Source of the DNA: Luteimonas terricola
GTDB taxonomy: Bacteria; Pseudomonadota; Gammaproteobacteria; Xanthomonadales; Xanthomonadaceae
Direction: 5' to 3'
DNA length: 64,000 nucleotides
Assembly: GCF_004352845.1 (NCBI RefSeq)
Contig: NZ_SJRX01000001.1
Location: 868,001-932,000 of the forward strand
Below the pieces are notes generated by a model. That model worked only from the letters and a program-made list of their open reading frames with translations, was not told the origin of the DNA and did not search any database. Below are positions 1-64,000 of the stretch, piece after piece. The position numbers were made by a program, and so were the translations under genes. How positions within the stretch are numbered: position 1 is the first letter of the stretch; every line of letters starts with the position of its first letter.

Positions 1-851
1 TCGGCCTCTGCCAGCAGCGAGGCGCGCAGCGCCACCTGGGCCAGGTCGCCGGCGGCTGCAGGGTCGGCATCGAGCAGGACCGCACCGGCAGCAGGGTCGC
101 CCAGCTCGGCATAGGTCAGCGCCACCCGCTCGCGGATCCGGGGGCCCGCCAGGGCGTCTCCGGTGGCCAGCGCATCGAGCACCTCGCGCGCCTCGCCGCT
201 GCGGCCGGTGCGGTGCAGGTGGCGCACGCGCAGCAGGCCCATGACCGGGTCGTCCGGATGAAGCTCGCGCGCGACCGCGTCGATGCGTCCGAACAGGGCA
301 TCGTCGCCCAGGCCCAGCGCCAGCTGCCCCGCCGCCGACAGCGCCATGGGCTCGGTGGGCAGGGCGCCGCGCTCGAACAGCTGGCCCAGCACCCGCGCCG
401 ACAGTGCGGGATCGCGGCTGCCGGTGCCGAGGACGGCGAAGGCCGACAGCCAGCCGCGGGCGCCGCCGTCGCGCAGCAGGGCCTCGAGCCCACGCCGCGC
501 CGCGCGCTGCTTGCCGGTGCGCAGCGCCAGGGTGGCGTCCGCGGCCCGCATCGCGAGCGTTTCGGGTGCGCGCTTGCGCCACAGTTCCAGCGCCTCCTTC
601 AGCGCGCGGTCGTCGCGCCCCATCAGCGCGTAGCGGGTGGCGCGGGCGGCCAGCGCGGCATCGTCGGGCGCGGCCCGCGCGGCCTGCAGATACCAGTCGA
701 CCGCTTCGTCCAGGCGCCCGGCCGACACCGCGAACTCGGCCGCCATGGCCTCCTTCATGGGTCCGGCCGCGCCGGTTTCGCGCGCCATCGCCGGCGCGGC
801 CAGGATCGCCACGCACAGGGCGACCGCCAGCGGCACGGCGAACCGCAACAC
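1..851 (-). CDS. TPR-type secreted protein upstream of hemA (3' end off window)
   Basis: Tetratricopeptide-like helical repeat protein of unknown partner, read from about 851 towards and past position 1, so the C-terminus is missing. The frame is open from GTG at 851 (then TTG at 848) with no stop to the window edge. The N-terminus has a hydrophobic stretch ending in APAMA, a likely signal peptide, followed by Ala/Arg/Leu-rich paired helices typical of TPR proteins (for example around [20 protein letters not shown]). It is divergent from hemA, an arrangement I recall from xanthomonads. The start is uncertain because both candidates are non-ATG and the nearest GGAGG lies 13 nt upstream of the GTG. 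Confidence 0.7.
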
Positions 852-953
852 AGTATCCGGGCGCCCTCCAAGGGGCGTCCGGGACGCGCGGTGCCCGGGC
901 ACCGTAAAATGTCGCCGTGTCATGCCAGCACTTTATCGCAAGCACCTGAACCC

Positions 954-2241
954 ATGAGCCTCGTCGCCATCGGCCTCAACCACCAGACCGCGCCGGTTGA
1001 ACTGCGCGAACGGGTGGCCTTTGCCGACGACCGGCTGCAGCGCGCGCTGGCCGACCTGCGCGCCCTGCCCGGCGTGCGGGAAGTGGCGCTGCTGTCGACC
1101 TGCAACCGTACCGAGCTCTATGCGGTGGCCGATGACGACGGCCGCGCGCTGGTCAACTGGCTGGCCACGCATCCCGAGGATCCGATCGGCGACGCCGGCT
1201 CGCTGCAGGCCTACCTGTACCGCCATGCCGACGACGAGGCCGCGCGCCACCTGTTCCGGGTCGCCACCGGCCTGGACTCGATGGTGCTGGGCGAGCCGCA
1301 GATCCTGGGCCAGGTGAAGCAGGCCTGGTCGGCCGCGCGTGGCGCCGGCACGCTTGGCGGCCATCTCGACCGCCTGTTCCAGCACGCCTTCGTCACCGCC
1401 AAGCGCGCGCGCACCGAGACCCGCATCGGCAACAGCCCGGTGTCGATGGCCTCGATGGCGGTGCGCCTGGCGCAGGACAGCTTCGCGCGACCGGAGGATT
1501 CGGTCGCGCTGCTGGTCGGCGCCGGCGAGACCATCGAGCTGGCCGCGCGCCACCTGGCGGCGGCGAAGGTCAAGCGGTTGATGATCGCCAACCGCACCTA
1601 CCGCCACGCCGAGGAGCTCGCGCACCGCCACGGCGGCACCGCCCTGCCGCTGGAGGAGCTCCACCACCACCTGCACCTGGCCGACATCGTGCTCTCGGCC
1701 ACCGCCAGCCGCACGCCCGTGATCCGCCGCGCCCACGTCGAAGCCGCGCTGGCGGCGCGCCGCCAGCGGCCGATGCTGCTGCTCGACCTCGCCGTGCCGC
1801 GCGACATCGAGCCCGAAGTCGGCCAGGTGCGCGACGCCTACCTGTACTCCGTCGACGATCTCGAGCGCGCGGTCGAGGACAACCGCCGCAACCGCCGCGA
1901 GGCCGCCGACGCCGCCGAGTCGATCATCGACCTGCAGGTGGCCCACTACGCGCGCCAGCAGGCCACCGGTGCGCGCAGCGGCCCGATCAAGCGCCTGCGC
2001 GCCCACGGTGACGCGGTGCGCGCCGACGTGCTGGACCGCGCGCGCCAGCAGCTGGCATCCGGGCAGCCGCCCGAGGCCGTGCTGGAATTCCTGGCGCACA
2101 CCCTCACCAACCGCCTGCTGCACCCACCGACCGCGGCGCTGCGCGAAGCTGCGGCCAGCGGCGATGCCGGCATGCTCGACGCGGTCGCGCGCATGCTGCC
2201 GCCGGAGGAACCGACGCCCGCCGTCGCCCGGAACGACGACG

Positions 2242-2264
<23 letters not shown>
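954..2264 (+). CDS. hemA: Glutamyl-tRNA reductase
   Basis: First committed step of C5-pathway tetrapyrrole synthesis: NADPH-dependent reduction of glutamyl-tRNA(Glu) to glutamate-1-semialdehyde in the cytoplasm. The product has 436 residues, normal for the family. The N-terminus is the conserved [14 protein letters not shown], and the catalytic cysteine is Cys50 in STCNRTELY. The Rossmann segment ([13 protein letters not shown]) and the helical C-terminal dimerisation domain follow. I chose the ATG at 954 because it begins the conserved N-terminus, although the frame stays open far upstream. The stop overlaps prfA by 23 nt, so the two are translationally linked, the usual hemA–prfA order. Confidence 0.96.
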
Positions 2265-3330
<1,066 letters not shown>

Positions 3331-3349
3331 ACACACGGAGGAAGGCGTG

Positions 3350-4135
3350 ATGGCGAAGATCAAGGGCAAGGCCTACGCGCAGGAACTCGAGCAGCTGCAG
3401 CACGAGCTGGTCGCCATGGCGCGCTGGGCCCGGCACCGCGGCGAGCGCATCGTCATCGTGCTCGAAGGCCGCGACACCGCCGGCAAGGGCGGCACCGCCA
3501 AGGCCATCACCGAGCACCTCGACACCCGCCAGTACCGCGTGGCCGCGTTGCCCAAGCCCAGCGAGGCCGAACAGGGGCAGTGGTACTTCCAGCGCTACGT
3601 CCCGCACCTGCCGACCGCGGGCGAGATCGTGCTGTTCGACCGCAGCTGGTACAACCGCGCCGGCGTGGAGCAGGTCATGGGCTTCGCCACCGACGCCCAG
3701 GTCGAGGCCTTCCTGAAGCAGGCACCGGTGTTCGAGAAGCTGCTGGTCGACGACGGCATCCATCTGTTCAAGTACTGGCTGTGCTGCAACCAGGAGCAGC
3801 AGGAGGAGCGCTTCGCCGAGCGCCGCGAGGATCCGCTGAAGGCCTGGAAACTGTCGCCGATCGACCGCGAGGCGCGGCTGCGCTACGACGACTACACCCG
3901 CGCCCGCGAGGCCATGCTCGAGGCCACCCATACGGCGCACGCGCCCTGGACGCTGGTCGATTACAACCACCAGAAGTCGGGGCGGCTGACGCTGATCCGG
4001 GACCTGCTCGACCGGCTGCCCGACGTGGCGGTGCCGGCGGTCCACCCGGAGTTCCCGCCGCTGCCGGGCAAGCCGCTCAGGGAGCGCTACGGCGCGCTGG
4101 AGCCGATCCCGCGCTACGCCATCGACAACGACTGA
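3350..4135 (+). CDS. ppk2: Polyphosphate kinase 2
   Basis: PPK2-family enzyme that transfers phosphate between polyphosphate and nucleotides (family knowledge; preferred direction and nucleotide cannot be read from sequence). About 261 residues, one domain. The Walker A-like loop is GRDTAGKGGT, and the family block LFDRSWYNRAGVE follows the lid region. A GGAGG at 3337–3341 lies 8 nt before this ATG, which I prefer to the GTG at 3347. It stands alone, 19 nt after prfA, and is convergent with the TlpA-like gene. Confidence 0.9.
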   Translation: MAKIKGKAYAQELEQLQHELVAMARWARHRGERIVIVLEGRDTAGKGGTAKAITEHLDTRQYRVAALPKPSEAEQGQWYFQRYVPHLPTAGEIVLFDRSWYNRAGVEQVMGFATDAQVEAFLKQAPVFEKLLVDDGIHLFKYWLCCNQEQQEERFAERREDPLKAWKLSPIDREARLRYDDYTRAREAMLEATHTAHAPWTLVDYNHQKSGRLTLIRDLLDRLPDVAVPAVHPEFPPLPGKPLRERYGALEPIPRYAIDND

Positions 4136-4153
4136 GCGCGCAGCCGGCGTCGC

Positions 4154-4783
4154 TCAGCCAGGCTGCCCCGGCGCGGGTCCGCCGGCGGCCTCGATGGCCT
4201 GTTCCAGCTCGGCCGCGGTGACCGGACCGAGGAAGGTCTTCACCAGGCGCCCGTCGGGCGCGACCAGGCAGGTCAGCGGCAGCCCGCGCGGGGTCGGAAA
4301 ATCGCGCGGCGGGTCGTAAACATCGACAATGGCCACCGGATAGACCACCGGGCGCGTCTCCAGGAACATGCGCAGCGTCTCGGGGTCGGTGTCCTCGTAG
4401 GCCAGGCCGATGACCTCCACGTGCTCGCGCATGGCGTCGAGCGCGGACAGTTCCGGCATCTCCTTCAGGCACGGCGCGCACCAGGTCGCCCAGAAGTTCA
4501 CCACCACCCAGCGGCCCCGGCGTTCGGCCAGGTCGTAACTGGCCCCGTCGAGGGTCGTCACCACCAGGCCGGGAAACTCGGCGCCCCCCTGGGCGGCGGC
4601 CGCTGCCGGCGATGCGGGCAACGTCGTCGCCGTCCCCGCATCGCCACCTGCAGCGTCTGCGCCAGCCTCCGGCGTCGTGGCGGGTGCGGGCGATGCCGGC
4701 GACTGCGCGTCCTCCCGCTGGCAGGCGGCAAGGAGCAACAAGGCAAGGCAGGCGACAAGGGCGTGGCGAAAATGCATGTTCAT
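4154..4783 (-). CDS. TlpA-like thiol:disulfide lipoprotein
   Basis: Thioredoxin-fold protein anchored in the envelope, probably reducing periplasmic disulfides (partner unknown). It has 209 residues: a lipoprotein signal with lipobox LAAC (Cys21), an Ala/Pro/Gly-rich linker to about residue 65, then the thioredoxin/AhpC-TSA domain with the redox motif WCAPC in NFWATWCAPCLKEMPEL and the cis-proline region near TPRGLPLTCLV. Its ATG overlaps the stop of the upstream YihY gene in an ATGA junction (4783–4780), which fixes the start and shows a two-gene operon. Confidence 0.88.
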   Translation of the reverse strand: MNMHFRHALVACLALLLLAACQREDAQSPASPAPATTPEAGADAAGGDAGTATTLPASPAAAAAQGGAEFPGLVVTTLDGASYDLAERRGRWVVVNFWATWCAPCLKEMPELSALDAMREHVEVIGLAYEDTDPETLRMFLETRPVVYPVAIVDVYDPPRDFPTPRGLPLTCLVAPDGRLVKTFLGPVTAAELEQAIEAAGGPAPGQPG

Positions 4784-6048
4784 TCCCCGGGTGGGTCGAG
4801 GCAGTCGCCGACGCGGCGACGGAGCAGGTCGCGCAGCGGCAGGCGCAGCTGGTCGATGGTGGCGATCACCGCGGCGCCGCGGGCGTCGTCGGCACCGGGC
4901 AGGTGCGCCTCGGCGATCGGGATGCGCAGCTGGCCGGCCTCGTAGAGTTCGGCCAGGCTCAGGGTATCGAGGTCGCGGGCGAGCAGCCATTCGCCGGTCT
5001 CGACCCGGCGCACCACGCTGATCGACGCCAACTGGGCCAGCGTCTCCTGCACGAGCGCATCGGTGAGCACGGGCTCGCAGTCCAGGATCTCTTCGCTGTG
5101 CAGGCCGCGGCCCTCGCTGCGAGCCTCGCGCAAGCGCGCCAGCAGGCGCAGCATCGCGTAGATCTCGTAGCCCTGCGGCAGCCGCAGGTGCGCAGGCTGG
5201 TAGCGGAAGGCCGACACGGACGACGCGAACGAGGCACCCAGCAGGATGCTCACCCAGCCGAAGTACAGCCACAGCAGGAAGATCGGCACGAAGGCCACCG
5301 CGCCGTAGATGTGCTGGTAGGCGTTGAAGCTGCCGAGGTAGATGCCGATCAGCCGGCGGCCGATCTCCAGCAGCACCACCGCCACCACGGCGCCGGCGAA
5401 GGCGTGCCGCCAATGCACCGTGCGGTGCGGCACCACGCGGTAGATCAGGGCGAAGGCCAGCAGTTCGATCACCACCGGCGCGGCGTCCAGCATCGCCGAC
5501 TGCAGCCACTGCCCGGCGCCGGTCCGGAACATCTCCAGCGCGAAGATCCGCCCCAGCACGGAGAGGCTGGCCGCGGCCACCAGCGCGCCCAGCGTGAGCA
5601 CGGTCCAGTACACCAGGAAGCGTGAGAGCTGCGGCCGCGCGGTGTGCACCCGCCAGATGCGGTTGAAGGCGGATTCGATCCCGAACAGCGTGACCAGCAC
5701 CGAGGCCACCAGCGCGATCACGCCCACCGCGGTGAGCTTGCCGGTGTTGCCCGAGACCGACAGCAGCCAGTCGCGCACGCCCTGCGCCGAGCTGGGCACG
5801 AAGTTGGCGAAGATGAACTCGCTGAGCAGGTCGCGCCATTCCTCGAACACGGGGAATGCCGAGAGCACGCCGAACACCACCATCGTCAGCGGCACCAGGG
5901 CGAAGGTGGTGGTGAACGACAGCGCGCCGGCGGCCTCGAACAGGCGGTCGTCGAGGAAACGCCGCCACAGGAAGCGCGCGAACGTCACGGCGCGCGCGCG
6001 ATCACGCAGGCGCTCGCCCCAGCGGTTGAGCGAATCCAGTGGCTCCAT
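4780..6048 (-). CDS. yihY: YihY/BrkB-family inner-membrane protein
   Basis: Polytopic inner-membrane protein of the YihY (formerly 'RNase BN') family; its transport role is not established. 422 residues: the N-terminal part has about six hydrophobic segments between residues 30 and 280 (for example LTAVGVIALVASVLVTLFGI), with the family-typical GALSFTTTFALVPL and FVPIFLLWLYFGW. A soluble C-terminal extension of about 130 residues looks winged-helix-like (LTDALVQETLAQLASISVVR) and is absent from the shorter E. coli protein. I start at MEPLDSLNRW because the upstream open frame is basic and non-conserved in character. Confidence 0.88.
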   Translation of the reverse strand: MEPLDSLNRWGERLRDRARAVTFARFLWRRFLDDRLFEAAGALSFTTTFALVPLTMVVFGVLSAFPVFEEWRDLLSEFIFANFVPSSAQGVRDWLLSVSGNTGKLTAVGVIALVASVLVTLFGIESAFNRIWRVHTARPQLSRFLVYWTVLTLGALVAAASLSVLGRIFALEMFRTGAGQWLQSAMLDAAPVVIELLAFALIYRVVPHRTVHWRHAFAGAVVAVVLLEIGRRLIGIYLGSFNAYQHIYGAVAFVPIFLLWLYFGWVSILLGASFASSVSAFRYQPAHLRLPQGYEIYAMLRLLARLREARSEGRGLHSEEILDCEPVLTDALVQETLAQLASISVVRRVETGEWLLARDLDTLSLAELYEAGQLRIPIAEAHLPGADDARGAAVIATIDQLRLPLRDLLRRRVGDCLDPPGE

Positions 6049-6062
6049 CGTCGCGAGGTTAA

Positions 6063-6715
<653 letters not shown>

Positions 6716-6716
<1 letters not shown>

Positions 6717-7078
6717 TGGCCCTGGCCGCATCCCAACGCGTGCTGGCGGTCCTGCTGCTGGCGCTGGCGGCGCTGTTCGCGGCCTGGTTCGCGGGCGATG
6801 CGCGCTACCTGCAGGCGCTGGCGGTGTTCGCCCTGCCGCCGCTGCTGCTCGCCCTCGGCGTACTCGCACGCCGGCCCACGGCTCCGTTCTGGGCCGGGGT
6901 GCTCGCGCTGGCCTGGTTCTGCCACGGCGTGATGCTGGCCTGGGAGCGCGCCGATGGCCGCGGCTTCGCACTGGGTGAAGTGGCATTGGCGCTGGGCATC
7001 ATCTGCGCTTCGTGCTGGCCGGGGCTGCGTGGCCGCTTCGGTGGGCGACGCGAAGGGCAAGGGCGCGCGAAAGACTAG
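6716..7078 (+). CDS. DUF2069 small membrane protein
   Basis: Small inner-membrane protein of 120 residues with four hydrophobic helices (about residues 8–25, 32–47, 56–74 and 86–101) and a basic C-terminal tail. Its size and its position just behind wrbA match the DUF2069 proteins I recall from xanthomonads; no function is known. The ATG overlaps the wrbA stop by one base, so it is surely in that operon. The family call rests on recall, the membrane topology on the sequence. Confidence 0.75.
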
Positions 7079-7136
7079 AATGCGCATTCGGCCCGCGCAC
7101 CGCGCAGGCCTCGGCCGGGCATTCGAGGAACACGCG

Positions 7137-7622
7137 ATGGAAGAACTGCTGATCGTCACCACCGGCGGCACGATCGACAAGGTCTACTTCGACGACAAGT
7201 CGGATTTCCAGGTGGGCGAACCGCAGATCGGGCGCATCCTCGAGGAGCTCGGGGTCGCCTTCCGCTTCCGCGTGATCCCGATCATCCGCAAGGATTCGCT
7301 GCATATCGACGACGCCGACCGCGAACTGCTGCGCGCCACCATCGCCGCCCAGCAGGCGCGCCACGTGCTGGTCACCCACGGCACCGACACCATGGTCGAG
7401 ACCGCGAAAGCGCTGTCATCGCTCGACGACCGCACCATCGTGCTCACCGGCGCGCTCAACCCGGCGCGCTTCCGCGGCTCGGACGCGGAGTTCAACATCG
7501 GCACCGCGGTGGGCGCCGTGCAGTCGCTGCCGGCTGGCGTCTACATCGCCATGAACGGGCGCATCTGGGACCCGCTCAGCGTCCGCAAGAACGTCGCCGC
7601 GAACCGCTTCGAGCCCGCCTGA
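7137..7622 (+). CDS. Single-domain asparaginase-like protein
   Basis: Protein of 161 residues covering only the N-terminal, catalytic-loop domain of the L-asparaginase/glutaminase fold. Both catalytic threonine motifs are present: TTGGTID close to the N-terminus and HGTDTMVETA near residue 80, followed by the TIVLTGALNPAR strand. Full asparaginases are about 330 residues with a second domain that completes the active site. That domain is absent and the gene ends in a proper stop before a terminator hairpin, so it is a compact family member rather than an obvious truncation. Whether it is an amidohydrolase is unknown. Confidence 0.8.
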   Translation: MEELLIVTTGGTIDKVYFDDKSDFQVGEPQIGRILEELGVAFRFRVIPIIRKDSLHIDDADRELLRATIAAQQARHVLVTHGTDTMVETAKALSSLDDRTIVLTGALNPARFRGSDAEFNIGTAVGAVQSLPAGVYIAMNGRIWDPLSVRKNVAANRFEPA

Positions 7623-7667
7623 CGCGCACGGCGTCCCGCCCCGCCTTCCCGCACCCGCCCACATGGA

Positions 7668-7697
7668 AGCCCCTCCCCCGCAAGCGTGGGAGGGGCT
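7668..7697. terminator. Bidirectional hairpin between convergent genes
   Basis: Perfect 10-bp inverted repeat, AGCCCCTCCC at 7668–7677 and GGGAGGGGCT at 7688–7697, with a 10-nt loop. It lies between the 3' ends of the asparaginase-like gene (+) and the S8 protease (−), so it can serve both. There is no clear U tract, so this is a hairpin in terminator position rather than a proven intrinsic terminator. Confidence 0.55.
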
Positions 7698-7734
7698 CGG
7701 CTGCCTACTCACGGCTGCCGGTACGCGTCTGCGA

Positions 7735-9780
7735 TCAGTACGTCCCCACCAGCGACACGCCCGAGTACGCGCTGTATCCGCGCACGAGGACATGCCAGGT
7801 GCCCGCGGCCGGGCTGTTGATGGTGCAGGTCTCGTTGTTGCCGGTCAGGTAGGGACGGCAGGTGTACGCCGTGGTGGTCGGTGCCGATCCGTGGCGCAGG
7901 TACAGGTCGGCGTCGCCGGTCCCGCCGGACATCTGCAGGCGCAGCTGGCTGCGGCCAGTCGGCACCTGGATGGTGTAGCGGCGCTCGCTGGACGCCGCGC
8001 CCGACAGGCCGGTGACCGGCACGCCGTTCTGCAGCTGGTCGCCGCCTCCACCGGCGACAGTGTAGCTGCCGGTCAGCGTGAGGCCCGAGAACGCCGAGTA
8101 GCCACGCACCATCACGTGCCAGGTCCCGGCCTGCGGATTGGTGAAGCTGCAGCTCTCGGCATTGCCCGCGCGATAGGGCCGGCAGTCGTAGGTCGACGTG
8201 GTCGGCTGCGAGCCGCGGCGCACGTAGAGGTCGGCATCGCCGGAACCGCCGCTGGTGGCGATGGTGAGGTTGGTGGCGCCCGACGGGACCGTGATCGTCC
8301 AGTACCGGGCGCTTTCGCTGGCACCCGAGACGCCGGTCACGGGCGTGCCGTTCTGCAGCTCGTCGCCACCGGGATCGCCCGGATCGCCACCACCGGCCGC
8401 CGCATCCACCGCGGCCTTGGCATTGACGATGCCCGCCCCGATCGGCTGGGAAGGCGTCGACGGGAAGGCGCGCGCCGTGCTCTTGATCAGCGCCTCGACC
8501 TGGGCCGGTGTCTTGACCGGATTGGACACCGACTGGATCAGGGCAACGACGCCGGCCACGTGAGGCGCCGCCATCGAGGTGCCGCTGTAGCTGGCATAAC
8601 TCTCGCTGCCCGGACCCTGGGTGCCGGTATTGAGGGTGGAGTAGATGTTCGAGCCCGGGGCCGCGATGTCGACGATGGCGCCGTAGTTGGAGAAGCTCGA
8701 GCGCGCGCCGGTGCTGGTGATCGAACCCACGGCGATGACGTTGCTGCAGTTCGCCGGCGAGAAGCCCGAGGTATCGGCATTGCTGTTGCCGGCCGCGATG
8801 ACAAGGGTCGAGCCGCGGCCGACCGCGCCGTTGATCGCGCTCTGCATGGCGCTGCCGCAGCTTCCCGACCCGCCCAGGCTGAGATTGATGGCCTCGGCCG
8901 GGTTGGCGTTGGCGGGCACGCCGCTGACCGAACCGCCCGACGCCCAGATCACGGCGTCCGCGATGTCGGAGTCGTAGCCGCCGCCACGGCCGAGCACGCG
9001 CACCGGGACGATCTTTGCGCCATAGGCGGTACCGGCCACGCCCTTCGCGTTGTTGGTCACCGCGGCCACGGTGCCGGCGACATGGGTGCCGTGCCAGCTC
9101 GAGGCGTAGCCGCCGTAGTAATCGCCCGGGTCGCTGGGATCGCTGTCGCGCCCGTCACCGTCGCCGCCCACCGATGCGGTGGAAATGAAGTCGTAACCCG
9201 GCAGCACGTTGGCGTTGAGGTCGCTGTGGTTGGTGATGCCGGTGTCGAGCACCGCGACCACGGTGCCGGAGCCACTGGTGGTGTCCCAGGCCTCGGTCGC
9301 GCGGATGCCGCCGGCACCGGTGCCATAGCCCCACTGCTGCCCGAAGTGGGTGTCGTTGGGGGTCAGGACGAGCCTGTTGAGCTTGTCGACCTCGACATAT
9401 TCCACGTTCGGGTTGGCCGCGATCTGGCGCATCAGGCTCTCGGCCTCCACGCGGTCGAGCTTGCGGCTGGTGGAGATGACCTCGGCGCCCACCGCCATGC
9501 GGCGCTCGTGGCGCAGCGCCAACGGCGCCCCGCGCACGCCGGCCGGGACGACGCCGGCGGCCGCCCTGAGGGCGGCATCGCGCTCTTTCGCGCTCGCCTG
9601 CTCGGGGCTGCCACCGACATACTTGATGATGAAGCGGTCGTGCTGTTCGGACGCCTGCAGGCCGCTGAGGTTGATGCGGTCGGCCGCGAATGCCGGTGCG
9701 ACAGCGAGGGAAGACAGGGCCACGGTGGTGGCAAGCGCAAGCGCGTGCATGCGCGCCCGGCGGAGCTTTGCGTCGGTCAT
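7735..9780 (-). CDS. Secreted subtilisin-like (S8) protease with two PPC domains
   Basis: Extracellular serine protease, 681 residues. Order: signal peptide (1–33, ending APAFA), a propeptide-like region (about 48–135, FIIKYVGGS...), catalytic S8 domain (about 145–445) and two C-terminal pre-peptidase (PPC) domains (about 460–570 and 580–681). The triad is Asp179 (AVLDTGI), His230 (HGTHVAGT) and Ser402 (SGTSMAAPHVAG), with Asn332 as oxyanion residue (AAGN). The PPC copies share GDADLYxRxGSxPTT and GTWHVxVRGYSA and are tandem duplicates. The start ATG at 9780 precedes the signal peptide; the frame is open upstream but that part does not look coding. Likely secreted by the Sec/type II route, as in related degradative bacteria (inference). 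Confidence 0.93.
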   Translation of the reverse strand: MTDAKLRRARMHALALATTVALSSLAVAPAFAADRINLSGLQASEQHDRFIIKYVGGSPEQASAKERDAALRAAAGVVPAGVRGAPLALRHERRMAVGAEVISTSRKLDRVEAESLMRQIAANPNVEYVEVDKLNRLVLTPNDTHFGQQWGYGTGAGGIRATEAWDTTSGSGTVVAVLDTGITNHSDLNANVLPGYDFISTASVGGDGDGRDSDPSDPGDYYGGYASSWHGTHVAGTVAAVTNNAKGVAGTAYGAKIVPVRVLGRGGGYDSDIADAVIWASGGSVSGVPANANPAEAINLSLGGSGSCGSAMQSAINGAVGRGSTLVIAAGNSNADTSGFSPANCSNVIAVGSITSTGARSSFSNYGAIVDIAAPGSNIYSTLNTGTQGPGSESYASYSGTSMAAPHVAGVVALIQSVSNPVKTPAQVEALIKSTARAFPSTPSQPIGAGIVNAKAAVDAAAGGGDPGDPGGDELQNGTPVTGVSGASESARYWTITVPSGATNLTIATSGGSGDADLYVRRGSQPTTSTYDCRPYRAGNAESCSFTNPQAGTWHVMVRGYSAFSGLTLTGSYTVAGGGGDQLQNGVPVTGLSGAASSERRYTIQVPTGRSQLRLQMSGGTGDADLYLRHGSAPTTTAYTCRPYLTGNNETCTINSPAAGTWHVLVRGYSAYSGVSLVGTY

Positions 9781-10043
9781 GTGTGGAGTTCCCGGAACGG
9801 ATGGAATGCCGCGCGGGGCGGCGAAGCGCCGGTGGCCGCCGCTCCGGGATCCCTCCCCGTTCCTGGCATCCGCCGACATGGGCGGACTGACATTTTTTGT
9901 CCGCAAAGTGACGCTAAGCGACAGCTTCGCAGCCATGCAAGCGGGAACTGGATGCAGTTGGCAGCGCAAGACGTGCGCTTAGTCACGATTCAGACAATTG
10001 CCTGTCGAAACAGGAACGATGGGCCTTGCGCCCACCGCCGGGG
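9781..10043. other. Intergenic region upstream of the S8 protease
   Basis: 263 bp between the protease start and the sufT stop, holding the protease promoter by position. It is visibly less GC-rich than the genes, with an A/T run at 9892–9898. A 5-bp stem with a UUCG loop on the minus strand (CCTGT/ACAGG, 10001–10014) could mark the end of the sufT transcript. I cannot assign −35/−10 boxes with confidence. Confidence 0.4.
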
Positions 10044-10595
10044 TCAGAACATTCCGGTTTCCAGACGCGCGGCCTCGGACATCATGTGCCGCGTCCACGG
10101 CGGGTCGAACACCAGCTCGACGTCGGCTTCGACCACGGTCGGGATCATCTCGATCTTGCTGCGCACGTCGTCGACCAGGATGTCGCCCATGCCGCAGCCG
10201 GGGGCGGTCAGGGTCATGCGCACCTCGACCAGGCGCTGGCCGTCGTCGCGATGGGTGACGTTGGCCTCGTAGACCAGGCCGAGGTCGACGATGTTGATCG
10301 GGATCTCGGGGTCGAAGCAGGTGCGCATCTGCGACCACACCAGCCGCTCCACCGCGGCGTCGTCGGCGCCTTCGTCGAGCTCGAGCGCTTGCGGCGGCTC
10401 CTTGCCGATGGCGTCCGCATCCCGGCCGGCGATCCGGAACAGGTTGCCCTCGATGAACACCGTGAAGCTGCCGCCCAGCGCCTGGGTGATGTAGCCGATG
10501 CTGCCCGCCGGCAGGGTCACCTCGTCGCCCTGCGGCACCAGCACCGCGGCGCAGTCGCGTTCCAGGCGGACGGGTTCACTGTTTCGGGAATACAT
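10044..10595 (-). CDS. sufT: Fe-S assembly protein SufT (DUF59/MIP18)
   Basis: Protein of 183 residues of the SufT type: an N-terminal small beta domain (about 1–75) and a DUF59/MIP18 domain (about 85–175) with the conserved Cys motif TCFDPEIPINIVDLGLVY and TAPGCGMGDILVDDV. SufT proteins assist iron–sulfur cluster maturation or delivery, mechanism not settled. No other suf genes are in the window, so it stands apart from the suf operon here. The start ATG at 10595 is preceded by a run of divergent promoter sequence shared with the next gene. Confidence 0.88.
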   Translation of the reverse strand: MYSRNSEPVRLERDCAAVLVPQGDEVTLPAGSIGYITQALGGSFTVFIEGNLFRIAGRDADAIGKEPPQALELDEGADDAAVERLVWSQMRTCFDPEIPINIVDLGLVYEANVTHRDDGQRLVEVRMTLTAPGCGMGDILVDDVRSKIEMIPTVVEADVELVFDPPWTRHMMSEAARLETGMF

Positions 10596-10683
10596 GGCGT
10601 GGTCACGGCGCGTCGATGCAAGTGCGCCATTCTACCGCCCACCGGGGCGCTATCCTGTACCGCCACGAACGGTGCTGCGTTCC

Positions 10684-11091
10684 ATGCCCCCATTCCGATT
10701 CCGGCCCTCGACGGCGCTGGCACTGGCGCTCGCCGGAAGCATCGGCATCGCCGCCGCATGGATCCTCGTGGCCCAGGCGACCCGCGGCCAGGGCAGCTGG
10801 ATGGCGGTGGTCGCCGCGCTGGACGCGGCGCTGTTGCTGCGCATGGGCGGGTTCCGCCCGGGCGTTGCGCGCGCGGCCTGCGGGGTCCTGGCCACGGCGC
10901 TCGCCATCGCGCTGGCGAACTGGGGCATCGCCGCCAACGAGGTCGGCCGCATGCTCGGCCTGGCGCCCTGGGCATCGATGGGCAAGCTCGGCGTCGAACA
11001 CGCATGGCTGCTGGTACGCCTTGCCAACGACGCCATCGACCTCGCATGGCTGGCGGCCGGGCTGGTCGTGGCCGCGGTCTGCAGCCGCTGA
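10684..11091 (+). CDS. Small hypothetical membrane protein
   Basis: 135 residues, not recognised. Four hydrophobic stretches are visible (about 10–28, 38–52, 62–80 and 112–133), with a basic N-terminus MPPFRFRPS, so it is probably an inner-membrane protein. It is transcribed divergently from sufT and ends 28 nt before the convergent pntB stop. I see no cysteine pairs, charged membrane residues or motifs that suggest a function. The start could be slightly upstream at a CTG/GTG, but the ATG fits the hydrophobic pattern. Confidence 0.65.
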   Translation: MPPFRFRPSTALALALAGSIGIAAAWILVAQATRGQGSWMAVVAALDAALLLRMGGFRPGVARAACGVLATALAIALANWGIAANEVGRMLGLAPWASMGKLGVEHAWLLVRLANDAIDLAWLAAGLVVAAVCSR

Positions 11092-11119
11092 ATGGCTCCC
11101 GTGCGACGTGTACGGCGGC

Positions 11120-12517
11120 TCAGTGGCCGCCGTCGAGCGCCTTGAGCTCGCTGACCAGGGCGCTGGCCATCTCCGCGCCGTCGCCGTAGAGCATGCGCGT
11201 GTTGTCGGCATAGAACAGCGCGTTCTCGATGCCGGCGAAACCCTTGCCCTTGCCGCGCTTGATGACGATCGCGTTCTTCGACTCCACCACGTCGAGGATC
11301 GGCATGCCGTAGATCGGGCTCGCCGGGTCGGTCCTGGCGACCGGGTTGACCACGTCGTTGGCACCGATCACCAGGCTGACGTCGGTGTTGCGGAACTCGG
11401 GGTTGACGTCGTCCATGTCCACGATCAGGTCATAGGGCACGCCGGCCTCGGCCAGCAGCACGTTCATATGGCCCGGCATGCGCCCGGCCACCGGGTGGAT
11501 GGCGAACCTCACCTTCACCCCGCGCTCGATCAGGCGCTGGCTCAGCTCCCAGATCTTGTGCTGCGCCTGGGCGACGGCCATGCCGTAACCGGGCACGATC
11601 ACCACGCGCTCGGCGTAGGCCATCATCGCCGCGACGTCGGCGGCATCGATCGGCTTCTGGCTGCCGGTGATCTCCGCGGCTTCGCCGGTCGCGCCGAAGT
11701 TCGAGAACAGCACGCTCTTGATCGAGCGGTTCATGGCCTTGGCCATCAGCCGGGTCAGCAGCATGCCCGCCGCGCCAACCATGGTGCCGGCGATGATCAG
11801 GGCCTCGTTGCCCAGCACATAGCCCTCGAACGCCACCGCAAGGCCGGTCAGCGCGTTGTACAGCGAGATCACCACCGGCATGTCGGCACCGCCGATGGGC
11901 AGCGTCATGAGCACGCCCAGCGCCAGCGCCACCACGAAGAAGGCCGCAATCTGCGGCACGCCCAGGGAGTGCACCACCATGCCGCCCAGCACCACCGCGG
12001 CCAGGAACACCGCGGCATTGAACAACTGCATGCCGGGGAAGCTGTAGCGCTTGTCCATGCGCCCGTCGAGCTTGGCCCAGGCGATGATCGAACCCGACAG
12101 CGCCACCGAGCCGATCAACGCGCCCAGCACCGCCAGCACCGCCGCCGTCTGCGTGGTCGCCTGCCCCGCCGCCGACCAGCGCAGCAACTCGACCGCACCG
12201 ATCGCCGCGGCCGAACCGCCGCCGAGACCGTTGTACAGCGCCACCATCTGCGGCATGTCGGTGATCGCGACCTTCTTGCCGGAAACCCAGGCCAGCACCG
12301 TGCCCAGCGCCAGCGCGACCACCATCAGCGCGATGTTCTGCAGCCCCGGGATGAAGAAGGTGACCAGGGTCGCCAGCACCATGCCCACGCCGGCCCACTG
12401 GATGCCGCTGCGCGCGGTGCGCGGCGAGGCCATGCGCTGCAGGCCGAGCAGGAACAGGGTCGCGGCGACCAGGTAGCTGGCCTTGATCACCAGCAGGAGG
12501 ATTTCCTGGACGCTCAT
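11120..12517 (-). CDS. pntB: NAD(P) transhydrogenase subunit beta
   Basis: Membrane and NADP(H)-binding part of the proton-translocating transhydrogenase, which uses proton-motive force to make NADPH from NADH. 465 residues: about eight to nine membrane helices in the first 270 residues, then the dIII NADP(H)-binding domain with VVIVPGYGMAVAQAQHKI and the family blocks HPVAGRMPGHMNVLLAEA and VIGANDVVNP. The ATG overlaps the pntAB stop (ATGA, 12517–12514), so the two are co-translated. The alpha-1 subunit gene is not next to them but about 2 kb away. Confidence 0.96.
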   Translation of the reverse strand: MSVQEILLLVIKASYLVAATLFLLGLQRMASPRTARSGIQWAGVGMVLATLVTFFIPGLQNIALMVVALALGTVLAWVSGKKVAITDMPQMVALYNGLGGGSAAAIGAVELLRWSAAGQATTQTAAVLAVLGALIGSVALSGSIIAWAKLDGRMDKRYSFPGMQLFNAAVFLAAVVLGGMVVHSLGVPQIAAFFVVALALGVLMTLPIGGADMPVVISLYNALTGLAVAFEGYVLGNEALIIAGTMVGAAGMLLTRLMAKAMNRSIKSVLFSNFGATGEAAEITGSQKPIDAADVAAMMAYAERVVIVPGYGMAVAQAQHKIWELSQRLIERGVKVRFAIHPVAGRMPGHMNVLLAEAGVPYDLIVDMDDVNPEFRNTDVSLVIGANDVVNPVARTDPASPIYGMPILDVVESKNAIVIKRGKGKGFAGIENALFYADNTRMLYGDGAEMASALVSELKALDGGH

Positions 12518-12825
12518 GCGCCGCCCCCCTTGCCGCTTTTGGTCCTGTCGCTGGGCTTGAACATCTCGAGCATGCGCTCGGTGACGACGTAGCCGCCCGC
12601 GGCATTGCCCGCGCCCATCAGCACGGCCACGAAGCCGATCGCCTTTTCCAGCGTGGTGTCGGCGTGTCCCAGCACCACCATCGCGCCGATCAGCACGATG
12701 CCGTGGATGAAGTTCGATCCCGACATCAGCGGTGTGTGCAGGATCACCGGCACCCGCGAAATGATCACATGGCCGGCGATCGCCGCCAGCATGAAGATGT
12801 ACAGCGCCACGAATCCATCGGCCAC
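12514..12825 (-). CDS. pntAB: NAD(P) transhydrogenase subunit alpha, part 2
   Basis: Short membrane subunit (103 residues, about three helices) of the three-gene form of the transhydrogenase; it completes the proton channel with PntB. Recognised from the ALYIFMLAAIAGHVIISRVP and HTPLMSGSNFIHGIV blocks. I chose the GTG at 12825, giving MADGFVALYIF, with a GGGGAG about 9 nt upstream; the frame continues upstream but loses family character. It is first in the pntAB–pntB pair. Its usual upstream neighbour, pntAA, is displaced by an opposing three-gene operon. Confidence 0.9.
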   Translation of the reverse strand: MADGFVALYIFMLAAIAGHVIISRVPVILHTPLMSGSNFIHGIVLIGAMVVLGHADTTLEKAIGFVAVLMGAGNAAGGYVVTERMLEMFKPSDRTKSGKGGGA

Positions 12826-12991
12826 ACGTGCTCTCCCCGGACAGCCCACGCCGATCATAACCGCCCGGCGCGCCGCCGCGACCGCCAGTGTCAACCGGTC
12901 GCAGCCGCGTGCGTTGTCATTCCCGACCCCAGTAGACGCGTGCGACATGGATGGCAGCCTGCAAGCACATCGCGACGGCCCGGGGGTGGCT

Positions 12992-13564
12992 ATGCTGGAC
13001 GCCATGCCCGCGGACGCCGCCACCCGCGCCCCTGGACCGCCTGTCCCGGCGGCCGGGGCCGAGACCCTCGAGGCCTTCCTCGATGGGATCGCCGCGCGCG
13101 CCTATCGCTTCGCCGAGGCCGGCCTGCGCCACCGCGAGGACGCGCTCGACGCGGTGCAGGACGCGATGGTGAAGATGCTCGGCTATCGCGAGCGTCCTGC
13201 GGATGAATGGACGCCGCTGTTCTGGACCATCCTGCGCAGCCGCATCGTCGACGTACAGCGGCGGCGGACCCTGCGCCTGGGCTGGATGACCTCGGCCGAC
13301 GAACGCCAGGAGGCCGGCGTGGAATGGGCGGATGCCGGCCCGGATCCATCCCGCGCCCACGATGGCCAGGAGGCCTGGGGCGAGGTGGTCGCAGCGTTGC
13401 GCGACCTGCCCCGGCGCCAGCGCGAGGCCTTCGGCCTGCGCGTGCTGGAAGAGCTCGACGTGGCGACCACCGCGCGCGTCATGGGCTGCAGCGAGGGTTC
13501 GGTCAAGACACACCTGTCGCGCGCACGCGGCGCGCTGCAAAAGCGACTGGAGGATTTCCGATGA
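12992..13564 (+). CDS. ECF-type RNA polymerase sigma factor
   Basis: Extracytoplasmic-function sigma factor of about 190 residues. Region 2 is seen in the helices up to RHREDALDAVQDAMVKML and FWTILRSRIVDVQRRR, and region 4 in LPRRQREAFGLRVLEELDVA followed by the helix-turn-helix CSEGSVKTHLSRARGALQ. Start candidates are ATG 12947, 12992 and 13004; 12992 has a GGGGG-type ribosome site close upstream. The stop overlaps the next ATG (ATGA, 13561–13564). Downstream genes encode a one-helix membrane protein and a periplasmic helical protein, the usual layout for a regulated ECF factor. Confidence 0.88.
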   Translation: MLDAMPADAATRAPGPPVPAAGAETLEAFLDGIAARAYRFAEAGLRHREDALDAVQDAMVKMLGYRERPADEWTPLFWTILRSRIVDVQRRRTLRLGWMTSADERQEAGVEWADAGPDPSRAHDGQEAWGEVVAALRDLPRRQREAFGLRVLEELDVATTARVMGCSEGSVKTHLSRARGALQKRLEDFR

Positions 13565-13941
13565 ACGACAAGCGCCAAGACGACTTCGACCGGAGCATGC
13601 GGGCACTGCACGCACAGGCGGTCGAACAGGTCCCGTCGCGCACGCTGTACGCACTGCGCGTACGCCGCGAAAACGCCGCGAAAACGCCGGCCCGCCCGCT
13701 CCATCGCGCCGCCGGCTGGTGGCTGGCGGCAGCCTGCGCGGCGGTGTTCGCACTGGCCATCGGGCTGCGCCAGCCCGGCCTGGAACCCGCACCCGCGGGC
13801 GAGTCCGTCCCCACGCTGGCGGCGGCCACCGAGGCCGTCGAGGCGGCCACGTATGACGAAGGCTTCGCCGCCCTCGACGAAGACCCCGACCTGTTCCTGT
13901 GGCTCGCCGCCCAGGACAGCCAGATCCTGGCCATGGAGTGA
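13561..13941 (+). CDS. DUF3619 single-pass membrane protein
   Basis: 126 residues: a charged cytoplasmic N-terminus of about 48 residues (FDRSMRALHAQAVEQVPSRT), one membrane helix (about 52–68, WWLAAACAAVFALAIGL), and an acidic periplasmic tail ending DLFLWLAAQDSQILAME. Matches DUF3619 as I recall it, a family found behind such sigma factors. The topology and the ATGA overlap with the sigma gene make an anti-sigma role plausible, but I see no classical zinc anti-sigma (HxxxCxxC) motif, so this remains inference. Confidence 0.78.
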   Translation: MNDKRQDDFDRSMRALHAQAVEQVPSRTLYALRVRRENAAKTPARPLHRAAGWWLAAACAAVFALAIGLRQPGLEPAPAGESVPTLAAATEAVEAATYDEGFAALDEDPDLFLWLAAQDSQILAME

Positions 13942-13946
13942 GCACC

Positions 13947-14399
13947 ATGCCGAACATCCGCACCCGATCGATCGCCGTTCTCCTGCTGCCCCTGGCCCTG
14001 GCCTTCGCGCTGCCCGCCGTCGCCCAGCCCGCGGACGGCGCTTCGCCGCCGCCGGCCTGGGACCAGCTCACCCAGGCCCAGCGCGACGCGCTGATCGCCC
14101 CCGTGCGCCAGCGCTGGAACGACCATCCGGAAAAGCGCGCGCACATGCTGGCCCACGCCGAACGCTGGCAGGACATGGATCCCGGGCAGCGCGAGCGCGC
14201 CCGCCGCGGCGCCGAACGCTGGCGGAAGATGGATCCCGACAAGCGCGAGGCGATGCGCGCGCTCTACGCACGGCTGCGAACGCTGCCCGAGGCCGAGCGC
14301 GCTGCCCTGCGCGAAGAGTGGCGTGCAATGGGCCCGGAACAGCGACGTGCCTGGAGCAAGGCCAACCCGGCCCCGCCCGAGGCATCCGGGGACCGTTGA
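13947..14399 (+). CDS. DUF3106 periplasmic helical protein
   Basis: 150 residues: a signal peptide (1–26, ending AVA) then a highly charged helical domain with repeated W..M.P..R/K motifs (WQDMDPGQRERARRGAERW, RKMDPDKREAMRALYARL, WRAMGPEQRRAW), the DUF3106 pattern. Third gene of the sigma operon. The start could also be the GTG at 13938, which overlaps the DUF3619 stop. The repeated helical periplasmic design recalls stress or metal sensor proteins of the Spy/CpxP/CnrX kind, which is analogy only. Confidence 0.8.
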   Translation: MPNIRTRSIAVLLLPLALAFALPAVAQPADGASPPPAWDQLTQAQRDALIAPVRQRWNDHPEKRAHMLAHAERWQDMDPGQRERARRGAERWRKMDPDKREAMRALYARLRTLPEAERAALREEWRAMGPEQRRAWSKANPAPPEASGDR

Positions 14400-14435
14400 A
14401 CAGGCTTGATCAGGCCGCGCCGCCCGGCGCGGAGC

Positions 14436-14460
14436 GCGGCTGACGCCAGCCGCCTTTTTT
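14436..14460 (+). terminator. Intrinsic terminator of the sigma-factor operon
   Basis: Stem GCGGCTG (14436–14442) and CAGCCGC (14447–14453), loop ACGC, followed by a C and six T (14455–14460). A textbook Rho-independent terminator 37 nt after the DUF3106 stop. Confidence 0.88.
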
Positions 14461-14540
14461 GGTTCATCTCCGAACTCCGGGGAACCGGTTCGACGAGGAG
14501 TGTCTGCCTCTTTCGCTACGCCTCGCGGTGACCTGGGGGG

Positions 14541-14645
14541 CCCCGCCGTGGCCGGGAGGCCTTCGCGGCTTCGCCCCCGGCTTCCGCCTGGCGGAGGATG
14601 CCTCCTCCTTGACTTCCCCGCGATGGCCTCCCGGCCACGACGGGG
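14541..14645 (+). repeat. Structured repeat copy E1 (outer and inner stem, conserved core)
   Basis: Imperfect palindromic element in the 483-bp stretch (14400–14882) that has no gene. Outer arms 14541–14561 and 14625–14645 pair over 21 bp with one mismatch. Inside lie CCCCCGGC (14574–14581), a small inner hairpin TCCGC-CTG-GCGGA (14583–14595), and the core GCCTCCTCCTTGACTT (14600–14615). A second copy in opposite orientation lies at 14713–14808. The rest of the stretch (14461–14540, 14646–14712, 14809–14882) shows no coding signal, only a GAACCGGTTC palindrome near 14482. Confidence 0.85.
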
Positions 14646-14712
14646 CTCGGCGTTGCTGCAGGTGCGCGGGTGACCAGCTTGCGCTCCTCGGGCCACCGCG
14701 TATTGTTGCGCA

Positions 14713-14808
14713 CCGGGTGCCAAGGCCCTTGAGAGCGAAGTCAAGGAGGAGGCGATGGCCGCAGGCCAGCGCCGGGGGACATGAGCGCTCAAGGGCCTTG
14801 GCACCCGG
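14713..14808 (-). repeat. Structured repeat copy E2, inverted relative to E1
   Basis: Outer arms 14713–14733 and 14788–14808 are perfect 21-bp complements but unrelated in sequence to the arms of E1. Read on the minus strand it has the same order as E1: arm, CCCCCGGC, inner hairpin TGGCC-TGC-GGCCA (14756–14768), the identical 16-nt core (14738–14753), then the second arm. On the plus strand the core holds AAGGAGG followed 5 nt later by an ATG and a nine-codon frame. It lies 75 bp beyond the pntAA stop. Confidence 0.85.
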
Positions 14809-14882
14809 CGCCCGCGCTCTAGCTATGGCGCGCCATTCCCTCAGTTGGGAGAAGAACCTTTTTTTCGACAGCAGCTGCCGGC

Positions 14883-15977
14883 TCAGCCTTCGCGCGGCGG
14901 CCAGACCGTCTTCGCCAGCAGTTCATCCTCCCAGTCGAAGGCGAGCGCGCCTTCGGAGACCAGCAGGCTGGCGAAATTGAACGCGTTGCGCGCGAACATC
15001 TCGCTGGCATGCAGGGCGCCGCTGCTGGCCAGGTTCAACGGCCCGGCCACGGTGACGCCGCCGGCGTCGATGGTCTCGCCGGGGCGCGTGAGTTCGCAGT
15101 TGCCGCCGGTCTCGGCAGCCAGATCGACGATCACGCTGCCCGGCGCCATGCCCTCGACCATGGACGCGGTGATGATCCGAGGCGCCGGACGCCCGGGCAC
15201 CGCCGCGGTGCAGACGATGGCGTCGATGCCGCGCAGGTGCTCGCCCAGGCGGCGCTGCTGCTCGGCGCGCTCCTCCTCGGTCAACGCCCGCGCGTAGCCG
15301 CCCTCGCCCGCGGCGCTCACGCCGAGGTCGAGGAAGCGGCCGCCCAGCGATTCGATCTGTTCGCGCGTTTCAGGACGCACGTCGAAGCATTCCACCTGCG
15401 CGCCCAGCCGGCGCGCGGTGGCGACCGCCTGCAGGCCGGCCACGCCGGCACCGATCACGAGCACCTTCGACGGCCGGATGGTGCCGGCCGCGGTGGTGAG
15501 CATGGGGAAGAAGCGCGGTGCCAGCTGGGCGGCGATCAGCACCGCCTTGTAGCCGGCCATTCCCGCCTGCGAGCTGAGCACGTCCATCGCCTGCGCACGC
15601 GTGGTGCGCGGCAGGCGCTCGAGCGGAAACGCGACCAGGCCGCGCGAGCGGATCGCTTCGGCACGCGCCGGATCCCCTTCCGGCTGCAGCTGGCCGATGA
15701 TCGCGGCACCTTCGCGCAGCGTTGCCAGCACATCGGGCGCCGGCGCCTGCACGCAGAGCACCAGGTCGGCGCCGGACAGCGCCGCCGAGGCGTCGTCGAC
15801 CAGGGTCGCACCGGCGGTGGCATAGGCCTCGTCGGGGAAATGAGCAAGTGCGCCAAGGCCGCGCTCGACCGCCACCGTGGCGCCGGCGGCCACCAGCTTC
15901 CTGCAGGTTTCGGGGGTCAAGGCAACCCGTCGTTCACCGGGCGCGGACTCGCGCACTACGCCTATGCTCACTGCCAT
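14883..15977 (-). CDS. pntAA: NAD(P) transhydrogenase subunit alpha, part 1
   Basis: Soluble NAD(H)-binding dI subunit of the proton-translocating transhydrogenase. 364 residues, normal for the separate alpha-1 subunit. Signatures: N-terminal IGVVRESAPGERRVALTPE, the RxQAMDVLSSQAGMAGYKAV block, and the NAD Rossmann segment KVLVIGAGVAGLQAVATARR. It is on the same strand as pntAB–pntB but separated from them by 2.06 kb with an opposing ECF operon and two structured repeats. It follows the DUF1631 gene by 62 bp on the same strand. Confidence 0.95.
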   Translation of the reverse strand: MAVSIGVVRESAPGERRVALTPETCRKLVAAGATVAVERGLGALAHFPDEAYATAGATLVDDASAALSGADLVLCVQAPAPDVLATLREGAAIIGQLQPEGDPARAEAIRSRGLVAFPLERLPRTTRAQAMDVLSSQAGMAGYKAVLIAAQLAPRFFPMLTTAAGTIRPSKVLVIGAGVAGLQAVATARRLGAQVECFDVRPETREQIESLGGRFLDLGVSAAGEGGYARALTEEERAEQQRRLGEHLRGIDAIVCTAAVPGRPAPRIITASMVEGMAPGSVIVDLAAETGGNCELTRPGETIDAGGVTVAGPLNLASSGALHASEMFARNAFNFASLLVSEGALAFDWEDELLAKTVWPPREG

Positions 15978-16039
15978 GCCCGCTCCCCGGTTTGCGCTGC
16001 GGCCATCCTAGCGAAAGCGCCGGCGGCGTGCGATGCGGC

Positions 16040-18496
16040 TCAGCGCTCGTTCACCTGCTTCTTCGGATTGAGGTGCTGCCAGACCTGGCGCATGGCCTCG
16101 TCGAAGGGGGCGTCATTGGACCGCACCACCACCCGGCCGGCGGCGACCAGGGCAGTGAGCTCTTCCGGCGAGACCACCATCCTGCGCGCCCCGCGACGGT
16201 TGACCACCAGGAAACGCCCGGTCAGCGGGCTGACCCAGGCGATCCGGGCCGCGGTTTCGTGGCCGCCACCATCGATCAGGCGCAGGCCCTGGCCAACCCT
16301 GAGCCGGCGCATGCGTGCGGCGACCTCGGGATCGAAATCGAGGGTGTCGGTGCCGCCTGCGAGCTGCAGCCCCGAGAGTGTGGACGCGTCGTCCACACCG
16401 CCCTCGGCGTCATCGGCCGGTGCTTCCGGGCGATGCACCTTGCGCGGCGCATCGGGCAGGCCCAATGCGGAGATGATCCGCGCCATGGCGTCGCGGGCGG
16501 CGGTGGCATCCATGCCGCAGCTCGAATAGCACTCGCCCAGCGGCACCTGCAGCGCCAGCAGTTGCTCGGCAACCACGCGGCCACGGGCCTGCGCGGCGTC
16601 GGCGTCCACCTGGACCATGGCGTCGCCCAGGGCGATGGCCTGGTGGTGGCGGGCGGTGCCCGGCCCGTCGCGCAGCCAGGCCTGGGTGAGGTGATGGCGC
16701 CAGTTGCGGTCGAGGAACTGCGCCACCGACGCCGTCAGGGCGCGCTCGGACAGCCGCGATGCGACGAGCTCGGCGGCATGCGCACGCGCCTGCTGCAGGC
16801 GTTCGCGGCCATGGATGGCCTCGGCCGCGCGCTTCTCGGCCAGATCGGTGCGGCGGCGCTGCTGCTCGAGCTGGTCGCGCAGCTCGCTGGAGGCGAGTTC
16901 GAAGATGGCCTGGTCGTCGTCGTACTCTTCGACCACGCGATCGACCGCGCGCTCGGCACGGTCGAGGGTCTCGCGGTCCTGCGGGGTCTCGCCGGCGTTG
17001 CCGTCGCAGGCCTCGGTCAGCACGTCGAGCATGCGCCGCGCCGGGTGGCTGCGGCGGTTGAACATGGAGTCGTCGGTGAGCGCCACTTTCAGGTAGGGCA
17101 CCACCAGGCGACCGAAGAAGTCACGCGCGCGGTCCTCGAGATCGTTGGCGTCGTTGATCGAACTGAACAACATGCCCACCAGGTCGATCGCGTCTTCCTC
17201 GTCGACGCTGAAGTGCGTGGCGTCGGCATCCAGGCCGAGCTGGCGCACGCCACCGAGGATGGCCTCGCGCATGACCCGGGTGAGTTCGCGGGCATCGCTG
17301 GCGGCGAGCGCGCGGGAATACGGGGCGGAATCATCGCCCTGCAGGATCTGGGCGACGTTGAGCAGGTCCTCGGTGCGCAGCACTCCGGCGCCGGCAGGCA
17401 TGTCTGCATCCCCCGCGGATGAAGCCTCCGTCTCGTCGCCCGTATCGGCCGCGTCGGCACCCGCGGCACGCCAGTGCGCGAGCTGTTCACGGACCACGTC
17501 GCGGTAGCGCGGCGGACGCCCTCCGGCGGACGCGGCATGCAGCGCACTCGCGGCGATCGAGGCGCCGATGCCGCCGCCGGCTCCCGCTCCACCGCCACCC
17601 ACGCCACTGCCGTCCATCGCTGCGCCAGGGACGCCGCCGCGCCCACCGCCGCCCGGGACCCCGCCAAGGTGTTCCACCGTGCCGCCATCGGGAACCCAGC
17701 CAGCCTCGCCGCTGCCGGCCTGCGCCGCGCCGCCGACCTGCTGGCCGGGCTGGCCCGGAGGCTGGCCGGACTGCTGGCCGGGGCCGCCCCGCCCTCCGGC
17801 ACGAGTGCGTCCGGAGCCGCCCGCATCGTCACGCGACTGCACGCCGAAGCCTGCGCCCCCGAGCAGTTCGTTGAGCTTTTCGTAGAGATCGCCCAGCACT
17901 TCGGGCAGGCGCTTGTCGAACTGGTTGAACACCAGCGGACGCAGGCCGCGGGTCAGGTCCTCTGCGCCGAAGAGGTCGACGAAGGCGGCCACCGCCGCCT
18001 CCGGGCGCACCGGGTTCGCGCGCTTGCCTTCGACGCCCAGCGCCGCGGCAAGCGCCTGCATGCGCTCGTCGAGCTGCTCCAGCGGATGCAGGAACTGGTG
18101 GTCGAGGAGTTCGGTGGTGTGCTGGCCGGCCAGATGGATCTCGAGTTCGCCTTCGGACATCAGGCTCAGCGACTTGTCGTCCGTACGTGCCACCGGCGGC
18201 TCGCGCCAGGAGTCGAACTCGCGCTCAAGCACTTCGCGGTAGCGGGTGGCCAGCTCCAGTGCACGGTGGCCCAGGGCCATCACCGCCATGCGGTCGTCCT
18301 GCGCGCCGCTGTAGTCGTGCCCGGCCAGCGCCTCCAGGCGCACCTGCTCTTCGATCGTGCCCCAGAAGCCCGACAGCACGCCGCCCAGTTCGGTCACCGT
18401 TTCGCGCCTGACGGCCTCGAACAGGCGGGCGGGATCGCGCATTCCGCCCTGGCGGGACCGGGGGGACGGGTAGGCGCGGGGTTCTTCTGCGATCAT
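16040..18496 (-). CDS. DUF1631 family protein
   Basis: Large cytoplasmic protein of 818 residues, DUF1631 family, function unknown. The N-terminal helical part covers about 1–212 (LLDHQFLHPLEQLDERMQAL, PLVFNQFDKRLPEVL). A glycine-rich low-complexity linker fills about 213–312. A second helical part runs about 330–660 (LVGMLFSSINDANDLEDRAR, RRSHPARRMLDVLTEAC), and the C-terminus has the family's beta-rich segment with RIAWVSPLTGRFLVVNRRG. The start MIAEEPRAYP is chosen because earlier codons lie in the promoter shared with the divergent nitroreductase. The glycine linker is unusually long and probably lineage-specific. Confidence 0.85.
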   Translation of the reverse strand: MIAEEPRAYPSPRSRQGGMRDPARLFEAVRRETVTELGGVLSGFWGTIEEQVRLEALAGHDYSGAQDDRMAVMALGHRALELATRYREVLEREFDSWREPPVARTDDKSLSLMSEGELEIHLAGQHTTELLDHQFLHPLEQLDERMQALAAALGVEGKRANPVRPEAAVAAFVDLFGAEDLTRGLRPLVFNQFDKRLPEVLGDLYEKLNELLGGAGFGVQSRDDAGGSGRTRAGGRGGPGQQSGQPPGQPGQQVGGAAQAGSGEAGWVPDGGTVEHLGGVPGGGGRGGVPGAAMDGSGVGGGGAGAGGGIGASIAASALHAASAGGRPPRYRDVVREQLAHWRAAGADAADTGDETEASSAGDADMPAGAGVLRTEDLLNVAQILQGDDSAPYSRALAASDARELTRVMREAILGGVRQLGLDADATHFSVDEEDAIDLVGMLFSSINDANDLEDRARDFFGRLVVPYLKVALTDDSMFNRRSHPARRMLDVLTEACDGNAGETPQDRETLDRAERAVDRVVEEYDDDQAIFELASSELRDQLEQQRRRTDLAEKRAAEAIHGRERLQQARAHAAELVASRLSERALTASVAQFLDRNWRHHLTQAWLRDGPGTARHHQAIALGDAMVQVDADAAQARGRVVAEQLLALQVPLGECYSSCGMDATAARDAMARIISALGLPDAPRKVHRPEAPADDAEGGVDDASTLSGLQLAGGTDTLDFDPEVAARMRRLRVGQGLRLIDGGGHETAARIAWVSPLTGRFLVVNRRGARRMVVSPEELTALVAAGRVVVRSNDAPFDEAMRQVWQHLNPKKQVNER

Positions 18497-18544
18497 CTGG
18501 ATGCGTCCGGTGCTGGGGGATGCACCCACTCGTACCATCCCTGA

Positions 18545-19165
18545 ATGGAGCCATTGACGTCTGTGACTGCAATCGCAAATAGCCCAAGTTCCACCGCCCT
18601 GTCCGCTCTCGACGCCCGGCGCTCGGTGCCCGCGAGGAAGCTCGCGGAGCCCGGCCCGACCGCATCCGAGCTCCAGCGCATGCTCGCCTCCGCGGTGCGG
18701 GTGCCCGATCACGGCAGGCGCGTGCCGTTCCGCTTCCTGTCGATCGCCGGCGACGCGCGCGCCACGCTGGGCGACGCGGTTGCCGCGCGGGGCCTGGAGC
18801 TGCATCCCGATGCCGACGAGGCCGCCGTCGACAAGGATCGCGCCCGCTTCTCACATGCGCCACTGGTGGTGGTGGTCGTGGCGGTGCTCGACCCCGACGA
18901 CGACGCGATCCCGGAGCAGGAACGCCTGCTCAGCGCGGGCTGCGCCTGCTTCGCCCTGCTGCAGGCAGCGCAGGGGCTCGGATTCGGTGCCACATGGCTG
19001 ACCGGCTGGCCGGCCTACGACCCGGCGGTGCACGCACTGCTCGGTCTCGGCGCGCATGAGTGCGTCGCCGGCTTCATCCACATCGGCACGCCGACCTTCG
19101 AGCCGCCCGAACGCGCGCGCCCCGACCCCGCCGCGCTGCTGCGCGAGTGGGTGCCGGCGGCGTGA
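18545..19165 (+). CDS. Nitroreductase family protein
   Basis: FMN-dependent nitroreductase-fold protein of 206 residues, close in length and pattern to YdjA-type members. FMN-contact patterns are the RRSVPARKL segment near residue 25 and the later LGFGATWLTGWPAYDPAV. The physiological substrate is unknown. It is divergent from the DUF1631 gene and its stop overlaps the GTG start of the exonuclease gene (GTGA at 19162–19165), so the two form an operon. Confidence 0.87.
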   Translation: MEPLTSVTAIANSPSSTALSALDARRSVPARKLAEPGPTASELQRMLASAVRVPDHGRRVPFRFLSIAGDARATLGDAVAARGLELHPDADEAAVDKDRARFSHAPLVVVVVAVLDPDDDAIPEQERLLSAGCACFALLQAAQGLGFGATWLTGWPAYDPAVHALLGLGAHECVAGFIHIGTPTFEPPERARPDPAALLREWVPAA

Positions 19166-20094
19166 GCCTGCCAGCGCCCGCGCTGCCGCTGTACCTGGTC
19201 GACGCCAGCCTGTACGTGTTCCGTGCCTGGCATTCGATGCCGGCCGACGGCTTCCACGACGCCGACGGCTGGCCGACCAACGCGGTGCACGGCTTCGCCC
19301 GCTTCCTGCTCGACCTGCTCGAGCGCGAGCGGCCGCGGCACATCGCCATCGCGTTCGATGAAGCCCTGGACTCCTGCTTCCGCAACGCGCTGTACCCGGC
19401 CTACAAGGCCAACCGCGACCCGGCCCCCGTCGAACTCAAGCGCCAGTTCGCCTACTGCAAGGCGCTGTGTGCTGCGCTCGGGCTGCCGGTGCTGGCGCAT
19501 CGCGAATACGAGGCCGATGACCTGATCGGCGCAGCGCTGGTGGCGGCGCGCAGGGACGGCTTCCGCGGCGTGATCGTGTCGGCGGACAAGGATCTGTCAC
19601 AGCTGCTGGAAACCCACGACGAGCAGTGGGATTACGCCCGCGGGCAGCGCTGGGGCGCTGCCGGGGTCAAGGCGCGCCACGGCGTGCACGCGCACCAGGT
19701 CGCCGACTACCTTGCGCTGTGCGGCGACGCGGTCGACAACATCCCCGGCGTGCCCGGCGTCGGCAGCAAGACCGCCGCCGTGCTGCTCGCTCACTTCGGC
19801 AGCCTCGACGCCCTGCTCGAACGCATGGACGAAGTGGCCTTCCTGCGCCTGCGGGGCGCGGCCACCGTCGCCGTGCGACTGCGCGAACACCGCGAACAGG
19901 TGCTGCTGTACCGGCAGCTGTCGACGATCGCCTGCGACGCGCCGCTGCTCGATGCGGCCCCGCCGTTCGCGCGCGCCGCGGCCGAGGCCGGCACCCTGGC
20001 CGCGTTCGCCGACGCGGTGGGCTTCGGCCCGATGACGCGCCGCCGGCTGGAGACCTTCGCCGGCGACAGCGCGCCCGCCGCTGCGCGGGCTTAG
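19162..20094 (+). CDS. 5'-3' exonuclease (FEN/Pol I N-terminal type)
   Basis: Stand-alone 5'-3' exonuclease/flap nuclease of 310 residues, related to the N-terminal domain of DNA polymerase I and to Xni. The metal-binding acidic residues are visible in YLVDASLYVFRAWHS, EYEADDLIGA, VSADKDLSQLL and GDAVDNIPGVPGVGSKTA, the last including the helix-hairpin-helix DNA-binding motif. The start is the GTG overlapping the nitroreductase stop. Likely acts in RNA primer or flap removal. Longer than E. coli Xni (about 250), with an extra C-terminal Ala-rich region. Confidence 0.9.
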   Translation: MSLPAPALPLYLVDASLYVFRAWHSMPADGFHDADGWPTNAVHGFARFLLDLLERERPRHIAIAFDEALDSCFRNALYPAYKANRDPAPVELKRQFAYCKALCAALGLPVLAHREYEADDLIGAALVAARRDGFRGVIVSADKDLSQLLETHDEQWDYARGQRWGAAGVKARHGVHAHQVADYLALCGDAVDNIPGVPGVGSKTAAVLLAHFGSLDALLERMDEVAFLRLRGAATVAVRLREHREQVLLYRQLSTIACDAPLLDAAPPFARAAAEAGTLAAFADAVGFGPMTRRRLETFAGDSAPAAARA

Positions 20095-20117
20095 GCGCGC
20101 GGGGTTAGGATCGGGCC

Positions 20118-20684
20118 ATGGACAACGACAGTCGCGAACAGCACACGGACGAGCCCGAGGTCCTCTACAAGGGCGAATGGCTGCGCATGGTCAAGCGCGG
20201 CCACTGGGAATCCTGCGAGCGCACCCACGGCAAGGACGGCCTCGCCGTGCTGGTGATCGCGGTGACGCCCGACGACCACGTCCTGTTCGTCGAGCAGTAT
20301 CGCGTGCCGCTGGGCGCGCGCACGATCGAGATGCCCGCCGGCCTGGTCGGCGACGATTTCAGCGAAGACACCCTGGAGTCCGCCGCGCGCCGCGAGCTGA
20401 TCGAGGAAACCGGCTGGGACGCCGGGCGCATCGACGTGCTGCTGACAGGTCCCACCTCATCGGGCATGAGCAACGAGCGCATCGCCTTCGCCCGCGCGCT
20501 GGACCTGCGCAAGGTCGGCGATGGCGGCGGCGTCGACGACGAGGCGATCACCGTCCATGCCATCCCGCGCGCGACCGCCCCGGCCTGGCTGATGCAGAAA
20601 TACGCCGAGGGCTACGAGCTCGACCTCAAGCTCTGGGCGGGGCTGTGGATGATCGAGCACAACCCCGACGGCACGAAGGCCTGA
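20118..20684 (+). CDS. Nudix hydrolase, ADP-ribose pyrophosphatase type
   Basis: 188-residue Nudix hydrolase. The Nudix helix is RRELIEETGW, preceded by IEMPAGLVGDDFSED, giving the G...E...REL.EE.G pattern with one residue more than the classical spacing between the first Glu and REL. This resembles the ADP-ribose pyrophosphatase group; the substrate is not certain. It begins 23 nt after the exonuclease gene and is convergent with pip. Confidence 0.86.
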   Translation: MDNDSREQHTDEPEVLYKGEWLRMVKRGHWESCERTHGKDGLAVLVIAVTPDDHVLFVEQYRVPLGARTIEMPAGLVGDDFSEDTLESAARRELIEETGWDAGRIDVLLTGPTSSGMSNERIAFARALDLRKVGDGGGVDDEAITVHAIPRATAPAWLMQKYAEGYELDLKLWAGLWMIEHNPDGTKA

Positions 20685-20732
20685 GTCGGGCGGGGCCCTG
20701 ACTCCCGCAAGCTTCGCCCCACCCGCGCAGGA

Positions 20733-21674
20733 TCAGGCGAAGCGGTCGGTCGCCCGCACCAGGGCGTCGACCGTTTCCGCCTCGAAGGCCGAATGGCCCG
20801 AGGTCGGCGTGACCACCAGTTCGGCCTTGGGCCAGACCTGATGGAGGTCCCAGGCGTTCTGGATCGGGCAGACCACGTCGTAGCGGCCGTGCACGATGAC
20901 ACCGGGGATGTCGACGATGCGGTAGGCATCGCGCAGCAGCTGGTCGTCGACTTCGAAGAAGCCGGCGTTGGTGAAATAGTGGTTCTCGATCCGCGCGAAG
21001 GCCAGCGCGAACTGCGGATCCTCATGGTCGGCCATGAAACCGGGATCGATGTGCAGGAAGCTGGTCGCCGCTTCCCACACGCTCCAGGCGCGCGCGGCGG
21101 CCAGGCGGGTGGCTTCGTCGTCGGAGGTCAGGCGGCGGTGGAAGGCCGCGATCAGGTCGCCGCGCTCGCTTTCCGGAATGGCCGCGATGTAATGCTGCCA
21201 AGCCTCCGGGAACAGGCGCGACGCGCCCTCCTGGTAGAACCATTCCAGCTCCCAGCGACGCAGCATGAAGATGCCGCGCAGCACCAGCGCGGCAACCTGC
21301 TTCGGGTGCGCCTGGGCGTAGGCCAGGGCCAGGGTCGAGCCCCAGGAGCCGCCGAACACCTGCCAGCAGTCGATGCCCAGGTGTGCGCGCAGGCGCTCGA
21401 TATCCTCGACCAGGTGCCAGGTGGTGTTGTCGACGAGGTCGGCATGCGGTGTCGAGCGGCCCGAGCCGCGCTGGTCGAACAGCACGATGCGGTACTTCGC
21501 CGGGTCGTGGAAGCGGCGCATCTTCTCCGTGCAACCGCCGCCCGGGCCGCCATGCAACAGCACCACCGGCTTGCCCTCGGGATTGCCGCACTGCTCGTAG
21601 TACAGGACGTGGCGATCGTCGACACGGAGCGTGCCTGTGTCGAAGGGTTCGATCTCGGGATACAGCGTGCGCAT
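20733..21674 (-). CDS. pip: Proline iminopeptidase
   Basis: Alpha/beta-hydrolase of 313 residues (S33) that removes N-terminal proline from peptides. Oxyanion-side motif LLHGGPGGGC, nucleophile elbow GGSWGS (Ser within GxSxGS), then the acid (VHGRYDVVCPI) and histidine (TSGHSAFE) segments. The N-terminus MRTLYPEIEPFDTG is typical and fixes the start at 21674. The length equals the family norm. It is co-oriented with prmC, 52 bp downstream of it. Confidence 0.94.
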   Translation of the reverse strand: MRTLYPEIEPFDTGTLRVDDRHVLYYEQCGNPEGKPVVLLHGGPGGGCTEKMRRFHDPAKYRIVLFDQRGSGRSTPHADLVDNTTWHLVEDIERLRAHLGIDCWQVFGGSWGSTLALAYAQAHPKQVAALVLRGIFMLRRWELEWFYQEGASRLFPEAWQHYIAAIPESERGDLIAAFHRRLTSDDEATRLAAARAWSVWEAATSFLHIDPGFMADHEDPQFALAFARIENHYFTNAGFFEVDDQLLRDAYRIVDIPGVIVHGRYDVVCPIQNAWDLHQVWPKAELVVTPTSGHSAFEAETVDALVRATDRFA

Positions 21675-21726
21675 GCAGATACGGCCTCGTACGGAAAAAC
21701 GCGGCCAGTCTAGCAGCCGGTCCCGC

Positions 21727-22566
21727 TCAAACCACGGGCCTGCGCCCGAGGCTGACGCGGTCGCGGCCCTCGAGGTCGGGCACGGTGGCCACCGCATCCA
21801 GACCCGCCGCCAGCAGCAGGTCGCGGACCGCCGGCCCCTGGTCGAAGCCGTGCTCGAGCAGCAGCCAGCCGCCAGCGACCAGGTGCTCCGACGCCGCCGC
21901 CGCGATGGCCCGGATCGCGTCCAGGCCATCGGCGCCGGACGCCAGCGCGGACGGCGGTTCGTGTCGCAGGTCGCCCTGCCCAAGGTGCGGATCGCCATCG
22001 GCGATATAGGGCGGATTGCTGGCCACCAGGTCGAAGCGCTCCCCCGACAGCGGCGCGAACCAGTCGCCGGCGCGGCATTCCACGCGATCGCCCAGGCCAT
22101 GGGCCAGCGCGTTGTCGCGTGCCACTGCAAGCGCGGCTTCGCTGCGATCGGTGGCGACCACCTGCGCCAGCGGCCGCTCGCTGGCGATGGCCAGCGCGAT
22201 CGCACCGCTGCCGGTGCCGAGATCGGCCACGCGCGCCGGCGCCCCGGGATCCAGCCGCGCCAGCGCCTCTTCGACCAGCAACTCGGTTTCCGGGCGCGGG
22301 ATCAGGGTGTCCGGCGTCACCGTCAGGCCCAGGGTCCAGAAACCGCGCCGGCCGAGGAGGTAGGCCACGGGCTCGCCTGCGGCGCGCCGGGCCACCAGGC
22401 CCCGGAACCGCGCCTCGGCGTCTGCCGGCAGGACGGATTCACCATGGGCATACAGCCAGGAGCGCGGGCGATCCAGCACCTCCAACAGCAGCAGTGCGGC
22501 CTCGTCAGCCGTGATCTGCTCCCGGGCCAGCGCAAGGGATTGCGAGACGCTGCGTTCATTATTCAT
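21727..22566 (-). CDS. prmC: Release-factor glutamine N5-methyltransferase
   Basis: SAM-dependent methyltransferase that modifies the glutamine of the GGQ motif of RF1/RF2. 279 residues: an N-terminal helical domain (1–80), then the Rossmann methyltransferase with SAM motif [16 protein letters not shown] and the catalytic NPPY in [14 protein letters not shown] place the start at the ATG 22566 ([11 protein letters not shown]); a TTG nine nt upstream is possible but overlaps the OxyR box of ahpC. The gene is away from its substrate gene prfA and divergent from ahpC. Confidence 0.94.
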
Positions 22567-22601
22567 AGATATCAACTATTGATTGGATAACTACAATTAA
22601 C
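22565..22601 (+). promoter_or_regulatory. OxyR binding site upstream of ahpC
   Basis: 22565–22579 reads ATAGATATCAACTAT, a full match to the OxyR half-site ATAGNTNNNANCTAT. After a 7-nt spacer, 22587–22601 is a weaker second half-site (ATA, central T and A conserved). The 15–7–15 layout is the one described for OxyR tetramers. It sits just upstream of the ahpC promoter and overlaps the first codon of prmC. The oxyR gene itself is in the same cluster. Confidence 0.82.
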
Positions 22602-22630
22602 TTCACTTATTGATAGTCTGTACCTAACAT
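22602..22630 (+). promoter_or_regulatory. Predicted ahpC promoter
   Basis: TTCACT at 22602–22607 and TAACAT at 22625–22630, 17 nt apart, each 4 of 6 to the sigma-70 consensus, immediately after the OxyR box as expected for class-II-like activation. The region 22560–22630 is strongly A/T rich against a 70% GC background. A ribosome site GAGGA precedes the ATG at 22683. Confidence 0.5.
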
Positions 22631-22682
22631 TCCCTTCGTCCGGCAGCGCCGGTGCCCCTTCCCACCCACCCATGAGGATTCC

Positions 22683-23243
22683 ATGTCCGTCATCAATACC
22701 GAAATCAAGCCGTTCAAGGCTACCGCGTACCACAACGGCGAATTCGTCGAAGTCGACAGCGCCAACCTGAAGGGCAAGTGGTCCGTATTCGTGTTCTACC
22801 CGGCCGACTTCACCTTCGTCTGCCCGACCGAGCTCGAGGACCTGGCGATCAACCATGACGAGTTCAAGAAGCTCGGCGTGGAGATCTACAGCGTGTCGAC
22901 CGACACCCACTTCTCGCACAAGGCCTGGCACGACACCTCGGATGCGATCGGCAAGATCCAGTATCCGATGATCGGCGACCCGACCCACGAGATCTCCAAG
23001 GGCTTCGAGATCTTGCGCCCGTCCGGCCTGGCCGACCGCGGCACCTTCATCGTCGACCCGGAAGGCGTGATCCAGTCGATCGAGATCACCGCCGAGGGCA
23101 TCGGCCGTGACGCGCTGGAGCTGCTGCGCAAGGTCAAGGCCGCCCAGTACGTCGCCGCCCATCCGGGCGAGGTGTGCCCGGCCAAGTGGAAGGAAGGCGA
23201 GAAGACGCTGAAGCCGTCGCTGGACCTGGTCGGCAAGATCTAA
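22683..23243 (+). CDS. ahpC: Alkyl hydroperoxide reductase subunit C
   Basis: Typical two-Cys peroxiredoxin that reduces H2O2, organic peroxides and peroxynitrite in the cytoplasm, recycled by AhpF. 186 residues, standard. Peroxidatic Cys47 lies in DFTFVCPTE and resolving Cys165 in GEVCPAKW. It follows an OxyR box and promoter, so it is very likely peroxide-inducible. A structured intergenic repeat separates it from ahpF by 205 bp, which may set the ahpC:ahpF ratio by transcript processing or partial termination (inference). Confidence 0.97.
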
Positions 23244-23257
23244 GTCCGCCGAGCTTT

Positions 23258-23304
23258 TGTAGGAGCTGCTACAGCAGCGATCGCGGCTATAGCCGCTCCT
23301 GCAG
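23258..23304. repeat. REP-like pair (GTAGGAGC family), tail to tail
   Basis: Two inverted units joined at CGATCG: 23258–23280 beginning TGTAGGAGC and the reverse-strand unit 23281–23304. Each has an inner palindrome, GCTGCTACAGCAGC in the left unit and GCGGCTATAGCCGC in the right. The stem is kept while its sequence differs. A single unit of the same family is at 44421–44444. It lies between ahpC and ahpF. Confidence 0.8.
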
Positions 23305-23313
23305 GCGCCCAGC

Positions 23314-23336
23314 CCACCCCGCTTCCAGTGGGGTGG
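23314..23336. terminator. Possible hairpin in the ahpC–ahpF gap
   Basis: CCACCCC (23314–23320) pairs with GGGGTGG (23330–23336), 9-nt loop, just after the REP-like pair. No U tract, so at most an attenuating or processing structure. The remainder of the gap up to 23448 shows only a ribosome site (AGGAG) before ahpF. Confidence 0.35.
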
Positions 23337-23448
23337 GGCTGGACCGGAGTCCGTGCCACGGCGCGGCCTGCGGTCCATCCCCACGCCGGATGCGACCCGT
23401 CGATGACGGGACGCAGGCCCCCGCCTTGCCGTTTACCAGGAGTTCCCC

Positions 23449-25035
23449 ATGCTCGAAGACGATCTCAAGACCCAGCTCAAGGCCTATCTCGAGCGCCTGC
23501 AGCGCCCGGTGGTGCTGGTGGCCAGCGTCGACGACGGCACCAGCTCCGCCGAGATGCTGGAACTGCTGGAAGACATCCGCGCGCTGTCGGACAAGGTCTC
23601 GGTCGAGGTGTCGCGCGACGATGCCCACCGCAAGCCCTCCTTCGCCGTGACCTCCCCCGGCCATGACATCGACCTGCGCTTCGCGGGCCTGCCGATGGGC
23701 CACGAGTTCACTTCGCTGGTGCTGGCCCTGCTGCAGGTCGGCGGCCATCCGTCGAAGGCCGCGCCGGAGCTGCTGGAGCAGGTCCGCGGTCTCGAGGGCG
23801 AGTACCGCTTCGAGACCTATTTCTCGCTGTCCTGCCAGAACTGCCCGGACGTGGTCCAGGCGTTGAACCTGGCGGCCGTGCTCAACCCCAACATCCACCA
23901 CGTGGCCATCGACGGCGCCCTGTTCCAGGACGAAGTCGAGGCGCGCGAGGTGATGTCGGTGCCGACCGTGTTCCTCAACGGCGAAGTCTTCGACCAGGGC
24001 CGGATGAGCCTGGAGCAGATCGTCGCCAAGCTCGACACCGGTGCCGCCAAGCGCGACGCCGCGGCCATCGCGAAGAAGGACGTGTTCGACGTGCTCGTGG
24101 TCGGCGGCGGCCCCGCCGGCGCCGCGGCCGCGATCTATGCCGCGCGCAAGGGCATCCGCACCGGCGTGGCCTCGGAGCGCTTCGGCGGCCAGGTGCTCGA
24201 CACCATGTCGATCGAGAACTTCATCTCGGTGCAGGAAACCGACGGCCCGCGCCTGGCGGCACAGCTCGAAGCGCACGTGCGCCAGTACGACGTCGACATC
24301 ATGAACCTGCAGCGCGGCAGTGCGCTCAGCCAGGACGACGACGGCATCACCACCGTCGAACTCGAGAGCGGCGCAGCGGTCCGCGGCCGCAGCGTGATCC
24401 TGGCCACCGGCGCGCGCTGGCGGCAGATGGGCGTGCCCGGCGAGGACCAGTACCGCAACAAGGGCGTGGCCTACTGCCCGCACTGCGACGGCCCCTTGTT
24501 CAAGGGCAAGCGCGTGGCGGTGATCGGCGGCGGCAACTCCGGCGTCGAGGCCGCGATCGACCTCGCCGGCATCGTCAGCCACGTGACCCTGGTCGAGTTC
24601 GACAGCCAGCTGCGCGCCGACGAAGTGCTGCAGCGCAAGCTGCGCAGCCTGTCCAACGTCCGCATCATCACTTCCGCGCAGACCACCGAGGTGCTCGGCG
24701 ACGGCAAGCGCGTCAACGGCCTGGTCTACCGCGACCGCGCCGGCGGCGATTCCCATCGCGTGGAGCTGGAGGGCGTGTTCGTGCAGATCGGCCTGCTGCC
24801 CAACACCGAGTGGCTGAAGGGCACGATCGAACTCAGCCCTCGCGGCGAGATCGTCGTCGACGACGCCGGCCGCACCTCGCTGCCGGGCGTGTTCGCCGCG
24901 GGCGACGCCACCACGGTGCCCTACAAGCAGATCGTCATCGCCATGGGCGAAGGCGCCAAGGCCGCGCTGAGCGCGTTCGACCACCTGATCCGCACCAGCA
25001 GCCCGAAGGCGGAGGCGGCGACGGCCGAGGCCTGA
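23449..25035 (+). CDS. ahpF: Alkyl hydroperoxide reductase subunit F
   Basis: NADH-dependent flavoprotein disulfide reductase that recycles AhpC. 528 residues, near the E. coli length. The N-terminal tandem thioredoxin-fold domain carries Cys129/Cys132 (SCQNC). The FAD/NADH thioredoxin-reductase part has [20 protein letters not shown], redox Cys343/Cys346 (YCPHCDG) and the second dinucleotide loop [17 protein letters not shown], then the FAD-binding VFAAGDAT. Follows ahpC and precedes oxyR on the same strand. Confidence 0.97.
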
Positions 25036-25064
25036 ACCGCACCGCCCACGGAAGGGGCATCACC

Positions 25065-26018
25065 ATGAACCTGCGCGACCTGAGCTACTTCATCGCCCTT
25101 GCCGAGCACCTGCACTTCGGCCGCGCCGCGGCGGCCAGCTTCGTCAGCCAGCCCACGCTGTCCACCCAGATCCGCAAGCTGGAGGAGGAACTGGGGGTGG
25201 TCCTGGTGGAGCGCGCGCCGCGCAACGTGATGCTCACGCCCGCCGGCCGCGACGTCGCCGCGCGCGCGCGGCGGATCGTGGCCGACGTCGACGAGATGCG
25301 CGAGGCCGCACGCCGCAGCCAGGACCCCGAGGCGGGCAAGGTGACCCTGGGCCTGTTCCCGACGCTCGGACCCTACCTGCTGCCGCACGTGGTGCCCGCC
25401 ATCCGCACGCGCTTCCCGGAGCTCGAGCTGCTGCTGGTGGAAGAGAAGAGCGACGTCCTGCTCGAACGCCTGCAGCAGGGCCGGCTCGACGCGGCCCTGC
25501 TGGCGCTGCCGGTCAACGATGAGCAGCTGCACCTTGAATTCCTGTTCGAGGAGCCGTTCGTGCTCGCCGTACCGGAGGCGCATCCGCTCGCCGGCCGCAG
25601 CCCGCTGTCGCTCGACGACCTCGCCGACGAACGCCTGCTGCTGCTTGCGGATGGCCACTGCCTGCGCGACCAGGCGCTCGACGTCTGCCACCTGTCGGGA
25701 GCCTCCGAAAAGGGCGAGTTCCAGGCCACCAGCCTCGAGACCCTGCGGCAGATGGTCGCGGCCAACGTCGGCGTCACCCTGCTGCCGATGCTGGCGGTGA
25801 AGCCGCCGGTCGCGCGCTCGGACAGCATCGAACTGGTGCCTTTCCGCGACCCGCCGCCCAGCCGCCGCATCGCCCTGGCCTGGCGCAAGAGCACGGCGAT
25901 GACGCCTTTCCTGCAGGAGTTCGCCCAGGTGCTGCGCGGACTGCCGGCGGACCTGCTGCTGCCCACGGTGCGCGAGAGCACCCTGCCGATGCACGTCCCC
26001 GGCGCGCCCGGCGTCTAG
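25065..26018 (+). CDS. oxyR: Hydrogen-peroxide sensor/regulator OxyR
   Basis: LysR-type activator of the peroxide response. 317 residues: N-terminal winged helix (MNLRDLSYFIALAEHLHFGRA...), then the periplasmic-binding-like regulatory domain. The redox cysteines are Cys199 and Cys208 in DGHCLRDQALDVCHLSGA, with the same numbering and 9-residue spacing as in E. coli, which separates it from other LysR proteins. The gene is 29 bp after ahpF, probably cotranscribed with it. The OxyR box at 22565 supports autogenous cluster control. Confidence 0.95.
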   Translation: MNLRDLSYFIALAEHLHFGRAAAASFVSQPTLSTQIRKLEEELGVVLVERAPRNVMLTPAGRDVAARARRIVADVDEMREAARRSQDPEAGKVTLGLFPTLGPYLLPHVVPAIRTRFPELELLLVEEKSDVLLERLQQGRLDAALLALPVNDEQLHLEFLFEEPFVLAVPEAHPLAGRSPLSLDDLADERLLLLADGHCLRDQALDVCHLSGASEKGEFQATSLETLRQMVAANVGVTLLPMLAVKPPVARSDSIELVPFRDPPPSRRIALAWRKSTAMTPFLQEFAQVLRGLPADLLLPTVRESTLPMHVPGAPGV

Positions 26019-26050
26019 TCGCGACCCGACGGGATTCTTCCCCGCAGAAG

Positions 26051-26629
26051 TCAGCTGCCGGTGCCGACCCGGCAGCTGACGCCGGTGCCGCCGAGGCCGC
26101 AATAGCCGCCTGGATTCTTCGACAGGTACTGCTGGTGCTCCTCTTCCGCGTAGTGGAAGGGAGGCGCGGGGAACACGATCCCGGTCGTGATCCCGCCATG
26201 GCCCGCGGCGGACAGCCGCTCCTGGTAGGCCTCGCGGCTGGCCAGCGCGGCTTCGTGCTGCTCCGCAGTGCAGCAATGCAGCACCGACCGGTACTGGCTG
26301 CCGATGTCATTGCCCTGGCGCATGCCCTGGGTGGGGTCATGCCCCTCCCAGAAGCGGGCGAGCAGCGCCTCGAACCCGATCCGCCCCGGGTCGTACACCA
26401 CCAGCACCACCTCGGCGTGGCCGGTGCGGCCGCTGCAGACCTCGCGGTAGTCCGGCGCTGGCGCATCCCCGCCGGCGTAGCCCACGGCCGTCGTCTCCAC
26501 GCCCGGCAGCGTCCAGAACAGCCGCTCGGCGCCCCAGAAACAGCCCATCCCGAAGACCACCCGCTGCATGCCGGGGAACTCCCCCTGCAGCGGACGGCCG
26601 TGGACATGGTGGATATTGGACAGGCGCAT
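26051..26629 (-). CDS. msrA: Peptide methionine sulfoxide reductase A
   Basis: Reduces the S-epimer of methionine sulfoxide in proteins. 192 residues. The catalytic Cys30 is in [13 protein letters not shown], and the resolving-cysteine tail is [15 protein letters not shown]. The long N-terminus ([20 protein letters not shown]) is a common feature of xanthomonad-type MsrA as far as I recall. It is convergent with oxyR and divergent from glnS. The location beside the peroxide cluster fits an oxidative-repair role. Confidence 0.94.
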
Positions 26630-26760
26630 GGCGTGGCACTCGACGTGGGATCCACCTGATCGTGGGCGCTCGGACCCGCAGGTTCAAGCCGCGCACGCGC
26701 CGGCTCGGCTACACTGCCCGGTCCATGGCGCAGGCCCGCGCCCGCACCCTTGAAGACCGC

Positions 26761-28515
<1,755 letters not shown>

Positions 28516-28615
28516 CGCCCACCCGACGTCATACTGGCCAACGGCGCCAGCGTCCCCGGCTGAACAACCGCGGCGGCGCTACCATGCCCGCGCCGCCCGA
28601 ACTCCGGAGACTCCC

Positions 28616-29017
28616 ATGCGACGGATCGTCCAATCCGCCATACCCGTCCTGTTCGCACTCTGCCTCGCCGCGTGCGCCGCCCCGCTGCCGGACGCCGGCG
28701 TGAGCGCGCCACCCATGAGCGATCCGCTGCCGGCCACGCCGGTGCCGGCGCAGCCCGCGCGCCCGGCCGTCGCCGGCGTGCCCGACCTCGACCGCAGCTG
28801 CCGCGTCGACAGCGACTGCGCGGTGAAGAATGTCGGCAATTGCTGCGGCTATTTCCCCGCCTGCGTAAACACGGACGCCCAGCCCGATCCTGCGGCCGTG
28901 CAGGCCGCATGCGCGCAGTCGGGCATGGTCGGGGTCTGCGGCTTCAAGGAGATCGAGGCCTGCGCCTGCGTCGCCAGCACCTGCGAGCCGGCGTCGTCCG
29001 CGGGAGCGCTGCGATGA
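28616..29017 (+). CDS. Small cysteine-rich lipoprotein
   Basis: 133 residues, not recognised. Lipoprotein signal peptide with lipobox LAAC near residue 20, a Pro/Ala linker, and a C-terminal domain with about ten cysteines in DRSCRVDSDCAVKNVGNCCG, FPACVN, ACAQSG, VCGFKEIEACACVASTC. The spacing suggests several disulfides in a small knotted domain exposed in the envelope. It overlaps the next gene's ATG (ATGA), so it is cotranscribed with the deaminase, with no obvious functional link. Confidence 0.8.
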   Translation: MRRIVQSAIPVLFALCLAACAAPLPDAGVSAPPMSDPLPATPVPAQPARPAVAGVPDLDRSCRVDSDCAVKNVGNCCGYFPACVNTDAQPDPAAVQAACAQSGMVGVCGFKEIEACACVASTCEPASSAGALR

Positions 29018-29592
29018 ACCTGCCCGCACGCGTCGGCCTGCAGCTTCCCGAATGGGTCCAAAGCGTTGTCGAACGCGACCGCACCTACACCAGCGACGCC
29101 GACAAGGTGGCGCTCGCGATCGCGCTCGCGGCGCGCAATATCGCCGAGGCCACCGGCGGCCCGTTCGGCGCGGTGGTGTTCGGTCCGGACGACCGCGTGG
29201 TCGCCGCCGGCGTGAATGTCGTCCTGCCGCAGTCGACCTCGCTGGCGCATGCCGAGACCATGGCCTACATGCTCGCCCAGCAGTCCCTGGGGCGGGCGCG
29301 CATCAACGTCGACGACCAGGACCGGCCCTGCGGCCCCTACACCCTGGCCACCTCGGCGCAGCCCTGCTGCCAGTGCTATGGCGCCACCATCTGGGCCGGC
29401 GTCGACCGCCTGCTGATCGGCGCCCGTTCCGATGACGTGCACGAACTCACCGAGTTCGACGAGGGTCCGCTCCCCGAAGACTGGCCCGGCGAACTCGCCC
29501 GCCGCGGCATCGAGGTCGTACGCGACATCGCCCGCGACCAGGCGCGCGACGTGCTTGCCCGCTACGGCAGCGACGGCGGCCAGCGCTACTGA
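29014..29592 (+). CDS. CMP/dCMP-type nucleoside deaminase family protein
   Basis: Zinc-dependent deaminase fold, 192 residues. Zinc and proton-shuttle motif HAETMA (His-Ala-Glu) and the second zinc motif PCCQC in SAQPCCQCYGATIWAG. This resembles guanine or tRNA-adenosine deaminase relatives, but substrate cannot be told; tadA-type tRNA recognition residues are not evident. Start overlaps the lipoprotein stop. A short gap of 28 bp precedes rlmM. Confidence 0.85.
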   Translation: MNLPARVGLQLPEWVQSVVERDRTYTSDADKVALAIALAARNIAEATGGPFGAVVFGPDDRVVAAGVNVVLPQSTSLAHAETMAYMLAQQSLGRARINVDDQDRPCGPYTLATSAQPCCQCYGATIWAGVDRLLIGARSDDVHELTEFDEGPLPEDWPGELARRGIEVVRDIARDQARDVLARYGSDGGQRY

Positions 29593-29620
29593 TGCCCGCG
29601 GCCCCGGCAGGCGCATCGGC

Positions 29621-30700
29621 ATGAGCGGCCTGCTCTGCTATTGCCGCAGCGGCTTCGAGCCCGAGCTTGCGGCCGAGCTCGGCGAGCGCGCGGCCGCGGC
29701 CGGCCACCACGGCTACGCGGCCACCGAGCGCGGCACCGGCTTCGTGCGCTTCCTTGCGCCCGGCGACGATGCCGCCGCGCTGTCGCATGCGCTGCCCTGG
29801 CACGCGCTGGTGTTCGCGCGACAGAAGCTGGTGCTGCTCGAGGAGCTTGAGGGCCTCGACACCTCGGACCGCCTGACACCCCTGCTCGCGGCCCTGCATC
29901 GGCATGTCGATGCGGCCGGTGGCCGCGGACCGGCGTTCGGCATGCTCGTGGTCGAACACCCCGACAGTGACGCGGCGCGGCCGCTCGCCGGCCTGGCCCG
30001 CGCGCTGGCAAACGCACTCCGCCCCGCCCTGCGCAAGGCCGGGCTGCTGTCAGCCTCCGAGGACGCGCGTCGTCCCCGGCTGCACGTCTGCCTGCTGGCC
30101 GGCGACCACCTGCTGCTTGCGACCGCCGCCCCCGGGGATTCCTCGCCCTGGCCGATGGGTGTCCCACGCCTGCGCCTGCACCGCGACGCGCCCTCGCGCT
30201 CCGCGCTGAAGCTCGAGGAGGCCTTCCTCACCCTGCTCGACCCCGACGAGCGCGCACGGCTGCTGCGTCCGGGCATGGTCGCCGCCGACCTGGGCGCCGC
30301 CCCCGGAGGCTGGACATGGGTGCTGCAGCGCGCCGGCGTGCAGGTCACCGCCGTCGACAACGGCCCGCTGCGCCAGCACGTGCTCGACGGCGGCGGCGTC
30401 GAACACCTGCGCGACGACGGCTTCCGCTGGCAGCCGTCGCGGCCGCTGGACTGGATGGTCTGCGACATGGTCGAACAGCCGCGGCGCGTGGCCTCGCGCA
30501 TGGCGACCTGGTTCCGCGAAGGCTGGTGCCGGCAGGCCGTGTTCAACCTCAAGCTGCCGATGAAGAAGCGCTGGTTGGAAACCTCGCTCTGCCTGGACAT
30601 CTTCAGCCGTGAAGCACAGCAGCCGCTGGAGCTGCGGGCCCGCCAGCTCTACCACGACCGCGAAGAGATCACCGTCCTCGCGATGCCGACCGGCAGCTGA
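29621..30700 (+). CDS. rlmM: 23S rRNA (cytidine-2498-2'-O)-methyltransferase
   Basis: SAM-dependent ribose methyltransferase for C2498 of 23S rRNA. 359 residues, as usual for RlmM: N-terminal THUMP-like domain (MSGLLCYCRSGFEPELAAEL...) and C-terminal RrmJ-like Rossmann domain with VAADLGAAPGGWTWVLQRAG, the catalytic-region WMVCDMVEQPRRV and VFNLKLPMKKRW. The ATG at 29621 starts the conserved MSGLLCYCR. Ends 98 bp before the EF-hand gene. Confidence 0.94.
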   Translation: MSGLLCYCRSGFEPELAAELGERAAAAGHHGYAATERGTGFVRFLAPGDDAAALSHALPWHALVFARQKLVLLEELEGLDTSDRLTPLLAALHRHVDAAGGRGPAFGMLVVEHPDSDAARPLAGLARALANALRPALRKAGLLSASEDARRPRLHVCLLAGDHLLLATAAPGDSSPWPMGVPRLRLHRDAPSRSALKLEEAFLTLLDPDERARLLRPGMVAADLGAAPGGWTWVLQRAGVQVTAVDNGPLRQHVLDGGGVEHLRDDGFRWQPSRPLDWMVCDMVEQPRRVASRMATWFREGWCRQAVFNLKLPMKKRWLETSLCLDIFSREAQQPLELRARQLYHDREEITVLAMPTGS

Positions 30701-30798
30701 ATCCTCGACCGCGTTCAGCGCCCGGCAGGGCGATCCTGACTCCCGCTTCATTGCCGCGGCGCTAGCGTGGCGTCCCATCACCCCGTGAGGACGCCTCC

Positions 30799-31563
30799 AT
30801 GAATCCGCGACAGAACATGACCCGACTCAGCGCTGCCCTGCTCGCCTGCAGCCTCGCGGCGAGCGGCACGCTGATGGCCCAGACCGTGGGCACCGGCACC
30901 GCACAGGGACGCACCACCGTCAACTCCAAGGCGGCACACCAGGATGCACGCGCCGCCGAACAGGACGCCCGGGCCGCGCGCGATGCCGCGCACGCGGCTG
31001 CGGCCGAAGAACGCGCCGGCGCGATGACCGCCCGGGGCGCCTCCCAAGCGGACTATAGTGCCTGGGAGGCCGACCAGGCTTCGCGCCGCGCCGAGCGCGC
31101 TGCCCACGCGGCCAAACGCGCCGCCAACCAGGCCGGCGCGGCAAACGCCGCCGCGCACGGCGGCACCGCGCTCCCGGCCGAGACGGCGATCCAGTCGCGC
31201 CACGCTGCGGGCAACGCCAGCGCCGCAGGCAGCATTGCCCGCCAGGCGGCGATGGATGCCCAGGCCGCGGCCGAGACCGCGCGCGTCGCCACCCGCACGC
31301 CCCCCACACCGCCGGCACCACAGCCGCGCGCCCCAACCGAGACCTGGCCGAGCGAACCCCAGGTGACCTTCACCTCAAGCCCTTCCAATTCGGTGATTGG
31401 CGACTACCGCATCGACATGGCGACGCTGGACGTGAACGGTGACGGGCGGCTGAGCCGGGCCGAGGCCCGTGGCAACGCCACGCTCAGCGCCGAGTTCGCC
31501 GCGGTCGACAACAACAACGACGGCGTACTCGACGCCAGCGAACTCAAGGGCTGGATGCGCTGA
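30799..31563 (+). CDS. Secreted Ala-rich protein with two EF-hands
   Basis: 254 residues: signal peptide (about 1–27, ending LMAQ), a long Ala/Arg/Glu-rich predicted helix (about 40–155, with many AARDAAHAAAAE-type steps), a Pro-rich linker, and a C-terminal pair of EF-hand calcium loops, DVNGDGRLSRAE from Asp211 and DNNNDGVLDASE from Asp237. Probably periplasmic or outer surface, calcium-binding. No known function; the helical region looks like low-complexity coiled-coil. Convergent with the UbiI-like gene across a strong hairpin. Confidence 0.82.
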   Translation: MNPRQNMTRLSAALLACSLAASGTLMAQTVGTGTAQGRTTVNSKAAHQDARAAEQDARAARDAAHAAAAEERAGAMTARGASQADYSAWEADQASRRAERAAHAAKRAANQAGAANAAAHGGTALPAETAIQSRHAAGNASAAGSIARQAAMDAQAAAETARVATRTPPTPPAPQPRAPTETWPSEPQVTFTSSPSNSVIGDYRIDMATLDVNGDGRLSRAEARGNATLSAEFAAVDNNNDGVLDASELKGWMR

Positions 31564-31574
31564 TCCGCCAGCGC

Positions 31575-31611
31575 GGCACGCGGCGGGGAACTCAGATCCC
31601 CGCCGCGTGCC
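31575..31611. terminator. Strong bidirectional hairpin with a stop codon in its loop
   Basis: A perfect 15-bp stem, 31575–31589 and 31597–31611, with 7-nt loop ACTCAGA. It separates two convergent genes. The minus-strand stop codon of the UbiI-like gene (31592–31594) lies in the loop, so the last codons form one arm. No U tract on either side. Confidence 0.6.
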
Positions 31612-32782
31612 GCCACAGCGCCCCTGCCACCGGCGGCAGGCGACCGGCCAGCCCCAGGGCGTGCCCGCGCAACAGCACCGCGGCCGGCGAATCGCTTGTA
31701 TAGACCCGGTTGATCCCGTCGAAGGCCCGCGCGGCCATCGTGGACTCGCTGCGCCGCGCGCGCGCCCAGCGCACGATGCGCTGCGGCGTGTCCCAGGCCT
31801 GGTGTCGGGCCTGCGCGGCCGCAATCGAGTCGCGCAGCGCGGCCACGCCACGCAGGCCCACGTTGACGCCCTGCCCGGCCAGTGGATGCATCACGTGCGC
31901 GGCGTCTCCCAGCAACAGCACGCGCCCGGTCGAGTACTGACGCGCCAGCTGCAGGCGCAGCGGGAAGGCGGCGCGCTGCGAGCACGGCTCGACCCTGCCC
32001 AGGCGCCGATCGAAGGCACGCGCCAGGACATCGCCAAACGCAGCGTCGTCCATGGCCAGCGCCGCCTCCGCTTCCGCGGTGGGCAGGGACCATACGATCG
32101 AGCAGTTGCCTTCGGCAAAGGGCAGGAAGGCGAGCGGCCCTCCGGGAAGGAAGCGCTGCCACGCCGTGGCCTCGTGACCCAGCTCGGTGCGCACGTAGCC
32201 GACCACGCCCGACTGCCCGTAGCCATGGCCCTCGACCTCGATGCCGGCCAGCCGGCGCAGGGTGGAACCGGCGCCGTCGGCGGCGAGCACGATGCGCGCC
32301 GACACCCGGCGGCCATCGTCCAGGCGCAGGCGCACGCCGCGGTCGTCCTGTTCCATTTCTTCCACCCGCGCGGGGCAGCGCACGTCCACACCCGCGCCCG
32401 GGAGACAGGCCCACAGCCTGTCGACCAGCAGGCCGTTCTCGACGATCCAGCCCAGCTCGCGCCGGCCGAGGCGGTCGGCGTCGAAGGCCAGTTCGCCGCC
32501 GCCGGCCGCGTCCCAGACCCGCATCCTGCGATAGGGCTGGAGCCGGGTCGCCTGGCCGTTCCGACCGGCCACGCCGTCCCATGCACCGATGCCGTCGAGC
32601 AGCGCGGCGTTGTCATGGGCGAAGGCAAACACCCGCAGGTCGGGCTTCGCCTCCGACCAGGCAGGCGGCGCGCGGCCCTCGACCAGGGTCACCGACAGGC
32701 CCAGCTTCGCCAGCGCCAGCGCGGCGGCCGCGCCGACCACGCCGCCGCCGGCAACGGCGACATCGACCGTTCCGGGGCTCAT
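31592..32782 (-). CDS. UbiH/UbiI-family FAD hydroxylase (likely UbiI)
   Basis: Aromatic-ring hydroxylase of ubiquinone biosynthesis, 396 residues. FAD-binding motif VAVAGGGVVGAAAALALAKLG, the DG motif VLAADGAGSTLRRLAG, and the second FAD motif VLLLGDAAHVMHPLAGQGVN. It directly follows ubiH with an ATGA overlap, the same order as E. coli ubiH–ubiI (visC), so C5 hydroxylation is the likely step. The family members are hard to separate from sequence alone, so no symbol is given. Confidence 0.88.
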   Translation of the reverse strand: MSPGTVDVAVAGGGVVGAAAALALAKLGLSVTLVEGRAPPAWSEAKPDLRVFAFAHDNAALLDGIGAWDGVAGRNGQATRLQPYRRMRVWDAAGGGELAFDADRLGRRELGWIVENGLLVDRLWACLPGAGVDVRCPARVEEMEQDDRGVRLRLDDGRRVSARIVLAADGAGSTLRRLAGIEVEGHGYGQSGVVGYVRTELGHEATAWQRFLPGGPLAFLPFAEGNCSIVWSLPTAEAEAALAMDDAAFGDVLARAFDRRLGRVEPCSQRAAFPLRLQLARQYSTGRVLLLGDAAHVMHPLAGQGVNVGLRGVAALRDSIAAAQARHQAWDTPQRIVRWARARRSESTMAARAFDGINRVYTSDSPAAVLLRGHALGLAGRLPPVAGALWRHAAGI

Positions 32783-33996
32783 CGCACGGCCTCCGCACGG
32801 CAGGCGTCCGGTACGTCGCCGCGGTAGCCCATGGCACCCCCGACCACGCTGGCCTGCAGCCCGGGCAGCGCCGCGAGCGCGACCAGGCCGGCGCTGCGCA
32901 GCAGGGACGCACCGCGTCCGGGATTGGCCGTGAGCCGCGCCAGGCCGTCGGAGAAGTCGAGCGTGCGCGAGCGGTCCTCGCGACGCCGTGCAGCGTAGGC
33001 CGCCAGCAGGGCGGGATCGCCCGGGTCGCCGTCGCCGCGTGCGCAGGCCGACAGCGACTCCGCCAGCGTCATCGCGTCGCGCAGGCCGAGATTGAAGCCC
33101 TGCGCGCCGACGGGATGGATGCTCTGCGCGGCGTTGCCCACGAGCACTGCGCGCGGGGCGATCGTATCGTCCGCACGCATGGCCACGGCGGGATAGGCGC
33201 TGCGCGGACCCACCGACAGCAGGCGGCCGATGCGCCAGCCGAATGCGTCCTGCACGCGCGCCAGGAAGCCGGCGTCGTCCAGCGCCTGCACGGCGGCGGC
33301 ATCCGCGGTGGCCACGCCATGCACCAGTCCCCAGGCGCGATCGCCGCGGGGCAGCAGCGCGGTCGGGCCATCGTCGCCGAGTCGCTCATACGCGGTGCCG
33401 TCCGGCGCGCGGGCGGCGCGCAGCCTGGCCAGCATCAGCACCTGGCCGTAGTCGTGGCGGGTGGCGGTGATGCCGAGTGCCTCGCGGACGCCGCTGTGCA
33501 TGCCGTCGGCGGCCACGACCAGCCGCGCGCGCAGGCGCGATGGTCCGTCGCCGGCCAGTTCGAGGACGCGATGGCCGTTGTCGTCCAGACCAAACCCGGT
33601 AAAGCGCGCGCCGCGATGGCGCACCAGCCCGGCCACCCCGGCCAGGCGTGACTCCAGCGCTTCGCCGAAGTCCCGCGCCACCACCACCTGGCCGAAGGCA
33701 GCCCGGCCGTAGTCCGCCGCCTCCAGCAGCACGCGTCCGAAATCGCCGCGCCGGCTGGCGTGGATGCGGGTGATCGCGCCGGTCGGCGCGCGCAGCCGCT
33801 GCATCACGCCCAGCGCCGTGAGTGCGTGGATCGTGGCCTCGGCGAAGCTCAGGTTGCGCTCGTCGAACACCGCCGGCATCGCCGCGGCCGGCGCGGCCTC
33901 GACCATGGCCACGTCCAGCCCGCTGTCTTCCAGGGCAATCGCCAGGCTGGCCCCGACCAGGCCGCCGCCGATGACCACCACGTCGTGTCTCGCCGT
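32779..33996 (-). CDS. ubiH: UbiH-type ubiquinone hydroxylase
   Basis: FAD-dependent 2-octaprenyl-6-methoxyphenol hydroxylase family protein, 405 residues. Motifs: DVVVIGGGLVGASLAIALED, DERNLSFAEAT, LVVAADGMHSGVREALG, and VLVGNAAQSIHPVGAQGFN (a GD-to-GN change in the otherwise typical GDAAH motif, as often seen in UbiH). Start at MTARHDVVV; a few codons further upstream are also open. First gene of a two-gene operon, divergent from the btuM-like gene with 90 bp between. Confidence 0.88.
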   Translation of the reverse strand, partial: TARHDVVVIGGGLVGASLAIALEDSGLDVAMVEAAPAAAMPAVFDERNLSFAEATIHALTALGVMQRLRAPTGAITRIHASRRGDFGRVLLEAADYGRAAFGQVVVARDFGEALESRLAGVAGLVRHRGARFTGFGLDDNGHRVLELAGDGPSRLRARLVVAADGMHSGVREALGITATRHDYGQVLMLARLRAARAPDGTAYERLGDDGPTALLPRGDRAWGLVHGVATADAAAVQALDDAGFLARVQDAFGWRIGRLLSVGPRSAYPAVAMRADDTIAPRAVLVGNAAQSIHPVGAQGFNLGLRDAMTLAESLSACARGDGDPGDPALLAAYAARRREDRSRTLDFSDGLARLTANPGRGASLLRSAGLVALAALPGLQASVVGGAMGYRGDVPDACRAEAVR

Positions 33997-34086
33997 CATC
34001 CCGGCATGATACGGCCGCCGCCGCCCGCAGTTCGCTAGAATGGCGGGAATCCAGCAATTACATATGCCGTCGGAGCCGCACGCGAG

Positions 34087-34683
34087 ATGAACACCAACCT
34101 GCAACGCGCCATCGTCCTCTCGCTGCTCGTGCTGCTGATGGCGGCCACGCGGAGCCACGTCTTCACCCATTTCACCCCGGTGCCGGACGCGAGCTGGGCG
34201 GCGTTCTTCATCGGCGGCTTCTACCTGCGTGCCTGGGCACGCTGGGCCTTCCCGGCCCTGATGGCGCTGGCGGTGGTGATCGATTACATCGTGATCAGTG
34301 GCCAGGGCATCAACTTCTTCTCGCACTACTGCGTCTCGCCGGGCTACTGGATGCTGGTGCCCGCGCACGCGGCGATGTGGGCCGGCGGCCACTGGCTGCG
34401 CAGCCGCCATGCCGGCGCCAGCTTCGGTGCGCTCGCGCGCCTGGCCACGGTGCTGGTGCTCGCCACCGCCACCTGCCACCTGTTCGCGCAGGGCGGCTTC
34501 TACTGGCTGTCGGCTGCGGTCGCCGAGCCGACCTTCGCCGGCTGGGCCGCCAACTACGGCCACTGGTTCGCCCCCTACCTCGCCGCCACCGCCATGTTCG
34601 TGGCCGCGGCCGCGCTCGCCCAGGTGGTCTCGGAGCTGGTGGCCCGCAACGCCGGTCCCGCGCGCCAGCACGACAAGCACTGA
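34087..34683 (+). CDS. btuM: Probable cobalamin transporter BtuM
   Basis: 198-residue inner-membrane protein with six hydrophobic helices. The size and the motif HYCVSPGYWMLVPAHAAMW, with Cys82 in it, match BtuM, the small B12 transporter whose conserved cysteine (Cys80 in the Thiobacillus protein) decyanates cobalamin, as I recall from published work. The next gene, 5 bp downstream, is a PduO-type cobalamin adenosyltransferase, supporting the call. I see no cobalamin riboswitch in the 90 bp upstream. The assignment is recall plus context, not a search. Confidence 0.72.
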   Translation: MNTNLQRAIVLSLLVLLMAATRSHVFTHFTPVPDASWAAFFIGGFYLRAWARWAFPALMALAVVIDYIVISGQGINFFSHYCVSPGYWMLVPAHAAMWAGGHWLRSRHAGASFGALARLATVLVLATATCHLFAQGGFYWLSAAVAEPTFAGWAANYGHWFAPYLAATAMFVAAAALAQVVSELVARNAGPARQHDKH

Positions 34684-34688
34684 CCGCG

Positions 34689-35243
34689 ATGGGCAACCGC
34701 CTCTCGAAGATCTACACGCGTACCGGGGATGACGGCAGCACCGGGCTCGGCGACGGCAGTCGCACCGGCAAGGATTCGCTGCGGGTCGAGGCCTACGGCA
34801 CGGTCGACGAGGCCAACTCGACCATCGGCATGGTCCTCGCCACCGACGTGCCCGACACCGTCCGCACCCTGCTGACCTCGATCCAGCACCAGCTGTTCGA
34901 CCTCGGCGGCGAACTCTGCATCCCGGGCCACGCCGCCATCGACGACGACGACGTGACCCGCCTGGAGCAGCAGCTCGACCACTACAACGCCGACCTGCCG
35001 CCGCTGAAGGAGTTCATCCTGCCGGGCGGCGGCGAAGCCGCGGCGCGCTGCCATATCGCGCGCACCGTGGTCCGTCGCGCCGAGCGCTGCGCGGTGGCGC
35101 TGGCGCGGGTCGAAGACGTGCGCCCGCAGCCCGTGCGCTACCTCAACCGGCTGTCCGACCTGCTGTTCGTGCTGTGCCGGGTGCTGGCGCGCGAGGGCGG
35201 CCATGGCGAGGTCATCTGGCAGCACGAGCGCCGCCGGAGCTGA
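34689..35243 (+). CDS. PduO-type ATP:cob(I)alamin adenosyltransferase
   Basis: Converts cob(I)alamin to adenosylcobalamin. 184 residues, trimeric four-helix-bundle family. ATP-binding N-terminal motif IYTRTGDDGSTGLGDGSR and the later block RTVVRRAERCAVALARVEDV with YLNRLSDLLFVLCRVLAR are characteristic. ATG at 34689 five bases after the BtuM-like gene. Together they make a salvage pair: uptake followed by coenzyme formation. Confidence 0.94.
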   Translation: MGNRLSKIYTRTGDDGSTGLGDGSRTGKDSLRVEAYGTVDEANSTIGMVLATDVPDTVRTLLTSIQHQLFDLGGELCIPGHAAIDDDDVTRLEQQLDHYNADLPPLKEFILPGGGEAAARCHIARTVVRRAERCAVALARVEDVRPQPVRYLNRLSDLLFVLCRVLAREGGHGEVIWQHERRRS

Positions 35244-35251
35244 GGGCGGGC

Positions 35252-36190
35252 ATGGGCGCGAAGCGGCTGGCGGTCTTCACCCACGCAGCGTGCTTCGCGC
35301 ATGACACCGGTCCCGGCCACGTCGAGACGCCCGCCCGCCTCGGCGCAGTAGTGACCGCGCTGCGGGACCACGTCCCCGGACTCGAATGGCTCGAAGCCCC
35401 GCGCGCAAGCCGCGGCCAGCTGCTGCGCGTGCACGAGCCCCTGCTGTTGCGCACCGTCCTCGAGGCCGAGCCAGCCCATCTGGTGCAGCTGGATCCCGAC
35501 ACCGTGCTCTCGCCAGGCTCGCCGGAGGCGGCGCTGCGCGCGGCCGGGGCCGTGGTCGCGGCCGTGGACCTGGTCATGGCCGGCGAGTCGGAGGCCGCAT
35601 TCTGCGCGGTGCGCCCGCCCGGCCATCATGCGACGCCCGCGCACGCCATGGGCTTCTGTCTGTTCAACAACGTCGCCGTGGGCGCCGCGCATGCACTCGA
35701 CCGCCATGGCCTGTCGCGGGTGGCGATCATCGATTTCGACATCCACCACGGCAACGGCACCCAGGCGATCTTTGCCGAAGAACCGCGCGTCCTCTACGCC
35801 AGCGCCCACGAGATGCCGCTGTTCCCCGAAACCGGCCAGCCCCGGGACCGCGGCATCGGCAACCTGCACAACGCCGCCCTGCAGGCCGGCAGCGGCAGCC
35901 ACCGTTTCCGCGAGGCCTGGCGTGACCGCCTGCTCCCGGCGATCGACGGCTTCGAGCCGCAACTGGTGATGATATCCGCCGGCTTCGACGGCCACCGCGC
36001 CGACCCGGTGGCCCACATCGAACTGGAAGCCGACGACTTCGCCTGGCTCACCGGCGAGCTCGCCGGCATCGCCTCGCGCCACGCCGGCGGGCGCATGGTC
36101 TCGGTGCTCGAGGGCGGCTACGACCTGGCGGCGCTCGCCGAGTGCAGCATCGCCCATGTCCGCGCCCTGGGCGCCTGCGCCACAGGCTGA
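35252..36190 (+). CDS. Histone deacetylase-like amidohydrolase
   Basis: Class II HDAC/acetylpolyamine amidohydrolase fold, 312 residues. Zinc and charge-relay residues are in VRPPGHHATPAHAMGFCLFN and VAIIDFDIHHGNGTQAIF, with the third zinc ligand Asp in ISAGFDGHRADP and the final tyrosine-loop VLEGGYDLAAL. The substrate in bacteria is usually an acetylated small molecule or protein; unknown here. Same strand, 8 bp after the adenosyltransferase, without a clear functional link. Confidence 0.92.
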   Translation: MGAKRLAVFTHAACFAHDTGPGHVETPARLGAVVTALRDHVPGLEWLEAPRASRGQLLRVHEPLLLRTVLEAEPAHLVQLDPDTVLSPGSPEAALRAAGAVVAAVDLVMAGESEAAFCAVRPPGHHATPAHAMGFCLFNNVAVGAAHALDRHGLSRVAIIDFDIHHGNGTQAIFAEEPRVLYASAHEMPLFPETGQPRDRGIGNLHNAALQAGSGSHRFREAWRDRLLPAIDGFEPQLVMISAGFDGHRADPVAHIELEADDFAWLTGELAGIASRHAGGRMVSVLEGGYDLAALAECSIAHVRALGACATG

Positions 36191-36271
36191 GGCGTTCACG
36201 GTCCGTGCATTGCCGCTGCACGGGGGATACGGCAAGCTGTCCGCCGCCCTCCTCCCCCATCGGAATCCTGC

Positions 36272-38689
36272 GTGCGCCAAGCCTTCCGCCTGCTCCCGCT
36301 GCCGCTGTGCATCGTCTGTGCATTGGCAGCACACCATCCGGTCGCGATGGCCGACGATGACATCGAGCCGGACTGGAGCCTGTGCCCGATCGTGGAGTCG
36401 GTGCCGGACTTTCCCGATGCCCAGCCGGCCAGCGGCGATCCCGCGGACCGCGCCTCGCTGCCCACCGACATCGCCGGCGACAGCCTCACCGGCGTTGACG
36501 GGGAGAACCTCGAGTACTCCGGCAACGTGACCCTGCGCCGCGGCGACCAGTTCCTCGGCGCCGACAACATCGAGTACCACAACCAAAGCGCCACCTACAT
36601 CGCCACCGGCCGCGTCCGCTACCAGGACTCCGGCATGCGCCTGATGGCCGAGCGGCTCGAAGGCGACCAGGACGCCGACACCCACCGCGTCGACAACGTC
36701 GCCTACCAGCTCACCGAGCGTCGCGGCAACGGCGGCGCCGAGCGCATCGAGATGAAGGGTTCGCAGGGCGCGCTCTACGGCTCCACCTATTCCACCTGCC
36801 CGCCCGACGACCGCTGGTGGGAGCTGCGCGCCGAACGCATCGACATCGACAACGACAAGGGCGAAGGCATCGCCCGCGGCGCCACCCTGCGCCTGGGCAA
36901 GGTCCCGGTGCTGTACATGCCGATCTTCGCCTTCCCCACCGACAACCGGCGGCGGACGGGCCTGCTTTACCCGAGCATTTCCTATTCCAGCCGCAACGGC
37001 TTCGACTGGCGCCAGCCGATCTACCTCAACCTGGCGCCGCACTACGACATGACGCTGGAACCGCGGCTGATGACCAACCGCGGCTTCCTGCTGGGCACGG
37101 AGTTCCGCTATCGCAGCAACGGTGGCCGCGGCACCCTGGACCTCGAGTTCCTGCCGTCCGACAAGCTCACGCGCGACGGCCTCCAGGAGGAGATCGACGA
37201 GAACATCCGCCCCGAGAACCGGCGCAAGGACGATCGCGGGCTGTTGCGTTTCAACGGGGTCCAGAACGTCAACCGCTACTGGCAGGCACGCACCCGGCTC
37301 ACCTGGACCAGCGACCCGCGCTACATCGAGGACTCCAGCAGCAACCTCAACGGCCGCACCAACTTCTCCTACAAGAGCGACCTGGGCATCTACGGCCGCG
37401 GCCGTACATGGGACGCCGGCGTCATGGCCGACTACTGGCAGCTCGGCGACTACACGCGCGCGGAGACCATCCTTGCCTACCACCGCCTGCCGCGCACGTA
37501 CGCCAACTGGGAAGACAGCATCGGGCCGTGGTTCGTGGCCGGAGCCTCGGCCGAAGCGATCCGCTTCGAACACGCCGACAGTCACGCCCGCCCCGGCGGC
37601 AGCCGCCTGGACATGAAGCCCTGGGTTTCGATGCCGCTCGAAGGCGCAGCCTGGTTCGTCACGCCGACGCTGGCCTGGCGATACACCACCTACGACCTGG
37701 AAGACAGGCTGGCCCGGCAGCTCGCCAACAGCAACGGCACCGAGCCCGACACCTCGCCGTCGCGCAGCCTGCCCATCGGCACCGTGGACGCGGGCGTCTA
37801 CTTCGACCGCACCACGCTGTTCCGCGGAGAGGCCCACACACAGACCCTGGAACCGAGGCTGTTCTATGTGAACGCGCCCTATCGTGACCAGTCGGGCTTG
37901 CCACGCTTCGATACCCAGGCCATGTCCTACAGCTGGGGCCAGCTGTTCCGGGACAACCGGTTCACCGGCGCCGACCGCCAGGCCGACGCCAACCAGCTGA
38001 CCCTGGCGCTGACCACGCGCCTGGTCAGCGACGAGACCGGCCGCGAACGCCTGTCGGCGAGCATCGGCCAGATCCGCTATTTCGAGGACTCGCGCGTCGG
38101 CCTGACCGCCACCTCGCCGGTGATCGAACAGGGCAAGTCGGCGTGGATCGCCGACGCCAACTACGAGATCAACGACCGCTGGAGCATCGGCACTACCTAT
38201 CACTGGAACCCCGCCAGCCGCCAGGAGGACCTGGCCAGCGTGCGTACCCGCTACCTGATCGGCGACGATGGCGTGGTCAACTTCGGCTACCGCTACCGGC
38301 GCAGCGCCAATACCGGGGACGATCTGCTCGAGCAGGTCGACTTCTCCTTCCTGTATCCGATCAACCCGTCCTGGAGCCTGGTCGGACGCTATTACTACTC
38401 GCTGCTGGACAACCAGCTGCTGGAGGGAATCGCCGGCGTCCAATGGGACAGCTGCTGCATGTCCGCGCGCCTGGTCGGCCGCCGCTACGTGCGCAATTTC
38501 CGCGGCGACATGAACGACGCGATCCAGCTCGAGATCGAATTCAAGGGTCTCGGCTCGGCGGGTCCGGAAACAAGGAGCCGGCTGCGCCGTGCTATTCTCG
38601 GCTACCACCGCGAGGACCTCTATCTGACGCCTCCGCCCGAAGTCGGTGTCGACGACGGCGAAGTGCCTACGGACGATTTTTTCCCATGA
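36272..38689 (+). CDS. lptD: LPS assembly outer-membrane protein LptD
   Basis: Essential outer-membrane translocon for LPS, partner of LptE. 805 residues: signal peptide (about 1–27), periplasmic OstA/jellyroll domain (about 60–200), and a 26-strand beta barrel. Disulfide cysteines are visible at Cys38, Cys176 and the adjacent pair Cys728/Cys729 (DSCCMSARLVG), matching the four-cysteine pattern of E. coli LptD. The start is GTG at 36272, the only plausible codon before the signal peptide. First gene of a six-gene operon; its stop overlaps surA (ATGA). Confidence 0.95.
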   Translation: MRQAFRLLPLPLCIVCALAAHHPVAMADDDIEPDWSLCPIVESVPDFPDAQPASGDPADRASLPTDIAGDSLTGVDGENLEYSGNVTLRRGDQFLGADNIEYHNQSATYIATGRVRYQDSGMRLMAERLEGDQDADTHRVDNVAYQLTERRGNGGAERIEMKGSQGALYGSTYSTCPPDDRWWELRAERIDIDNDKGEGIARGATLRLGKVPVLYMPIFAFPTDNRRRTGLLYPSISYSSRNGFDWRQPIYLNLAPHYDMTLEPRLMTNRGFLLGTEFRYRSNGGRGTLDLEFLPSDKLTRDGLQEEIDENIRPENRRKDDRGLLRFNGVQNVNRYWQARTRLTWTSDPRYIEDSSSNLNGRTNFSYKSDLGIYGRGRTWDAGVMADYWQLGDYTRAETILAYHRLPRTYANWEDSIGPWFVAGASAEAIRFEHADSHARPGGSRLDMKPWVSMPLEGAAWFVTPTLAWRYTTYDLEDRLARQLANSNGTEPDTSPSRSLPIGTVDAGVYFDRTTLFRGEAHTQTLEPRLFYVNAPYRDQSGLPRFDTQAMSYSWGQLFRDNRFTGADRQADANQLTLALTTRLVSDETGRERLSASIGQIRYFEDSRVGLTATSPVIEQGKSAWIADANYEINDRWSIGTTYHWNPASRQEDLASVRTRYLIGDDGVVNFGYRYRRSANTGDDLLEQVDFSFLYPINPSWSLVGRYYYSLLDNQLLEGIAGVQWDSCCMSARLVGRRYVRNFRGDMNDAIQLEIEFKGLGSAGPETRSRLRRAILGYHREDLYLTPPPEVGVDDGEVPTDDFFP

Positions 38690-39981
38690 AGAAGCGCTTC
38701 CTTTCCCTCGCATTCGCGCTTGCCGCACTTGCCGCGCCCGCATTCGCCCAGGACGTGCAGCCGATCGACGGCATCGCCGCCGTGGTCGACGAAGACGTCA
38801 TCCTGCAGAGCGAGCTCGAGCGCGCGGTGCAGAACATCAAGGCGCAGTACGGCGGCCGCAGCGACCAGCTCCCGCCCGAAGCGATCCTGCGTCGCCAGGT
38901 GCTCGAACGCCTGATCCTGGTCCAGCTGCAGACCGCGCGCGCGCAGTCCACGGGCGTGCGCGTGGCCGATGAAGAGCTCGATGGCGCGGTCGCCGCGGTT
39001 GCCCAGCAGAACAACATGACCCCCGACCAGCTGCGGCAGCAACTCGCGGCGGACGGCATCTCCCTGGGCGAATTCCGCAACTCGCTGCGCGACGAGCTTG
39101 CCATCCAGCGCCTGCGCCAGCGCTTCGCGCAGAGCACGATCTCGGTGAGCGACGCCGAGGTCGACGCCGCGCTGGCCAGCCAGGCCGGCGGCACCCAGTA
39201 CCGCCTTGCCAACATTCTCGTCGCCCTGCCCAACGGCGCCACGCCCGAGCAGATCGCGATCGCACAGGAGAAGATCGACGGCATCCAGGCCCTGCTCGAA
39301 CGCGGGGAGATGGACTTCGCGGCTGCGGCAGTGCGCTATTCCGACAGCCCCAACGCGCTTGAAGGCGGCGACCTCGGCTGGCGCACCACGGACGAAATCC
39401 CCTCCGCGTTCAGCGCGATCGTCGGCAACCTCCAGGCGGGCCAGGTCTTCGGGCCGGCGCGTGGTCCCAGCGGCTTCCAGCTGCTGCAGCTCGTCGACGT
39501 GCGCGACACCGCCGGCGGCGCCGGGCCGACGGTCACCCAGTACCAGGCGCGCCATATCCTGGTGCGCGGCGACGATGCCGCGGCCAAGACCCGCATCGAC
39601 AGCCTCCACGCGCAGGTCACCGGGGGCGCCGACTTCGGCACCGTGGCCCGCGAGGACTCCGACGACAGCAGCACCCGCGCCGCCGGTGGCGACCTGGGAT
39701 GGTTTGCCCAAGAGACCTTCGGACCGCAGTTCGGCGACCAGGTAGCCGCGCTGCAGGACGGTGAGGTGTCGGCGCCGTTCCGCAGCCAGGCAGGCTGGCA
39801 CATCCTCCAGCGCACCAGCACCCGCCAGGCCGACGTCAACGCCGAGAACCGCCGCAACCAGGCCCGCGAGGCCATCGGCCAGCGGAAACTCGAGGACGAG
39901 TGGAACCGTTTCCTGCGCGAGATGCGCGGCGAGGCGTTCATCGACATCCGTCCCTCCTCCGGGGCCGTCAGCGGCAGCTGA
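38686..39981 (+). CDS. surA: Periplasmic chaperone/PPIase SurA
   Basis: Chaperone for outer-membrane proteins, including LptD. 431 residues: signal peptide (1–21, ending AFA), SurA N-terminal chaperone domain (about 25–165, IAAVVDEDVILQSELE), then two parvulin domains (about 172–275 and 285–385, with YRLANILVALP and YQARHILVRGDD), and a C-terminal helix. Overlaps lptD by four bases; only one base separates its stop from the pdxA ATG. Confidence 0.96.
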   Translation: MKKRFLSLAFALAALAAPAFAQDVQPIDGIAAVVDEDVILQSELERAVQNIKAQYGGRSDQLPPEAILRRQVLERLILVQLQTARAQSTGVRVADEELDGAVAAVAQQNNMTPDQLRQQLAADGISLGEFRNSLRDELAIQRLRQRFAQSTISVSDAEVDAALASQAGGTQYRLANILVALPNGATPEQIAIAQEKIDGIQALLERGEMDFAAAAVRYSDSPNALEGGDLGWRTTDEIPSAFSAIVGNLQAGQVFGPARGPSGFQLLQLVDVRDTAGGAGPTVTQYQARHILVRGDDAAAKTRIDSLHAQVTGGADFGTVAREDSDDSSTRAAGGDLGWFAQETFGPQFGDQVAALQDGEVSAPFRSQAGWHILQRTSTRQADVNAENRRNQAREAIGQRKLEDEWNRFLREMRGEAFIDIRPSSGAVSGS

Positions 39982-39982
39982 G

Positions 39983-40981
39983 ATGCAGCGTCCACGGCTC
40001 GCGCTGGTCCCGGGTGAACCGGCCGGCGTCGGGCCGGAGCTCTGCGTCCGTGCGCTGCAGCGCAGCTGGGACGCCGACCTCGTACTCTTCGCGGACGGCG
40101 CGGCGCTGCTTGCCGCGGCCAGGCACCTCGGGCTGCCGATGCAGCGCCCCGCACCCGACCGCGTCTCCGCGCCCGGAGGCAGCTTCGTCCTGCACGACGT
40201 GCCGGCAGCGGTCGCCGTATCCCCGGGCGTGCCGGCCCCCGCCAACGCCGCGTCCACCGTGGCCGCGCTGCTTGCCGCGGCCGATGCCTGCCTGGCCGGC
40301 CGCTGCCAGGGCATGGTCACCGGCCCCGTGCACAAGGCCGCGATCAACGACGGCGGCATCGCCTATACCGGCACCACCGGCCTGCTCGCCGCGCATGCAG
40401 GACGCGACGTGGTGATGATGCTCGCCAATCCCGCCATGCGCGTGGCCCTGGCCACGGTGCACCTGCCCTTGAGGGACGTGCCGGAGGCGCTGACGCCGGG
40501 CCTGCTCGAAGACACCCTGCGCATCCTGCATGCCGCCCTGGGCAAGGACTTCGCAATCGGCGACCCCGTGGTCGCGGTGCTGGGCCTGAACCCGCACGCC
40601 GGCGAGGACGGCCACCTCGGCCGCGAGGAGATCGACATCATCATCCCCGTGCTGGAGCGGCTGCGCGGCGAAGGCATGCATCTGGAGGGGCCGCTGCCGG
40701 CGGACACCGCCTTCCTGCCTGCAAAGCTCGCGCGCTTCGACGCGGTCCTGGCGATGTACCACGACCAGGGCCTGCCGGTCCTCAAGCACGCGGGCTTCGA
40801 ACAGGCGGTCAACATCAGTCTGGGCCTGCCCTATCCGCGCGTCGCGGTCGACCACGGCACCGCGCTCGACCTGGCCGGCAGCGGCCGTGCCGACCCCTCG
40901 AGCCTGTTCGCCGCCATCGAAACCTGCACCCGCCTCGCCGCGGCGCGCGCACCGGGAGCATCACGCCATGAGCCAGCATGA
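39983..40981 (+). CDS. pdxA: 4-hydroxythreonine-4-phosphate dehydrogenase
   Basis: NAD-dependent enzyme of the DXP-dependent pyridoxal phosphate pathway. 332 residues. Signatures: PRLALVPGEPAGVGPELC, GMVTGPVHKAAINDGG (substrate and metal region), LGLNPHAGEDGHLGREE and AMYHDQGLPVLK. Standard third gene in the lptD–surA–pdxA–rsmA operon; the 3' end overlaps the rsmA start by 14 nt. Confidence 0.95.
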   Translation: MQRPRLALVPGEPAGVGPELCVRALQRSWDADLVLFADGAALLAAARHLGLPMQRPAPDRVSAPGGSFVLHDVPAAVAVSPGVPAPANAASTVAALLAAADACLAGRCQGMVTGPVHKAAINDGGIAYTGTTGLLAAHAGRDVVMMLANPAMRVALATVHLPLRDVPEALTPGLLEDTLRILHAALGKDFAIGDPVVAVLGLNPHAGEDGHLGREEIDIIIPVLERLRGEGMHLEGPLPADTAFLPAKLARFDAVLAMYHDQGLPVLKHAGFEQAVNISLGLPYPRVAVDHGTALDLAGSGRADPSSLFAAIETCTRLAAARAPGASRHEPA

Positions 40982-41777
40982 CGGCCACGACGGCCGCTTC
41001 CGCGAGCCCGCCAAGAAGGCGCTCGGCCAGCACTTCCTGCACGAGCGCGGCGTGGTCGACCGGATCATCCTCGCGCTCGGCCCGCAGCCGGGCGACCGGG
41101 TCGTCGAGATCGGACCGGGCCAGGGCGCCATGACCTTCCCGCTGCTCGAGCGGCACGGCACCCTGACCGCGATCGAGTTCGACCGCGACCTGCTGGCACC
41201 GCTCACGGTGCGGGCGCGGGAATACGGCGAACTGGAGCTCATCCACGCCAACGTGCTCGACGTCGACTTCACCGCGCTCGCCGCCGGGACGCCGCTGCGC
41301 CTGGTCGGCAACCTGCCCTACAACCTGTCGTCTCCAATCCTGTTCCATGCGCTGGACCACGCCGCGGCCGTCCGCGACATGCACTTCATGCTGCAGAAGG
41401 AGGTCGTCGACCGCATGGCCGCCGCCCCTGGCAGCAAGGTCTACGGGCGCCTCAGCGTGATGCTGCAGGCCTGGTGCCGGGTCACGGCCTTGTTCACGGT
41501 GGGGCCGGGCGCATTCAGGCCGCCGCCGAGGGTCGACTCCGCCGTGGTGCGCCTGGTCCCGCGCGCCCCGCAGGAGATCGGCATCGACGATCCGGCGCGC
41601 TTCGCTGCGGTCGTACGCGCCGCCTTCGGACAGCGCCGCAAGACCCTCCGCAACGCGCTGCAGCCGCTGTGCAGTGCGGAGGACATCACCGCCGCCGGGA
41701 TCGATCCCTCGCAGCGCGCCGAGCAGCTGGAGGTCGCGGATTTCATCCGCCTGGCGAACGCGGTGCCCGCGGCATAG
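40968..41777 (+). CDS. rsmA: 16S rRNA dimethyladenosine transferase (KsgA)
   Basis: Dimethylates A1518 and A1519 of 16S rRNA late in 30S assembly. 269 residues. SAM motif VVEIGPGQGAMTFPLLE and the catalytic NLPY in LVGNLPYNLSSPILFHAL, then GAFRPPPRVDSAVVRL and RRKTLRNAL. The N-terminal KKALGQHFLHE is conserved, and ATG 40968 precedes it by about 17 codons. Overlaps pdxA. Confidence 0.95.
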   Translation: MSQHDGHDGRFREPAKKALGQHFLHERGVVDRIILALGPQPGDRVVEIGPGQGAMTFPLLERHGTLTAIEFDRDLLAPLTVRAREYGELELIHANVLDVDFTALAAGTPLRLVGNLPYNLSSPILFHALDHAAAVRDMHFMLQKEVVDRMAAAPGSKVYGRLSVMLQAWCRVTALFTVGPGAFRPPPRVDSAVVRLVPRAPQEIGIDDPARFAAVVRAAFGQRRKTLRNALQPLCSAEDITAAGIDPSQRAEQLEVADFIRLANAVPAA

Positions 41778-41812
41778 CCCCGGTTTTCACGCCGAACGCT
41801 TACACTCGCCGC

Positions 41813-42196
41813 ATGGACGAAACACCCGACTACACCCTGGAGATCCAGATCGCCACGCGCTTCCTGCCCGAGGAATCCGCGCCCGAGGACGACCGCTACG
41901 TCTTCGCCTACACCATCCGGATCCGCAACCTCGGCCGCCGCGCCGCGCAGCTGCTCGACCGCCACTGGCTGATCACCGACGGCAACGGCCACGTCGAGGA
42001 GGTCCGTGGCGAAGGCGTGGTCGGCGAACAGCCGCTCATCGAACCCGGCGACCAGTTCACCTACACCTCCGGCGCCGTGCTCGAGACCGCGGTCGGCACG
42101 ATGGAAGGCAGCTACGGAATGGTCGGCGACGACGGTACGCATTTCGACGCGCCGATCCCGCCGTTCACCCTCGCCGTCCCGCGTACGCTGCACTGA
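41813..42196 (+). CDS. apaG: ApaG domain protein
   Basis: Small FN3-like beta protein, 127 residues, formerly CorD; role still debated. Typical blocks are RYVFAYTIRIRNLGRRAAQLL, RHWLITDGNGHVEEVRGEGVVGEQP and GTMEGSYGMVGDDG. Lies between rsmA and apaH as in E. coli, with one base before apaH. Confidence 0.95.
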   Translation: MDETPDYTLEIQIATRFLPEESAPEDDRYVFAYTIRIRNLGRRAAQLLDRHWLITDGNGHVEEVRGEGVVGEQPLIEPGDQFTYTSGAVLETAVGTMEGSYGMVGDDGTHFDAPIPPFTLAVPRTLH

Positions 42197-42197
42197 C

Positions 42198-43064
42198 ATG
42201 GCGGTCTGGGCGATCGGCGACCTCCAGGGCTGCCTGGGGCCTACCGAGCGGCTGCTCGAGCGCATCGGCTTCGATCCTGCGCGCGACCTGCTGTGGTTCT
42301 GCGGCGACCTGGTCAACCGCGGCGGCGAGTCGCTGGAGACGCTGCGTCTGGTGCATTCGCTGCGCGAGAGCGCGGTCACCGTGCTCGGCAACCACGACCT
42401 GTCGCTGCTGGCGATCGCCGAGCGCCGCGAGGCCGACCAGCGCAAGGTCAATCCCGACCTGCAGCGGGTGCTGTTCGCGCCCGACCGCGACCAATTGCTG
42501 GACTGGCTGCGCACCCAGCCGCTGGTGCACGCCGACCGCGAACTGGGCTGGATGATGGTGCACGCCGGCCTGGCGCCGAAGTGGAGCGCCGACGACGCCC
42601 TGGCGATGTCCGGCGAAGTCGAGCGCGTGCTGCAGGGAAGCAACCGCCAAGGCCTGCTGCGCAACATGTACGGCGACCGCCCGGCCTGGTCCAACGGCCT
42701 GCGCGGCACCGACCGCCAGCGCGCGATCATCAACACCTTCACCCGGATGCGCTACTGCAGTCCGCGCGGGCGCATCGCGTTCGAGGAAAAGGGCGCGCCC
42801 GGCACGCAACAGCCCGGTCTCTATCCCTGGTACGCGGTCCCCGGGCGCGTCGAGCGCGGACTGAAACTCGTCTGCGGCCACTGGTCGTCGCTGGGGCTGT
42901 TCATCGGCCACGGCGTGCATGCGATCGACACCGGCGCGGTATGGGGCGGCAAACTCACCGCCCTGCGCCTGGATTCCGACGAACTGCAAGTGGTGCAGGT
43001 CGAGGGCAGGCCACAGCCGGCTCCGCCCCCGCCGCTGCCGACAGGCGCTCAGGGACGCCGGTAG
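42198..43064 (+). CDS. apaH: Bis(5'-nucleosyl)-tetraphosphatase, symmetrical
   Basis: Metallophosphatase that hydrolyses Ap4A to two ADP and can remove Np4 caps from RNA. 288 residues. Metal-binding motifs GDLQGC, GDLVNRG, LGNHD and VHAGLAP are in order. Last gene of the lptD operon. Its 3' end overlaps the convergent folA gene by 16 nt. A proline-rich tail of about ten residues is non-conserved. Confidence 0.96.
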   Translation: MAVWAIGDLQGCLGPTERLLERIGFDPARDLLWFCGDLVNRGGESLETLRLVHSLRESAVTVLGNHDLSLLAIAERREADQRKVNPDLQRVLFAPDRDQLLDWLRTQPLVHADRELGWMMVHAGLAPKWSADDALAMSGEVERVLQGSNRQGLLRNMYGDRPAWSNGLRGTDRQRAIINTFTRMRYCSPRGRIAFEEKGAPGTQQPGLYPWYAVPGRVERGLKLVCGHWSSLGLFIGHGVHAIDTGAVWGGKLTALRLDSDELQVVQVEGRPQPAPPPPLPTGAQGRR

Positions 43065-43579
43065 TCGACGAATTCGAATGCGAAGGCGTGGCGCCCGTCG
43101 GCCGGATGCCGCTCGCGGGAGATCACGCGCCAGCCAGCCTCGTCGAAGACGGGGAAGAAGGCGTCGGCGTCGGCCACCACGGTGTCGACGCGGGTCAGGT
43201 GCAGCGACGATGCATGCGGCAGCGCGAGCGCGTAGACCTCGGCACCACCAATGACGCACAGCTCGCCGCGTCCGCCCTCGGCTTCGCCTGCGACGATCGC
43301 AAGCGCATCCTCCAACGAAGCCACCGCTTCCATGCCCGCGAAGGGCACGCGGCCGCTGCGCGTAAGCACCAGGTTGCGACGCCCGGGCAGCGCGCGGCCC
43401 AGCGATTCCGCCGTCCGGCGCCCCATCAGCAGCGCTTTCCCGAGCGTCCGCGCCTTGAATCGCGCAAGGTCGTCCGGCAGCCGCCACGGCAGGTCGTTGT
43501 CGCGGCCGATCGCGAGCCTGCGGTCGACCGCGGCAAGCACGGTGACCTCCACGGACCGCGTCGCGTCGCCCTGCACCAC
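43049..43579 (-). CDS. folA: Dihydrofolate reductase
   Basis: NADPH-dependent reduction of dihydrofolate to tetrahydrofolate. Motifs: AIGRDNDLPWRLPDDLARFKA near the N-terminus, the LMGRRTAESLGRALPGR segment and VIGGAEVYALAL. 176 residues from GTG 43579, which has GAGG about 6 nt upstream; GTG 43552 gives 167 residues beginning at the conserved VEVTVLAA and is also possible. Follows thyA by 8 bp, a natural pair since thymidylate synthase produces dihydrofolate. Confidence 0.9.
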   Translation of the reverse strand: MVQGDATRSVEVTVLAAVDRRLAIGRDNDLPWRLPDDLARFKARTLGKALLMGRRTAESLGRALPGRRNLVLTRSGRVPFAGMEAVASLEDALAIVAGEAEGGRGELCVIGGAEVYALALPHASSLHLTRVDTVVADADAFFPVFDEAGWRVISRERHPADGRHAFAFEFVDYRRP

Positions 43580-43587
43580 CCGCGGCC

Positions 43588-44382
43588 TCAGACCGCCACC
43601 GGCGCCTTGATCGCCGGGGCCGGGTCGTAGTCCTCGATGGCGATGTCGTCGCAGGTGAAGGCGAAGACATCGTCGATGGCCGGGTTCAGCACCAGCCTTG
43701 GCAGCGTCCGCGGCTCGCGCGCCAGCTGCTCGCGCGCCTGGTCGTAGTGGTTCGAGTACAGGTGCGCATCGCCCAGCGTGTGCACGAAGTCGCCCACGCC
43801 CAGCCCGCAGGCCTGCGCCACCATGTGCGTGAGCAGGGCGTAGCTGGCGATGTTGAACGGCACGCCGAGGAAGATGTCGCCGCTGCGCTGGTAGAGCTGG
43901 CAGCTCAGCCGCCCTTCGACCACGTAGAACTGGAACAGCGCGTGGCAGGGCTGCAGCGCCATCGCCGGCAGGTCGGCGACGTTCCAGGCGCTCACCACCA
44001 GGCGGCGCGAGTCGGGGTTGCGGCGGATCTCGTCGATCACCCAGCGGATCTGGTCGATCTCGCCACCGCGGCCATCGGCCCAGCGCCGCCACTGCTTTCC
44101 GTAGACCGGGCCGAGCTCGCCGTCGGCGTCCGCCCATTCGTCCCAGATCGTGACCTTGTTGTCGCGCAGGTAGGCGACGCTGGTTTCGCCCTTCAGGAAC
44201 CACAGCAGCTCGTGGATGATCGAGCGCAGGTGCAGCTTCTTGGTGGTGACCAGCGGAAAACCGTCATTCAGGTCGAAACGCATCTGCCAGCCGAACACGC
44301 TGCGCGTGCCGGTGCCGGTGCGGTCGGCCTTTTCGGTGCCGTGCTCGAGCACATGGCCGAGGAGATCGAGGTACTGCCGCAT
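43588..44382 (-). CDS. thyA: Thymidylate synthase
   Basis: Makes dTMP from dUMP using methylene-tetrahydrofolate. 264 residues, same as E. coli. Catalytic Cys146 in [14 protein letters not shown], folate/dUMP contacts in [20 protein letters not shown] and the N-terminal [11 protein letters not shown]. Downstream of lgt on the same strand with a short gap containing a REP-like unit, and upstream of folA. Confidence 0.97.
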
Positions 44383-44420
44383 GCATCAGGCTCCGTCAGA
44401 AGTTGGCAGGTCGTTGCCGG

Positions 44421-44444
44421 TCGCGGCTGCAGCCGCTCCTACAG
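44421..44444. repeat. Single REP-like unit overlapping the lgt stop
   Basis: Unit of the GTAGGAGC family with inner palindrome GCGGCTGCAGCCGC (44423–44436), same family and orientation as 23281–23304. Its CTGTAGGAGC end contains the lgt stop codon TAG (44441–44439 on the minus strand). Confidence 0.75.
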
Positions 44445-45353
44445 GTGGCCGGCGGCGGCCGGCGGTGCGGGCTGCAGGGTCGGCGAGCGCCGCGCCAGCC
44501 ACAGCCAGTACAGGCCGAGCAGCACCAGCGGCGTGCTCAACACCTGGCCCATCGTCAGCCAGCCAAAGGCAAGATAGCCGATGTGGGCGTCGGGTTCGCG
44601 CACGAACTCGACCAGGAAGCGGAACGCGCCGTAGAGCAGCGCGAACATGCCCGAGACCGCGTAGCGCGGCCGCGGCCTGCTCGAGAACCACCACAGCGCC
44701 GCGAACATCAGCACGCCCTCGAGGAAGGCCTGGTAGAGCTGCGAAGGGTGGCGCGCGTACTGCTCCAGCTGGCCCGCACCGTGCAGCACGCGCAGCGCAG
44801 CATCATCCAGCCGGACCAGGTCCGGCGGCAGCGCGTGGCGGAACACCGTGGCCCAGGGCAGGTCGGTGGGCTTGCCCCAGAGCTCGCCGCCGATCCAGTT
44901 GCCGATACGGCCGAAACCCAGGCCCAGCGGCACCAGCGGCGCCACGAAGTCCATCGTGTCGAAGAAGTGCACCCGGCGCGCGCGCGACCACAGCCAGCTT
45001 GCCAGGAACACGCCGAGCAGGCCGCCATGGAAGCTCATGCCGCCCTCCCAGATCCGCACCAGCATCAGCGGGTTGGCCAGGAAGTCGCCGAAGGAATAAA
45101 ACAGCACGGAGCCGATGCGCCCGCCCAGCACGACGCCGAGCATGCCGTAGAACATCAGGTCGCCGAAGCCGGCATCATCGACGCCCGGCAGACGGCCGGC
45201 ACGGATCCGCGACCGCCCCAGCAGCCAGGCGCTGAGGAAGGCCAGCGCATACATGAGCCCGTACCAGTGCACCCCCGGCGCGAACGTCCTTCCGAAGAGT
45301 TCGAAGGCCGGGGCCTGTACCGCGATCGGATCGACCAGATGCAGGAGGCTCAT
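44439..45353 (-). CDS. lgt: Prolipoprotein diacylglyceryl transferase
   Basis: First enzyme of lipoprotein maturation; adds diacylglycerol to the lipobox cysteine at the inner membrane. 304 residues, seven or so membrane helices. Catalytic and signature blocks: [13 protein letters not shown] and the [15 protein letters not shown]gt signature, then [12 protein letters not shown]. The last codons and stop sit in a REP-like repeat. Eight bases after the TerC stop on the same strand. Confidence 0.95.
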
Positions 45354-45360
45354 GCCGCGG

Positions 45361-46098
45361 TCACTCGCGGGCCACGCCGGCCAGCGCGCGACGCTTGGCC
45401 CAGAGATTGAGCCCCTCGACGAAGGCCGAGAAGGCCATCGAGCCGTAGATGTAGCCGCGCGGGATATGCAGGTCGAAGCCCTCGCTGAGCAGGTAGGCGC
45501 CGATCAGCACGATGAAGGCCAGGGCCAGCATCTTCACCGTCGGATTGTTGTCGATGAACTTGCCCAGCGGCTGGGCGGCCAGCAGCATCACGCCGACCGC
45601 GATCAGGATCGCCGCCACCATCACCGGCACATAGTCGCCGGCCATGCCGACGGCCGCGATCACCGAGTCGAGCGAGAACACGATGTCGATCACCGCGATC
45701 TGCGCGATCACCATGCCGAACGAGGCTGCCGCCTTGCCGGTCCCATCGACATCCTCATGCTCGCCGAGGACCAGCGTGCGGATCTCCATCGCGCCCTTCA
45801 CGATCAGGAACAGGCCGCCCAGGACCAGTACAAGATCGCGTACCGAAATCCCCTGGCCGAACAGCGTGAACAGATCGCTGGTCAGTCCCGCCAGCCAGGC
45901 CAGCGTCAGCAGCAGGCCCAGGCGCGTGATGCAGGCCACCGCGATGCCGAACTTGCGCGCGAACTCGCGGCGCTCCGCCGGAAGCCGGCTGACCGCGATG
46001 GAAATGAACACCAGGTTGTCGATGCCGAGCACGATTTCAATCGTGGCCAGCGTGACCAGCAGGATCCACACCTGCGGGTCTGTAATCAGTTCGATCAT
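45361..46098 (-). CDS. TerC-family membrane protein
   Basis: 245-residue integral membrane protein of the TerC/YgdQ family, about seven helices. Conserved acidic membrane motifs are [14 protein letters not shown] and the second [14 protein letters not shown], the paired (E/S)xDN and SxDS elements linked with metal ion export. Mn2+ efflux has been shown for some members; here it is inference. I see no yybP-ykoY riboswitch in the short 46-bp gap to dgkA. Confidence 0.9.
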
Positions 46099-46144
46099 TG
46101 CTTGCTTGTCCTTCGGGAATCGATTGCCGTGCGGCGCACGGAGT

Positions 46145-46525
46145 TCATGGCAGTCGCGGCAGCAGCAGCGCGCCCCATACCAGCAATACGTTGAGCATCA
46201 GCACGAAGACCGCCGCCGAGCCCATGTCCTTGGCGCGGCCGGCGAGTTCGTGGTGCTCGTCGCCATAGCGGGCGATGACCGCTTCGACCGCTGAATTCAG
46301 GAGTTCCACCGCCAGCACCAGCATCAGGCAGCCCACCAGGAGCGCGCGCTCGACGCCGTCGCGGCCCAGCCACAGGCCCAGCGGCGCCAGCACCAGGAAC
46401 AGGTAGACCTCGAGCCGGAACGACGACTCGTGGAGCCAGGCCGCGCGCAGGCCCTGCAGCGACCAGAGGGTCGCCTTCAGCATGCGTGCCGGGCTGCGGG
46501 GCAGGTGTCCGGTCTCGTCGGCCAT
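46145..46525 (-). CDS. dgkA: Diacylglycerol kinase
   Basis: Small trimeric membrane kinase that recycles diacylglycerol produced during envelope synthesis. 126 residues from the ATG at 46525 (MADETGHLPRSPARMLKATL), the normal length; an upstream open frame is ignored for that reason. Motifs: amphipathic N-terminal helix, ESSFRLEVYLFLVL, the catalytic ELLNSAVEAVIARYG and AKDMGSAAVFVLM. Confidence 0.93.
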   Translation of the reverse strand: MADETGHLPRSPARMLKATLWSLQGLRAAWLHESSFRLEVYLFLVLAPLGLWLGRDGVERALLVGCLMLVLAVELLNSAVEAVIARYGDEHHELAGRAKDMGSAAVFVLMLNVLLVWGALLLPRLP

Positions 46526-46672
46526 AAGCGCGCAATTTTGCCACAAGGCGGAGCGCAGGGCCGGGTTCGCCCACGGATTCCGGCCCGGGCGGGCGTTGGC
46601 CGCCATTCACCCGGCGCGCAGGCACCCGCTGCCACGATGCAGGCGTCACGCAACCGAAGCAGGAATCCGCGC

Positions 46673-47260
46673 ATGCGCAGACCCGCTGTTATCCTCGGAT
46701 CGATCGCCGCACTCGTCTCTGGAGTAGCCATGAATCCATCTTTTGCACAGGCCACGCCGCAGCCCATGCAGCCCGGCGACGCCGGCTACAACGTGGTGCT
46801 CGACGCCGCCACCCGACCGCTGCGCGATGCCCTCGGCGGGCAGGTCGAACTCGAGGTGGAGCGCATGGACCGCGTCGGCAGCTGGGCCTTCGTGCTCGGC
46901 AACATGCGCGCGCCCGACGGCGGCCGGCCGGATCTTTCCGGCACGTCGTTCGCCGATGCCTCGGCACAGGGCGCCATGTCCGACGTGTACGTGGTCCTGC
47001 TCCGGCACGAACAGGACTCCAGGCCCGCCGACGAAGGCGAGGCCGCTGATACCGGGGTCCCTGCCGATGCCGACGCTGCCGCTTCCGCCGCCCCTGCCGC
47101 AGCAGCGGCGCGCGACCAGAGCGGCGCCCCTGCCGGTGCCGAGGGTTTCCCCTCCGGCGGCACTTGGCGCGTGCTCGACCACGCCATCGGGCCCGGCGAC
47201 GTGGCCTGGATTGACTGGCCGCAGGCGCATGCGGCGCCGAGGGCGCTGTTCGGCTTCTGA
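46673..47260 (+). CDS. Hypothetical secreted protein
   Basis: 195 residues, not recognised. Signal peptide (about 1–26, MRRPAVILGSIAALVSG... ending SFA), then a mixed alpha/beta region (about 35–120, LRDALGGQVELEVERMDRVGSWAFVLGNMRAPDGG), an Ala-rich linker (about 130–155), and a short conserved-looking tail WRVLDHAIGPGDVAWIDW. It has no close neighbour on its strand. ATG 46730 is a less likely start, as it would cut the signal peptide. Confidence 0.72.
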   Translation: MRRPAVILGSIAALVSGVAMNPSFAQATPQPMQPGDAGYNVVLDAATRPLRDALGGQVELEVERMDRVGSWAFVLGNMRAPDGGRPDLSGTSFADASAQGAMSDVYVVLLRHEQDSRPADEGEAADTGVPADADAAASAAPAAAAARDQSGAPAGAEGFPSGGTWRVLDHAIGPGDVAWIDWPQAHAAPRALFGF

Positions 47261-47292
47261 TAGCAGCCCTCGCGCACCTCCAGAAACGACAA

Positions 47293-47314
47293 AGGCCGGG
47301 CATTCGCCCGGCCT
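47293..47314. terminator. Bidirectional terminator
   Basis: AGGCCGGGC (47293–47301) pairs perfectly with GCCCGGCCT (47306–47314), loop ATTC. On the minus strand it is followed by a T-rich CTTTGTCGTTT, so it terminates the LysM gene; on the plus strand the tail is weaker. Confidence 0.8.
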
Positions 47315-47338
47315 CCGTCATCCCGACTGCGCGAGACC

Positions 47339-47986
47339 TCAGCGCGGCGGGGCGATGATCTCGTAGTTGCCCGACGCGCCGCCCCAGCTGACGCGCTGTG
47401 AGCCGTCGGCGTTGACGTTGTTGGAACCGATGAACTTCGGCTGCCCGCCCTCGAAGCCCGCGAACAGCACCACGTGCGACTGCCCGTTGCGCTGCATCAG
47501 CACGACGTCGCCGGGCTGGGCGTCGGCCAGCGACACCGTCTTCCAGCCATCGCCCTTCAGGTTGCTCGCCAGGTTGTCCACCGACGCGCTGGCCTGGCCG
47601 GGATCGATCAGGCCCGCCTTCTGCAGGCAGGCGGAGACGAAGTTCGCGCAGTTGACGTTGTTCGGCACCCAGCTCTGCATCGGCAGCTCGTTGCTGTGCT
47701 TGAGCTCGCCGGCATTGCGGCCGATGAACTGCTCGGCGATCGCGGCGGCGTTGTTGCCGCTGACGCGGGTGCCACCGGAGATGCCTTCGGTGCCCGACAC
47801 CCCGCCGGCGCCACTGTCGCCCCGGGTGCCCGGCGACCCGCCGATGTTCAGCGTGGCACCGGCGTAGATCAGGTCGGCATCCTTGATCTGCGAGTTGGCG
47901 TCCATCAGGGCGTTGACGGTGGTCCCGTAGCGCTGCGCGATCTGCGAGAGCGTGTCGCCCGAGGCGATGTTGTGGATGGCGGTCAT
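47339..47986 (-). CDS. LysM plus NlpC/P60-like peptidoglycan hydrolase without signal peptide
   Basis: 215 residues: N-terminal LysM domain (about 1–46, HNIASGDTLSQIAQRYGTTV), a Gly/Ser-rich linker, and a cysteine-peptidase domain (about 80–215) with nucleophile in NCANFVSACL and His in QSHVVLFAG, the NlpC/P60–CHAP layout. The N-terminus is hydrophilic with no signal peptide at this start, and the 29 codons upstream add none. So export would need a non-Sec route such as type VI secretion or lysis, or it acts otherwise. Stands alone between dgkA and the ABC exporter. Confidence 0.85.
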   Translation of the reverse strand: MTAIHNIASGDTLSQIAQRYGTTVNALMDANSQIKDADLIYAGATLNIGGSPGTRGDSGAGGVSGTEGISGGTRVSGNNAAAIAEQFIGRNAGELKHSNELPMQSWVPNNVNCANFVSACLQKAGLIDPGQASASVDNLASNLKGDGWKTVSLADAQPGDVVLMQRNGQSHVVLFAGFEGGQPKFIGSNNVNADGSQRVSWGGASGNYEIIAPPR

Positions 47987-48094
47987 GTCGCGTCTCCGTC
48001 CGCTGCGCGGTTCGTGGCTATGGACGCAGTGTCCGGCCGCACGCGCCAGCCGCCAACCCGGGGCCGGTCCCAATGGGGTCGACCCGAGGTCGGG

Positions 48095-49327
48095 TTACTG
48101 GCGCAGCGCTTCGATCGGATCGAGCAAGGAGGCCTTGCGCGCCGGGTAGTAGCCGAAGAACAGGCCCGTCGCCACCGAGAAGCCGGCCGCGAGCCCCACC
48201 ACCTGGCCGTTGAGCACCACCGGCAGGTCGCCGAAACGGCCGACCAGGACCGCGCCGACGATGCCGATGACGATGCCCAGCGCGCCGCCGACCAGCGACA
48301 GCAGCATCGCCTCGGTCAGGAACTGGCGGCGCACGTCGGACGGCCCGGCGCCGACCGCCATGCGCAGGCCGATCTCGCGGATCCGTTCGGTCACCGACAC
48401 CAGCATGATGTTCATGATGCCGATGCCGCCGACGATCAGGGAGATGGTCGCCACCGCGCCGAGCAGCAGCGACATCAGTCGCGTGGTCGCGGTGCGGGTG
48501 GCCACGATCTCGGAGATGTTGCGCACGCTGAAGTCGTCGTCGTCGCCCGGGCCGATGCGGTGGCGCTGGCGCAGCAGCGATTCCACCTCGCCCTGCACGT
48601 AGCCCAGGTCGTCAGCGTTGGCGACGGCCAGCGCGACCTGCATGACCGCGCCCGGCGGCAGGCCGATCGAGCCCAGCAGCCGGCGGCGCCCGGTCTGCAG
48701 GGGCACCATCATCACGTCGTCCTGGTCCTGGCCCCAGCCGCCCTGCCCCTTCGGCGCCAGCGTGCCTACGACCACGAACGGCACGCGGCCCAGGCGCACC
48801 GTCTGCCCGATCGCCGGCTCGTCGCCGAACAGCTCCCGACGCACGGTCTCGCCGATGATCACTTCCTTCGCGGCACCGCCGTAATCCTGCGCGTCGAAGG
48901 CCTCGCCCTCGGCGATGCTCCAGCCGTTGATGTCGAAGTAGTCCGGCTGCACGCCCTGCCAGCGGCTCGACCAGTTGTTCTCGGCATAGACCACCTGGGT
49001 GCTGCCGTTCAGCGAGCCGGCCACGAACTGGACCTCCGGGATGTCGGTGCGGATCGCCTCGACGTCGCCCTCGGTGAGGGTGTAGAAGCTCGACGCGCTC
49101 ATGCGCACGCCACCGGGGCCGCGGCGCGAGCCGGGCGAAATGTCCAGGCGCTGCGAACCCAGGCCCGAGACCATCTTGTCGATCTCGGACTGCGTGCCCT
49201 GGCCCACCGACACCATCACGATCACCGCGGCGATGCCGATGATCACGCCCAGCGAGGTGAGCACGCTGCGCATCCAGTTCCCGCGCAGGGCGTGGATCGC
49301 GGTGCGGATGACGTCGCTGAACTTCAT
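48095..49327 (-). CDS. MacB-like ABC permease (FtsX domain)
   Basis: Membrane component of a mechanotransmission-type ABC transporter, 410 residues: helix 1 (about 18–40, MRSVLTSLGVIIGIAAVIVMV), a periplasmic domain of about 225 residues (MacB_PCD type) and three C-terminal helices of the FtsX domain (SLLLGAVATISLIVGGIGIMN onward). Together with the ATPase and MacA-like adaptor it would couple to an outer-membrane TolC-type channel. ATPase and permease are separate genes here, unlike the fused E. coli MacB. Confidence 0.92.
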   Translation of the reverse strand: MKFSDVIRTAIHALRGNWMRSVLTSLGVIIGIAAVIVMVSVGQGTQSEIDKMVSGLGSQRLDISPGSRRGPGGVRMSASSFYTLTEGDVEAIRTDIPEVQFVAGSLNGSTQVVYAENNWSSRWQGVQPDYFDINGWSIAEGEAFDAQDYGGAAKEVIIGETVRRELFGDEPAIGQTVRLGRVPFVVVGTLAPKGQGGWGQDQDDVMMVPLQTGRRRLLGSIGLPPGAVMQVALAVANADDLGYVQGEVESLLRQRHRIGPGDDDDFSVRNISEIVATRTATTRLMSLLLGAVATISLIVGGIGIMNIMLVSVTERIREIGLRMAVGAGPSDVRRQFLTEAMLLSLVGGALGIVIGIVGAVLVGRFGDLPVVLNGQVVGLAAGFSVATGLFFGYYPARKASLLDPIEALRQ

Positions 49328-50028
49328 GGCGCCGCCTCCGCGTGCTCGGGGTGCAGCTCGCCGTCGCGGATCACGTAGGTGCGATCGGCATGCGCCGCGA
49401 CCTCGGCGTCGTGGGTGATCAGGACCACGGTGTGGCCTTCGTCGCGCAGGCGCTTGAACAGCGCCAGGATCTCCTCGCCGGTGCGCGAGTCGAGCGCGCC
49501 GGTGGGCTCGTCGGCCAGCAGCAGCGGCGGCCGGTTGACCAGCGCGCGCGCGATCGCCACGCGCTGCTGCTGGCCGCCCGAGAGTTCATTGGGCCGATGC
49601 CCGGTGCGGTCGCCCAGCCCGACCGCTTGCAGCACCTCGGTGGCCAGGCGCTCGCGCTCGGCCGGCGGCACGCGCGCATAGCCCAGCGGCATTGCCACGT
49701 TTTCCAGCGCGCTCATCCGCGGCAGCAGGTGGAAGCCCTGGAAGACGAAGCCGATCTTCTCGCGGCGCAGCGCCGCCAGCGCCTCGGCATCGAGGGTCGA
49801 CACGTCCACGCCGTCGCAGTGGTAGCTGCCCGAGCTCGGCGTATCCAGGCAGCCGATCAGGTTCATCAGAGTCGACTTGCCCGAACCCGAGGGCCCCATG
49901 ATCGCCACGAAGGAGCCGTGCTCGATGCGCAGGTCGACGTCCTTCAGCGCCACCACCTCGGCCTCGGAGCCGGCCGAGTAGACCTTGCCCAGGGCGCGGG
50001 TCTCGATGATCGGGGCGGCGGCGCTCAT
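49324..50028 (-). CDS. ABC transporter ATP-binding protein (MacB/LolD type)
   Basis: 234-residue ATPase. Walker [10 protein letters not shown] at about 45–53, signature [15 protein letters not shown], Walker [13 protein letters not shown], and a switch His in LITHD. The [11 protein letters not shown] block is typical of the MacB/LolD/FtsE group. Overlaps the adaptor gene (ATGA at 50028–50025) and the permease gene (49327–49324). Confidence 0.95.
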
Positions 50029-51521
50029 CGCGCGGCGCGCTCGCCCGTGACCAGCAGGTCGCCGGCCTGGAGTCCGCCGGAGACCTCGGTGGCCGTGCCG
50101 TCGGTGGCGCCCACGCGGACCATCACCGGCTCCGGCCTGCCATCCGACAGCCTGTAGACGGTCGTGCGGGTGGCCCCGACCAGGCTCGCCACCGCGGCGT
50201 CCCAGCGCCCGGCCTGCCCCTCGTCGAGGCTGGCGCGGAAGGTCGCGAAGTCGTCCCGATAGCGCTGCAGCATGCGCTGGCGGATCTGCGATGCCATCGC
50301 AGCCGGGGGCGCGCCGCCACCGCGGGGCCCACGGAACATCGCCCCACCCGCAGGACCGTTGCCCGCGGGCGCCGCCTCGCGCGCCTGCTGCCGGGCCTGG
50401 ATCGCGGCGATCGCTTCGTCGAACGCGGCCTGCTGCTCCGGGCCGAGTCCGAGCGCGGCGGCTTCGCGACGGAGGTCGTCGGCGACGCCGCTGCGGGCCC
50501 CGCCGCGCGCTGCGGCCGGGACCGCGCCGTCGGTGCTCGTGGGCTTGTAGCGCAGCGCCGCGTTGGACACCTTGAGGACGTCGTCGCGGCGGCTGACCTC
50601 GATCTCCGCGTTCACGGTCAGGCCGGGCAGCAGCGTGCCATCGCTGTTGTCCACGGTCACGACCACCGGGTAGGTCACCACGTTGCTGGTATTGGTGGCG
50701 CTCAGCCGCACCTGGTCGACCACGCCGCGGAACTGGCGGTCGGCAAAGGCATCGGCGGTGAAGCTCACGCCCTGCCCGGCCTGGACCTGGCCGATGTCGG
50801 CCTCGTCCACGGCGAGCTCGATCTTCATCTGCGACAGGTCCTCGGCGATCGAGAACAGCTCCGGTGCCTGCAGGCTCGCGGCTACGGTCTGGCCGGGCTC
50901 GATGGTGCGCGTCAGCACCACGCCATCCACCGGCGAACGGATCACGGTGCGCTCGAGGTTGATGCGCGTGGTCTGCGTGGACGCGGTCTGCTGGTTGATC
51001 TGCGCCTGCGCGGAGGCCACCTGCGCACGCGCCTGGTCCAGCGCCGCGCGCGCAAGGTCGACGTCACTGCGCGCCACCAGCTGGCGCTCGCCCAGTTCCG
51101 TCTTGCGCGTGTGGTCGAGCTCGGCGTTGCGCAGCCCCGCCTGCGCCTGCGCAAGGCTCGCGCGGGCGCTGGCGATCTGCGCCGAACCCTGCTCGATCTG
51201 CGCCTGGTAGCTGCTCGGGTCGATGCGGGCAAGCACCTGGCCCTGCTCCACCTTGTCGTTGAAGTCGACCAGCACGTCGGTCACCTGGCCCGAGATCTGG
51301 CTGCCCACGACCACCGTCGAGATCGCGCTCAGGGTGCCGGTGGCCGAGATCGCGACGCGGATGTCACCCTGCTCGACCTCGACGGTCCGCCAGGTACCGG
51401 CGTCGGCGGACGCGTTGCGCTGGCTGAAATACCAGGCGCCCGCGCCGAGTGCGAGGACGGTGATGACGGCGATGGCGAGGGTCTTGCGGGGGCGGCTTGC
51501 GCGCTTGGGTCGGTGGCTCAT
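50025..51521 (-). CDS. MacA-like periplasmic adaptor with an inserted helical segment
   Basis: Membrane-fusion protein, 498 residues: N-terminal anchor helix (about 15–33), biotinyl-lipoyl halves flanking a coiled-coil hairpin (about 60–215, QIEQGSAQIASARASLAQAQ), beta-barrel domain (about 220–320) and a membrane-proximal domain at the end. MacA-type adaptors are usually about 370–400 residues. The excess is a stretch of about 110 residues (about 328–445) with Gly/Pro-rich and charged helices (LGLGPEQQAAFDEAIAAI, RQRMLQRYRDDFATFRASL), rather Spy/CpxP-like in look. Substrate unknown. Confidence 0.9.
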   Translation of the reverse strand: MSHRPKRASRPRKTLAIAVITVLALGAGAWYFSQRNASADAGTWRTVEVEQGDIRVAISATGTLSAISTVVVGSQISGQVTDVLVDFNDKVEQGQVLARIDPSSYQAQIEQGSAQIASARASLAQAQAGLRNAELDHTRKTELGERQLVARSDVDLARAALDQARAQVASAQAQINQQTASTQTTRINLERTVIRSPVDGVVLTRTIEPGQTVAASLQAPELFSIAEDLSQMKIELAVDEADIGQVQAGQGVSFTADAFADRQFRGVVDQVRLSATNTSNVVTYPVVVTVDNSDGTLLPGLTVNAEIEVSRRDDVLKVSNAALRYKPTSTDGAVPAAARGGARSGVADDLRREAAALGLGPEQQAAFDEAIAAIQARQQAREAAPAGNGPAGGAMFRGPRGGGAPPAAMASQIRQRMLQRYRDDFATFRASLDEGQAGRWDAAVASLVGATRTTVYRLSDGRPEPVMVRVGATDGTATEVSGGLQAGDLLVTGERAAR

Positions 51522-51584
51522 TCGCTGCGGGATCCGGCTGGGGTCGTGAAGGCTAACGCACCAGCATGGCAGGCGTTGACCGGC

Positions 51585-52889
51585 TCAGGGATCCCGACGC
51601 GGCTGGAAGCGGACCGCCGCGTTGGTGCCTTTCCCGGGCGTGCTGTCGATGTCCACCGACCAGCCGAAGCGAGCGGCCAGTCGTCGCACGACGGCCAGTC
51701 CCAGGCCGCGGCCTCCGACGTACTGATCGGCGCGGTAGAACGGCTCGAAGGCGCGCTCAATCACGTCGCGCTCCATGCCCACGCCGGTATCACGGACCTC
51801 CACGCGGTCGTCCTCCACCAGCACGTCGACGGTGCCCTCGACGGTGAAGGTGCAGGCATTGCGCACCAGCTGTTCGAGGATGACGGCCAGTGCGCGCCGC
51901 GAGCCGCGAAGCCTTGGCGCGCCGCGTTCCACAAGCGCCAGGCGCACCATCGCCGCGTCGGGCAGTTCGTCCAGCAGCACCTGGCCGACGTTCACCGCCT
52001 CGGTGGCGACGTCCAGGGCGTCGAACTCCTCGCCGTTGCCCGGCTCGTCCTCGCGGGCCAGGATCAGCAGGGCATCGACCACCGCCTCCATGTCGCGCGC
52101 GGCTACCTGCAGCCGGTCCAGCGAGCGCTGCATGCGCTGCGGCAGCTCGGGATCGCGGCGCAACATGTCGGTGGCGACCCGGACCACGGTCAACGGCGTG
52201 CGCAGCTCGTGGCTGGCTTCGCGGGTGAAGTCGCGCTCGCGGCGGATGAAGGCCTGGGTACGCTCGGCCAGGCCGCGCAGCGCACCGCCAAGCAGATGCA
52301 CCTCGCGCCCGACCGCCCCCGGAAGCCGCTCCGGATCGATGGCGTCGAGATCCAACTGGCGCGGATCCCAACTGGCGACCTGGGCTGCCAGGGTCGTCAC
52401 CGGCAGCACCATCCGCCGCGCGATCCGGTAGCTGAGCCAGCTGACCATGGTGATCGCCCCGCCGGTCAGCAACGACGCGATCAGCAGCGACCACAGACCG
52501 GCATGGTCGAGCAGCGGGAAAGCGATCCGCATGTACAGGCGGCCGCCGGGACCGTCCTCGACCAGCAGCCGCTGCGAGGCGCCCGGCACCTGCATGCGGT
52601 GCAGGCCGGGGCCCGCATCCAGATAGGTCTCGGGCACCCCCGCATCGGCCGGATCGGTGCCGGCGGGTACGAAATAGCCGTGCACCGACGACGTCCACGG
52701 CGCCGGGAACGCCGGGTCCCTGGCGGATTCGACCCAGTAGCGGTCGGCTTCGGCGCGCACCCACTGCGAGGCAAGCATGCCGCGCCCGACCACGGTCGAC
52801 ACGTACAGGCAGGCGACCACTGCAACCACCGCCAGCAGCGCCTGCAGCGCAAACACCCGTCGCAGCTTGCGCGGCAACCCCTGTGGCAT
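51585..52889 (-). CDS. Sensor histidine kinase of the exporter locus
   Basis: 434 residues: first membrane helix (about 14–36), a periplasmic sensor of about 95 residues (37–130), second helix (about 131–152), HAMP-like linker, phospho-acceptor His227 in ASHELRTPLTVV, N-box LVRNACTF and G-boxes DTGVGME and GRGLGLAVVRRLA. Start at MPQGLPRKLRR; 19 bp after the response regulator. Placement suggests it controls the exporter genes downstream, sensing an envelope signal. Confidence 0.93.
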   Translation of the reverse strand: MPQGLPRKLRRVFALQALLAVVAVVACLYVSTVVGRGMLASQWVRAEADRYWVESARDPAFPAPWTSSVHGYFVPAGTDPADAGVPETYLDAGPGLHRMQVPGASQRLLVEDGPGGRLYMRIAFPLLDHAGLWSLLIASLLTGGAITMVSWLSYRIARRMVLPVTTLAAQVASWDPRQLDLDAIDPERLPGAVGREVHLLGGALRGLAERTQAFIRRERDFTREASHELRTPLTVVRVATDMLRRDPELPQRMQRSLDRLQVAARDMEAVVDALLILAREDEPGNGEEFDALDVATEAVNVGQVLLDELPDAAMVRLALVERGAPRLRGSRRALAVILEQLVRNACTFTVEGTVDVLVEDDRVEVRDTGVGMERDVIERAFEPFYRADQYVGGRGLGLAVVRRLAARFGWSVDIDSTPGKGTNAAVRFQPRRDP

Positions 52890-52908
52890 TCCCCTGCTCC
52901 CGCCGTCG

Positions 52909-53622
52909 TCAGGCCGGCGGCTGTTCGATGTCCGCGATGCGGTAGCCGGCACTCTGCACGGTGTGCAACAGCGGTTTGTCGAAGGGCTTGTCGATGGTCT
53001 TGCGCAGGTTGTAGAGGTGGCTGCGCAGGGTGTCGGAGTCGGGAAGGCTGTTGCCCCAGATCTCGCGCTCGATCTCCTGGCGGTTGACCACCCGTGGCGA
53101 CTCGCGCATCAGGATGGTGAGCAGCTTCAGCCCGATCGGCGACAGCTGCAGCTCGGTGCCCGAACGGGTGGCGCGCAGGCTGGCCGGGTCGAGCACGAGG
53201 TCGGCGACCTTCAGCACCTCCGAACCCACCTGGCGCCGCTCGCGGCGGATCAGGGCGCGCAGCCGCGCTTCCAGCTCCTGCACGGCAAACGGCTTGACCA
53301 GGTAGTCGTCGGCGCCGGCACCGAGCCCGGTGAGCTTTTCGTCCAGGGTGTCGCGGGCGGTGAGCATGAGCACCGGCGTCGACTTGCGCGCTTCCTCGCG
53401 CAGGCGCTTGCAGACCTCGATGCCGTCCAGGCGCGGGAGCATCAGGTCGAGCACCACGACGTCGTAGTTGTTCTCGCTGGCCAGGCGGTAGCCGTCCAGG
53501 CCATCGGCGGCGTAATCGACCTCGAAGCCACGGCCCTCGAGGTATTCGCCCACCATTTCGGAAATATTGCGGTTGTCCTCGACGATCAGGACAAGGCCGC
53601 CGGGTTCCTGCGATCCACGCAT
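52909..53622 (-). CDS. OmpR-family response regulator
   Basis: 237 residues. Receiver domain with phospho-acceptor Asp59 (VVVLDLMLPRLDG), acidic pair Glu15/Asp16 (IVEDN), Thr and Lys110 (LVKPF), then a winged-helix DNA-binding domain (TELQLSPIGLKLLTILMRES ... LRSHLYNLRKTIDKPF). First gene of the operon RR–HK–adaptor–ATPase–permease. Its N-terminal extension MRGSQEPGG is short and non-conserved. I cannot assign a specific named system. Confidence 0.94.
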   Translation of the reverse strand: MRGSQEPGGLVLIVEDNRNISEMVGEYLEGRGFEVDYAADGLDGYRLASENNYDVVVLDLMLPRLDGIEVCKRLREEARKSTPVLMLTARDTLDEKLTGLGAGADDYLVKPFAVQELEARLRALIRRERRQVGSEVLKVADLVLDPASLRATRSGTELQLSPIGLKLLTILMRESPRVVNRQEIEREIWGNSLPDSDTLRSHLYNLRKTIDKPFDKPLLHTVQSAGYRIADIEQPPA

Positions 53623-53694
53623 ACAGTTCTCTCCACGGGCGTCTTCAGCTTTGTGAAAGGTGCCGCGGGGCGAGTCTAGGCCATGTGAAGGCCT

Positions 53695-53997
53695 TCAGAA
53701 CGGGATGCGCCCGGTGAGGATGTCCTTGAACATCACCCAGTCGCCAGCGAAGGAATACAGGGGATGGCGAAACGTGGCGGGCCGGTTCTTCTCGAAGAAG
53801 AAGTGGCCGACCCAGGCGAAGGCATAGCCGCATGTGAGCGCGGCCAGCAGCCACCACGCATTGCCGCTGGCGACGGCCGCGACGGCGAAGGCCAGCGCGC
53901 CGCAGCTGCCGATGAAGTGCAGGCGTCGCGACGTGCGATTGCTGTGCTCGTCGAGGTAGAACGGGTAGAACTCGCGGAAGCTTGCGAAGCGGGCCAT
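53695..53997 (-). CDS. DUF962/Mpo1-like membrane protein
   Basis: 100-residue small membrane protein. Motifs: FYLDEHSNRTSRRLHFIG with a conserved His, then AWVGHFFFEKNRPATFRHPL and SFAGDWVMFKDILTGRIPF. This is DUF962, the family of yeast Mpo1, a 2-hydroxy fatty acid dioxygenase; the bacterial reaction is inferred by homology. Start at MARFASFREFYPFY. Convergent with nothing close; 72 bp lie between it and the response regulator start. Confidence 0.88.
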   Translation of the reverse strand: MARFASFREFYPFYLDEHSNRTSRRLHFIGSCGALAFAVAAVASGNAWWLLAALTCGYAFAWVGHFFFEKNRPATFRHPLYSFAGDWVMFKDILTGRIPF

Positions 53998-54036
53998 GCG
54001 GCGGCTCCTGTTGCGGCCGGTTGCCGGCATCATGCC

Positions 54037-54894
54037 TCAGCGCACGCGTTCGCGCTCGGCGCCAGCGGCGGCCTCGCGTTCGGCATCCTTGACCCGCGTC
54101 CAGTAGGCGTCCTGCGCTCCGAGCGGCTGCCCGGCAAGCGGCGCGCCCTCGTCCGCGGCCAGGCTCTCCATGGCGCGGAAGCGGCGCTCGAACTTGTGGT
54201 TGGCACGGCGCAGCGCGGTCCCGACATCGACCTGGGCGTGGCGCGCCAGGTTGGCGGCCACGAACAGCAGGTCGCCGAGTTCGGCCTCGAGCCGGTCGCG
54301 CGCGCCGACATCCCCGGGCGCGGCGGCGACCGCATCAAACTCGGCCCGGACTTCTCCCAGCTCCTCTTCGAGCTTGGCCATCACCGGCGCGGGGCCGGGC
54401 CAGTCGAAGCCCACGCGCGCCGCGCGGTCCTGCAGCTTCACCGCCCGCTGCCATTCCGGCAGTCCGCGGGCGATGCCGGCCAGCGCGGATGCGTCGACCT
54501 CGCCGGCCGCGGCACGCTCGGCACGCTTGATCTGCTCCCAACTCGCCCGCACCGCGTCGGCATCCCCGCGGTCTTCATCGCCGAACACATGCGGATGCCG
54601 TCGCTCCATCTTGTCCGAGATCGCCCGTGCGACGTCCTCGAACGCGAACCCGCCGGCCTCGCTGGCCATCTGCGCATGGAACACCACCTGCAGCAGCAGG
54701 TCGCCCAGCTCCTCGCGCAGCCCCTGCATGTCGCCGCGATCGATCGCATCGGCCACCTCGTAGGCCTCCTCGATCGTGTAGGGCGCAATCGTCGAAAAAT
54801 CCTGCGCCAGATCCCAGGGGCACCCACCGGCGGGATCACGCAAGCGCGCCATGATCCCCAACAAGCGCTGCATCTGGTCAAGCTGTTCGGTCAC
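54037..54894 (-). CDS. mazG: Nucleoside triphosphate pyrophosphohydrolase
   Basis: All-alpha NTP-PPase that hydrolyses NTPs to NMP and PPi. 285 residues with two tandem MazG domains; the first has the metal motif YTIEEAYEVADAID and EELGDLLLQVVFHAQM, the second LEEELGEVRAEF and EAELGDLLFVAANLARH. I start at GTG 54894 (VTEQLDQMQRLLG) because AGGAG lies 6 nt upstream; an ATG at 54915 sits inside the adjacent repeat and lacks a ribosome site. Confidence 0.92.
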   Translation of the reverse strand: MTEQLDQMQRLLGIMARLRDPAGGCPWDLAQDFSTIAPYTIEEAYEVADAIDRGDMQGLREELGDLLLQVVFHAQMASEAGGFAFEDVARAISDKMERRHPHVFGDEDRGDADAVRASWEQIKRAERAAAGEVDASALAGIARGLPEWQRAVKLQDRAARVGFDWPGPAPVMAKLEEELGEVRAEFDAVAAAPGDVGARDRLEAELGDLLFVAANLARHAQVDVGTALRRANHKFERRFRAMESLAADEGAPLAGQPLGAQDAYWTRVKDAEREAAAGAERERVR

Positions 54895-54914
54895 TTCGGG
54901 ACTCCTGGAAAGCA

Positions 54915-55161
54915 TTTTTTGCCACGGATTTGCGCGGATGAACGCGGATAAAGCCGAGAAGCTTTTTTTGGCCGCGGATTTGCGCGGATTGCGCGGATCT
55001 GGCTGAGGCAAGTTCGTGGCCACAAGCCCATCTAAAGAAAAGCAGGGCAGAGCGCGGTGTTCCGGCTGGCCTCGCTGTGATCCGCGTAATCCGCGCAAAT
55101 CCGTGGCTGAATAAAGCTTCTGCCCTATCCGCGTTCATCCGCGCAAATCCGTGGCAAAAAA
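54915..55161. repeat. Palindromic decamer-repeat element, copy A
   Basis: 247-bp element. The outer inverted repeat 54915–54950 and 55126–55161 is perfect over 36 bp. An inner inverted repeat 54971–54999 and 55079–55107 pairs with two mismatches. The arms contain CGGAT motifs exactly 10 bp apart (ACGGATTTGC, GCGGATGAAC, GCGGATAAAG). A 79-bp central module (55000–55078) is shared with copy B (57949–58203), which is in opposite orientation. The element fills the gap from mazG to 4 bp before the cysQ stop. No protein-coding signal. Confidence 0.9.
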
Positions 55162-55165
55162 GCTC

Positions 55166-55960
55166 TTAAATCCAGCCCCGCCAAGGCAGCGCCGGATCCC
55201 CCAGCGCGACGAAGTCGCCGTTGAGGAGGGTGTCGCGCTGGTTGTAGCGGAAGGGGCGGCCGCGGAGGTCCAGCACGCAGCCGCCGGCGGCTTCGAGGAT
55301 GGCCTGGCCGGCGGCGGTGTCCCACTCGCTGGTCGGCCCCAGGCGCGGGTAGGCGTCCATGCCGCCTTCGGCCAGCAGGCAGAACTTGAGCGAGGAGCCC
55401 AGGCCGATGGATTCGTGTTCGCCGATGCGCTGGAGCATCGCCGCGGTGCGCGCGTCGAGGTGCGAGCGGCTCGCGGCCACGCGCAGCGGCGCGGTCGCCG
55501 GGCGGCGGGTGGCAATGGCGCGCTCGGCGTCGCCGTCGCGGCGGAAGGCGCCCTGCCCCGGCGCGCCGTGCCAGACGGCGCCGCTCACCGGCGACTGGAT
55601 CACGCCGAACACCGGTACGCCGTCGTCCACCAGGGCGATGTTGACGGTGAACTCGCCATTGCCCTTCAGGAACTCGCGGGTGCCGTCCAGGGGATCGACC
55701 AGCCAGAAGCGCGACCAGGCGCGGCGCTGCTGCAGCGGCACCGTGTGCGCCGACTCTTCGGACAGCACGGGAATGTCCGGCGTCAGCTGCGCCAGCCCGG
55801 CGACGATGCAGCGATGTGCGGCCATGTCGGCCGCGGTGACCGGACTGTCGTCGGCCTTGGCGCGCACGGCGATGTCGTCACGATGCACCGCCATGATGGC
55901 CGCACCGGCATCGCGGGCGATGGCGATGACGCCCTCGTGCATGCCCTCAGCCAACGACAT
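55166..55960 (-). CDS. cysQ: 3'(2'),5'-bisphosphate nucleotidase CysQ
   Basis: Inositol-monophosphatase-fold enzyme that removes the 3' phosphate from PAP/PAPS, recycling the product of sulfate assimilation. 264 residues. Metal and catalytic motifs: DSPVTAADMAAH, LSEESA, WLVDPLDGTREFLKGNGEFTVN and GPTSEWDTAAGQAILEAAGG. Start ATG 55960, overlapping the nudE stop by 14 nt; 55942 is an alternative. Confidence 0.93.
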   Translation of the reverse strand: MSLAEGMHEGVIAIARDAGAAIMAVHRDDIAVRAKADDSPVTAADMAAHRCIVAGLAQLTPDIPVLSEESAHTVPLQQRRAWSRFWLVDPLDGTREFLKGNGEFTVNIALVDDGVPVFGVIQSPVSGAVWHGAPGQGAFRRDGDAERAIATRRPATAPLRVAASRSHLDARTAAMLQRIGEHESIGLGSSLKFCLLAEGGMDAYPRLGPTSEWDTAAGQAILEAAGGCVLDLRGRPFRYNQRDTLLNGDFVALGDPALPWRGWI

Positions 55961-56501
55961 GGTGCTCCAGCCAGTCGCGGGCGATGAACAGCGCCGCGAT
56001 CGACCGGCCTTCCGAGAAATCCTCGCGCAGGATCAGCTCGTGCAGGCGGTCGAGCCTCCATGGCACCACTTCCAGCTCCTCCGGCTCGTCGCCGGGGAGA
56101 CGCTCGGGATACAGGTCGCGCGCGATGACAAGGTGGGTGGAATGGCTCATGTAGGTCGGCGCCAGCGTCAGGCTGCGCAGCACGTCGATCCGCCGCGCGC
56201 CGTAGCCGGCCTCCTCCTTGAGTTCGCGATCGGCGGCCTCGGCCGGGGTCTCGCCGGCATCGATCCGGCCCTTGACCAGGCCCAGCTCGTAGCGGTGGAC
56301 GCCGGCGGCGTACTCGCGCACCAGCAGCACGGTGTCGTCGTCGACCAGGGGCACCACCACCACGGCGCCATGGCCGCGGCCGTGCAGGCGCTCGTAACGC
56401 CGGCGCTCGCCGTTGGAGAACTCCAGGTCCATGCGCTCCAGGCGATAGGGGCCGGCGTCGGATTCGGTGATCTCGTGGATGATCGGCAGGCGGCGGCTCA
56501 T
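55947..56501 (-). CDS. nudE: ADP compounds hydrolase NudE
   Basis: Nudix hydrolase for ADP-ribose, NADH and Ap3A-like compounds. 184 residues from MSRRLPIIHEI. The Nudix box is complete, GRIDAGETPAEAADRELKEE then AG, fitting Gx5Ex7REUxEExG. Lies just upstream of and overlapping cysQ, the same neighbourhood as in other gammaproteobacteria. Divergent from bioA by 38 bp. Confidence 0.9.
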   Translation of the reverse strand: MSRRLPIIHEITESDAGPYRLERMDLEFSNGERRRYERLHGRGHGAVVVVPLVDDDTVLLVREYAAGVHRYELGLVKGRIDAGETPAEAADRELKEEAGYGARRIDVLRSLTLAPTYMSHSTHLVIARDLYPERLPGDEPEELEVVPWRLDRLHELILREDFSEGRSIAALFIARDWLEHHVVG

Positions 56502-56539
56502 GCGTGCGCGCCCGTTGCCCAAGGGGCGATAATGCGGCG

Positions 56540-57949
56540 ATGTCCGACGAATCTCTCCACGATCCCGCCATTCTATCCGAGGGCGAACACTGGCGATCCC
56601 GTGACCTGGCGGTGCTCTGGCACCCCTGCACGCAGATGCGCGAGCACCCCGACACGCTGCCGCTGCTGACCGTCGCCCGGGGCGACGGCGCCTGGCTGGT
56701 CGGCCACGACGGCCGCCGCACGCTGGACGCGGTGAGCAGTTGGTGGACCAACATCCACGGCCACGCCGAACCGCGCATCGCCGAGGCCATCGCCCGGCAG
56801 GCGCGTACGCTGGAGCACGTGATCCTCGCCGGCGCCACCCACGAGACGGCGATCGAGCTGGCCGAACGGCTGCTGGCGATCGCCCCGCGCCAGCCCGGCC
56901 GCGACCCGCTGGCCAAGGTGTTCTACGCCGACAACGGTTCCGCCGGGGTCGAGGTCGCGCTGAAGATGGCCTTCCAGTGGTACCGCAACCGCGGCGACGA
57001 ACCGCGGCGCACGAAGTTCGTCGCGCTCGCCAACGGCTACCACGGCGAGACCATCGGCGCCCTGTCGGTGGGCGACATCCCGCTGTACCGGCGCGTCTAC
57101 GCGCCGCTGCTGATGGAGGCGATGTTCACGCCTTCGCCCGATGCCTGGAACGCACGCCCCGGGCAGTCCGACGCGGACTGCGCCGAAGAGGCCGCCGATG
57201 CGCTGGCGCGACTGCTCGACGAGCATCCGGGCGAAGTCTGCGCGCTGATCCTCGAGCCGCGGCTGCAGTGCGCCGGTGGCATGCGCATGCATCATCCGGT
57301 GTACCTGAAGCGCGCGCGCGAACTGTGCGACGTGCACGGCGTGTTCCTGATCGCCGACGAGATCGCGACCGGCTTCGGCCGCACCGGCACCATGTTCGCC
57401 TTCGAGCAGGCCGGGGTGATGCCGGACCTGATGTGCATGTCCAAGGGCCTGACCGGCGGCTTCCTGCCCCTGGCCGCGGTGCTGGCCACGCAGTCGATCT
57501 ACGACGGCTTCCTCGACGACTCGCGCGATCGCGCCTTCCTGCATTCGCACAGCTACACCGGCAACCCCCTGGCCTGCGCCGCGGCGCTGGCCTCGCTCGA
57601 CATCTTCGAGTCCGACGACATCATCGCCCGCAACCAGGTCACGGCCGCGAAGATGGCCGCCGCCGCCGCTCCGCTCGCCGACCTTCCGCACGTGGCGCAG
57701 GTGCGCCAGGCGGGCATGGTGGTGGCCTTCGAGCTCACCCGCGACGGCGACCGCAGCACGCCCTTCGAAGCCTCGGACCAGGTCGGCCTGCGCGCCTACC
57801 GCACCGCGCTGGACCGCGGCGTGCTGCTGCGCCCGCTCGGCGACATCCTCTACTGGATGCCGCCTTATTGCATCGACGACAACCAGTTGGAACTCCTGGC
57901 GGACACGACGCGTGCCGCTATCGGTGCGGCGACCTTGAAAGCTGTTTAG
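56540..57949 (+). CDS. bioA: Adenosylmethionine-8-amino-7-oxononanoate aminotransferase
   Basis: PLP-dependent aminotransferase of biotin synthesis, producing 7,8-diaminopelargonate from KAPA with SAM as donor. 469 residues. Signatures: LWHPCTQM near the N-terminus, WTNIHGH, the PLP region DEIATGFGRTGTMFAFE and Lys in MSKGLTGG, and SYTGNPLACAAALASLD. Stands alone without other bio genes in the window. Its TAG stop is the first base triplet abutting repeat copy B (57949). Confidence 0.95.
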   Translation: MSDESLHDPAILSEGEHWRSRDLAVLWHPCTQMREHPDTLPLLTVARGDGAWLVGHDGRRTLDAVSSWWTNIHGHAEPRIAEAIARQARTLEHVILAGATHETAIELAERLLAIAPRQPGRDPLAKVFYADNGSAGVEVALKMAFQWYRNRGDEPRRTKFVALANGYHGETIGALSVGDIPLYRRVYAPLLMEAMFTPSPDAWNARPGQSDADCAEEAADALARLLDEHPGEVCALILEPRLQCAGGMRMHHPVYLKRARELCDVHGVFLIADEIATGFGRTGTMFAFEQAGVMPDLMCMSKGLTGGFLPLAAVLATQSIYDGFLDDSRDRAFLHSHSYTGNPLACAAALASLDIFESDDIIARNQVTAAKMAAAAAPLADLPHVAQVRQAGMVVAFELTRDGDRSTPFEASDQVGLRAYRTALDRGVLLRPLGDILYWMPPYCIDDNQLELLADTTRAAIGAATLKAV

Positions 57950-58203
57950 CCACGGATCTACGCGGATGCGCGCGGATTTTCACGGATAGGGCGGAGGAGC
58001 ATTTTTTTGCCACGGATTTGCGCGGATTACGCGGATCACAGCGAGGCCAGTTGGAACACCGCGCCCTGCCCCGCTTTTTCTTCAGATGGGCTTGTGGCCA
58101 CGAACTTGCCTCAGCCAGATCCGCGTAATCCGCGCAAATCCGTGGCTGAAAAAGCTTTTGCCCTATCCGTGAAAATCCGTGCGCATCCGCGTAGATCCGT
58201 GGC
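57949..58203. repeat. Palindromic decamer-repeat element, copy B
   Basis: 255-bp element inverted relative to copy A. Outer arms 57949–57992 and 58160–58203 pair over 44 bp with one mismatch. The arm is longer than that of copy A and differs in sequence, with four CGGAT decamers (ACGGATCTAC, GCGGATGCGC, GCGGATTTTC, ACGGATAGGG). Inner arms 58009–58037 and 58118–58146 are perfect over 29 bp. The central module 58038–58117 is near-identical to that of copy A. It occupies the whole bioA–rsmE gap; the rsmE ribosome site AAGGA follows directly at its end. Confidence 0.9.
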
Positions 58204-58218
58204 AAAAAAGGATTCTCC

Positions 58219-58956
58219 ATGCGACTGAATCGTGCCCACATCGAAGAGCCGCTGAGCGTCGGAGCCCGGGTCACGCTGGACGAGGGAGCCGCGGCGCATC
58301 TGTTGCGCGTGCTGCGGCTGGGCGTGGGTGATGGCTGCGTGCTGTTCAACGGGGACGGCCACGATTACGAGGCACGGATCACCGCCGCAGGCAAGCGCGG
58401 GGGCGAAGTGGAGATCATGGCTGCGCACGCCGTCGACAACGAATCCGCGCTGCGCATCGTGTTGCTGCAGGGCGTGGCCCGCGGCGAGAAGATGGACTGG
58501 ATCCTGCAGAAGGCGACCGAACTCGGCGTGGCCGCTTTCGTGCCCGTCAACAGCGAGCGCAGCGAGGTGCGCCTGGATGCCGCGCGCGCCGCGAAGCGGC
58601 TGGTCCACTGGCAGGGCGTGGTCGGTTCGGCCTGTGCGCAGAGCGGGCGTGCGGCGGTGCCGGCGGTGTCGGCGCCGCTGTCGCTGGCGGACGCCGTGGG
58701 CGCACTTCCGGAAGACGCGCTCAGGCTGACCCTCGATCCCGCGGCCGACGCTGTGGTGCGTGGGCTGTCCGATCCCGGCCGGCGAAGCGTGGTGCTGGCG
58801 ATCGGCCCCGAGGGCGGCTGGTCGCCGCGCGACCGTTCCGTGCTTGCCGATGGCGGGTTCAGCGGCCTGCGCCTGGGTCCACGGATCCTGCGCACCGAAA
58901 CCGCCGGCATCGCAGCGATCAGCGCCTTGCAGGCCGCCTTCGGCGACCTGGCCTGA
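58219..58956 (+). CDS. rsmE: 16S rRNA (uracil-1498-N3)-methyltransferase
   Basis: SPOUT methyltransferase of the 30S subunit. 245 residues: N-terminal PUA-like domain (about 1–70), then the knotted SPOUT domain with KMDWILQKATELGVAAFVPV, AIGPEGGWSPRDR and LRLGPRILRTETAGIAAISAL. ATG 58219 lies 15 bp after repeat copy B, with AAGGA in between, so the element sits right at the translation start. Convergent with the CheW-like gene. Confidence 0.94.
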   Translation: MRLNRAHIEEPLSVGARVTLDEGAAAHLLRVLRLGVGDGCVLFNGDGHDYEARITAAGKRGGEVEIMAAHAVDNESALRIVLLQGVARGEKMDWILQKATELGVAAFVPVNSERSEVRLDAARAAKRLVHWQGVVGSACAQSGRAAVPAVSAPLSLADAVGALPEDALRLTLDPAADAVVRGLSDPGRRSVVLAIGPEGGWSPRDRSVLADGGFSGLRLGPRILRTETAGIAAISALQAAFGDLA

Positions 58957-58965
58957 GGCCGCCGC

Positions 58966-59454
58966 TCAGGCGGCCAGCGCCTCGCGGATGGCGGTTTCGA
59001 CGGCGTCCACGTCGGGCAGCAGCGCCGGCTCGTCGTTGAGCAGCACGCGCATCAGCACGCCCGTCGGCAGCCCGGCCGCCCCGCCGTCGACGTCGCCCTC
59101 GCCGGCATCGGGCACCAGCGCGTCGCGCGACACCGTGACCAGGCGCGGGAAGCCCTTGGTCAGCAGCGCGACGTAAGGCAGGCGGCTGTCGCCACCCAGC
59201 GCCTTGAGCACCACTACCTTGCTGCCCAGGCCGCCGACTTCGTCGGCGATGCCCGCAAGGCGCGAGAACGAGGCCAGGGGAAGCTGCCAACCGCGCCAGC
59301 GGATGCGGCCAAGCAGCCAGTCGGGCGCGTCGGCGACCGCTTCGGGCTCGGCATAGGACAGCACCTCGGCGATGGTGGCGTTGGGCAGCAGGAGGCGCGC
59401 GCCCTCGACCTGGATCAGCACGCCGCGGATGTCCTGGATGGCGGGGGAATTCAT
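58966..59454 (-). CDS. CheW-domain protein of the Chp-type cluster
   Basis: 162-residue CheW-like scaffold that would link receptor and kinase. Recognisable CheW core: GARLLLPNATIAEVLSYAE, WLLGRIRWRGWQLPLASF and the C-terminal VVVLKALG region. Follows the CheB-like gene by 10 bp on the same strand. The insert around 120–135 is acidic and non-conserved. Confidence 0.87.
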   Translation of the reverse strand: MNSPAIQDIRGVLIQVEGARLLLPNATIAEVLSYAEPEAVADAPDWLLGRIRWRGWQLPLASFSRLAGIADEVGGLGSKVVVLKALGGDSRLPYVALLTKGFPRLVTVSRDALVPDAGEGDVDGGAAGLPTGVLMRVLLNDEPALLPDVDAVETAIREALAA

Positions 59455-59464
59455 GGGCAAGTCC

Positions 59465-60919
59465 TCATGCGGGCCAACGGTCGAGCAGGGTCTGCGCCAG
59501 GTCGCCGGGCTCGGCGGCTTCGGCCCCACGCGCGACCAGCGCGCCGACCGCCGCGCTGTCATAGCAGCTCTCGGGCGCCTGCGCGAGCACCAGGGCGCCT
59601 GCGGCGGCCAGGGCCATCGCGTCGTCCACGCGGGCCGCCTGGGCGCCGCTCAGGAGGATCACGGCGCTGTCCGATGCGGGCAGCGCGCCATAATGGTCGA
59701 ACCCGCCTTCGGCGGCTGCGAACACCAGCCGCGCGCGATCCATGACGACGGCGATCCCGGGCGCCAGGAAGTAGACGGTGCCGGGTTCGACGGAGGCACC
59801 GTCCTCGGCCAGCGCAACCGGAAGCGAGGTCGCGCGCTGCATCTGCTGCACCAGGCGCTCGTAGCGCCCGCCGTCGAGCTGGAGTCGCACCAATACCGCG
59901 CGTGCGAAGCCTTCACCCAGGCCGCCGAGCAGCTGGCGGACGGCGTCCGGGCCGCCGAGGCCCGCTTCAACCACTACCGCACCCAGGAGCGCGCCGTGGC
60001 CATAGCTGTCGGGGTCGGCCAGCGACAGGCCGTCGAGCCTGGAGGCCAGGGCGTCGAAGTCGATCGCGGGCGCGTCAGCCGCGCGCGTGGCGATCGGGGC
60101 GTCGTCGTCGGCCAGCGACAGGCCGTCGCCGAGTGAAAGCGGGTCGACGGCGGGCACATCGTCTTCTGCAAGGGCTTCGGCAGCCGCGTCGGCGCCGGGA
60201 GCGGCCGAGTTCACGCCGCTTGCGTCCACATCGTTCGCGTCATCCCCGCCTGCGTTCGAGGACTGTGCCTCCGCGGCGCTGGCGATGAGCCCTGCCAGGG
60301 CCGGATCATCGGCCAACGGAGCCTCGTAGGCCGCCGATGACGACGACCAGTCCATGTCCTCCGCGGAGACCAGCCCGGTGAAGCCCGCCTCCGTCGTCGT
60401 CCCGTCCGCAAGCTGCGGCGGGTCGAAGGACTCGGCGCGCGGCACCTCTGCCGCAAGATCCTGGGCGGCACCGGTGAGCGCGCCGATGTCGATGCTGGAC
60501 GGATCGAACTCGCGCCCAGGCAGCGGGCCGGGCGCCGGGTGGATCGCCTCGTCGGCATCCGCGCCCGGGGGCAGCACGTCCTCGTGGCCGTTGAGCTTGG
60601 CCGCGAGGTGCCGCACCCAGCGCGCCGCGTCCCAGCCATCACGCTGCGCAGCGACTTCGGCTTCGTCGAACACGACCAGCACGCCCGGATCCGACAGCAA
60701 TGCGTCGTAGCGCTCCAGCGAATCCTCGATCGCCGGCTCCAGCGCCACCAGCACCGCGGCCGGTGCCATCGCGATGGCGGCGGCCGGATCGCCTTCGCCG
60801 GGGTCGACGGCGGCCAGCAGTTCGGCGCCGGCCTCCGCCAGCGCCGATTCGAGGTGTTGCCTGGCTTCGCCGGCGCGTGCCAGAAGCAGGACCCGCACCG
60901 TGGCGCCCTGCTCAGCCAT
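59465..60919 (-). CDS. Degenerate CheB-like protein (pseudo-receiver, pseudo-esterase)
   Basis: 484 residues, CheB-like by order and pattern: an N-terminal receiver-like domain (about 7–95), a long acidic Ala/Asp-rich linker (about 115–305), and a C-terminal CheB methylesterase-like domain (about 308–484). In the esterase domain the GASTGG nucleophile loop reads EAGLGG (318–323), so the Ser is gone, and the QHM histidine position reads RLQLDG (345–350). The receiver lacks the acidic pair and the phospho-acceptor Asp (AAVLVALEP). It overlaps chpA by 8 nt, so it is part of the cluster but probably not an active methylesterase. Confidence 0.82.
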
Positions 60920-63900
60920 CGCGATGCGGCTTCAGCAGGTCGTGGACGTTGCGCAGCAACTCGTTCTCCTGGTACGGCTTGCCGAGGTAGCGCTCGACGC
61001 CGATCTCGAAGGCCCGCTGGCGATGCTTTTCGCCGGTACGCGAGGTGATCATGATGATCGGCACGTTGCGCAGCCGCGGGTCGGCCTTCATCGCGGTCGC
61101 GAGCTCGTAACCGTCCATGCGCGGCATCTCGATGTCGAGCAGCATCAGGTCGGGCACGCGCTCGACCATGCGCTCCAGCGCGTCGATGCCGTCCTTCGCG
61201 GTCCCGACCTCGTAGTTGTGGCGCTCGAGCACGCGGCCGGTGACCTTGCGCATGGTGATCGAATCATCGACCACCATGACCAGTGGCACGCGGCGCTGGT
61301 CGGGCGTCTCCACCGGCATGGCATCGCGCGGCCTGGCGACCTGCAGGCGACGCGCCAGCGGTGCAATGTCGAGGATCACGACCACGCTGCCGTCACCCAT
61401 GATGGTGGCGCCGAAGATGCCCGGGACCGAAGCCACCTGCGGGCCGACCGGCTTGACCACGATCTCGCGGTTGCCGAGGATCTGGTCGATCGCCACCGCC
61501 ACGCGCAGCTCACCGGAGCGGATCAACAGCAGCGGCATCTGCAGCTGGCCTTCGGCGCGCGCCGGCGCGTGGCCGACCAGGCCACCGAGGTCGTGCACCG
61601 CATAGTCCTCGCCACCGTAGGCATAGCTGGCGTCGGACTTGTCGAAGTCCTCGCGCGAGATGCGTCCCACGCCGCGGACCGAGGCGATCGGCACCGCGAA
61701 GCTGGTGTCGCCGATCTTGACGAAGACCGCCTGCGTGACAGCGAGCGTCTGCGGCAGGCGCATGGTGAACGTGGTGCCCTTGCCGCGTGTGCTGGAGATG
61801 TCGAGCGTGCCGCCGAGCTGGCGGACTTCGCTGGCCACCACGTCCATGCCGACACCGCGGCCGGCCAGGCGGCTGACCTCGTCGGCAGTCGAGAAGCCGG
61901 GCTGGAAGATCAGGGAATCCAGGTCGCTGTCGAGCGCGGCGTCGTCGCGGATCAGGCCACGTTCGATGCCGCGGCGGTGGATCGCCTCGCGGTCGAGGCC
62001 GCTGCCGTCGTCGGCCACTTCCAGCACGACTTCCGACCCTTCGCGGCGTACCGAGATGCGCACCATGCCTTCGTCGGCCTTGCCGGCTTCGCGACGCTTG
62101 CCGGGCTTCTCCAGGCCGTGGGCCACGGCGTTGCGCAGCATGTGCTCCAGCGGCGCGGTCATGCGCTCCAGCACGTTGCGATCGAGCTCGCCCTGGGCGC
62201 CGTCGAGCCTGAGCTGGGCGTGCTTGCCGGTTTCCGTGGCGGCCTGGCGGACCACGCGGCGCAGGCGCGGCACCAGCGAGTCGAAGGGCACCATGCGCGT
62301 GCGCATGAGGCCTTCCTGCAGGTCGGAGCTTACGCGCGACTGCTGCAGCAGCAGGGTCTCGTACTGGCGGGTCAGGTCGTCGAGCGTGCCCTGCAGGCTG
62401 GACAGGTCGGCCGCGGACTCCGCCAGCGCGCGGGAGAGCTGCTGCAGGGTCGAGAAGCGGTCGAGTTCGAGCGGGTCGAAGGTGGCATCGGCCGTCTCGT
62501 GCTCGCGCTGGTAGCGGGCGATGATCTGCGCTTCGGTCTCGATGTCCAGGCGCCGGAGCTGGTCGCGCAGACGCATGTTCGTCTGCTCCATCTCGCCCAT
62601 CGCGCCGCGGAACGCACCGAGCTGCTGCTCCAGGCGTGCGCGGTAGATCGCGACCTCGCCGGCGTAGTTGACCAGGCGGTCGAGCAGGTCGGCGCGGATG
62701 CGCACCTGCTCCTGGGGCGCACGGACGGTGATGTCGTCGTCGTCGGCATGAAGCACGACGTCGCCCATCGGTGCGGTGAGCGGAGGCAGCGCAACCATCG
62801 GGGCCGGCATGCGCACGCCAGCCGGGGCACCGATGTCCGCCGAAAGCTCCTCGCCACGGGCGCGGGCGTCGAAGGCGTCGATCAGGCCCTGTGACGGACT
62901 GATCGCACGGCCCTCGCCGACGCGGGTCACCATGGCGTGCAGCCGGTCGAAGCCGCGCTCGAGCAGCGGCACGTCGTCGCGCGCGAGGTCGAAGCGCTGT
63001 TCGGACACGGCCTCGAGCAGCGATTCCATCGAGTGGCCGAGTTCGCCGATGGCGAACACGCCCGCCATGCGCGCACCGCCCTTGAGGGTGTGCAGGTCGC
63101 GCTGCAGCCCCATCAGCGACTCGCGGTCGTCGGCCGATTCCCGCAGCCTGGCGAGCAGGCCGTCGGAATGGTCGAGCAGGTCGCGGCCTTCGTCCACGAA
63201 GATCTCGACCAGCTCGGAATCCAGGCCGGTGAAGTCGAAGTCGGCGTCGGGATCGTCCTCGGTCGCGATCGCGGCGAGCACGGCCCTGCTTGCGGCAGCG
63301 GCGACGCGGTCGACGTCCATGCGCTCACTTGCAAGGCGTTCGGCTTCGAGGCGTTCGGCTTCGAGACGCTCCGCTTCAAGACGTTCGGCTTCGAGGCGGG
63401 CCGCGTCGAGGCGCTCTGCTTCGAGGCGTTCCACTTCAAGATGTTCGGCTTCGAGACGCTCAACCTCGGCGCGCTCTGCTTCTGTCCGCTCGACTTCGGC
63501 AAGCTCAGCCTCGAGGCGCTCCGCTTCGAGGCGTTCGGCTTCAAGACGTTCGGCTTCAAGACGTTCGGCTTCGAGACGCTCCGCTTCAAGGCGTTCGGCT
63601 TCGGCGCGCTCCGCTTCGAGACGCTCCGCTTCAAGGCGTTCGGCTTCGGCGCGTTCGGCTTCGAGGCGCTCTGCTTCGAGACGTTCGGCTTCAAAACGCT
63701 CAACTTCGGCGCGCCCTGCTTCTGTCCGCTGGACTTCGGCGAGCTCGGCTTCGAGGCGTTCGGCTTCGAGGCGCTCGGCTTCGAGGCGCTCGGTTTCGAG
63801 GCGTTCGGCTTCGATCCGCTCCGCCTCGAGCCGCTCCGCCTCGATCCGCCCGGCTTCGACACGCCCTGCTTCGATGCGCTCGGCTTCGATGCGCTCCTGT

Positions 63901-64000
63901 TCCAGGAGCTGCGCTTCCATCTCGGCGAACTGGAGCCGCTCCGCCTCGGCGGCGCGCTCCGCGTCCACGCGCCCGGCTTCGAGCTGATCGTCTACGGCAA
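60912..64000 (-). CDS. chpA: ChpA/PilL-like hybrid CheA kinase (5' end off window)
   Basis: C-terminal part of a large CheA-type kinase as in Pil-Chp systems; the frame is open to the window edge, so the N-terminus is missing. From N to C: Glu/Arg-rich ERLEA repeat helix (63900–63330), an Hpt domain with phospho-acceptor His codon 63088–63090 ([12 protein letters not shown]), dimerisation region, HATPase with [21 protein letters not shown] and GRGVGMDVV, a CheW-like domain, and a C-terminal receiver with Asp codon 61134–61136 ([13 protein letters not shown]). Likely controls type IV pili or twitching. Overlaps the CheB-like gene. Confidence 0.92.
63330..63900 (-). repeat. 15-bp coding minisatellite (ERLEA-type repeat) in chpA
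   Basis: Approximately 38 tandem 15-bp units (plus strand GCTTCGAGGCGTTCG and variants) encoding degenerate (A/V)ERLE pentapeptides. Regular i to i+4 Glu–Arg pairs predict a stable single alpha helix or coiled coil of around 190 residues linking Hpt domains. A larger period is visible: two blocks containing the LAEV(Q/E)RTEA variant lie about 240 bp apart. Confidence 0.85.

Follow-up and report, generated by a model that had tools for sequence, protein, structure and literature searches.

Paired hairpins with a near-fixed purine-rich loop in an ISL3-type MITE of Luteimonas terricola: a candidate RNA module

We analyzed an inverted pair of hairpins, E1 and E2, in a 64,000-nucleotide window of the Luteimonas terricola genome and found that both lie within a small unit whose assignment as an ISL3-family MITE is well supported by the transposase found between the same ends in relatives. 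We somewhat favor the explanation that E1 and E2 are cargo of this MITE and that the hairpin module acts as an RNA on transcripts. The wider proposal is that of an undescribed RNA module in which GG-N-GG faces GG-N'-GG, with N and N' paired. Mobile elements whose ends are unrelated would carry this module in two proteobacterial classes, and its presence on both strands would let it work under transcription in either direction; we regard the case for this proposal as evenly balanced.

Both hairpins sit between the 3' ends of convergent genes (Table 1). E1 (type A) is 105 bp and E2 (type B) is 96 bp in length, with folding z-scores of -8.0 to -9.8 for the window elements. The re-measured coordinates and arms agree with the initial annotation on the placement of both palindromes and on their arm mismatches (one in E1 and none in E2, over 21 bp each). 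The extent that it gave was right for the two hairpins but short of the full unit, which includes the terminal repeats. E1 is an altered copy that carries CTTCGCCCCC in place of the majority CTCATGTCCCCC, a form shared with three other type A copies in the same genome. Elsewhere in the window, a core-like 16-mer with one mismatch and no hairpin partner occurs at 56209-56224; its sequence recurs in other genomes with similar flanks and is not a copy of the element.

Table 1. Features at the E1/E2 site, in window coordinates
Feature	Position	Strand	Evidence or remark
DUF3106 gene, upstream, convergent	13947-14399	+	PF11304, 3e-22
Intrinsic-terminator-like stem-loop, then T6, directly left of the MITE	14436-14453	+	1 found vs 0.6 expected in shuffles
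T6 flank, left	14455-14460	none	
ISL3-type MITE (398 bp) enclosing both hairpins	14461-14858	none	Terminal repeats and unit length
Left terminal repeat GGTTCATCTCCGAACTCCGGGGAA, A side	14461-14484	+	0 mismatches to pattern
Hairpin E1 (type A)	14541-14645	Purine-core strand minus	Palindrome, covariance model, folding
E1 arms	14541-14561 and 14625-14645		1 mismatch in 21
E1 core, pyrimidine form GCCTCCTCCTTGACTT	14600-14615	+	
Spacer, E1 to E2	14646-14712	none	
Hairpin E2 (type B)	14713-14808	Purine-core strand plus	Palindrome, covariance model, folding
E2 arms	14713-14733 and 14788-14808		0 mismatches in 21
E2 core, purine form AAGTCAAGGAGGAGGC	14738-14753	+ (16-mer itself reads on -)	
Right terminal repeat GGTTCTTCTCCCAACTGAGGGAAT, B side	14835-14858	-	1 mismatch to pattern
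T7 flank, right	14859-14865	none	
AlaDh/PNT family gene, downstream, convergent	14883-15977	-	PF01262, 1.9e-59; PF05222, 1.6e-38

The copies have common ends, which read GGTTCATCTCCGAACTCCGGGGAA and GGTTCTTCTCCCAACTGAGGGAAT in the window and form an imperfect terminal inverted repeat, and the unit that they enclose in the window is small and lacks a transposase gene. Two-hairpin units measured 370-414 bp in the L. terricola genome (G000) and 406-435 bp in a genome of another genus (G065). We looked at target duplication in 40 units, after removing five of 45 rows that were nested or under 225 bp. The best register was 8 bp, with an identity of 0.650 compared to 0.349 ± 0.042 for shuffled partners, and exact 8-bp duplications were present in five of the 40 units (e.g. 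TTTTTCGT, TTTTTCTT, AAAAGGAA and AAGAAAAA). At least seven of eight positions at a border were A/T in 31 of the 40 units. A terminator-like stem with a T-tract directly adjoined 27 units, on either side, compared to 7 of 1422 sites drawn at random from those loci. The T6 and T7 flanks of the window unit fit a duplicated T-tract, the T-runs leaving the length of the duplication open. The terminal repeats, the 8-bp duplications and the ISL3 ends in relatives strongly support the earlier suggestion of a non-autonomous mobile hairpin, and we infer that the unit has moved.

The L. terricola genome gave no match to an ISL3, a Y1 (PF01797) or an IS1595 transposase, and we did not recover an autonomous copy from it; the six stray ends (five plus one) were all partial, deleted or cut copies. 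A search of plasmids produced one 29-bp match to an end of the unit, on a Xanthomonas translucens plasmid, and this match led us to search with the terminal end itself. With up to one mismatch, the terminal end was present in 27 of 297 genomes of the same family. Many of the 30 end-bearing loci listed were cut by contig ends, and in seven of the 30 another end lay some 1.3 kb further inward (L302, L304, L308, L320, L324, L326 and L330). The interval codes for a protein of 401-406 aa, checked in three of the seven loci, and all three proteins matched DDE_Tnp_ISL3 (PF01610; 3e-68, 8e-65 and 6e-66) and contained the ISL3 helix-turn-helix domain; the two tested against NCBIfam also matched transpos_ISL3 (3e-101 and 5e-97). 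The presence of an ISL3 transposase between the same ends in relatives argues that the window unit is an ISL3-family MITE. Among ten core-bearing genomes, four had an ISL3 match over the cut-off, two had one below it and four had none.

The initial annotation had proposed a search for a linked tyrosine transposase. None was present in the genome, and the ends imply an ISL3-family DDE transposase. Y1 matches occurred in 208 of the 297 family genomes, so that the presence of Y1 says little; with no Y1 match in L. terricola and no core within about 2 kb of five Y1 loci from four core-bearing genomes, we rejected a Y1/RAYT link. The IS1595 family was likewise discarded as the mobilizer, with a match in none of eight genomes. 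One genome (G214) contained fourteen near-identical Y1 transposase matches, each with one in-frame TAG.

Other contents were found within such ends. On the X. translucens plasmid pCIX43 (L300:6063-8022), two ISL3-type ends surround about 1.96 kb without a transposase; the interior codes for three unnamed proteins of 115, 227 and 158 aa with no Pfam match over the cut-off, and TTTTTTTG flanks both sides next to a terminator-like stem. By its ends, this locus appears to be another cargo within the same ISL3-type ends. Two further loci, L322 (from 1501, 413 bp) and L310, have ISL3-type ends and, by eye, contain two hairpin-like motifs of another kind, CGAGTCAG..CTGACCGAG together with the inverted form. 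These two loci raise the possibility that ISL3-type elements carry two-hairpin cargo more widely.

The 16-nt core, with up to two mismatches, was matched 94 times in the 3.04-Mb L. terricola genome compared to none for the reversed control. The stretches that we read contained 45 copies each of type A (E1-like) and type B (E2-like), so that the further copies sought in the initial annotation do exist, and each type is nearly constant within the genome. The copies were arranged as 33 A-B pairs, mostly head to head, along with 24 hairpins that stood singly, often at contig ends. Many contigs of this assembly end inside a hairpin, and one copy (L010 near 1330) contains long runs of G; assembly probably failed at the repeats, and copies may be hidden thereby. 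A remnant of a third hairpin type, with the arm GGCAGCAGGCATCG as in Luteimonas padinae copies, was seen at L206 ~2640-2800 (G000:C10 near 675261).

The distribution of the hairpin outside this genome is patchy. The core, with up to one mismatch, was present in 57 of the 297 family genomes, in some of them in coding sequence. Among genomes sampled across the class, a strict match was present in only 2 of 369, one of the two being L. terricola itself. Searching one genome per species with a 17-nt version of the core gave at least 93 loci, and the other half of the motif stood at the right distance in at least 60 of the 93 listed. Fifty of these 60 loci were Betaproteobacterial, mostly from Comamonadaceae and Sphaerotilaceae; nine were from Lysobacteraceae and one from an unplaced gammaproteobacterium. 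The 33 listed loci that fail the strict count were spread over many groups, apart from seven Betaproteobacterial ones, among which the three from Ramlibacter show a variant whose inner arm is longer. Strict matches, one or more per genome, occurred in 50 of 150 genomes belonging to the family of one Betaproteobacterial carrier, against zero in the control columns shown. The Betaproteobacterial units are also repeated, at about 300-370 bp, and have other ends, starting by eye with CGGCA in one genome (G665) and with ACTGCC in another (G662); we saw no target duplication in these units. The hairpin was absent from the ISL3 insertion sequences tested and from the two ISL3-type MITEs L310 and L322, and we read it as a module separate from the ISL3 vehicle.

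Phages gave no match, and a viral contig collection contained two motif loci (L298:697-773 and L299:7351-7431), neither of them with the terminal repeat. We also considered a recurrent neighbor gene, using 90 loci that were left after 32 of 122 had been omitted for want of the second motif half; three of those kept (L136, L137 and L139) are probably chance matches. An all-against-all comparison of their open frames returned mostly frames across the repeats and shared genes, the eight of these proteins that we scanned with Pfam were ordinary metabolic, transport or regulator proteins, and the idea was dropped.

Structural selection, as claimed in the initial annotation, is strongly supported by several lines of evidence. 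The outer stem scored above the 95% level of mismatched partners in 400 of 496 hits read, a set that includes overlapping loci counted more than once. We aligned 81 diverse copies (alignment A1), namely the 82 of 115 copies with an outer-stem score of at least 13, less L084:1320-1409. Under a 36-pair structure, 86.6% of cells in A1 were paired compared to 58.8% in shuffled alignments, and the covariation score was 0.633 compared to 0.147 ± 0.007 when shuffled and 0.09-0.12 when the partner was slid by one to three columns. Pairing was thus kept in aligned copies, with two-sided change in 32 of the 36 pairs around the near-fixed core. RNAalifold, given only the A1 alignment, returned 24 pairs, 23 of which had two-sided change. 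Because the rows of A1 were chosen by outer-stem score, the pairing and covariation seen in the outer helix follow in part from that choice, and the 400 of 496 stems are the less biased measure. The inner helix was not a selection criterion, and its 10 pairs were paired in 91.4% of cells, nine of them with two-sided change. Core conservation is also partly built in because the copies were found through the core; a looser partner search that used the loop pyrimidines and a few fixed letters still recovered TGTCCCCCG in 162 of 173 partners of strict hairpins.

A covariance model (A2), built from 46 hairpins from Betaproteobacterial loci or from genomes reached via such loci, was applied to the window out of sample. 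The model recovered both elements, with scores of 82.7 bits for E2 (E 4e-17) and 46.4 bits for E1 (E 1.7e-8), whereas the next match reached 16.1 bits; over 39 loci of G065 it gave 70 hits. The initial annotation had taken the contrast between E1 and E2 as compensatory change. The arms of E1 and E2 belong to two fixed lineages, so that their difference within one genome proves little; it is across many genomes that compensatory change with a near-fixed core is seen.

We compared the two strands at helix positions that depart from Watson-Crick pairing, with A.C and G.T penalized alike in the stem alignment. In 87 diverse copies, the pyrimidine-core strand had 134 A.C and 17 G.T, which read on the purine-core strand as 134 G.U and 17 A.C. 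Per copy, 66 leaned to A.C and 4 to G.T on the pyrimidine strand. The bias persisted when the inner ends were trimmed, and splitting the copies by locus number gave purine-strand counts of G.U and A.C of 47 vs 11 in Lysobacteraceae and 83 vs 5 in the rest. The partner hairpins (n = 173, many of them close copies) showed the same bias, 266 vs 35. At every site, types A and B occupy opposite strands, and a bias of replication or transcription therefore does not account for the result. The G.U excess argues that selection for folding acts on the purine-core strand, and we consider this conclusion from the pairing pattern well supported.

On the purine strand, the near-fixed internal loop is GAAGUC-AAGGAGGA facing GGGGGACAU, also written as GUC-AAGGAGGA facing GGGG-GAC. 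A scan of its middle pair, with the neighboring letters kept fixed, gave A.G 237, G.A 7, C-G 4, A.A 3, U-A 1, A-U 1 and G.G 0, and the GG on either side of the middle position was almost invariant on both loop strands. The G.A form occurred in a Lysobacteraceae genome (L076) and in Betaproteobacteria (e.g. L157 and L344). These counts fit a paired purine-rich internal loop. A two-tier G-quadruplex built from the four GG tracts is conceivable, but the middle loop positions vary in concert, which argues for a duplex-like loop. In seven copies AAGGAGG is replaced by AAGGGGG, and the opposite strand of the loop carries a corresponding change. These variants break the Shine-Dalgarno motif while the loop change is matched; we therefore rejected a Shine-Dalgarno role, and the anti-Shine-Dalgarno resemblance highlighted in the initial annotation is probably incidental.

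The orientation of the hairpins was strict. Close pairs faced each other with pyrimidine cores inward in 132 of 134 cases, in a count for which some genomes were sampled in more than one set; there was one tandem pair on each strand and none facing outward. For a further 88 hairpins no partner was recognized; 24 of these 88 were close to the end of a contig or locus. Since the pair is inverted, a transcript from either side meets the pyrimidine-type hairpin first and the purine hairpin second. As to the position of copies relative to gene ends, a check proposed in the initial annotation, 35 of 36 scorable clusters in L. terricola were downstream of one gene or two (17 convergent, including a spurious hit; 18 tandem; 1 divergent), as judged with a home-made gene caller and with a flanking gene missing in 23 of 59 clusters. 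In G065, 28 clusters could be scored: 13 were convergent, 9 were tandem, 4 were divergent and 2 fell within a called gene. The corresponding counts for the 56 scorable clusters of the genome_contigs loci were 14, 35, 5 and 2.

In our preferred explanation, an ISL3 transposase that is now without a match in this genome would have spread the unit in trans. The units are sited preferentially against the T-tract of terminator hairpins and duplicate 8 bp of A/T-rich target. Their cargo consists of an outer stem that is free in sequence, a near-fixed purine internal loop and an inner hairpin that is again free in sequence, and each direction of transcription includes one purine-core hairpin, the second of the two. 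The module would act at the RNA level, in read-through or 3'-end transcripts, where the fixed loop could be presented to a host protein or RNA and thereby influence what becomes of the transcripts. The most economical interpretation is that carriage on both strands makes an RNA element useful both ways. One point against it is that the hairpins are mostly behind terminators, so that only read-through would transcribe them. Also counting against this explanation are the divergent clusters (four in G065 and five in the genome_contigs loci) and those inside genes (two and two), the 88 partnerless hairpins, and the ISL3 results in the ten core-bearing genomes, with no match in four and only one below the cut-off in two; counting against the RNA reading itself is that G.T pairs are tolerated in single-stranded DNA too.

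The purine-core strand could instead fold as single-stranded DNA and be recognized by an HUH/Y1-type transposase or some other enzyme, as at REP or IS200/IS605 ends, with the ISL3 ends acquired later in Lysobacteraceae. Such a substrate would be expected to have a fixed loop, free stems and strand-specific folding, with G.T tolerated, and the repeated Betaproteobacterial units with other ends and the frequency of Y1 genes in the family are in its favor. We nevertheless consider it unlikely, given that L. terricola has about 90 cores and no Y1 match, that the five Y1 loci of core-bearing genomes had no core nearby, and that the ISL3 ends already explain movement in Lysobacteraceae. Template switching can produce two-sided changes without selection, and the fold might have no function if palindromes were kept perfect by template switching or gene conversion at replication and the core by recent descent of mobile copies. 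The near identity of copies inside one genome is consistent with this proposal, but it predicts no one-strand bias between G.U and A.C, which the strand counts already disfavor, and no paired changes at a loop position; moreover, two bacterial classes have retained the loop although their stems have diverged completely, making the proposal quite improbable. Finally, the complementary loops that unchanged cores give to each inverted pair might kiss, the pair being the working unit, in keeping with the strict facing orientation. That loop variants occur with an unchanged partner hairpin (L344, L157 and L148), that G.U is tolerated on the purine strand only and that hairpins without a recognized partner are common make such kissing hard to credit.

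Small mobile repeats have in many cases been known chiefly as palindromes in DNA. The large natural sequence set available here fixes the fold, the folding strand and the positions that must pair, making the repeat testable as an RNA with a definable partner. The module occurs in units whose ends are of at least three kinds, which suggests that it is of use to the element, or that the host tolerates it for a reason, and the module is relevant to the question of why gene ends accumulate such elements. Rfam gave no match above the gathering cut-off in the window, and at relaxed E-values only three far sub-threshold matches, all to two miRNA families. Searches of open-licence literature with sequence words and combinations of terms gave no matching description of the element, and the 10-letter word GTCCCCCGGC returned only papers unrelated by title; we thus found no Rfam family or open paper that matches the hairpin module.

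As described in PMC3733652, REP sequences are palindromes of 20-40 bp that occur in high copy at gene ends, with inverted dimers (BIME, REPIN) often composed of two sequence variants. The hairpins described here are alike in their high copy, position at gene ends and arrangement as inverted dimers, but at about 100 nt they are roughly three times the REP size given there and they combine a near-fixed internal loop with free stems. By eye, no GTAG or CGTC stem foot was seen in the aligned copies. With this difference in size, and with no cognate RAYT in the genome, the unnamed REP class suggested in the initial annotation is not a good fit. The Correia elements, or NEMIS, of Neisseria are described in PMC2649163 as small mobile elements whose folded transcripts can affect neighboring genes. 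The present unit resembles them in being small, mobile and able to fold. Correia elements are single palindromic elements with other ends, unlike the present unit with its two internal hairpins and shared core. Integron attC sites have free stem sequence, fixed unpaired positions and one folded strand, and in this respect the present hairpin would work like them; we did not notice the end motifs of attC in it. As a whole, the unit is close to ISL3 insertion sequences and their derived MITEs, with which it shares the terminal repeat, the 8-bp A/T-rich duplication, the absence of a gene of its own and a mobilizer in trans in relatives. It differs from them in that the sampled parents lack the internal hairpin pair, which occurs also in units with other ends. 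An ISL3 MITE as such is of an ordinary kind, whereas the shared structured module with its strand-specific fold is not.
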